The notes under the pieces were generated by a model. The model was not told where the DNA came from. It worked only from the letters and a program-made list of their open reading frames with translations, and searched no databases. DNA of 33,189 bases from Betaproteobacteria bacterium (GTDB lineage Bacteria > Pseudomonadota > Gammaproteobacteria > Burkholderiales > Rhodocyclaceae): NCBI GenBank assembly GCA_009776435.1, contig WRNU01000006.1, forward strand, positions 1 to 33,189. The letters are read 5' to 3'. Position numbers and translations under genes: made by a program. Of the stretch, positions 1-33,189 are shown piece after piece; the stretch's first letter is position 1, and the number at the start of each line of letters is the position of its first letter.

Positions 1-89
1 CACGATTCAGGCGCGATGCGTGGCTACTCATGTTAGGCTGCGCGCGAAATTCTGTTCGTGACGCTTTTCTCTTCATTCAGCAAGGCTTT

Positions 90-593
90 ATGGCTGTCCT
101 GCCGATCCTGAACTTTCCAGATCCCAGATTGCATATCAAGGCTGCCCCGGTCGCCGTGGTGGACGATACGATCCGGCAATTGGTGAGCGACATGGCCGAG
201 ACCATGTACGCAGCGCCAGGCATTGGACTTGCCGCCACGCAGGTCGATGTCCACAAGCGGGTCGTGGTCATCGACATCAGTGAGGATCGTAGTGAGCTGC
301 TGGTGCTCATCAACGCCGAAATTCTCGAAAAATCAGGTGAATGCGAGAGCGAGGAAGGCTGTCTTTCCGTCCCAGGGGTGCGCGAGAAGGTGAAAAGGGC
401 CGAGTGGGTCAGGGTGCGGGCGCTAAATGAAAAGGGTGAGCCTTTCGAACTCGTGGCCGATGATCTGCTCGCGGTGTGCATCCAGCACGAACTGGATCAT
501 CTCGACGGCAAGGTGTTCGTCGAGTACCTGTCGCGTCTCAAACTGGGCCGGATCAGATCCAGGCTGCTCAAACAGGCGCAAGCCGAGTCCTGA
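90..593 (+). CDS. def: Peptide deformylase
   Basis: Removes the N-formyl group from nascent proteins in the cytoplasm; a metal-dependent hydrolase. All three family motifs are visible: GIGLAATQ (residues 44-51), EGCLS (89-93, metal-ligand Cys91) and HELDH (133-137, two His ligands and catalytic Glu134). At 167 residues the length is normal. An in-frame start at position 30 would add 20 residues with no family resemblance. The ATG at 90 gives the canonical start ([14 protein letters not shown]) and has a weak AAGG just upstream. fmt follows 26 bp after the stop, so the pair probably forms one operon that adds and removes the formyl group. The 89 bases before it contain nothing I can recognise. 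Confidence 0.97.
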
Positions 594-619
594 GCGGTTT
601 TTTCCGGAGGACGTGTTTC

Positions 620-1576
620 ATGGTTTCTGCCCTGCGCGTGGCTTTTGCCGGTACACCGGAATTCGCCGCCCGTGCGCTGGAAGCGATTCTCGATGCGGGT
701 TACACGGTTCCGGTGGTGTTGACGCAACCGGATCGCCCCGCCGGACGCGGCATGAAACTTGCGGCCAGCGCGGTAAAACAGCTCGCTCTGGCGTGCGGAC
801 TCGATATCGACCAACCGGAACGCCTGCGCACGGAAGATCAGCGCGCGTGCCTGAAGGCGAGTCGCCCCGACGTGCTGGTGGTGGCCGCTTACGGCCTGAT
901 CCTGCCGCCGGAAGCGTTGGCTCTGCCACGGCTGGGCTGCCTGAACATTCATGCTTCGCTTCTGCCGCGCTGGCGCGGCGCGGCCCCGATCCAGCGCGCC
1001 ATCGAAGCCGGTGATACGCAGACGGGCATCACCATCATGCAAATGGACGCCGGGCTGGATACCGGCCCGATGCTCCTGAGCCGGGAAACCGGCATTGCGC
1101 CCGAGGACACGGCGGCCAGCCTGCACGACAAGCTGGCGCGTCTTGGCGCAGAGGCCATCGTCGAAGCGTTGAAGCGGTTGGAGGCTGGAGACTTGCCCGC
1201 CGAAGCGCAACCGGCAACGGGCGTGACTATCGCCCGGAAGATTTCCCGCGCCGAGGCCGAAATCGACTGGCGCAGGCCGGCGATCGAACTGGCGCGCCGG
1301 ATACGCGCTTTCAACCCGTACCCGGTCGCTTTCGGCCAGATACGCGAAACCCCGATCAAGCTTTGGACGGCGTATACCGTGCCGGAGCGTGGGGAACCGG
1401 GCAGCATCCTTCGCGTCGACGCATCCGGAATCGTGGTGGCCTGCGGCGAAGACGCCCTGTGTGTAACGGAACTGCAACGTCCGGGCAGTCGCCGGATGGC
1501 GGCGGCGGAATTCCTTCACGGCTTCGCGCTTGCCGCCGGAGAACGATTCATGCTGCCTGTTACAGAAGGGGCTTGA
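620..1576 (+). CDS. fmt: Methionyl-tRNA formyltransferase
   Basis: Transfers a formyl group from 10-formyl-tetrahydrofolate to initiator Met-tRNA. The 318-residue protein starts with the family N-terminus ([10 protein letters not shown], residues 7-16). The catalytic Asn-x-His lies in [13 protein letters not shown] (Asn109, His111), and the catalytic Asp is Asp147 in AGLDTGP. The C-terminal tRNA-binding domain follows from about residue 210. The ATG at 620 was chosen because it has a good GGAGG at 606-610 and matches the family start; the frame stays open further upstream, inside def. It lies directly downstream of def. A long antisense frame over this gene (497-1519) is a high-GC shadow. Confidence 0.97.
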
Positions 1577-1634
1577 ATTCGGCCCTGTTTGCCTCTATTT
1601 ATGCCTTTGACTACCGTCCTGTAAGGAAATTTAC

Positions 1635-2471
1635 ATGTTTGGCAACTGGCTGAAAACTTCCATCCTGATGGCAGGCATCGTTGCCCTGTTCGGCGTCATT
1701 GGCGGCGCGCTCGGTGGTCAGCAGGGTATGTTGCTCGCCCTCGTCCTGGGCGGCGCGATGAATCTGTGGGCCTACTGGTTCTCGGACAAGATGGTGCTGA
1801 AAATGTATCGGGCGCGTCAGGTGGATGCTGCCGCCTCGCCCTATCTCTATAACATGGTGAAAGATCTCGCCGATCGCGCCGATCTGCCCATGCCCAAGGT
1901 CTACATCATCGACGAAGAACAACCCAACGCCTTCGCCACGGGGCGCAACCCGGAGCATGCCGCAGTGGCCGCCACTTCCGGCATCATGCGCCTGCTCTCC
2001 GAACGGGAGTTGCGTGGAGTCATGGCGCACGAGCTTGCTCACGTCAAGCACAGGGACATCCTGATTTCCACCATCACCGCCACCATCGCGGGCGCGATTG
2101 CGACGCTGGCGCGATTCGGCATGCTCTTCGGCGGGCGCGACGGCAACAACCGTTCTCATCCGGCGGCTCAGATACTGGTCATGTTGCTTGCGCCGCTGGC
2201 GGCAATGCTGATCCAGATGGCCATCAGCCGCACGCGGGAATTCGGCGCGGATCGTGGCGGCGCGGAAATCTCCGGCGACCCCGGCGCGCTGGCCGATGCC
2301 CTGCACAAGATCGAGTCCTACGCCAAGGGAATTCCACTCCAGGCAGCCGAGGAACACCCGGCCACGGCGCAAATGATGATCATCAATCCCCTTCTGGGCG
2401 GCAACCTGCGCAGCTTGTTTTCAACCCACCCCGCCACGCAGGAGCGTATCAAGCGCCTGCGTGGAATGTGA
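1635..2471 (+). CDS. htpX: Membrane zinc metalloprotease HtpX
   Basis: An M48-family inner-membrane protease that takes part in quality control of membrane proteins. The zinc motif HELAH is at residues 132-136 ([11 protein letters not shown]), and a later glutamate in [10 protein letters not shown] is the likely third ligand. Two hydrophobic segments near the N-terminus (about 7-25 and 30-48) and one or two after the HExxH helix fit HtpX topology. The length of 278 residues is typical. An AAGGA sits at 1623-1627 before the ATG. The next gene starts at or just after this stop, so they are probably co-transcribed. Confidence 0.95.
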
Positions 2472-3690
2472 CGTGGTCCGCCTGCCCACGCAATTGCCTG
2501 TGCGTCTGATCCTGCTTGCTGCGGCGATTTTTTTCGTGCCGCTTCAAACGGCCTTTGCCGCCCCGCCCACTACGGCGTGGCGTGGCGCGGCGTTTTCCGG
2601 CGATCGCGCCGCGCTGGAAAAACTCGCCGCCGCCGGAGCGAACGCCGTGCGCGTCTATCACGAAAGCGACGCCTGGGTGCTCGATGAGGCGCGCAAACTC
2701 GGGATCGGCGTGCTCATGGGGCTGGATGTCGGGCTGCCGCGCCACGGTTTTCGCCTCGACGACCCCAAGGCCATCGCCGCGCAGGAAAACCGCATTCGCG
2801 CGTTCGTGCAACGCTACCGGAATCACCCCGCGCTGCTGGCCTGGGTCATCGGCAATGAAGTCGAACATGGCATGGACGATCCCTTGCCGTCGTGGCGCGA
2901 GATCAACCGCCTGGCAGGAGTGGTCAAGGCGCTCGACCCCGTTCACCCCACCGTAATGTCGGTCAACGACGGCGGGCGGCCATACCTGGAACAACTTGCC
3001 GGATGTTGCGCGCACGTCGATATGATTGGGATCAATCTCTACGCGGGTGCGGCATTTGGTCTGGACGCGCGTATCCGTGCCGCTGGCATCGGCAAACCAT
3101 TGTTGATCACCGAACTCGGCCCGCTCGGACAATGGCAGGCCGGTCGCAAACCCTGGGGCGCGCCGGTCGAACTCACCAGCCGCGAGAAAGCGGCCTTTTT
3201 TCGCCGCGCATTGGCCGAGTTGAGCAGGAACCCGCAAGTTCGCGGCGTTTTCGCCTTTCTGTGGGGCGTAAAGCAGGAACAGACTGCAACCTGGCACGGA
3301 CTGCTGCTTTCGGACAACACCCTCACCGAGATGACCGACGCGCTGACTGAGGCCTGGGGCCGTCCGGTTACACGCGCCGCGCCAGGCATCCTTGGCATCG
3401 GCATCTCCGCCGACGAATTCGCGCCGGGTGCGATTGTTTCGTCCACGATTGATGTACGCGGCGAGGCGCTCGTTACCGAATGGCGGGTGCGCAAGGAAGC
3501 AACCGATCTGCGCAAAGGGGGCGAGACCGAACCTTTACCGGAGGCGGTCGGCGTGGAAATGCTCGCTGCCGAAACATCCAGCGTCCGTTTCCGCGCCCCT
3601 TCGACTCCCGGCGCATATCGGCTGTTCATCACTGTACGCGATGGAAACGGCAAGGCGGCTACGGCCAACCTGCCGTTTCTGGTGAAGTGA
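2461..3690 (+). CDS. Secreted clan-A glycoside hydrolase-like protein
   Basis: A predicted exported TIM-barrel protein of the GH2/GH5 type; substrate unknown. From the GTG at 2461 it has 409 residues, but the in-frame GTG at 2473 is an equally good start and gives a cleaner signal peptide (hydrophobic core [11 protein letters not shown], likely cleavage after AFA). The barrel spans about 37-300. It carries Gly-Asn-Glu (Glu133, [10 protein letters not shown]), the usual acid/base, and Glu218 in [10 protein letters not shown], the usual nucleophile. The C-terminal ~100 residues look like a beta-sandwich (Ig-like) domain. The start overlaps or touches the htpX stop. The last ~38 codons recur twice downstream (4856 and 6706), which is very unusual. 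Function is inferred from the fold motifs only. Confidence 0.75.
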
Positions 3691-3694
3691 GATT
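3577..3694 (+). repeat. Direct repeat copy 1: the real 3' end of the glycosidase gene
   Basis: This is the functional end of the glycosidase gene (37 residues from SSVRFRAP to the stop, plus GATT). Near-identical copies in the same orientation lie at 4856-4972 and 6706-6823. It differs from copy 2 at about seven positions over the coding part. Directly after it, the stop codon of the small minus-strand gene starts at 3698. Confidence 0.93.
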
Positions 3695-3697
3695 GCG

Positions 3698-3916
3698 TTA
3701 CAGTTTCTCAAGCTCTTGTTTGGCGAGATTCTCAGCCCCTTGTGCACGGGAGCGGCGATGAGTTGTTTGCTGCTGTATCGGGGCGCGCGAATCCGACAGA
3801 GACGCTTCGGGAATGTCGGCAACAGGCACGCCTCCGGCTTCAATATCGTAAAAACCAGCTTCAATTTCCTGTCTGGCCATCTGTTCGCACCATTCCCTGG
3901 TGAGTTCGGTTCTCAT
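3698..3916 (-). CDS. Small unrecognised protein, third gene of the RHH-GNAT set
   Basis: A 72-residue polar protein I do not recognise (starts MRTELTREWCEQMARQ). The N-terminal half looks helical and acidic; the C-terminal half is rich in Gln, Arg and Ala. Its ATG overlaps the GNAT stop codon by the ATGA arrangement at 3913-3916, which implies translational coupling and argues that it is a real gene. Its stop lies 4 bp beyond repeat copy 1, so the cassette ends exactly where the glycosidase gene ends. It could be an accessory partner of the acetyltransferase. No signal peptide or membrane segment is visible. Confidence 0.6.
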   Translation of the reverse strand: MRTELTREWCEQMARQEIEAGFYDIEAGGVPVADIPEASLSDSRAPIQQQTTHRRSRAQGAENLAKQELEKL

Positions 3917-4551
3917 TTTTTGCTCCCCTTCGTGATGAAGGCATCCGCTTGTTTGGGCGTCATCTCAAGATAACGCAAACTCTGGTAACTGGCATCAGTG
4001 CCGAGGTCAACCATTCCACAATGACTCACATAAAAGGGGATGGATTGAGGCAGCGCATGCAGTCCAACGCGCCCTTTGAAACCCTCCCTTCGACTCAGTT
4101 CGATGGCCTCCCGCATCAACAGGCTGCCCACGCCGCAAAAACGCGGTTGTTCGCCCGGTTGATGATGACGCCGGTTCCAGGGCGCGTTCTCAAGGTACTC
4201 CACATAGACGATAGGTTTTTGGTATTGCGGCGCAAGGCGTGCCCTACGCAGGGTATCAAGAATCATCATCCCTTGGGTCATGCCTTGGCACACCACGCTG
4301 AAGCATGGATTTGCCAGCAAGCCCCGAAAGTGTTCAACCTTTCGCCGCCAGTCCCAATGGCTGCTTTGAGGAAACTGGTCACGTCCAAGGCCCGCTACGC
4401 GCATCCTCTCCATGATTGCCCTCAATGCGGGCATCCACTCGTTTTCCCAATCGGAAAGCTGCTGTTCGGCAATTGCGTCCCATAGTTCCGCTTCCACCAC
4501 TTGGCCGGTAGCGCCATCAAGGAGGTATGCACTGAAAGTCTTTGCGCTCAC
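3913..4551 (-). CDS. GNAT-family N-acetyltransferase, possible toxin
   Basis: A predicted acetyl-CoA-dependent acyltransferase of 212 residues. The acetyl-CoA-binding motif A is seen as RFCGVG (Arg137, Gly140, Gly142) followed by helix SLLMREAIEL, and Tyr174 in PFYVSHCG is placed like the general acid of many GNATs. The start is GTG at 4551, overlapping the stop of the upstream RHH gene (GTGA), so the two are coupled. An RHH regulator followed by a GNAT is the layout of TacAT/AtaRT-type toxin-antitoxin systems. However, this protein has an extra ~80-residue N-terminal part, and toxicity is only inferred. A 114-bp remnant of a second copy lies at 6580-6693. Confidence 0.75.
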   Translation of the reverse strand: MSAKTFSAYLLDGATGQVVEAELWDAIAEQQLSDWENEWMPALRAIMERMRVAGLGRDQFPQSSHWDWRRKVEHFRGLLANPCFSVVCQGMTQGMMILDTLRRARLAPQYQKPIVYVEYLENAPWNRRHHQPGEQPRFCGVGSLLMREAIELSRREGFKGRVGLHALPQSIPFYVSHCGMVDLGTDASYQSLRYLEMTPKQADAFITKGSKK

Positions 4552-4760
4552 AGTAGCACCACCTCTGATTTTGCTTTGGTCAGTTCGTTCTCGAAGAACA
4601 GCCTGTCGCCCCTCTCGGCACGGACTTCAACGGCTTGATAGAGGCGTAACGCCTGTCGCAACACCGTTGTTTTGCTGATGTCTTTCCTGGCGCACAATTC
4701 TTCCAGCACGCTCATCTCGGCATCGGTCAGGTTTAGTGTCATCGTTTTTCTGGCGGACAT
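4548..4760 (-). CDS. Ribbon-helix-helix (CopG-like) regulator, possible antitoxin
   Basis: A 70-residue protein with the RHH pattern: a short beta strand (KTMTLNLTDAE) followed by two helices (MSVLEELCARKD and KTTVLRQALRLYQAVE). The C-terminal tail is charged. The ATG at 4760 has an AGGAGG-like site at 4768-4772 on the minus strand; the longer frame from 4790 lacks one. It heads the coupled set RHH-GNAT-small protein and would be expected to bind its own promoter in the 95 bp before repeat copy 2. The DNA-binding role follows from the fold; the antitoxin role is inferred from the neighbour. Confidence 0.75.
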   Translation of the reverse strand: MSARKTMTLNLTDAEMSVLEELCARKDISKTTVLRQALRLYQAVEVRAERGDRLFFENELTKAKSEVVLL

Positions 4761-4772
4761 TGGTGTTCCTCC

Positions 4773-4855
4773 ATCACGGCAGGGACACATTGTACGTTAT
4801 TATCGGGCTACTACGAGGCTAATGAATAGCTATTTTATGGCTAAAAATACACCCT
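4773..4855 (-). promoter_or_regulatory. Control region of the RHH-GNAT set
   Basis: An AT-rich 83-bp stretch between the RHH start and repeat copy 2. It holds a perfect 10-bp palindrome AATAGCTATT (4825-4834) and several GGCTA/TAGCC words spaced about 10-20 bp apart, a pattern expected for RHH dimers binding side by side. GATAAT on the minus strand could be a -10 box. Boxes and operator are guesses from pattern only. Confidence 0.35.
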
Positions 4856-4972
4856 TCCAGCGTCCGCTTCCGCGCCCCTTCGACCCCCGGCGCATATCGC
4901 CTGTTCATCACTGTACGCGACGGCAGCGGCAAGGCGGCTACGGCCAATCTGCCGTTTCTGGTGAAGTGAGAT
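4856..4972 (+). repeat. Direct repeat copy 2 of the glycosidase gene end
   Basis: Repeats the last 37 codons plus stop of the glycosidase gene without the rest of the gene. Compared with copy 1, six of seven base changes are silent and one changes Asn to Ser (GNG to GSG). The four to five bases before it (ccctt) resemble those before copy 3 and not copy 1. It has no start codon context and cannot make the protein. It separates the RHH-GNAT set from the arsenic genes. Confidence 0.93.
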
Positions 4973-5057
4973 AGAACCGGGAACAGAACCGCTGTCCCCG
5001 GAACACCCAGCGTAGATGCATGAAGGCGGAAGCCGACAGATGCACTGAAAAATCTTT

Positions 5058-5109
5058 TTGCAGCGATAGCTCGCCCGCTTGATATTGTTCAACAGTTGTT
5101 GAATAATCA
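5058..5109 (+). promoter_or_regulatory. Putative arsR promoter and ArsR operator
   Basis: TTGCAG (5058-5063) and GATATT (5081-5086) are 17 bp apart and make a reasonable sigma-70 promoter. Overlapping the -10 end and the start point is a perfect inverted repeat TTCAAC-AGTT-GTTGAA (5088-5103), with further imperfect symmetry outward (ATATTG / ATAATC). ArsR/SmtB regulators bind such AT-flanked TTCAA/TTGAA palindromes. It lies 10 bp before the chosen arsR start, so binding would block transcription. Confidence 0.55.
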
Positions 5110-5113
5110 TCCA

Positions 5114-5470
5114 ATGGAAACAAAAACTGCCGCCATCATCTTTGAAGTCCTGACTTCCGAGGCTCGACTTTCCATTTTCCGGCTGCTGGTCAAATACGCG
5201 CCGGACGGACTGGTTGCCGGGGAGATTTCCCGGATGCTGGATATTCCGAAAACCAACCTTTCCTTTCACCTGAAAACCATTGTCCACGGCGGGCTTGCCA
5301 GCATGGAGCGAGAAGGCCGCAATACGCGGTACAAGGCCAACATCTCTCTGATGCTGGAGACCATCGCCTACTTGACGGCTGAATGCTGTTCCGGTAGCCA
5401 GAACTTTCGGGCGGCAGGTGGAGCCGTACCGGAATTTCCATCGACTTGCTGTGAAAGCAAGAACCCGTAA
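5114..5470 (+). CDS. arsR: ArsR/SmtB-family arsenic-responsive repressor
   Basis: A 118-residue winged-helix repressor. The HTH lies around residues 34-57 (AGEISRMLDIPKTNLSFHLK). The classical CVC metal site in the recognition helix is absent; instead there are vicinal cysteines Cys91-Cys92 (TAECCSG) and Cys112-Cys113 near the C-terminus. That layout resembles ArsR variants that bind arsenite through C-terminal cysteines. The ATG at 5114 follows the palindromic operator; TTG codons at 5096 and 5099 are possible but lie inside that operator. The gene is 18 bp upstream of arsM and surely shares its transcript. Release by As(III) is inferred from the cysteines and the partner. Confidence 0.85.
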   Translation: METKTAAIIFEVLTSEARLSIFRLLVKYAPDGLVAGEISRMLDIPKTNLSFHLKTIVHGGLASMEREGRNTRYKANISLMLETIAYLTAECCSGSQNFRAAGGAVPEFPSTCCESKNP

Positions 5471-5488
5471 TGAGAAGGAGGCATGACG

Positions 5489-6523
5489 ATGAGATTGTCT
5501 GAAAAAGAAAAAGAACTGGTTGCGATTGGTGCATCCATCGGCGGAAACTGCATTGCATGCCTTCAGTGGCATTACAGAAAATGCAAAGAACTTGGATTCA
5601 GCAATGACGAAATGCGCGAAGCGTTTGGTATTGCAAAAAAGGTCAAGGAAGTTCCAAACAACAAAATTTACGAAACGACGGAGGAATTGATCATGCAGAG
5701 CAAAACCACATCAAACGAACAAGTCAGAGAAACCGTGCGCGCCGGATACGCGGCCATTGCGACGGATGGCTCCTGCGGAGGCGGAGGCTGTTGTGGCCAA
5801 CCTGATCCCACTCGGCTGGCGAAAGCCGTAGGCTACGACGCAGAAAGCCTTGTCAATCTGCCAGAAGGCGCGAACATGGGGCTTTCCTGCGGAAACCCCG
5901 TTGCCATCGCGGCTTTAGAGGAAGGACAGGTTGTGCTCGACCTTGGCAGCGGCGGTGGTTTCGACGTGTTTCAGGCAGGCGTAAAGGTAAAAGCATCCGG
6001 GCGGGTCATCGGTGTGGACATGACCCCGGAGATGATTGCCAAGGCTCGCAAGAACCTTGAGCAGTACCGCCAGTGTCCCGGACTGGATAATGTAGAGTTT
6101 CGTCTTGGCGAAATCGAATATCTGCCCGTAGCGGACGCCAGCATCGACGTGGTGCTTTCCAATTGCGTCATCAATCTTTCGCCAGACAAACCTCGAGTCT
6201 GGCGTGAAATCTTCCGTGTGTTGAAACCGGGCGGCAAAGTATCTGTTTCCGATTTGGCTCTGCTGAAACCGCTTCCCGGCAACCTCCAGGAAATGACGGC
6301 GGCGCTGGTGGGCTGCGTGGCCGGGGCGGTTTTGGTGGAAGAAACCAGGGGCATGCTGGAAAAGGCGGGGTTCGCGTCCATCGTCCTGACGCCCAAGCCG
6401 GACTACGTGCGAAGCATGCAGGACTGGAACGATCCTCTATACAAGGAAATCGCGCAAACCCTGCCGCAAGGCGAAGAAATAGCCGATTACGTTGTTAGCC
6501 TGGACATTGAGGCCAGGAAATAG
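5489..6523 (+). CDS. arsM: Arsenite methyltransferase fused to an AhpD/CMD-like domain
   Basis: The core (from about residue 69) is an ArsM-type SAM-dependent As(III) methyltransferase, which makes methylated arsenicals. It has the SAM motif [11 protein letters not shown] and three cysteines in the usual arsenic-binding places: Cys134 (LSCGNP), Cys226 (SNCVIN) and Cys276 (VGCVAG). A Cys96/Cys101/Cys102 cluster lies before the core. Residues 1-65 match the carboxymuconolactone decarboxylase/AhpD pattern Glu-x11-Cys-x2-Cys-x3-His exactly (Glu9, Cys21, Cys24, His28), a thiol redox centre. The start is ATG 5489, since AAGGAGG at 5475-5481 is well spaced for it and too close to ATG 5483. An internal ATG at 5693, preceded by GGAGGAA, could also start the core alone. 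Confidence 0.9.
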
Positions 6524-6579
6524 GAAGCGTTTAACAACGAGAAACGCATGGAAGGAGAATTGCAATAAGATGGAAACAG

Positions 6580-6693
6580 CCTTTCGCCGCCAGTCCCAAT
6601 GGCTGCCTTGAGGAAACTGGTCACGTCCAGTGCCCGCTACGCGCATCCTCTCCATGATTGCTCTCAATGCGGGCATCCACTCGTTTTCACAAT
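6580..6693 (-). pseudogene. Remnant of a second GNAT gene
   Basis: Aligns without gaps to 4338-4451 of the GNAT gene with 5 differences in 114 bp, covering codons about 34-72 (WENEWMPALRAIMERM to WDWRR). Neither the beginning nor the end of the gene is present. The fragment stops 12 bp before repeat copy 3. It shows that a second RHH-GNAT cassette once lay here, in the same orientation and next to the same repeat. The rest of 6524-6905 holds only this remnant, repeat copy 3 and the leader of the next gene. Confidence 0.9.
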
Positions 6694-6705
6694 AACATGC
6701 ATCCT

Positions 6706-6823
6706 TCCAGCGTCCGCTTCCGCGCCCCTTCGACTCCCGGCGCGTATCGCCTGTTCATCACTGTACGCGACGGCAGCGACAAGGCGGCTACGGCCAACCT
6801 GCCGTTTCTGGTGAAGTGAGATT
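6706..6823 (+). repeat. Direct repeat copy 3 of the glycosidase gene end
   Basis: Third copy of the last 37 codons plus stop and ATT. It is closer to copy 2 than to copy 1, sharing the CTTCCAG left edge and the GS variant, with GSD instead of GSG. Like copy 2 it has no upstream gene body. It closes the arsenic segment. Confidence 0.93.
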
Positions 6824-6905
6824 GTGCCCGCCCGTTGCTTGCAGGCATTGCGCACCACGCCTCTCTGAGCCACAATGTAGCCCAGAGAATTTGGAGAATC
6901 ATCCC

Positions 6906-7172
6906 ATGACTGCAAACGCTGTTGTCCGCGCCCGCATCGACGAGCGCATCAAGGAAGAGGCTTCGACCGTGCTGGCGGCGATAGGGCTTACCGTGTCAGA
7001 TGCGTTTCGCATTATGTTGACTCGCATCGCAAATGAGAAGGCGCTGCCGTTTGAGCCGTTAATACCAAATGAAACCACTATTGCGGCCATGCGCGAAGCC
7101 CGCGCTGGCTGCGGCCTTAAAAGTTTCGATAGTGTTGAAGCATTGATGGCGGATCTGCATGCGGAGGATTGA
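6906..7172 (+). CDS. RelB/DinJ-family antitoxin without visible toxin
   Basis: An 88-residue protein of the RelB/DinJ type: an N-terminal RHH fold (ARIDERIKEEASTVLAAIGLTVSDAFRIMLTRIANEKALPF) followed by a helical tail with the usual PNETTIAAMREAR-like stretch. ATG 6906 has GGAGA at 6893-6897 and matches the family start; the longer frame runs back into repeat copy 3. Such genes normally sit directly before a RelE/YafQ toxin, but the next 110 bp contain no toxin and the following genes form another system. It may be an orphan regulator or the survivor of a lost toxin. Confidence 0.85.
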   Translation: MTANAVVRARIDERIKEEASTVLAAIGLTVSDAFRIMLTRIANEKALPFEPLIPNETTIAAMREARAGCGLKSFDSVEALMADLHAED

Positions 7173-7197
7173 ACCCACCGCCTTGCCGGTGAAGTCA

Positions 7198-7255
7198 CTG
7201 CCGCAAAATTTGCGGCAGCCTTTCAAAATCATGATGATTCTTGACGTTTCATGAT
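7198..7255 (+). promoter_or_regulatory. Palindrome and direct repeats before the Doc antitoxin gene
   Basis: A perfect inverted repeat CTGCCGCAAA-A-TTTGCGGCAG (7198-7218) follows the RelB-like gene but has no T-run, so it is a poor intrinsic terminator. Two TCATGAT words (7229-7235, 7249-7255) lie 20 bp apart, with TTGACG between them as a possible -35 box. This could be the autoregulatory site of the downstream antitoxin-toxin pair. Pattern evidence only. Confidence 0.35.
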
Positions 7256-7285
7256 AAGGTGAACCCTCAAAGAACGAGGTGTTCC

Positions 7286-7525
7286 ATGCCAACGACGGTC
7301 AAACAAAAAAAGGTCAAATTCGCTACCCAGGCAGACCCGGAAGTGCTGGTCGCGCTCCGCAAAATCGCCGGACAGGAAGGCAGGCAGTTGCAGGCGCTTG
7401 TGGATGAAGCATTGCGCGACTACATCGAACACAAGCAAGGCAAATCCCCCCGCCGACACGTCATGCAGGCCATGCATGACAGCATGACCCAGTACGACTC
7501 CCTGTACCGGGAGCTTTCCAGGTGA
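7286..7525 (+). CDS. Antitoxin partner of the Doc/Fic toxin
   Basis: A 79-residue protein with a basic N-terminus and an RHH-like helical region (PEVLVALRKIAGQEGRQLQALVDEALRDYIEHKQ), followed by a tail (MQAMHDSMTQYDSLYRELSR) that could wrap the toxin. ATG 7286 has GAGG at 7276-7279. Its TGA overlaps the GTG of the toxin gene, so the two are coupled as in type II toxin-antitoxin operons. The antitoxin role is inferred from position; the fold assignment is moderate. Confidence 0.75.
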   Translation: MPTTVKQKKVKFATQADPEVLVALRKIAGQEGRQLQALVDEALRDYIEHKQGKSPRRHVMQAMHDSMTQYDSLYRELSR

Positions 7526-7905
7526 GGGACTACCTGACCTCCACGGATATCCTGGCCCTGCATCAAATCGTTTTGCAACGCTACGGTGGCGCCCCCGGCC
7601 TTCGTGACATGGGGGCGGTGGAAGCGGCAGTGTTTCGCCCGCAATGCGGCTATTACAATAACATTATTGAAGAAGCTGCCGCTCTGCTGGAAAGCCTGCT
7701 CATCAACCATCCGTTTGTAGACGGCAACAAACGTGTTGCTTTTGCTGCTTGCGACGTTTTTTTGCGCATCAACGGCTGGCGGATTCGCGCCGAGCCGGAG
7801 TGGCTCTATCGGCGCATGATGGCCTGGATCGAGTTTCGGGGGGATCGCTTCGAGCACATCATCCAGGATCTCAAAAACTGCGCAGTGCAGCAGGATGGCG
7901 TGTGA
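7522..7905 (+). CDS. doc: Death-on-curing (Doc/Fic) family toxin
   Basis: A 127-residue Fic-fold protein. The active motif is HPFVDGNKR (residues 63-71, His63), and the Doc-type N-terminal part is visible (LTSTDILALHQIVLQRYGGAPGLRDMGAVEAAV). Doc proteins phosphorylate EF-Tu, whereas Fic proteins AMP-ylate. Doc usually has DANKR; the Gly-Asn-Lys-Arg here is nearer the Fic consensus, so the reaction is uncertain. The start is GTG 7522, overlapping the antitoxin stop by 4 bp. The size fits the short stand-alone death-on-curing family. Confidence 0.88.
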   Translation: MRDYLTSTDILALHQIVLQRYGGAPGLRDMGAVEAAVFRPQCGYYNNIIEEAAALLESLLINHPFVDGNKRVAFAACDVFLRINGWRIRAEPEWLYRRMMAWIEFRGDRFEHIIQDLKNCAVQQDGV

Positions 7906-7920
7906 CCTCCAGGTTAATGG

Positions 7921-7948
7921 TGGGCGCGCTTCGCTTTGCCCATCCTAC
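7921..7948. repeat. Interspersed repeat fragment (GGTGGGC...GCCCATCC)
   Basis: A short imperfect hairpin just after doc, with sequence of the GTGGGC-GCGCTTCGCTT-TGCCCA kind that I recall as a common interspersed motif in proteobacterial genomes. Only one copy is seen in this window, so the assignment rests on recollection of the motif and its symmetry. Confidence 0.35.
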
Positions 7949-7959
7949 ACATGCTAAGG

Positions 7960-8086
7960 AACCTCTGAACAACCCTCCTGTCATTGCAGCGCGTAGCGAA
8001 GCGAAGTCGCAGAATCTACACACCGCTTGTCATCCTGCGACTTCGCGCAGGATGACAAGCGGTGGATGTGGAGTTGTTCAGAGGTT
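7960..8086. mobile_element. MITE-like element with 14-bp terminal inverted repeats
   Basis: A 127-bp non-coding unit bounded by perfect 14-bp inverted repeats, AACCTCTGAACAAC (7960-7973) and its complement (8073-8086). Inside are two mutually exclusive perfect hairpins: 8001-8012 with 8035-8046 (12 bp), and 8021-8039 with 8046-8064 (19 bp, loop of 6). No clear target duplication is seen at the edges and no transposase lies nearby, so it would be a non-autonomous element. It makes up most of the gene-free stretch 7906-8216. Confidence 0.7.
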
Positions 8087-8119
8087 ATCAAAACAAAATA
8101 TCGCAAAATCTATTTTTGC

Positions 8120-8158
8120 TGTTGAATGTATGCCATAATCACAGTCGACCATTCAACA
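8120..8158 (+). promoter_or_regulatory. Putative promoter with a 9-bp inverted repeat
   Basis: TGTTGAATG (8120-8128) and CATTCAACA (8150-8158) are perfect complements and flank an extended -10 element TGC-CATAAT (8131-8139). No good -35 box is seen, as is allowed for extended -10 promoters. A repressor or activator bound to the arms would span the promoter of the repeat-protein gene 60 bp downstream. Confidence 0.45.
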
Positions 8159-8216
8159 TGTGTTTTATGGTTAACAGTGTGGCATTCATTAATTCGTTTC
8201 GTTGTTAGGAGGTTTT

Positions 8217-8675
8217 ATGGGCATTTTGAGCGACTTTTTCAATCCGTTCAGTTTCTTCAACCCGTGGACGCCGCCCCTCCCGATACCGAGCCCCATCCCG
8301 GTTCCGGTTCCGCCTCTCTTCATTCCGGTTCCGTTTGAGAAGGGCTACATCGACCCTGACCCTACCCCGGTTTTGACGAGGGTTCCGGTTCCGTTTGAGA
8401 AGGGCTACATTGACCCTGACCCTACCCCGGTTTTGACGAGGGTTCCGATAGCGAAGGGCAACACCGACACTGTCCCCACACCGACGGAGAAAACTGGCCG
8501 TGATGTCCTTTTTTCAACAAAGGAAATCATCAACACAGTGAAGGACTACTTCGACCCTGTCTCCACCCCGACGGAGAAAATTGGCCGGGATGCCCTTTTT
8601 TCAACAAAGGAAATAGCTTCCGGTGACATGCTGAATCTTGTCGGGGTTCAACTAGATTTACCCGATTTCGGCTGA
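8217..8675 (+). CDS. Unrecognised proline-rich tandem-repeat protein
   Basis: A 152-residue protein of no family I recognise. It has four sections: an aromatic/Pro N-terminus (DFFNPFSFFNPWTPPLP), a PxPxP stretch, two almost identical 20-residue repeats (VPVPFEKGYIDPDPTPVLTR-like; DNA copies 8323-8382 and 8383-8442 differ at one base), and two 29-residue-spaced repeats containing TPTEKxGRDxLFSTKEI (87-bp period, 8481 and 8568). The end is LVGVQLDLPDFG. There is no signal peptide, membrane segment or cysteine. ATG 8217 has AGGAGG at 8207-8212. A promoter palindrome precedes it and a strong terminator follows, which supports a real single-gene transcript. Confidence 0.7.
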   Translation: MGILSDFFNPFSFFNPWTPPLPIPSPIPVPVPPLFIPVPFEKGYIDPDPTPVLTRVPVPFEKGYIDPDPTPVLTRVPIAKGNTDTVPTPTEKTGRDVLFSTKEIINTVKDYFDPVSTPTEKIGRDALFSTKEIASGDMLNLVGVQLDLPDFG

Positions 8676-8725
8676 TGATTCAGCGTTTATGCTGATCGCG
8701 CGTAGATCATGTAAACCTGCCGAGA

Positions 8726-8760
8726 AGAGCAACTCGCTTGGGCGAGTTGCTCTTTCTTTT
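8726..8760 (+). terminator. Rho-independent terminator of the repeat-protein gene
   Basis: A perfect 12-bp stem, AGAGCAACTCGC (8726-8737) and its complement (8742-8753), with a TTGG loop is followed by TTTCTTTT. It lies 50 bp after the repeat-protein gene. The T-run is only on the plus-strand side, so it serves that gene and not leuA, which ends just beyond on the other strand. Confidence 0.9.
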
Positions 8761-8779
8761 GACAGTGATCGTTTCTATT

Positions 8780-10477
8780 TTACCCTTGCGATCTTTGCGC
8801 GCTTATCCGCCAAAGCCGATTAACCCCGCTCACCAATGCGCGGATCGAAGCCGTAACGATGTTCTCATCTATCCCCGCGCCATAGCATTCGCCGCCGTTT
8901 CCATTTCCATTCACCCCCGTGAGTTCGAGAAACGCGCAGGCGCGGGCATCACCCCCATCTCGGCTGGCGGAGATCGACTGCTCTTCAAAACTACGCACCC
9001 GCACGGAGAGCCCCGCACCGCGCAGGGCGTGCACCGCAGCATCGATCGGGCCGTTGCCTCTGCCGACAAGCACATGGCGGCAGCCTTCGATTTCGACGGT
9101 AAGTTCAATACCCTGCGCATCACCCTCTTCACGCAGGTGATGCCCGACGTAGCGCACCGGCGAACACGGATCGAGATATGTCCGGGAAAAAAGCTGCCAG
9201 ATCGCTTCGGCGCTCATCTCTCCGCCCGCTTCGGTTTCCTTCTGCACTTCGCGCGAGAACTCCACCTGAAGCCGCCGTGGCATGGCAATGCCGTAGCGGG
9301 TTTGCAGCAACCAGGCGATACCCCCCTTGCCGGACTGGCTGTTGACCCGGATGACCGAGTCGTAGGTTCGCCCGATGTCGGCAGGGTCGATAATCAAATA
9401 AGGCAGCGTCCAGGGCGCATCGGAACGTTGCGCCGCAAATCCCTTCCTGATCGCGTCCTGGTGCGAACCGGAAAAGGCGGTAAACACGAGATCGCCCGCG
9501 TAAGGATGGCGGGGGTGAATCGGTAGCCCCGTACATTGCTCGAAAGTCCGCGCCACACCGCTGATGTCCGAAAAATCCAGGCCGGGAGAAACGCCCTGGG
9601 TGTAGAGATTGAGCGCCAGGATGGCGAGATCGACATTGCCCGTGCGCTCGCCGTTGCCGAACAGACAGCCCTCGATGCGATCCGCTCCGGCCATGAGGCC
9701 CAGTTCGGCGGCGGCCACTCCCGTGCCGCGATCATTGTGCGGATGAAGCGAAAGCACGATGCTGTCGCGCCGGGCGAGATGACGGTGCATCCATTCGATC
9801 TGGTCGGCGTAGTGATTGGGAGTCGCCATTTCGACGGTAGCCGGCAGATTGATGATGACCTTGTCGTCCGGACGCGCGCCCCACGCCTCCGTCACCGCGT
9901 CGCACACCGCGCAGGCGAATTCCAGTTCCGTGCCGGAAAATGTCTCCGGGCTGTATTCGAGCACGATCTCCGTATCGGTCATGGTCCCAGCCAATCGGCG
10001 AATGTGGGAAACCGCCGAAACGGCAAGCTCGATGATTTCATCCGGTTTCATGCCGAACACGATTTCGCGGAACGTGGGCGAAGTGGCGTTGTAGACATGG
10101 ACAATGGCCCTGCGCGCACCTTTGAGGGCCTCCAGGGTGCGTGCAATGATGTCCTCACGCGCCTGGGTAAGCACCTCGATGGTGACATCGGGCGGAATGT
10201 GCCCGCCTTCAACGAGATGCCGCACGAAATCGAACTCGGTCTGCGAGGCGGCAGGAAAACCGACCTCGATTTCCTTGAAACCGATCTCGCACAGAACACG
10301 GAACAGGCGCATCTTGCGTTCCACGTCCATCGGCTCGAACAACGCCTGATTGCCGTCACGCAGATCAGTGCTCATCCAGATCGGAGGGCGGGTGATCACA
10401 CGATCAGGCCATTGCCGCTCATCGGGACGAATGGGCTGAAAAGGACGGTACTTGGAGGCGGGGTTGGAAAGCATCAT
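8780..10477 (-). CDS. leuA: 2-isopropylmalate synthase
   Basis: Catalyses the first committed step of leucine synthesis, condensing acetyl-CoA with 2-oxoisovalerate. The 565-residue protein is of the longer LeuA type that starts [11 protein letters not shown]-like. The HMGL-like barrel carries [11 protein letters not shown] (36-46), the metal motif HPHNDRGTG (His245, His247) and GNGERTGN (274-281). The C-terminal allosteric (leucine-sensing) domain runs from about 430 and includes [13 protein letters not shown]. Two ATGs are adjacent (10477 and 10474), with AAAAGGA at 10488-10494. It is transcribed away from an Lrp-type regulator that may control it. A plus-strand frame across it (9536-10495) is a shadow. 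Confidence 0.97.
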
Positions 10478-10525
10478 GGCGTAGATTCCTTTTAGAGCGT
10501 TTTCGGTACAAATGCTTACATATCG

Positions 10526-10556
10526 TGTAAGTTGAGGTGATTTGCGAACCCCAACG
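10526..10556 (+). repeat. 33-bp-family interspersed repeat, leuA upstream copy
   Basis: The sequence TGTAAGTTGAGGTGA...GCGAACCCCAACG matches the inverted pair at 17559-17591 and 17664-17696. Here it is directly joined to the 77-bp repeat at 10561. Both lie in the upstream region of leuA, which has no gene. Confidence 0.75.
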
Positions 10557-10560
10557 CCGC

Positions 10561-10637
10561 GACCACCCCGTCAGGCTTCGCCTGCCACCCCTCCACAGAG
10601 GGGAATTACCCCGGCGCTTCGCGCCACCCCGTCAGGC
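10561..10637 (-). repeat. 77-bp interspersed repeat, copy 1
   Basis: Matches 20135-20211 in the opposite orientation over 77 bases with 2 differences. It consists of nested small inverted repeats (for example CCCCTCC-ACAG-AGGGG, and CAGGC-TTCG-CCTG), giving a compact structured element of the REP type. It is non-coding. The remaining part of the leuA-lrp gap (10638-10770) is AT-rich regulatory DNA. Confidence 0.85.
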
Positions 10638-10711
10638 GATGACGCATATTACGCGGTTAAACGCGGTTAATGATTGCAATATTTGATTGAAATGGCTTGT
10701 TAATGGCTGAT

Positions 10712-10741
10712 TATTTCAATAATATTGTGATTTATGAAATA
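10712..10741. promoter_or_regulatory. Putative Lrp-type operator between leuA and its regulator gene
   Basis: A 7-bp inverted repeat TATTTCA (10712-10718) / TGAAATA (10735-10741) encloses an AT-rich core. A related ATTTGATTGAAAT lies just upstream at 10681-10693. AT-rich dyads before the gene fit autoregulation by Lrp/AsnC proteins. It ends 30 bp before the regulator start. Confidence 0.45.
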
Positions 10742-10770
10742 ATTTGCTTTTACCATCATGGAGCCATTCC

Positions 10771-11235
10771 ATGCCGCCCGATCGTTACGACCGTCAAATA
10801 CTCGACCTGCTGCAACGCGAAGGCCGAATCAGCAACCAGGATCTCGCCGACCGGGTGAACCTCTCCCCCTCGGCCTGCCTGCGCCGGGTACGCACGCTGG
10901 AAGAATCGGGGCTTATCACCGGCTATCGCGCCTTGCTCGATGCCCGTCGCCTCGGTTTCTCCCTGACCGCGCTGGTCTACATCTCGATGGATCGGCACAC
11001 GCCGGAGCGTTTCGCCCACTTCGAGTCCGAGATTTCACAAATCGACGAAGTGCTCGAATGTCTGTTGATTACCGGGCAGTCCGCCGATTACCAACTCAAG
11101 ATCGTGGTCACGGACATGGACGCCTACCAGGAATTGCTCCTGCAACGCATCACCCGCATCGCCGGGGTGTCGGGCGTGCATACGAGTTTCGTGCTGCGCC
11201 GGGTCGTGGACAAGACGGCATTGCCGGTGCGTTGA
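10771..11235 (+). CDS. Lrp/AsnC-family transcriptional regulator
   Basis: A 154-residue regulator with an N-terminal winged HTH (DRQILDLLQREGRISNQDL, then NLSPSACLRRVRTLEESGLI) and a C-terminal RAM/ligand domain (about 66-145, with ITGQSADYQLKIVV typical of the effector-binding turn). Lrp-family proteins form octamers that sense amino acids. ATG 10771 has GGAG at 10760-10763. The position, divergent to leuA, suggests leucine-linked control of leuA and of itself; this is inference. The specific family member cannot be named from sequence alone. Confidence 0.9.
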   Translation: MPPDRYDRQILDLLQREGRISNQDLADRVNLSPSACLRRVRTLEESGLITGYRALLDARRLGFSLTALVYISMDRHTPERFAHFESEISQIDEVLECLLITGQSADYQLKIVVTDMDAYQELLLQRITRIAGVSGVHTSFVLRRVVDKTALPVR

Positions 11236-11305
11236 GGTTTGCGCCCGATAGAACACGAGAAGGTTGACAATCGGAGTAAAGGCGTCATACACTTAAGACA
11301 GGTTT

Positions 11306-11626
11306 ATGGATTCAGCCATGTCTTCCGATACTTCTCCCTCTGACGTTCGCATCAACGCTCGTCTTTCCGGCGATGACGCGGCACGTTTCCAGGAATTGCT
11401 GGAAAGCAGCGGCCTGTCGGCCTCCGACTTGTTGCGTGCCGCCTTGCGCGAATACCACGCGGCGCATGCGCGTTCGCCGCGCGACCCGCTGGCCTTGCTG
11501 GCGGGGTTTATCGGTTCGGGCGAAGGACCGGAGGATCTGTCGGCTCGCTATAAGGAATACTGGAGCGAGTCGCTGGAAAACAAAATCCCGCTTTCGGTAC
11601 AAGAGCCTCGTGGTACTTACAGATAG
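11306..11626 (+). CDS. RHH antitoxin of a VapBC-like pair
   Basis: A 106-residue protein with an RHH N-terminal domain (DVRINARLSGDDAARFQELLESSGLSASDLLRAALREYHAAH) and a longer acidic tail (EDLSARYKEYWSESLENKIPL) that could occupy the toxin active site. ATG 11306 is preferred; a second ATG at 11318 lacks any ribosome site. It overlaps the PIN gene by 17 bp. The antitoxin role follows from pairing with a PIN protein. Confidence 0.8.
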   Translation: MDSAMSSDTSPSDVRINARLSGDDAARFQELLESSGLSASDLLRAALREYHAAHARSPRDPLALLAGFIGSGEGPEDLSARYKEYWSESLENKIPLSVQEPRGTYR

Positions 11627-12038
11627 CGGTTTCTGGATCGCGCTGTGCAATCGGCGCGACCGCCATCACGCTGCCGCGTTCGCAGCCGCCAAGCGTTGGT
11701 CTGGCGAAGGGTTTGTCACAACCTGGCCGGTGTTGACCGAGGTTTGCCACCTGCTGGTGGCGCGCGTTGGCGTGCATCAGGCGCTCGAATTCATGGATGC
11801 CGTCGCGCAAGGGGCGGTCGACGTGCCGCAGTTGGACGAAGATGCGCTCTCCCGCGCCAGCTACCTGATGCGTCGTTACCGTGACTTGCCGATGGATCTG
11901 GCCGATGCTTCGCTGGTGATCCTCGCCGAGCAATTGGAAGAAGGCCGCATTCTTTCCACCGACCTGCGCGATTTTTCCGGTTATCGCTGGAAGAACAATC
12001 AACCCTTTACCAATTTATTGCTGCCCTACCAAAGCTGA
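11610..12038 (+). CDS. PIN-domain ribonuclease toxin (VapC-like)
   Basis: A 142-residue PIN domain; such proteins cleave specific RNAs and are held in check by the partner antitoxin. The acidic residues are in place: Asp5 (VVLTDSGFW), Glu44 (LTEVCHLL), Asp99 (MDLADASL) and Asp118 (LSTDLRDF). The only plausible start is GTG 11610; the open frame further upstream (from 11373) is antitoxin DNA read in another frame. The C-terminal FSGYRWKNNQPFTNLLP is common in this PIN subgroup. Confidence 0.87.
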   Translation: MVLTDSGFWIALCNRRDRHHAAAFAAAKRWSGEGFVTTWPVLTEVCHLLVARVGVHQALEFMDAVAQGAVDVPQLDEDALSRASYLMRRYRDLPMDLADASLVILAEQLEEGRILSTDLRDFSGYRWKNNQPFTNLLLPYQS

Positions 12039-12058
12039 GAATACATGAGGAAAAGAGG

Positions 12059-12865
12059 ATGATGGCCAGACTGCTCATTCAAATATCATTTATTTTCATT
12101 CCCTTCATAAGCCATTTCGCCCATGCGGCCGATCCGTTGATCGTTCATGTTTTCGTTGCCTTGGCCGACAATAAACATCAAGGCATCGTTCCGGTTCCCG
12201 CTGCGCTGGGCGATGGCGACAATCCTGCGAAGAATCTGTACTGGGGCGCGGCGTATGGAATGAAAACCTTTTTCGGCAAAAAATCTCCCGCCTGGAAGCT
12301 CGAATACTGTCGCAGTGCGGTTTCCGAGTCGGTGTTGGAACGCTGTGTTTTTTCGGCACGTAACAGCCCTTCCGCATACCTGATTGCCGACGCATATCGT
12401 GGTCGGAAGATTGATAAGGCAATGGCCGATTTCATGCACTCTGCGGCGGGTAAGTTACCGCTCGATGAATCAAACTCCCGGCATCAGCCTGCAATACACA
12501 TTCAGGCGTCGAACAGCGCCACACTGTCCATCTATGTCGGTCACAACGGCTTGATGGATGCGCCGTTGCAGCCCATTGCGCGGACTTTTCCGACCGGGAT
12601 TGCGCAAGAAAGGCAAGCGGTTGTTCTTGCATGTAAAAGCCAGATGTATTTTGCAGACTACCTGAACCGCAGCGGCGCGCAAAGCCTGGTTTTGACATAC
12701 GATTTCATGGCCCCTGAAGCCTATGTCGTCGAGGGAATCGTTGAAGGCCGCCGACACAATGAAACGGCGGAACAAATTCGCATCCGCGCCGCAAAAGCCT
12801 ACGCAAAATATCAGAAAATTTCTGAAAAATCGGCGCGTCGTATGTTTGGCGCGCCGAAACTTTAG
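12059..12865 (+). CDS. Secreted protein of unknown function
   Basis: A 268-residue protein with a clear signal peptide (hydrophobic LLIQISFIFIPFI, likely cut after AHA at about 23). The mature part opens with HVFVALADNKHQGIVPVPA and has YWGAAYGMKTFFGK shortly after. I recall such a sequence as a widespread conserved hypothetical but cannot give a function. Cysteines at about 84 (EYCRS) and 96 (ERCVF) could pair in the periplasm. ATG pairs at 12059/12062 follow AGGA at 12048-12051. It starts 20 bp after the PIN gene but has no obvious link to it. Confidence 0.75.
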   Translation: MMARLLIQISFIFIPFISHFAHAADPLIVHVFVALADNKHQGIVPVPAALGDGDNPAKNLYWGAAYGMKTFFGKKSPAWKLEYCRSAVSESVLERCVFSARNSPSAYLIADAYRGRKIDKAMADFMHSAAGKLPLDESNSRHQPAIHIQASNSATLSIYVGHNGLMDAPLQPIARTFPTGIAQERQAVVLACKSQMYFADYLNRSGAQSLVLTYDFMAPEAYVVEGIVEGRRHNETAEQIRIRAAKAYAKYQKISEKSARRMFGAPKL

Positions 12866-12888
12866 GGCGGTTTCGGGTTGAATGGATT

Positions 12889-13401
12889 TTATCGGGCGGC
12901 CAGCAAACTTTCATACCGCATCCGTTCTTCCTCCGAAAAGCAGCAGAAAATCACCTCCCGGATGCCGGGCAGGCGTGCCAGCGCCTCCCGCACGGTACAG
13001 AGCGCATGCGGGGCGGCCAGATCGGGCGGGTAGCCGTAGACGCCGGTGCTGATGCAGGGAAAGGCGACGCTTTCCAGCCCGGTCTGATCGGCGAGTTCCA
13101 GCGCATGGCGGTAGCAGGCGGCGAGCAGCGCCGGTTCGCCGTGCACTCCGTCGCGCCAGATGGGGCCGACGGTGTGGATGATGTGTCGGGCAGGGAGGCG
13201 GAAGCCGGGGGTGATTTTGGCCTCCCCCGTGGCACAGCCGTTCAGGGTATGGCAGTGGGCCAACAGTTCCGGCCCGGCGGCGCGGTGAATGGCGCCATCG
13301 ACTCCGCCGCCGCCCAGAAGGGTGTTGTTGGCGGCGTTGACGATGGCGTCGACGGTCAATGTCGTAATATCGGCACGGATGACGCGCAGGGAGGCGGACA
13401 T
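12889..13401 (-). CDS. Macrodomain ADP-ribose/O-acetyl-ADP-ribose deacetylase
   Basis: A 170-residue macrodomain of the YmdB/MacroD type, which hydrolyses O-acetyl-ADP-ribose or removes ADP-ribose from proteins. Signature parts are seen: [27 protein letters not shown] (about 17-43), the [10 protein letters not shown] loop and [10 protein letters not shown] (ligand loop). ATG 13401 is chosen to match the family start; a GTG at 13431 would add 10 residues. It converges on the secreted unknown gene, with only 23 bp between the stops, and is divergent from the DUF192 gene. Confidence 0.92.
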
Positions 13402-13483
13402 GATGAAATCGGAATCGAAGGCGCGAAACACATATTATCGCGCTTGTCGGAAGGAAGGAACGGTGAAGGCGATGGGAGGTTCG

Positions 13484-13918
13484 ATGATACGGCGGGTTCT
13501 GGCAATGGGAATGTTGTTGGCGGCAGCAGGCGCGGTGCAAGCGCAGGCACAGCGGGCAAGCCTGGAGGCGGGCGGGCATCGCATCGAGGTCGAGGTAGCC
13601 GCCGACGAGCAGACGCGACAGCTTGGGCTGATGTACCGGAGTCGTCTTCCCTCCGGGCAGGGCATGTTGTTCTTGTATCCGTCTTCGCTCCGCATCTGCA
13701 TGTGGATGAAAAACACGCTGATCCCGTTGTCGGTGGCGTTTCTCGATGAAGAGGGGCGCATCCTCAATATTGAGGACATGACCCCGTTGAGCGAGGAGTC
13801 CCATTGCTCGGTGAAACCGGCGCGCCATGCGCTGGAGATGAACCAGGGCTGGTTTGCCGGGCATGGCGTGAAGGCGGGCGACAGGGTCGAGGGGGTAAAA
13901 TCCCTGTCCACGAAATAA
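13484..13918 (+). CDS. DUF192-family exported protein
   Basis: A 144-residue protein: signal peptide (VLAMGMLLAAAGAVQA), then a DUF192 domain with the typical LGLMYRSRLPSGQGMLF, MWMKNTLIPLSVAFLD and ALEMNQGWFAGHGVKAGD stretches. The family is small and periplasmic in proteobacteria; the biochemical role is not known. ATG 13484 has GGGAGG at 13474-13479. ATG 13472 or GTG 13463 are also possible and would lengthen the n-region. About 120 bp of non-coding DNA follow before flhB. Confidence 0.88.
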   Translation: MIRRVLAMGMLLAAAGAVQAQAQRASLEAGGHRIEVEVAADEQTRQLGLMYRSRLPSGQGMLFLYPSSLRICMWMKNTLIPLSVAFLDEEGRILNIEDMTPLSEESHCSVKPARHALEMNQGWFAGHGVKAGDRVEGVKSLSTK

Positions 13919-14039
13919 GGCGGCTTTTCCGCGTACATCCGCCCATTGTCGGGAGGCGCGGTTGGGATAATGTCCCGAATGCCATTTTGCGTCTTCGCCA
14001 TTCCCGGCGCGGCGCGGCATCTGAGGCATGGGGCCAGCC

Positions 14040-15191
14040 GTGGCGGAAGACAGCGATCAGGAAAAAACAGAACCAGCATCAGGCCGACGATTGCAACAGG
14101 CCCGCGAAGAGGGGCAGGTTCCGCAGTCGCGCGAACTCCAGACCTTCCTGGTGACGGCGACGGGCGCGCTTTTTCTCCTGATGCTCGGCAGTTGGATGGG
14201 AGGACGGCTGTCGGAACTGATGCGGCGTGGTTTTTCTTTCGATCGTCATCTGGCATACGAGACGAACGTTCTGGTGATCGTCGAATGGTTGCAAGGTCTG
14301 CTCGGCGCGGCTTTGCTGACGTTGCTGCCGCTTTTTCTCACGTTGATACTGGCGGCGCTGGCCTCTCCGATGATGCTCGGCGGCCTCCTGTTCGCGCCCA
14401 AGGCGCTGGGGCTGAAACTCGACCGGCTCAATCCGCTCAAGGGCTTCAAGCGCATGTTTTCGCTGCATGGCCTGGTCGAGATGCTCAAGGCGGTCATGAA
14501 GGCATTGCTGATCGGCGGGGTCGGCGCAACGGTGCTGTGGCGCAACCGTGAGCGTCTTTTCGATTTCCTGAAAGAACCATTGCTGCCTGCAATCAGCGAT
14601 TTTGCTTCCACGGTGGTCTGGATTGCGGTGTTGATCGTCTTGAGCCTCGGGCTGCTTGCACTGTTCGACGTGCCGTTCCAGTTGTGGCAGTACCACAAGA
14701 GGCTGCGCATGACGAAGGAGGAGGTCAAGCGCGAGAACAAGGAACAGGAGGGGGACCCGCACGTCAAGGGCCGCATTCGCGCGTTGCAGCGCGAAATGGC
14801 GCGGCGACGGATGATGGCCGAGGTGCCGAAGGCCGACGTGGTGGTGACGAACCCGGCGCACTTTTCGGTGGCGTTGCGCTACGACGCCTCGCGCATGTCC
14901 GCGCCGATCGTCGTCGCCAAGGGGCGCGGCGAACTGGCGCTGAAAATCCGGGAGATTGCCCGCGAGCACAACGTGGCCCTGCTGGAAGCGCCCGCGCTTG
15001 CCCGCGCGCTCTATACGCATTGCGAACTGGAAAATGCGATTCCCGCCCCGCTTTTCACCGCTGTGGCCGAGGTGATGGCCTACGTCTACCAGTTGAACGA
15101 GGCGATGGAAAACGACCTGCCCGTACCGCAGCCGCCGACCGATTTGCCGGTTCCCGCCGCACTCGACCCCGGCCCGCCCCCGGAAGATTGA
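14040..15191 (+). CDS. flhB: Flagellar type III export switch protein FlhB
   Basis: A membrane component of the flagellar export gate that switches export from rod/hook to filament proteins. Four hydrophobic segments lie in the first ~220 residues, then a cytoplasmic domain with the autocleavage site. That site reads TNPAHFSVAL, i.e. Asn-Pro-Ala-His where most FlhB have Asn-Pro-Thr-His. The family start MAEDSDQEKTEP corresponds to GTG 14040 (GGGG at 14030-14033); an ATG at 14028 adds four residues. The proline-rich tail is PPTDLPVPAALDPGPPPED. flhA follows after 31 bp. Confidence 0.95.
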   Translation: MAEDSDQEKTEPASGRRLQQAREEGQVPQSRELQTFLVTATGALFLLMLGSWMGGRLSELMRRGFSFDRHLAYETNVLVIVEWLQGLLGAALLTLLPLFLTLILAALASPMMLGGLLFAPKALGLKLDRLNPLKGFKRMFSLHGLVEMLKAVMKALLIGGVGATVLWRNRERLFDFLKEPLLPAISDFASTVVWIAVLIVLSLGLLALFDVPFQLWQYHKRLRMTKEEVKRENKEQEGDPHVKGRIRALQREMARRRMMAEVPKADVVVTNPAHFSVALRYDASRMSAPIVVAKGRGELALKIREIAREHNVALLEAPALARALYTHCELENAIPAPLFTAVAEVMAYVYQLNEAMENDLPVPQPPTDLPVPAALDPGPPPED

Positions 15192-15222
15192 CCCATGACA
15201 ACGAACGCGAGTACGACCCGGC

Positions 15223-17319
15223 ATGGCGAATGAAAACGTCCTGAGACTCCGCCAGATTTTGTCGCCCGCAAACCTGCGCGCGCTGGGAGCACCGATTCTC
15301 ATCATCATGATTCTGGCGATGATGGTGCTGCCGCTGCCGGTGTTTCTGCTGGACGTGTTTTTCACGTTCAACATCGCAATATCGGTGATGGTGATGATGG
15401 TGGCGATGTACACGCGCCGTCCGCTGGATTTTTCCGCGTTCCCCACGGTACTGCTTGTCGCCACGCTGCTGCGGCTCTCGCTCAACGTGGCCTCTACCCG
15501 CATCGTGCTGCTCCACGGACACGCCGGCCCGGATGCCGCAGGCAAGGTCATCGAGGCGTTCGGACAGTTTCTCGTGGGCGGCAATACGGCTGTGGGCATC
15601 GTGGTGTTCGTGATTCTCACCATCATCAATTTCGTGGTCATCACCAAGGGCGCGGGGCGGATCGCGGAAGTGGGCGCACGCTTTACATTGGATGCGATGC
15701 CGGGCAAACAGATGGCCATCGACGCGGATCTGAACGCGGGCCTGATCGACGAGAAAACCGCCAAGCAGCGCCGCAAGGAAGTGGCGCAGGAGTCCGATTT
15801 CTACGGGGCGATGGACGGCGCATCCAAGTTTGTGCGGGGAGATGCCATTGCAGGCATCCTGATTTTGATCATCAACATCCTGGGCGGATTGTTCGTGGGC
15901 GTCATCCAGCACAACATGGCGGTTGGCGACGCGGCCCATACGTACACCCTCCTCACCATCGGCGACGGACTGGTTGCGCAGATTCCGGCGCTCATCATCT
16001 CGGTGGCGGCGGGGTTGGTGGTTTCACGGGTGGGTGGTGATGATGTCGACATGGGTGCGCAGATCATCGGTCAGGTGTTTTCCAACGTACAGGTACTCAT
16101 TTTGACCGCCGTCATCGTCGGTGTGCTCGGGCTGATTCCCGGAATGCCCAACCTGGTATTCCTGCTCTTTGCCTCGTCAATCGGGGGACTCGCGTGGTTT
16201 CGCAGCCGTCGCGGGGCGGGAGAGGAAGCGCCGTCGCAGCAGGAAGCGCAAATCGCCGCCGAAGCGCGCGCTGCCGAAGCGCAGGAAGCGAGTTGGAGCG
16301 ATGTTGCGCCCGTCGACGTGCTCGGTCTCGAAGTGGGCTATCGTCTGATTCCGATGGTCGACAAGGGCCAGAACGGCGAGTTGTTGCGCCGCATTCGAGG
16401 GTTACGCAAGAAATTCGCGCAGGACGTGGGTTTTCTGACGGCGCCCGTACACATCCGCGACAATCTCGAACTCAAGCCCAATGCCTACCGCGTTACCCTC
16501 AAGGGGGTCGAGGTCGGCGCTGGCGAAGCGTTTCCCGGTCAATTCCTGGCAATCAATCCCGGTCGGGTCGTGGGGCCGCTTGCCGGACGGGAAACCATCG
16601 ACCCCGCGTTCGGGTTGCCCTCGTACTGGATCGACAACGTTACCCGCGAACAGGCGCATGCGCTCGGCTATACGGTGGTCGACGCCAGCACCGTGGTGGC
16701 GACGCATCTCAACCAGGTCATCCTCGGGCACGCTGCCGAATTACTGGGCCGTCAGGAAACCCAGGCGCTGCTCGACCACGTCTCGAAAGAAACGCCCAAG
16801 CTCGTCGAAGACCTCGTTCCCAAGCTGCTGCCGGTCTCCGTAGTGCAGCGGGTGCTGCAAAATCTGCTTGCCGAGGAAGTCAACATCCGCGACATGCGCA
16901 CGATCATCGAAGTGTTGGCCGAATACGCCCCGCGCACGCAGGATGCCGCCGAACTCACCACGCGGGTACGCGAGGCGCTCGGGCGCGCCATCATTCAGGC
17001 GCTGTTCCCCGGCAACGCCGAAGTGCAGGTCATGGCGCTCGAACCGGGGCTAGAACGCATCCTGTCGCAAGCGATGGGAGGAGGTGACGGGGTTATCGAG
17101 CCGGGGCTGGCCGATACCCTGCTGCGTCAGACCGCGCAGCTTGCCCAGCGTCAGGAAGAAATCGGCCTGCCGCCGGTATTGCTCGTGCCCGCGCAACTGC
17201 GGCTGTTGTTGTCGAGATTCCTGCGCCGCGCCGTGCCCGCGTTGCGGGTCATCGCCAACAGCGAAGTGCCGGAATCGCGCACGATCCGCGTAACGGGCAT
17301 GGTGGGCGCGGGGGGGTGA
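15223..17319 (+). CDS. flhA: Flagellar export gate protein FlhA
   Basis: The large export-gate subunit: an N-terminal half with about eight membrane helices and a C-terminal cytoplasmic ring domain that docks chaperone-substrate complexes. The FHIPEP signature region is clear (GAGRIAEVGARFTLDAMPGKQMAIDADL, then SDFYGAMDGASKFVRGDA at about 191-208). At 698 residues it is full length. The ribosome site is weak. Its position directly after flhB is classical, but flhF/flhG, the usual next genes, are absent; a repeat-rich gap follows instead. Confidence 0.97.
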   Translation: MANENVLRLRQILSPANLRALGAPILIIMILAMMVLPLPVFLLDVFFTFNIAISVMVMMVAMYTRRPLDFSAFPTVLLVATLLRLSLNVASTRIVLLHGHAGPDAAGKVIEAFGQFLVGGNTAVGIVVFVILTIINFVVITKGAGRIAEVGARFTLDAMPGKQMAIDADLNAGLIDEKTAKQRRKEVAQESDFYGAMDGASKFVRGDAIAGILILIINILGGLFVGVIQHNMAVGDAAHTYTLLTIGDGLVAQIPALIISVAAGLVVSRVGGDDVDMGAQIIGQVFSNVQVLILTAVIVGVLGLIPGMPNLVFLLFASSIGGLAWFRSRRGAGEEAPSQQEAQIAAEARAAEAQEASWSDVAPVDVLGLEVGYRLIPMVDKGQNGELLRRIRGLRKKFAQDVGFLTAPVHIRDNLELKPNAYRVTLKGVEVGAGEAFPGQFLAINPGRVVGPLAGRETIDPAFGLPSYWIDNVTREQAHALGYTVVDASTVVATHLNQVILGHAAELLGRQETQALLDHVSKETPKLVEDLVPKLLPVSVVQRVLQNLLAEEVNIRDMRTIIEVLAEYAPRTQDAAELTTRVREALGRAIIQALFPGNAEVQVMALEPGLERILSQAMGGGDGVIEPGLADTLLRQTAQLAQRQEEIGLPPVLLVPAQLRLLLSRFLRRAVPALRVIANSEVPESRTIRVTGMVGAGG

Positions 17320-17378
17320 GTTCGGGGTGGAATCACGCCGTCGTCCTGCGCAAGCCCAGTCGTTTCCACGGAGTGCTA

Positions 17379-17428
17379 AATTCCCCTCCCGTGGAGGGGT
17401 GGCGCGCCGAAGGCGTGACGGGGTGGTC
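17379..17428 (+). repeat. 77-bp-family repeat, partial diverged copy
   Basis: AATTCCCCTCC...GGAGGGGTGGC...GACGGGGTGGTC corresponds to the right two thirds of the 77-bp repeat at 10561/20135 but is shorter and has several changes. It lies 60 bp after flhA. It belongs to the 430-bp gene-free stretch 17320-17749, whose other recognisable content is the inverted pair at 17559-17696. Confidence 0.65.
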
Positions 17429-17558
17429 GCGGCGGCAGGTCTACCCAAAAAGCCGGGGTAATACGGTGCTCTCGCGGCGGCATGCCAAGGTCTTTGGCGA
17501 TTCGCCACAAGGCTTTTGCGCCGATTACGGCTCGCGCTCAATTTTTTGCATCAGCCTG

Positions 17559-17696
17559 TGTAGGTTGAGGTGAGCCTTGCGAACCCCAACGCTGGAGGAG
17601 AAAATAACAGTATGATATACGGGTGTGCAGTGAAGATAACCTTCCCGCTTGGGAATGCACATACGTTGGGGTTCGCTACGCTCACCCCAACCTACA
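17559..17696. repeat. Inverted pair of 33-bp repeats
   Basis: The arms 17559-17591 and 17664-17696 are each 33 bp and complementary with 3 mismatches, enclosing 72 bp. A third copy of the arm is at 10526. The whole could fold into one long hairpin or be a small non-autonomous element. A possible 33-codon frame (17612-17713) runs through it, but I do not count it as a gene. Confidence 0.75.
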
Positions 17697-17749
17697 CGAT
17701 GCTTATGGCATGACTTGACACTGATAACGAACAACGGGAGTATGACGCC

Positions 17750-18688
17750 ATGAGTGACGATAGGGATTTGACGAAACAAACCATTTTGATTACCGGAGCC
17801 AATGGCCTGGTTGCACGGCGGTTTGCAGAAAAATACTCTGAAACATATGCGTTAAAATTTCTGACCAGAAAAAAATCCGGCCAGAATGAGTATGAATGGA
17901 ACCTTGAAACTGGGTATGTGGATCAGAAAGCCCTGGAAGGGATTGACTATCTTATACACTTGGCGGGTGCCAATGTGGGAGAAAAAAGATGGACGGAAAA
18001 GAGGAAACAGGAAATTATTTCAAGCAGGGTAAACGCTTCCCGACTCTTGCTTTCAAAACTCAAGGAAAGTGGTCATTCCCTGAAAACCTTTATTTCAGCT
18101 TCCGGAGTAGGATATTACGGAAACTTTATCACGGAGAAAGTTTTTACTGAGGAAGATAATGCCGGAACGGATTTTCTGGCATTGCTTTGCAGGAGATGGG
18201 AAGAAGCAGCACATGAGTATTCGCCTATCACTCATCGGGTTCTGATCTTCCGCTGCGGTGTGGTTTTATCCGACAGGGGTGGCGCTCTGCCCAGGTTACA
18301 GATGCCTATACAATATGGACTGGGTGCCAATTTGGGCTCAGGAAATTCTTATCTTTCGTGGATTCATGTCGATGATCTCTGTAAAATGATTCACTTCTCA
18401 ATTCAGCATCAAGATATAAAAGGTATTTATAATGCCGTTTCTCCTGAAATCATCACGATGGATAAGGTAAACAAAAACATAGCCCGATCCATGAAAAGAC
18501 CTTTTTTTCTTCCAAATATCCCTGCCTGTCTGGTCAAATTGATTCTGGGGGAAATGTCTTCCCTTCTGTTGACAGGAAATAAAGTCTCAGCAGAAAAAAT
18601 TCTCAGTACGGGGTTTACTTTTGATTATCCAGTAATAGAACAGGCTTTGAATTCCTTGAGTACGAGCGCCGCAATTTGGGCGCGATAA
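17750..18688 (+). CDS. TIGR01777-family NAD(P)-dependent epimerase
   Basis: A 312-residue extended SDR protein (SDR39U1/YfcH type). It has the Rossmann motif ITGANGLVARRFA (residues 14-26), LIHLAGANVGEKRWT, the YYGN active-site region (SGVGYYGNF) and SWIHVDDLC. The substrate is unknown for the family. Codon use and base composition are clearly AT-richer than all neighbours (AAA, ATT and TTT are frequent), which suggests horizontal transfer. GGGAG at 17736-17740 precedes ATG 17750. The stop codon lies inside a GC-rich hairpin (18678-18697), so the last residues (AAIWAR) probably come from an inserted repeat. Confidence 0.92.
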   Translation: MSDDRDLTKQTILITGANGLVARRFAEKYSETYALKFLTRKKSGQNEYEWNLETGYVDQKALEGIDYLIHLAGANVGEKRWTEKRKQEIISSRVNASRLLLSKLKESGHSLKTFISASGVGYYGNFITEKVFTEEDNAGTDFLALLCRRWEEAAHEYSPITHRVLIFRCGVVLSDRGGALPRLQMPIQYGLGANLGSGNSYLSWIHVDDLCKMIHFSIQHQDIKGIYNAVSPEIITMDKVNKNIARSMKRPFFLPNIPACLVKLILGEMSSLLLTGNKVSAEKILSTGFTFDYPVIEQALNSLSTSAAIWAR

Positions 18689-18697
18689 ATCGCGCCC
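18678..18697. repeat. Perfect hairpin containing the epimerase stop codon
   Basis: GGGCGCGAT-AA-ATCGCGCCC, a 9-bp perfect stem with the TAA stop at its centre. It has no T-run and so is a weak terminator at best. Its composition contrasts with the AT-rich gene it ends. The bases from here to 18805 hold nothing further that I recognise. Confidence 0.7.
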
Positions 18698-18805
18698 CTA
18701 CGATTGGCCATCAAGCCCCTCGTGACCATCTCCGCCTCAGAGTGGGTATGCTCGTGCTACACCTGTTATTGTTCAGGATCGACTACGTATCGCTTTCCTG
18801 ATTTG

Positions 18806-19543
18806 TCAGGGCTTTTCAGCCAGCGGTTGAGTTGCCCCGCCGAGAACTGCGAGGGGCGTGTTCGATCCGTGTTCAAACACCAACTGCAAGCCAGGGGCAG
18901 TGCGCAGGCTGTGCGGCAGCAGGTAATCCCCTGCGGTGAGTGGGATTTCCAGATATTCAAAGCGCGCGCCGAGATCGACGCCGGCGCGTTGCCAGGCCGC
19001 CCAGACCAGAGTTGTGCAGTACAGCCCTTCGTGGTCGTTTCCGACGATGCGAAATGGCGTTCCCAGGCGCTGCAAGACGTATTCCACAGCAGCAGCGCGT
19101 GATGCGGCAGTGGCGGCGATGCGGTAAATGGCAACGCCGCGCGCACGTTCGGGAGACAGGAAAAAATCCAGGTCATCGCGCACAACCGCATCTGTTCGTC
19201 CGGGCTTTTCGGCAGGTACGGCATGCACGACCTGCCAATGCCCCGGCGAACCGATCAGCATGCCCACATGGCTGTATGGATCGCCCCGTTGTTGTTGGGC
19301 GCTCGCCATGCCGCGTACGACATCGCTTTGCCAACCGTCGCCAATGCGAAAAATCAGATCGCCCGGCTGGAGTTGGGAAGAGATGTCGGTGGGCAGGACA
19401 ATGGCAACTGCTGGCCCGGACTCGTCCGTGCCACGCATGGCGTAAGCCGTGGCAGCTACTATCAGCGCGAAGCAAAACAGCCAGACTGGCAATGCAGAAA
19501 GGGTGAGACCGCGTGATAATGTGGGAAAGCGGAAAAAGTTCAT
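18806..19543 (-). CDS. YiiX/YebB-like permuted NlpC/P60 cysteine hydrolase
   Basis: A 245-residue protein with an N-terminal membrane anchor (about 15-36) and a permuted papain-like domain. The order is GDLIFR (61-66), His92 in SHVGMLIG, then Cys176 in YCTTLVWAAW. This His-before-Cys order is typical of the YiiX class, whose members act on amide or lipid bonds at the envelope; the substrate here is unknown. ATG 19543 overlaps the TGA of the upstream lipoprotein gene (ATGA), so expression is coupled. A 21-codon remnant of a second copy exists at 20233-20298. Confidence 0.85.
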   Translation of the reverse strand: MNFFRFPTLSRGLTLSALPVWLFCFALIVAATAYAMRGTDESGPAVAIVLPTDISSQLQPGDLIFRIGDGWQSDVVRGMASAQQQRGDPYSHVGMLIGSPGHWQVVHAVPAEKPGRTDAVVRDDLDFFLSPERARGVAIYRIAATAASRAAAVEYVLQRLGTPFRIVGNDHEGLYCTTLVWAAWQRAGVDLGARFEYLEIPLTAGDYLLPHSLRTAPGLQLVFEHGSNTPLAVLGGATQPLAEKP

Positions 19544-19959
19544 TTCAGACGGATTTTCCATTTACCCGATTCCTGGATCAGGGTCATCCGATCTTTTTTC
19601 GATTGGCCGTTCTTGAATTTCGTCTCTACCATTACGGTGGCACTGGTACCGTCTTCATTCTTTTCGACAAGATTCGTGGAAACCGAATCCAGACCGCCAT
19701 TATCCTGTATCACGGAATACTGCTGTCCGACAATCATCTGGAGTTTCCCTTTTACTGCCGTTAAATCGTTTTCCTTTATGTCTCCCAGCGCAAAGTACCC
19801 GATGGCCTCTTCAACACGGTTGTTGGCAGCAGCTTTCATATAATCGCCGGCGACACTTTCCGGCGATTGAGATGAACAGGCGGCAAGCAGTGCGAAAACA
19901 AAAAACGTCCCCAAAAGGGTGGTCAGTTTGCGGCCAGCAGTGGAAAAAAATTCCGACAT
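19540..19959 (-). CDS. DUF4878-like lipoprotein, copy A
   Basis: A 139-residue lipoprotein: signal sequence ending LLAAC (lipidated Cys28), then a small alpha+beta domain. It opens with SPESVAGDYMKAAANNRVEEAIGYF and closes with RMTLIQESGKWKIRLK, the cystatin-like/NTF2-like style of DUF4878. ATG 19959 has GGAGAG upstream in a leader shared with copy B. A longer frame from 20028 does not fit a lipoprotein signal. It is coupled to the YiiX-like hydrolase; the pair may act together at the envelope (inference). Confidence 0.85.
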   Translation of the reverse strand: MSEFFSTAGRKLTTLLGTFFVFALLAACSSQSPESVAGDYMKAAANNRVEEAIGYFALGDIKENDLTAVKGKLQMIVGQQYSVIQDNGGLDSVSTNLVEKNEDGTSATVMVETKFKNGQSKKDRMTLIQESGKWKIRLK

Positions 19960-20134
19960 GAGAACTCTCCTGATGAGTAATAACAAAAGTTGAGTATGCC
20001 AAAAGAAAATGCCTCTTCTTTTGGTCAAGCGAATATTATAAGCAATCCCGCAATTATTGTAAAGGCTGGCGCATTACAGCATACTTGAATTGCATTGAAA
20101 CGTTTCCCTGCGACTTGAAGGAAGGACAGGCGAA

Positions 20135-20211
20135 GCCTGACGGGGTGGGGCGAAGCGCCGGGGCAATTCCCCTCTGTGGAGGGGTGGCAGGCGAAGCCTG
20201 ACGGGGTGGTC
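20135..20211 (+). repeat. 77-bp interspersed repeat, copy 2
   Basis: Matches 10561-10637 in inverted orientation with 2 differences. It lies between the two lipoprotein modules, in the 335-bp gene-free stretch 19960-20294, which otherwise contains the leader of copy A and the hydrolase remnant. A further AGGCGAAGCCTGACGGGGTGG-type half unit occurs at both of its ends, so the element is itself internally repetitive. Confidence 0.85.
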
Positions 20212-20232
20212 ACGACGCCGGGGACCGCAAGC

Positions 20233-20298
20233 TCACCCCATTGTCCTGAATGCTTGTGTGCAAAACTCCTCTTGCTCGCTGATGCGGAAAATGTTCAT
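20233..20298 (-). pseudogene. Remnant of a second YiiX-like gene start
   Basis: After lipoprotein copy B an ATGA overlap is kept, and the next frame reads MNIFRIS before running into unrelated sequence and a stop at codon 22. The intact hydrolase starts MNFFRFPTLS after lipoprotein copy A. The duplicated block therefore included the start of the hydrolase, and the rest was lost near the 77-bp repeat. Confidence 0.7.
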
Positions 20299-20705
20299 CT
20301 CAATTGGATTTTCCATTTGCCCGATTCTTTGATCAGATCCATCTGACCACCGTCCGTTTCGCCGTTCTTGTATTTCAACTCCAACTCTACCTTGGCACGA
20401 GTGTCGTCGTCATTTTTGCTGACAAGACTCGTCAAAATCGAATCCACGCCACCATTATCCTGTACCTGCTGATGGAGTCCTTCGACATGCGCTTGAAGTT
20501 TTTTCTTTTCATTTGCATCTCTTTGCACAAGGTACTCAATGGCCTCGTCAACGCGGTTGGCGACAACGGCTTTTACATGGTTGGAGACGACGCTTTCCGG
20601 TGTTTCCGGCGTGTGTGATGAACAGGCGACAGGCAGAGCGAAAATGGAAAACGTCCCAAAGAGGGTGATCAGTTTGCGGATAGAAACGGTAAAAAAACGC
20701 GGCAT
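20295..20705 (-). CDS. DUF4878-like lipoprotein, copy B
   Basis: A 136-residue paralogue of the lipoprotein at 19540: the same signal layout (PVACSS, Cys28) and the same ends (ESVVSNHVKAVVANRVDEAIEYL; MDLIKESGKWKIQLR). The middle has diverged and is Lys-rich. The leader GGGAGAGTTCTCATG matches copy A (GGAGAGTTCTCATG), which fixes the start at 20705. It is followed only by a hydrolase remnant, so it now stands alone. Confidence 0.85.
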   Translation of the reverse strand: MPRFFTVSIRKLITLFGTFSIFALPVACSSHTPETPESVVSNHVKAVVANRVDEAIEYLVQRDANEKKKLQAHVEGLHQQVQDNGGVDSILTSLVSKNDDDTRAKVELELKYKNGETDGGQMDLIKESGKWKIQLR

Positions 20706-20814
20706 GAGAACTCTCCCGATGAACGATGTAGTATACACCGAATATACCAAAGAGAATTCCTTATGATTTTTTTTGAGATGTCAATGTAAACAATTTTACG
20801 CACTTTTACTTGAA

Positions 20815-21876
20815 TCACGTCACTTCCGGCACTTCGTAGGGTAGTTCAAGCACTTCCACGCAAGGTCCTTCAGGCGCGCCGATGTGGATTTCTTCACCTG
20901 CACGGACAAATTCTGTCCGGATCACGGCCAGCGCCTCGCCGCCTTCGGGCAACGGCGCGAAGTTGACGATGGCGCCCGGTGCGTTTGCGGATTGCGGCGT
21001 CGAACCGTAAAGCGCCGTGCCGACAGGGATGTTCGCGCCAGTTGTCGGAGAGAGCAGGCCGATGCGGAACATGCGTCGTTTCGGTTTGCCAAGGTGCTGC
21101 ATGCGAGCGACGATTTCCTGGCCGGGATAGCATCCCTTGGTGAAGCTCACGCCGCCGATGAGCTCGAAGTTGAGCATCTGGGCGACGAAGGCTTCCTGTG
21201 TGGCGGCTGTGACGAGCGGCAATCCGGCGCGAATGGCGGCAAGCTGCCAGCTTGCCGTGCCGCTTGCCGGGATGCCGCTCTGGCGTAGCGCATCGAAGGC
21301 GGCAGGCGCCTCAAAGGCAGGCAGGTCGAGGATGAACAGGTTCTCACCGAGCCGGATCGTGCGCCGGTCGGTGCTGACCCGTTGCCGCATGTCGGCTTCC
21401 GGTACGGGCATTGCGGCGCGCGACAGGTGTGCGCCCGCCATGGGGCCGGCAAGGCCGATGAGCGCCCTTTCCTGTTCGGGGAGAGAGAGTTTGACCTTGG
21501 CGCGGAGGATGTAAAACGACAGTTTCTTGAGCAGGGACGACGTGAGGTCGGAAGAGAGTGCGAGACACAGGTCATCGCTATCGCGCCAAAGCAGAAAGTT
21601 TGCCAGCATGCGCCCTTGCGCGGTGTTGAAACTCGTCCATTGCACGGCATCTGCGGTGAGACCGGCAACGTCGTTTGAAAGCAGTCTGTGCAGGAAAGCG
21701 CCTGCCTCTTCTCCCGTGGCGCGGATCAGCCCGAGATGGAGAAGCGGCACGGCAACGGCGTTACGCGCCAGCGCGTCGACATCGGCATGCGGGGCGCCAA
21801 AGTTTATGGACAGGGACGAGGAATCGGAGTCGATGCGCGCGCCCTCTTGGGCAAGATAGTTTGTCCAGTTGTTCAT
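20815..21876 (-). CDS. ygfZ: Folate-binding YgfZ/IbaG-type protein
   Basis: A 353-residue member of the YgfZ/GcvT family. In bacteria it binds tetrahydrofolate and supports the synthesis or repair of certain Fe-S clusters. The diagnostic motif K-G-C-Y-x-G-Q-E is present (TKGCYPGQEIVARM, Cys249). The start is ATG 21876. It is divergent from mltG with about 95 bp between starts, a neighbourhood often seen in beta- and gammaproteobacteria. The plus-strand frames over it are shadows. Confidence 0.95.
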   Translation of the reverse strand: MNNWTNYLAQEGARIDSDSSSLSINFGAPHADVDALARNAVAVPLLHLGLIRATGEEAGAFLHRLLSNDVAGLTADAVQWTSFNTAQGRMLANFLLWRDSDDLCLALSSDLTSSLLKKLSFYILRAKVKLSLPEQERALIGLAGPMAGAHLSRAAMPVPEADMRQRVSTDRRTIRLGENLFILDLPAFEAPAAFDALRQSGIPASGTASWQLAAIRAGLPLVTAATQEAFVAQMLNFELIGGVSFTKGCYPGQEIVARMQHLGKPKRRMFRIGLLSPTTGANIPVGTALYGSTPQSANAPGAIVNFAPLPEGGEALAVIRTEFVRAGEEIHIGAPEGPCVEVLELPYEVPEVT

Positions 21877-21970
21877 TTGCCATGATGGAAAGCTGGGAGA
21901 CAGTTATTATAGTGCCCCTTCACAATATCTTTTTTCCTTTCCGCTCTGTCTTTTCCATGACCTGTTCTCA

Positions 21971-22981
21971 ATGAAAAAAGTCCTTCTTTGGTTCACGCTG
22001 ATGGTTCTTCTGGCTGCGGCTCTCGTGGTCTGGCTGGGGTGGTGGTATGCCGGGCAACCCTTGAAAGTGAGGCGGGGAGAGACCGAATTTACCGTGCCGC
22101 GCGGGATGGCGATGCTACCGGCGGCCAGCGTGATCCGGGAGTCCGGCGTAGCGGTCGATCCACGCTTTCTCTCGTGGCTGGCGCGTCTCACCGGGCGGGC
22201 GCAACAGATCAAGGCGGGTTCTTACCAGGTCAAGACAGGGATTACGCCCTGGCAATTGATTACCAAGCTCGAAACGGGGGATGTGGTGCGCGGCTCGGTG
22301 CTGCTGGTCGAGGGGTGGAATTTCCGCCAGATACGCGCCGCGCTGGAGAAGCATCCGGATTTGCTGCAAGACACAAGTGATCTTTCCGATTCAGAAATTC
22401 TTGCCCGTATCGGCGCGAGTGAAAAGCACCCGGAGGGGTTGTTCTTTCCCTCAACCTACAAAATCACCAAGGGCGACAGTGCGCTTTCCGTGCTTGCCAA
22501 CGCCTATCGGGTCATGCAGAAACGGCTGGACCGTGAGTGGGAACGTCGGTCCGACGATCTTCCATTGAAGTCGCCCTACGAGGCATTGATCCTGGCCTCG
22601 ATCGTGGAGAAGGAGACAGGTCGCAACGAAGATCGCACCCGCGTTGCCAACGTGTTCGTCAACCGCCTGCGAATCGGCATGAAGCTGGACACCGATCCCA
22701 CTGTGATTTACGGGATGGGTGAAAAATACGATGGCAGACTGCGCCGACGTGACCTTGAAACCGATACGCCGTGGAATACTTATACTCGAAAAGGCTTGCC
22801 GCCGACGCCGATTTCGATGCCGGGGCAGGCGTCATTGCATGCCGCGCTCCATCCGGAAGGCGGAGACATGCTTTATTTCGTCGCGCGTGGAGACGGCAGC
22901 AGCGAGTTTTCGCGCACGCTCAGCGAACACAACCGGGCGGTGGATCGTTTCATACGCAAGAAGGAAGTGCCAGGGAATTGA
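21971..22981 (+). CDS. mltG: Endolytic peptidoglycan transglycosylase MltG
   Basis: An inner-membrane lytic transglycosylase that cuts nascent glycan strands and ends their extension. The 336-residue protein has one N-terminal membrane helix (about 4-26), a LysM-like region and the YceG catalytic domain. The active-site Glu lies in [11 protein letters not shown] (Glu213), and [10 protein letters not shown] and PTPISMPG follow as expected. ATG 21971 (MKKVLLWF) is the family start; the longer frame from 21869 overlaps ygfZ and has no resemblance. tmk follows after 11 bp. Confidence 0.95.
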
Positions 22982-22992
22982 ATCCATCGACC

Positions 22993-23616
22993 ATGAAAAT
23001 CTCCGGGCGCTTCATCACTTTCGAGGGCGTAGACGGCGCAGGCAAAAGCACGCAGATTACCTTGCTTGCCGAGGCATTGCGCGCGCGCGGCCATGACGTG
23101 CTCTGTACCCGTGAGCCGGGCGGCACGGAACTTGGCGAAAGGTTGCGTGAGTTGCTGCTCGGCATGGAAATGCATCTCGATACCGAGGCGATGCTGATGT
23201 TCGCCGCGCGCCGAGAGCATCTGGCGGCAGTGATCGAACCGGCGCTGGCAGCGGGAACCTGGGTTGTGTGTGATCGTTTCACCGACGCAACCTACGCCTA
23301 TCAGGTGGGTGGGCGCGGGCTGGAAGCGGCGCGTTGCGACGCGCTCGAAGCCTGGGTGCATCCCCGTCTCAAACCGGATCTCACCCTGCTGTTCGATCTG
23401 TCGCCCGCGCTGGCGGCGACGCGAATGCAGGCCAATGGCGCCGTACCCGACCGTTTCGAGCGGGAACAGCGCGAGTTTTTCGAGCGTGTGCGCGCTGCCT
23501 ACCTGGATCGGGCGCAGCGTGAACCCGAGCGTTTCCATGTCATCGACGCCGCGCGGGAACCGGGGGCCATTGCCCAGGAAATTGCCGCAGTGCTCGGCGA
23601 AAGGGCATGGCTGTGA
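22993..23616 (+). CDS. tmk: Thymidylate kinase
   Basis: Phosphorylates dTMP to dTDP. The 207-residue protein has the P-loop [11 protein letters not shown] (10-20), the DR motif in [13 protein letters not shown] (about 94) and a lid region [18 protein letters not shown] 22993 is the family start ([12 protein letters not shown]). Its end overlaps holB by 10 bp, so mltG, tmk and holB form one unit. Confidence 0.97.
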
Positions 23617-24689
23617 TTCATCCCTGGCTCGAACCGCTGTGGGCGCAATGGATGGCGCTCGGCGAGCGGTTGCCGCATGCCCTGCTCATCGCCGGAGCGT
23701 CCGGCCTCGGCAAGCGCGATCTGGCCGAGGCATTGGCGGCAAGCCTGCTTTGTGACGCGCCGGGAACCGATGGGCAGGCTTGCGGACATTGCATGCCCTG
23801 TCAGTGGCGTACATCGGGAAATCATCCCGATCTGCACCGGTTGTCTCCGGAGGCCGGAGAATCGCAGTCTCCCACGGAGGAAGGCGGTAGCGACGAAACC
23901 GGCGGCGGCGAAAACAAGGCAAAATCAACCCAGGGCGCAACCCAGATCGTCATCGGCCAGGTGCGCGCCGTGCAGGAGGCGCTGTTCGTGACCGCGCATC
24001 GCGGCGGAAAAAGGGTCGTGATCGTCGATCCGGCCGAGGCAATGAATCCTTTTACAGCCAACGCGCTTCTCAAACTGCTCGAAGAGCCGCCGGATGGATG
24101 TACTTTCCTGCTGGTCTCATCCACGCCGCGTCGCCTGATACCGACCATCCGAAGCCGTTGTCAGCAGTGGCATGTGCCGCGTCCCGGCGCGGATGCCCTG
24201 CGGCGCTGGCCGGGGCAGGAACGCGATGAGAGTGTCTCCGACAGCCTGTTGGCGCTGTGCGGCGGCATGCCGCTGGCCGCGAAACGGCTGGCCGCACGTG
24301 GAGGCAGCGCCTTGTTCGAGCGTTTCACGGGCGATCTGGGCGAGGACAGGATCGACCCGTTGCGACTCGCTGCACAATGGGAAGCCTGGCTCAAAAAAGA
24401 CAAGGCGGCACTGGCCGCTGGCTTCAGTCTCATGACGCTGGTCGAGTGGATGCAGCGTTGGGTGAGCGATCTGGCTGCGGTGCGCCTTGGCGGACGTGTG
24501 AGATATTTCCCGGCGCAGGCCGAACGTTTGGCGGTACTTTCCGAGGGATCGAGCGCGGCTTTACTTGTCGGCTGTTACAATGAATTCATCCATATCCGAC
24601 GAGTGGCAACTCATCCGCTCAATTTGCGATTGTTCCTGGAAGATATGTTGATGCGCTATGCTCGCGCACTCAAGGGAGTCCAGCCATGA
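23607..24689 (+). CDS. holB: DNA polymerase III delta' subunit
   Basis: A clamp-loader subunit of the replicase. The 360-residue protein has an AAA+ N-terminal part with a degenerate P-loop (GASGLGKRD, 30-38), four zinc cysteines (Cys49, Cys59, Cys62, Cys65), [20 protein letters not shown] and the SRC motif (TIRSRCQQW). A polar Gly/Ser/Glu-rich insert ([20 protein letters not shown]) separates the zinc module from the next strand and is probably a flexible loop. It overlaps tmk upstream and the PilZ gene downstream (ATGA). Confidence 0.95.
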
Positions 24690-25063
24690 GCAGCACTAAA
24701 TCCAACACTCCACAGACCCGTTCCGTGCGGCCCAGCGTGTTGTCGCTGAACATCAACTCCAAGTCCGCGCTCTATGCTGCATACATGCCCTATCTGGCCA
24801 ATGGCGGCATCTTTCTGCCCACCAGCAAGCATTACACCCTGGGAGACGAAGTATTCCTGATGATGCAGTTGATGGACGATCCGGCCAAGTATCCCGTGGC
24901 GGGCGCGGTCGTGTGGATCACGCCTGCGGGCGCGCAACGCAACAAGGCGCAGGGCGTGGGGGTGCAGTTCGCGGCGGATGAAACCGGCAGGCTCGTCAAG
25001 CAGAAGATCGAGCAGATTCTTGCGGGGCATCTCAACTCCAGTCGGCCAACCCACACGCTTTGA
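24686..25063 (+). CDS. pilZ: PilZ-domain protein (type IV pilus PilZ-like)
   Basis: A 125-residue single PilZ domain. The usual c-di-GMP motifs (RxxxR, then D/NxSxxG) are not conserved; the second site reads LANGGIFLP. That matches the pilus-biogenesis PilZ, which acts by contact with partner proteins and does not bind the nucleotide. The position between holB and tatD is the classical one for pilZ. The start overlaps the holB stop by 4 bp. Confidence 0.88.
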   Translation: MSSTKSNTPQTRSVRPSVLSLNINSKSALYAAYMPYLANGGIFLPTSKHYTLGDEVFLMMQLMDDPAKYPVAGAVVWITPAGAQRNKAQGVGVQFAADETGRLVKQKIEQILAGHLNSSRPTHTL

Positions 25064-25067
25064 TGCG

Positions 25068-25835
25068 ATGCTTATCGATTCTCACTGTCACGTCGATTTT
25101 CCCGAACTGGCTGCGCGGGAATCCGAAGTGCTCGCCACGATGGCGGCCAACGGTGTCGGGCAGGCGATCTGCGTGGGAGTCCGCATCGAGGATTTTCCGC
25201 GCCTGCGCGATCTCGTAGGCCGACACTCGCAATACTGGGCCTCGGTCGGCGTGCACCCCAGCAACACCGATTGCGAAGAGCCGGACATCACCCGTTTATG
25301 CGAACTTGCCGATGACCCCAAGGTCGTGGCCATCGGCGAGACCGGACTCGACTACTACTGGCACAAGGATGCACCCGAGTGGCAGCGTGAGCGTTTCCGT
25401 ACTCACATTCGCGCCGCGAAGGCTTGCGGCAAACCGCTCATCGTGCACATGCGCGAGGCGGCTGCCGATACCCTGCGCATCCTGCGCGAAGAAAAGGCTG
25501 GCGGCGGGGTCATGCACTGTTTCACCGAATCGCTCGATACCGCCGAAGCTGCGCTGGCGCTCGGGTTGTACATCTCTTTTTCCGGCGTCATTACTTTCAG
25601 GAATGCCTCCGCGCTCAAGGCCGTGGCCGCGAGCGTACCGCTCGATCGTTTGCTGATCGAAACCGACGCGCCCTACCTTGCGCCCACGCCGTATCGCGGC
25701 AAGACCAACGAACCGGCCTGGGTGAAACACGTCGCCGAAGAACTGGCCGTCCTGCGCGGCGTGCCGTTTGCCGTCATCGAGCAGGCGACGACCGAAAACT
25801 TTTTCCGCCTCTTCCGCCATGCCCATCCTGCCTGA
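25068..25835 (+). CDS. tatD: TatD-family metal-dependent DNase
   Basis: A 255-residue TIM-barrel hydrolase; family members are 3'-5' DNases. Metal ligands are visible: DSHCH (His6, His8), GETGLDYYW, HMREA, MHCFTE and ETDAPYLAP. ATG 25068 was chosen since MLIDSHCHVD is the family start, although the frame is open from 24978. It follows pilZ after 4 bp. Confidence 0.95.
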   Translation: MLIDSHCHVDFPELAARESEVLATMAANGVGQAICVGVRIEDFPRLRDLVGRHSQYWASVGVHPSNTDCEEPDITRLCELADDPKVVAIGETGLDYYWHKDAPEWQRERFRTHIRAAKACGKPLIVHMREAAADTLRILREEKAGGGVMHCFTESLDTAEAALALGLYISFSGVITFRNASALKAVAASVPLDRLLIETDAPYLAPTPYRGKTNEPAWVKHVAEELAVLRGVPFAVIEQATTENFFRLFRHAHPA

Positions 25836-26508
25836 ATCCTTTCGCCGTTTCGGCAACGTGGCCGTCCTGGCCGCCCTTTCACTTCTTCTGATTGCGCCAT
25901 CCGTCCAGGCCGGGAGCCAGGAAGAGGCGCTTGCCGCCGCCCGCCGGGGCAATGTCGGCGCGCTCTCCAGGCTCCTCGAAAGCGGCGCGGTTTCTCCCAA
26001 TGTCGTGGACGAGAACGGCAATTCGTTGCTCATCCTTGCCGTGCGCGATGGTCATATCGAGGCCGCGACGGCTGTGTTGCGTTTTCGTCCCCGACTGGAT
26101 CATCGCAACCGTACCGGCGATACGGCCCTGATGATTGTGGCGTCGCAGGGCAACATGAAACTGCTCGACCTGTTGCTTTTCAACGGAGCCAAAACCAACC
26201 CTATCGTCGGCGAAAACGTCTGGACGGCGCTGCACTACGCTGCGCTCGAAGGCAAACTGCCTGCCGTCGAGCGCCTGCTTGCCGCCAGGGCGGACATCGA
26301 TGCCCTGACACCCAATCGGTCCGATGCTCTCATGCTTGCCGCCCGCAATGGACACACCGACATCGTGCGCCGGTTGCTGCAAACGCCCATTGATCTCAAT
26401 CGTCGCAACGACCGTGAAATGACTGCCGAAGCATGGGCGCGTTCCAAGGGCAATACGAAGATTGCCGACCTGATCGCGGAAGCGCACGCAACGCGCAAGC
26501 GCCGTTGA
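25819..26508 (+). CDS. Exported ankyrin-repeat protein
   Basis: A 229-residue protein with a signal peptide (VAVLAALSLLLIAPSVQA, cut at about 31) and about five ankyrin repeats (for example NGNSLLILAVRDGHIEAATAVLRF, TGDTALMIVASQGNMKLLDLLLFNGA, VWTALHYAALEGKLPAVERLLAARADID). It is probably a periplasmic binding scaffold; the partner is unknown. It overlaps the tatD end by 17 bp in another frame, and ATG 25819 gives the best signal peptide. Confidence 0.9.
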   Translation: MPILPESFRRFGNVAVLAALSLLLIAPSVQAGSQEEALAAARRGNVGALSRLLESGAVSPNVVDENGNSLLILAVRDGHIEAATAVLRFRPRLDHRNRTGDTALMIVASQGNMKLLDLLLFNGAKTNPIVGENVWTALHYAALEGKLPAVERLLAARADIDALTPNRSDALMLAARNGHTDIVRRLLQTPIDLNRRNDREMTAEAWARSKGNTKIADLIAEAHATRKRR

Positions 26509-26536
26509 TTCTTTGCTCGCCGGGAGGTTTTTCCGG

Positions 26537-26564
26537 TTGACATGCCCGGATCGCCTTTTATAAT
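26537..26564 (+). promoter_or_regulatory. Consensus sigma-70 promoter of tRNA-Gly
   Basis: Both hexamers are perfect, TTGACA (26537-26542) and TATAAT (26559-26564), 16 bp apart, with the tRNA starting 17 bp after the -10 box. A GC-rich discriminator (GGCGGAC) follows, as expected for a growth-rate-controlled stable RNA. Confidence 0.9.
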
Positions 26565-26580
26565 GGCGGACTTCCCTCGA

Positions 26581-26656
26581 GCGGGAATAGCTCAGTTGGT
26601 AGAGCGCAACCTTGCCAAGGTTGAGGTCGCGAGTTCGAGACTCGTTTCCCGCTCCA
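26581..26656 (+). tRNA. tRNA-Gly (anticodon GCC)
   Basis: A 76-nt cloverleaf: acceptor GCGGGAA pairing with TTCCCGC, discriminator T, and the encoded CCA end at 26654-26656. The D-arm contains AGCTCAGTTGGTAGAGC, the anticodon arm is CAACC-TTGCCAA-GGTTG with GCC at 26614-26616, and the T-arm has GTTCGAGAC. It reads GGC/GGT glycine codons. It stands alone, with no other tRNA adjacent and no integrase next to it. Confidence 0.97.
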
Positions 26657-26711
26657 AAATGGCCGCTGGCGCGCAGAGGGTATAACGATCGGATTGGTCG
26701 GGCTGCGGACT

Positions 26712-27170
26712 ATGTCTTTTTTAGAGTTGAAACTTCCTCCCCTGGCTGTCGGATTCGCATGTTTTTTGGGCATGCGGTTTTGCCCGCCTGTGTTCATGCT
26801 GCCGATATCCAGCATTGCCCGTTGGACAGGCTTCGGCGTTCTGTTCGTTTTGGGTCTTTCCTTGCTTGTAACAGGGGCAAGAACGTTTCTCAAGGCTCAA
26901 ACTTCCTTAAGCCCGACCATGCCCTCGAAGGCTTCATCCCTGGTGACCACGGGTATTTACGGCTATACGCGCAACCCCATGTATCTGGGCGGTCTCGTGA
27001 TGTTGTCGGCAGGCGCTTTGGTGTTGGCCAAACTTTCGGCATGGTTCTTCTTGCCGCTCTTTGTCATGTATCTGACACGCTTTCAAATCATTCCCGAAGA
27101 GAGAGTACTCCGTGCGCGTTTCGGCGCGGAGTTTGATGACTATACCAGGCGTGTGCGCCGGTGGGCGTGA
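26712..27170 (+). CDS. Isoprenylcysteine carboxyl methyltransferase-like membrane protein
   Basis: A 152-residue protein with about four membrane segments. The ICMT/PEMT-type signature is present: TTGIYGYTRNPMYLGGLVM and a C-terminal IIPEERVLRARFGAEFDDYTRRVRRW. Bacterial members methylate unknown acceptors using SAM. ATG 26712 is preferred (MSFLELKLPPL). It lies 55 bp after the tRNA and has only a weak ribosome site, so it may be read through from the tRNA promoter. Confidence 0.88.
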   Translation: MSFLELKLPPLAVGFACFLGMRFCPPVFMLPISSIARWTGFGVLFVLGLSLLVTGARTFLKAQTSLSPTMPSKASSLVTTGIYGYTRNPMYLGGLVMLSAGALVLAKLSAWFFLPLFVMYLTRFQIIPEERVLRARFGAEFDDYTRRVRRWA

Positions 27171-27252
27171 GATTGCTCGCATTACGCGAGGACCAGAGCC
27201 GTCGGCGGGCTGCGCCTGAACACGGAGGCGCGGCCCAAACCGTGTAATCGCC

Positions 27253-28662
27253 ATGCACGAAATCATCTGTCCGCATTGCGGGAAGGCTTTCAAGATCGAC
27301 GAGGCAGGGTATGCGGACATCCTGAAGCAGGTCCGTGACAGCGATTTCGAGAAGCAGTTGCATGAGCGGCTTGAACTGGCCGAGCAGGACAAGCGAAATG
27401 CCATCGAACTCGCCCAGGCCAGGGCCGCCAGCGAATTGCAGAAAGCAGCCTCGGCCAAAGATGTCGAGATACAAGAACTGAAGGCCAAACTCGATGCCGA
27501 TGAGGTTGCGCGCAAACTCGCCGTGACCCAGGCGCTAAGCACAGTGGAGAAGGAGCGCGACGCGCTTGCAAGCGCGCTTGAGCAGGCCAGACAAGACAAG
27601 CAGGCCGCTGTCGATCTGGCCGAAGCCAGGCTCTCGAACACGTTGCAGAAAACCGCTGCGACGAAAGAGGCAGAGATTCAGGAGTTGAAGGCGAAGCTCG
27701 ACGCCAGCAACGTCGCACAGAAGCTTGCGATCACCGAGGCCGTGAGTGTGGTCGAGAAGGAGCGCGACGAACTGAAGAGCGGACTGGAGCGAGCAGAGCT
27801 TGAAAAGCAACTCGCCGAGAAGTCGCTCAAGGACAAGTACGAGACGCAGATCAAGGATCGGGATGACGCGATCGAGCGCCTCCGGGACATGAAGGCGCGG
27901 CTCTCAACCAAGATGGTCGGCGAAACCCTCGAGCAACACTGCGAGAACGAGTTCAACCGCATCCGCGCCACTGCATTTCCGAGAGCGTATTTCGAGAAAG
28001 ACAACGACGCGCGAACCGGCAGCAAGGGGGACTACATCTTCCGCGACTCGGATGAGACTGGCGCGGAGATCATCTCGATCATGTTCGAGATGAAGAACGA
28101 GAGCCTTGAGACTGCCGCCAAAAAGAAAAACGAAGATTTCCTGAAGGAACTCGACAGGGATCGCACCGAGAAGAGGTGCGAATACGCGGTGCTGGTTTCC
28201 ATGCTTGAACCCGACAGTGAGCTATACAACACCGGGATCGTCGACGTGTTCTACCGCTACCCGAAGATGTACGTCGTCCGACCACAGTTCTTTATCCCAA
28301 TCATCACGCTGCTGCGCAATGCCGCGATGCACTCGCTCAAGTACAAGTTGGAACTGGATCTCGTGAAGGCGCAAAACATCGACATCACGAACTTTGAAAC
28401 CCAGCTCGAGGCGTTCAAGACCGCGTTCGGGAAGAACTACGACCTCGCCTCCAGGCGCTTCCAGACGGCGATCGAAGAGATCGACAAGTCGATCGAGCAC
28501 TTGCAGAAGACGAAGGAAGCCCTGCTCGGCACCGACAGAAATTTTCGTCTTGCGAACGACAAGGCGCAGGACGTGACGATCAAGAAGCTCACTCGGGGCA
28601 ACCCGACGATGGCGGCCAAGTTCGCCGAGATCAGGAATCATGATCCTTCTGATGCTGTATGA
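27253..28662 (+). CDS. DUF2130 coiled-coil protein with nuclease-like motif
   Basis: A 469-residue protein. It starts with a half zinc knuckle (CPHCGKAF, Cys6/Cys9), followed by a long coiled coil (about 30-215) with an internal 69-residue duplication: [10 protein letters not shown] at 72-81 and again at 141-150, with similar flanks. The C-terminal DUF2130 domain (about 220-440) holds SKGDYIFRD (Asp260) and IMFEMKN (Glu279-x-Lys281), spaced like a PD-(D/E)xK nuclease core. The overall layout, coiled coil plus such a core, resembles RmuC. The nuclease idea is my inference. The upstream 80 bp hold no clear promoter. Confidence 0.88.
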
Positions 28663-28747
28663 TTATTTGTAGAGGATCAGACTTGATCTGACAGTTCCCG
28701 TTTCGACGGTGCCTGATTGCCCAGTCCAATCTGGTAAACTTTGCTCC

Positions 28748-29287
28748 ATGTGTAACCCCCTGAGCCATTCTGCGCCAGTTCTCGCCCTGGGTGTCGCGCT
28801 GGGGTTGCGTCGCATCCCGCCGCGCCTGTTCATGCTGGCCGTTGTTTTTTCCATCATCCCGGATTTCGATTCCATCGGTTTTTACGTCGGCATTCCTTAC
28901 GCCAGTTGGCTTGGACATCGGGGCTTTTCCCATTCGCTTATCTTTGCCCTGCTGTGCGGGGGCTTCGCCGCATGGATCGCGCCCTGGCTCAAAGCCTCAC
29001 GACTCCTGTCCGGTACGCTGGTCTTCCTGGCCGTCGTCAGCCACATCGCGCTGGATGCCCTGACCAACGGCGGACTGGGCGTGGCGGTCTTCTGGCCGTA
29101 TTCCGACGCACGCTATTTCTTGCCCTGGCAACCCATCCAGGTTTCTCCCATGAGTCCGAAAGTGTTTTTCACGACTGAAAAAGGGCTTCGGGTCATTGTT
29201 TCAGAGCTTCGTTGGGTCTGGCTGCCTCTGATGCTTACCGCGCTCGCTTGCCGCGCGTTCATAGGAAAGAAACGTGTCCGCAGATGA
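28748..29287 (+). CDS. YdjM-family membrane metal-dependent hydrolase
   Basis: A 179-residue protein with several membrane segments, of the LexA-regulated YdjM family (predicted metal-dependent hydrolase). Family residues are seen: the N-terminal MCNPLSHSAPVLALG, IIPDFDSIGF (Asp pair), GHRGFSHSLIF (His motif) and SHIALDALTNGG. ATG 28748 was chosen because the upstream extension (from 28709) lacks similarity. No LexA box could be recognised upstream. It converges on tilS, and the ~110 bp between the stops hold nothing recognisable. Confidence 0.87.
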   Translation: MCNPLSHSAPVLALGVALGLRRIPPRLFMLAVVFSIIPDFDSIGFYVGIPYASWLGHRGFSHSLIFALLCGGFAAWIAPWLKASRLLSGTLVFLAVVSHIALDALTNGGLGVAVFWPYSDARYFLPWQPIQVSPMSPKVFFTTEKGLRVIVSELRWVWLPLMLTALACRAFIGKKRVRR

Positions 29288-29397
29288 CGCGGCAAAGATC
29301 ATCCTGACTACCAAGAGGTTACACGGCAGCCTGAACGAGCGAAGCGCGAATCACATTCTCGCGGGGTGAAAAGGGCCGGATAAACCGAACATCCGAC

Positions 29398-30414
29398 TCA
29401 ATCCCGGCGCTTCAAAACCAGCCAGACACACCCCTGGCGACTGTAACAGACGCAATCCCCGAGCGGTAAGCGTAGCGGCCCGGAGACCGTGCGCAACTGA
29501 CGCACGGCCTCGGCAAGCCGGGCCGAGGTCGGTGGCCTCGCGCCGATCCGTTTGATCTCCCATCGGAGTAGATTGGAAAGCCGTGCGGGACTCAGGCTGT
29601 ACAGGTATGCCCGGTGGAGTACCCTGTGTCCGTCTTTCTCCGTATCCTCGTACTCGAGGACGGCTGCGGTGACATCGATCTGGGCAAGCTCGTCGAGCAA
29701 CTCAGCGGCTTCACGCAAGTGCGTCGCGGCACGCGCCAGGGTGCGACGGGCTGCCGGAAAGCGGGTTTCGATGGCGGGCAGGATGCGATGACGCAGGTCG
29801 TTGCGGGCGAAGTTCTGATCGTCGTTGCTGGCATCATCCATCCATTCGAGGTTCTTCTCGCGCGCATAAGCGAGGATTTCTTCCCGCCCGATTTCCAGCA
29901 GGGGACGCAGCCGCCCGGTTCGTCCGAGGCCGTCCGCCGGTTCGATGGCCGCCATCGCCGCCGCACCCCGTACACCCGTGCCACGCAGCAGGCGGAACAG
30001 AACGGTTTCGGCCTGGTCGTCGCGGTGATGCCCGAAAACAAGCCAATCGCAGTCGACGCGGGAAAGCGCGGCATGGCGGGCGATGCGCGCAGCCTCTTCC
30101 AGTCCGCCCGGATGATCGCGGGGCACTTCAACCCTGAATACTTGCAGGTGAAGCGCGTACTCGCCACAGAGTCCGATGCAAAGATCCATCCATTCGTCTG
30201 CCGCCGGACTGAGCCCGTGATGAACGTGCACCATCTCCAGCGTGTATCCGAAACGTGCGCGCAGGGCATGGAGCACGTCGAGCAACACGACCGAGTCGAC
30301 GCCCCCTGAAAGCGCACAGCACAGACGATGACGGGAATCGACTCCCGCTGCGGTCAGTGTCGCGGCAGCGGCGTCCAACACGGCTGCCTCGGCTTGCGTC
30401 GCTCCGGCGCTCAT
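29398..30414 (-). CDS. tilS: tRNA(Ile)-lysidine synthase
   Basis: Converts C34 of tRNA-Ile(CAU) to lysidine so that it reads AUA; an essential ATP-dependent enzyme. The PP-loop is SGGVDS (36-41), followed by HVHHGLSPAADEW and GHHRDDQAETVLFRLLRGTG. At 338 residues it is shorter than the ~430 of E. coli. The catalytic and middle substrate-binding domains are present but the C-terminal lysidine-synthetase domain seems to be missing. It lies 5 bp after accA. Confidence 0.95.
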   Translation of the reverse strand: MSAGATQAEAAVLDAAAATLTAAGVDSRHRLCCALSGGVDSVVLLDVLHALRARFGYTLEMVHVHHGLSPAADEWMDLCIGLCGEYALHLQVFRVEVPRDHPGGLEEAARIARHAALSRVDCDWLVFGHHRDDQAETVLFRLLRGTGVRGAAAMAAIEPADGLGRTGRLRPLLEIGREEILAYAREKNLEWMDDASNDDQNFARNDLRHRILPAIETRFPAARRTLARAATHLREAAELLDELAQIDVTAAVLEYEDTEKDGHRVLHRAYLYSLSPARLSNLLRWEIKRIGARPPTSARLAEAVRQLRTVSGPLRLPLGDCVCYSRQGCVWLVLKRRD

Positions 30415-30419
30415 GGCTC

Positions 30420-31385
30420 TCAGGCGGCAAGCTCCTTGAAACGACCATAGCTCATGAGTTTTTCCATGCGTTGACTGATGAGTTTTTCGGGCGAAAGGCC
30501 CGAGTATTGCCGCAGACCGTCAGCCAGGGCGTTCTTGAGACTTTTTGCCATGCTCTTGTGATCCCGGTGCGCACCGCCTGGCGGCTCGTTGACGACCTTG
30601 TCGACGAGACCGAGCGATTTGAGGCGCGCGGCAGTGATGCCCATCGCCTCGGCAGCCATCGAGGCTTTTTCCGCGCTCTTCCAGAGGATGGAGGCGCAGC
30701 CCTCGGGCGAGATGACCGAATAGGTGGCGTATTGCAGCATGATGACCTGATCGCCCACAGCAATGGCAAGCGCCCCGCCCGAGCCGCCTTCGCCGATGAT
30801 GGTGCAGATGATCGGGGTGCGCAGTTCGGCCATTGCGAAAAGGTTGTGTCCGATGGCTTCGGACTGACCCCGCTCCTCGGCCCCGATGCCGGGATAGGCG
30901 CCGGGCGTATCGACGAAGGTGAAGACGGGCAGGTGGAATTTTTCGGCCAGTTTCATCAGGCGCAGCGCCTTGCGGTACCCTTCAGGGCGCGGCATGCCGA
31001 AATTGCGGGCGATTTTTTCCTTGGTGTCGCGCCCTTTCTGATGGCCGATGACAACGCAGCTCAGTCCGTTGAAGCGGGCCAGCCCCCCGGCGATGGCATG
31101 ATCGTCTGCATAGACGCGATCACCGTGCAATTCGTTGAAATCCGTGAAGATGTGTTGCACGTAGTCCAGCGTGTAGGGGCGCTGCGGATGACGCGCCACC
31201 TGGGCAATCTGCCAGGGCGTGAGCTTGGCGTAAATGTCGCGTATGAGATCTTGCCTCTTGCTTTCCAGACGGGAGATTTCTTCCGAGATGTCCACGGCGG
31301 AGTTCTTCTGCACGACAAAGCGCAGTTCCTCGATCTTTTTTTCCAGATCGTTGATCGGGCGATCAAATTCGAGAGGGGTAGACAT
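30420..31385 (-). CDS. accA: Acetyl-CoA carboxylase carboxyltransferase alpha subunit
   Basis: Transfers CO2 from carboxybiotin to acetyl-CoA as part of the AccA2D2 complex, the first step of fatty acid synthesis. The 321-residue protein opens with the usual helical hairpin ([17 protein letters not shown]) and has [46 protein letters not shown] and [26 protein letters not shown] at 31397-31402 precedes ATG 31385. It is co-directional with tilS. Confidence 0.98.
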
Positions 31386-31445
31386 CGCAAAAACAACTTC
31401 CTGAGTTGGGATGGCGCATTGTACTGCCTCCAGCGTTTGTGGCTA

Positions 31446-31469
31446 CCCTCTCCCGCAAGCGGGAGAGGG
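31446..31469. repeat. Hairpin between hslU and accA
   Basis: CCCTCTCCCGC-AA-GCGGGAGAGGG, an 11-bp perfect stem with a two-base centre. It has no T-run on either side, so it is a poor intrinsic terminator; this sequence type is common as a short interspersed palindrome. It lies 20 bp after the hslU stop and may protect or attenuate the transcript. Confidence 0.6.
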
Positions 31470-31489
31470 GCCGGCACAGAGGGTTCCTC

Positions 31490-32833
31490 TCAGAGCACGT
31501 ACCGGGCAATGTCTTCACGCCCCGCCACGCCTTCGAGGCGGGCGTCGACGTAGGCGGTATCCACCGTGAGGGGGCCGACCTTGCCATTGCCGGCCTCGAA
31601 GGAGATTTCTTCGAGGAGTTTTTCCATCACCGTGTAGAGCCTGCGTGCGCCGATGTTCTCGGTTTTTTCATTGACCTGAAAGGCAATCTCCGCCAGGCGG
31701 CGAATGCCGTCTTCGGTGAATTTCAGGGTGACGCCGTCCGTGGCGAGCAGGGCCTCGTATTGGCGGGTGAGACAGGCATCGGTGCTGGTCAGGATACGCT
31801 CGAAATCCTCCACCGACAGCGAATTCAGTTCGACGCGGATCGGGAAACGTCCCTGCAACTCGGGTATTAGGTCGCTCGGGCGCGAGAGGTGGAACGCGCC
31901 ACTGGCAATGAAGAGAATGTGATCGGTCTTGACCATGCCATACTTGGTCGAGACGGTTGCGCCTTCGACCAGCGGCAGCAGGTCGCGCTGCACGCCCTGG
32001 CGGGAGACATCCGCGCCATGCGCTTCGTTGCGCGTGGCGATTTTGTCGATTTCATCGAGAAAAACGATGCCGTCCTGTTCGACCGCGCGCAGGGCCTCGC
32101 TCTTGATTTCATCGTCGTTGATGAGCTTTGCGGCTTCTTCATCGGTCAGGAGTCGCATGGCTTCCACAATCCGCAGCCGCCGCATTTTCTTTTTGTTGCC
32201 CCCCATGTTCTGAAACATGCCCTGGATCTGCTGCGTCAGTTCTTCCATGCCCGGCGGGGCGAAAATCTCGGCGTGCATGAAAGAGGTGGCGACTTCGAGG
32301 TCGATTTCCTTGTCGTTGAGATCGCCTTCGCGTAGCTTCTTGCGGAATTTCTGCCGCGTGCCGCTGTCCTGCGCCCTGACGCCGTCGTCTTCGATGCGTT
32401 CACGCACCGGGGGTAAAAGCGCGTCCAGTACCCGATCTTCGGCGGCGTCGATCGCACGATCCCGGACGAGCCTCATGGCGCGCTCGCGTCCGTCCTTGAC
32501 GGCAACTTCCGCCAGATCGCGGATGATCGTGTCGACATCGCGCCCGACATAGCCCACTTCCGTGAACTTGGTGGCTTCGACCTTGATGAACGGAGCCTGC
32601 GTCAGACGGGCGAGACGGCGGGCGATTTCGGTCTTGCCCACGCCGGTCGGGCCGATCATCAGGATGTTCTTGGGGGTGATCTCGCTGCGTAGCGGCTCGG
32701 ACACCTGCGCACGCCGCCAACGGCTGCGCAACGCAACCGCCACGACCCGCTTGGCCTTGTGCTGGCCGACGATGTGCTTGTCGAGTTCGGAGACGATTTC
32801 TGCCGGAGTCATCCGGCTCATGGTTTCACTCAT
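31490..32833 (-). CDS. hslU: ATPase subunit of the HslUV protease
   Basis: An AAA+ unfoldase that feeds proteins into HslV. The 447-residue protein has [16 protein letters not shown], the Walker [10 protein letters not shown], the pore motif region [13 protein letters not shown], Walker [12 protein letters not shown], an I-domain (about 110-240) and the C-terminal [19 protein letters not shown], whose tail inserts into HslV. ATG 32833 overlaps the hslV stop (ATGA). A longer frame from 32878 is just hslV sequence. Confidence 0.98.
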
Positions 32834-33189
32834 TCGTCCAGTTCCTCGATGACGTGACTTTGATTGGTGTAAATGCACAGATCGGCAGCGATCATCAGGG
32901 ATTTCGAGACGATCTCCCTGGGCGTCAACTCGGTGTTTTCGAGCAGCGCCCGCGCGGCTGCCTGTGCGTAGGGGCCGCCGCTGCCAATGGCGACGATGCC
33001 CTGTTCGGGTTCGAGCACGTCGCCGTTGCCGGTAATCACCAGCGAGTGCTCACGATCCGCCACGGCCAGCATGGCTTCCAGCCGCCGCAACATGCGGTCG
33101 GTGCGCCAGTCCTTGGCAAGTTCCACCGCGCTGCGCATCAGGTTGCCCTGATGCTTTTCGAGCTTGGCCTCGAACCGCTCGAACAGGGT
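32830..33189 (-). CDS. hslV: Peptidase subunit of the HslUV protease (partial)
   Basis: The C-terminal 119 residues of HslV; the N-terminal part with the catalytic threonine lies outside the window. The frame is open to the edge and reads [23 protein letters not shown]-like sequence, then [20 protein letters not shown] and the strongly conserved [22 protein letters not shown]. The internal ATG at 33138 is not the start. It overlaps hslU by 4 bp, forming the normal hslV-hslU operon. Confidence 0.96.

Follow-up and report, generated by a model that had tools for sequence, protein, structure and literature searches.

Is the open reading frame (ORF) at positions 8217-8675 a gene and, if so, what kind of protein does it encode and how did it arise? 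The window, by which we mean the whole 33,189-nt stretch of DNA analysed, forms a single contig in a draft assembly of 230 contigs with 91% completeness and 6.8% contamination. On its forward strand, the ORF runs from an ATG to a TGA and would encode 152 residues; a Shine-Dalgarno sequence, AGGAGG (8207-8212, forward strand), lies 4 nt 5′ of the start codon. Both the protein and the AGGAGG site are present as a preliminary description of the locus had claimed, as is the strong terminator it reported: a Rho-independent hairpin on the same strand at 8725-8754 has a perfect 13-bp stem, a 4-nt loop and a T-rich tail (z = -5.2 relative to shuffles). This hairpin is placed between the ORF and the convergent leuA gene (8780-10477, reverse strand), and may serve both. 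Based on the ribosome-binding site, the terminator and the in-frame repeats described below, we consider it likely that 8217-8675 is a real gene.

Composition was examined codon position by codon position. GC content at the first, second and third positions is 0.54, 0.44 and 0.63, matching that of neighbouring accessory genes; like the Shine-Dalgarno sequence and the terminator, this pattern is an indirect sign of translation, which we consider likely. When the segment was shuffled 2000 times with its dinucleotides preserved, an ATG ORF this long appeared 22 times (1.1%), and the synonymous codon score was matched by 0.4% of shuffles. That score, -0.056 in frame, is below those of most neighbouring genes and no better than that of one antisense frame (-0.064).

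The region upstream of the ORF offers less. The preliminary description had assigned the gene a promoter palindrome, and a 9+9-nt inverted repeat, a putative operator, does exist (TGTTGAATG at 8120-8128 and CATTCAACA at 8150-8158). However, shuffling this AT-rich stretch 3000 times produced such a pair in 120 cases (4%), so that the repeat is not above chance, and a sigma-70 scan found no sigma-70-like promoter upstream of the ORF; an extended -10-like sequence, TGCCATAAT (8131-8139), is visible by eye only. The proposed promoter role is not supported beyond chance. We also considered 8095-8123 as a promoter shared with relatives and rejected it, since the 28-bp match (93%) falls inside an unrelated coding sequence. 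In the two sister genomes concerned (L068 and L069, near position 1500) the match is the start of an apparently PilJ-like sensor gene, and it is probably due to chance or to a gene fragment or remnant. Of the self-contained unit originally described, the ribosome-binding site and the terminator hold, and so does the isolated position, with a repeat element on one side and convergent leuA on the other, but the palindrome as a promoter is not above chance.

The most informative feature of the ORF is its internal structure. An N-terminal segment (residues 1-36, MGILSDFFNPFSFFNPWTPPLPIPSPIPVPVPPLFI; 8217-8324, forward strand), comprising a hydrophobic and aromatic head followed by a PxP-rich tract, precedes four in-frame copies of a degenerate unit of about 20 residues and a short acidic tail. 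Repeat finding placed the first two units, U1 (residues 37-56, PVPFEKGYIDPDPTPVLTRV; 8325-8384) and U2 (residues 57-76; 8385-8444), on the forward strand, with GYIDPDPTPVLTR as the repeat peptide. They are near-identical: in the register 8323-8382/8383-8442, 59 of 60 bases are alike, and the sole difference, ATC/ATT, is synonymous. The two 20-residue repeats are confirmed, and their near-identity supports the recent expansion that the preliminary description suggested. The other two units, also on the forward strand, are longer. U3 (residues 77-105, PIAKGNTDTVPTPTEKTGRDVLFSTKEII; 8445-8531) is a diverged copy of U1/U2, 63% identical to U1, with a 9-residue extension, and U4 (residues 106-134, NTVKDYFDPVSTPTEKIGRDALFSTKEIA; 8532-8618) is 86% identical to U3 in DNA. 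This second pair, seen directly as 8450-8527/8537-8614 at a spacing of 87 nt (29 codons), carries the extra DxLFSTKEI in both members, and its differences are mostly non-synonymous. Both periods, 60 nt and 87 nt, are multiples of three and all copies share one frame, as in coding amino acid tandem repeats (aaTR).

The 29-residue pair had been taken as a second type of repeat. The pair is there, but several observations speak against a separate type. A repeat search located a third copy of the 60-bp unit in register at 8437-8496 (63% identical), and Tandem Repeats Finder reported 2.8 copies of that unit. Aligned without gaps to the downstream part, U1 agrees with it at up to 32 positions over 45 nt, as compared with a maximum of 26 in 300 shuffles. 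Translated, the four units share K-[GD]-[YN]-[ITF]-D-[PT]-x-[PS]-T-P, or in degenerate form K-G/D-x-x-D-x-x-x-TP. On these alignments, we regard U1-U4 as one family with a single ancestor and not as two independent repeat types. Since all four units are related, the gene would record at least three nested duplications of different age. Ordered by identity alone, the split between U1/U2 and U3/U4 would be the oldest, that between U3 and U4 intermediate, and that between U1 and U2 very recent. Growth would have proceeded by successive slipped-strand or unequal tandem duplications.

The predicted product has a mass of 16.7 kDa, a pI of 4.4 and 17.8% proline, with its acidic tail following U4. AlphaFold, run on the single sequence, gave one short helix and no fold (mean pLDDT 54, pTM 0.12); low confidence of this kind is expected for any orphan, so the model lends disorder only slight support. 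Residues 1-36 lack lysine and arginine and are interrupted by prolines. Since this segment has no positively charged residue, it does not look by inspection like an ordinary signal peptide, and inspection of the termini revealed no lipobox, LPXTG motif or other anchor or sorting signal. The protein would be cytoplasmic and, judging from composition, an intrinsically disordered polymer; its hydrophobic N-terminus might anchor it to a membrane or to a partner, and its repeated acidic and proline-containing linear motifs could bind a partner multivalently. A role as a multivalent short-motif binder is a guess from composition.

We searched widely for homologues. The product had no match in Pfam, PHROGs or PADLOC, nothing near the cut-off in NCBIfam, no match in phages or plasmids, and no locus among viral contigs (IMG/VR) or genome contigs. 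Hence, no relative was found in phage, plasmid or viral collections. Whole-genome searches covered its own genome, 100 relatives and 399 genomes each from the family, the order and the phylum, the last three being samples with one genome per species; they returned the gene itself and weak matches only. A search of 369 genomes of the class with the C-terminal part likewise gave nothing beyond the gene itself and weak matches, and DNA from 8087 to 8780 had no counterpart in 21 other genomes of the genus beyond short, probably chance matches. Weak matches at the family level (E 0.01-0.1), the order level and the phylum level proved, where inspected, to fall in proline-rich linkers or unrelated genes, or to come from antisense or stop-containing frames. 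Two matches in the same genome, on C14 (E 0.24) and C151 (E 0.47), are not paralogues; the former was read and judged to be chance. A match to the Retron Se72 effector in NCBIfam (E 0.19, 18 residues) is far below the cut-off, and a proline-rich gene adjoining leuA in one relative is not an orthologue, its product being a lipoprotein that resembles c-type cytochromes and has a proline linker. The only PDB entries with E < 0.001 are designed armadillo repeat proteins (for example 5mfm), matching residues 115-138. We dismissed these as an artefact in which many 2-3-bit matches to identical repeats are summed, each with an i-Evalue of about 1000. Profile and sequence searches across families, structures, contigs and genomes thus bear out the earlier statement that the protein belongs to no known family. 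That description had also named a combination that would refute its claim, namely no expression and no homologue with a kept frame in any relative; the second half holds in the genomes searched. As expected of an ORFan, no homologue was found outside the species in the sequences searched, which were sampled at one genome per species.

The surroundings of the ORF are variable. A segment of about 5 kb (3694-8780), bordered on the left by a glycosidase-like gene (2461-3690) and on the right by leuA, is absent or replaced in genomes of the same genus. In one of these (G010) the glycosidase-like gene ends about 200 bp from leuA; in two others (G020 and G009) small genes between them look, by eye, like toxin-antitoxin genes. 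Altogether different genes follow leuA in genomes of the genus. This comparison indicates that 3694-8780 is accessory DNA occupying a variable site, with the ORF at its leuA edge, as had been proposed. To the left of the ORF are toxin-antitoxin-like genes (RelB, and ribbon-helix-helix plus Doc). The latter two (7241-7905) are a ribbon-helix-helix antitoxin-like gene and a death-on-curing (Doc/Fic) toxin gene with a 4-nt overlap. Between doc and the ORF lies an imperfect palindrome of about 130 bp (7956-8086), a MITE/REP-like element with terminal AACCTCTGAACAAC and GTTGTTCAGAGGTT, an inner 19-bp perfect hairpin and about 40 copies, 80-92% identical, scattered through the genome. Similarity among nearly all copies inspected ends near 7955-7958 and at 8086; the element is independent of the ORF. 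It separates the ORF from doc, and by position the ORF lies outside the toxin-antitoxin operon. Matches to Rfam microRNAs stem from this palindrome and are far below gathering scores.

Elsewhere in the segment, the 129-nt 3′ end of the glycosidase-like gene is present in three direct copies (3565-3693, 4844-4972 and 6694-6822; 87-95%). They flank a 1.28-kb piece with an acetyltransferase-like and a ribbon-helix-helix-like gene and a 1.85-kb piece with arsR-like and arsM-like genes. The arrangement resembles the insertion of cassettes at the gene's 3′ end, or their duplication together with it; no integrase gene was seen in the segment holding these repeats. In a further direct repeat of 117 nt (4335-4451/6577-6693; 95%), a portion of the acetyltransferase-like gene recurs just after the arsM-like gene.

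On balance, we favour the interpretation that 8217-8675 is a species-restricted ORFan of recent origin and that its product is a disordered repeat protein rich in proline. In a rival account, a mobile element or phage would have carried the ORF, as a rapidly evolving "moron" or cassette gene, into a hotspot lying between leuA and the glycosidase-like gene, and its relatives would reside in elements that have not been sampled. The toxin-antitoxin and ars genes, the 129-nt direct repeats and the MITE-like element within 3694-8780, and the absence or replacement of this segment in the genus, are consistent with such an origin; but phages, plasmids, IMG/VR contigs and PHROGs yielded no match, the ORF itself has no bounding direct repeat, and we saw no integrase gene next to it. 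We regard this origin as possible, yet rather unlikely. Less likely again is that the ORF is not a functional protein gene, being instead an intergenic minisatellite-like repeat that is open by chance, or a decaying pseudogene. The lack of homologues in the collections searched, the 1.1% of shuffles with an equally long ATG ORF, the undetected promoter and the weak codon usage would all fit. Against them stand a correctly placed AGGAGG and a terminator on the same strand, two repeat periods that are both multiples of three, the codon-position GC pattern, and a synonymous score reached by so few shuffles.

Proline-rich repeats are a typical trait of surface stalks, and the preliminary description hinted at a surface location; the protein might then be a fast-evolving secreted or surface protein of this length-variable kind. 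The hydrophobic N-terminus would suit that role, but a first 36 residues free of lysine and arginine and broken by prolines, with no anchor by inspection and no Pfam domain, make it highly improbable. We also doubt strongly a more ambitious version of the ORFan interpretation, in which a newborn functional gene has its repeat number actively tuned and provides a multivalent, disordered scaffold of a new type from within a toxin-antitoxin and resistance hotspot.

How does the favoured ORFan compare with known systems? ORFans are common in bacteria (PMC2447361, PMC6372840), and 8217-8675 resembles them in being short, without a detectable homologue and in a variable accessory region. A tandem-repeat build is not a defining trait of ORFans, and the ORF still shows its history of duplication. 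It is likewise known that tandem repeats in coding sequence can give rise to disordered regions (PMC9879509; PMC7230257). The aaTR proteins of Borg elements (PMC9879509) share with the ORF in-frame, near-perfect tandem repeats, a probably disordered product and a fast-evolving region; the likeness is one of features, and we claim no sequence relationship. In Borg elements such repeats are pervasive, enriched in A and frequently located in extracellular or membrane proteins, whereas the ORF is a single gene on a bacterial chromosome with 2+2 units. Since ORFans are common and disordered coding repeats are known, the kind of gene is familiar and the sequence of 8217-8675 is new. As it stands, the ORF is one more ORFan; if translated, it would be a compact bacterial example in which the three nested duplications of one unit that enlarged the gene can still be read in its DNA, and it would help in asking how orphan genes originate.
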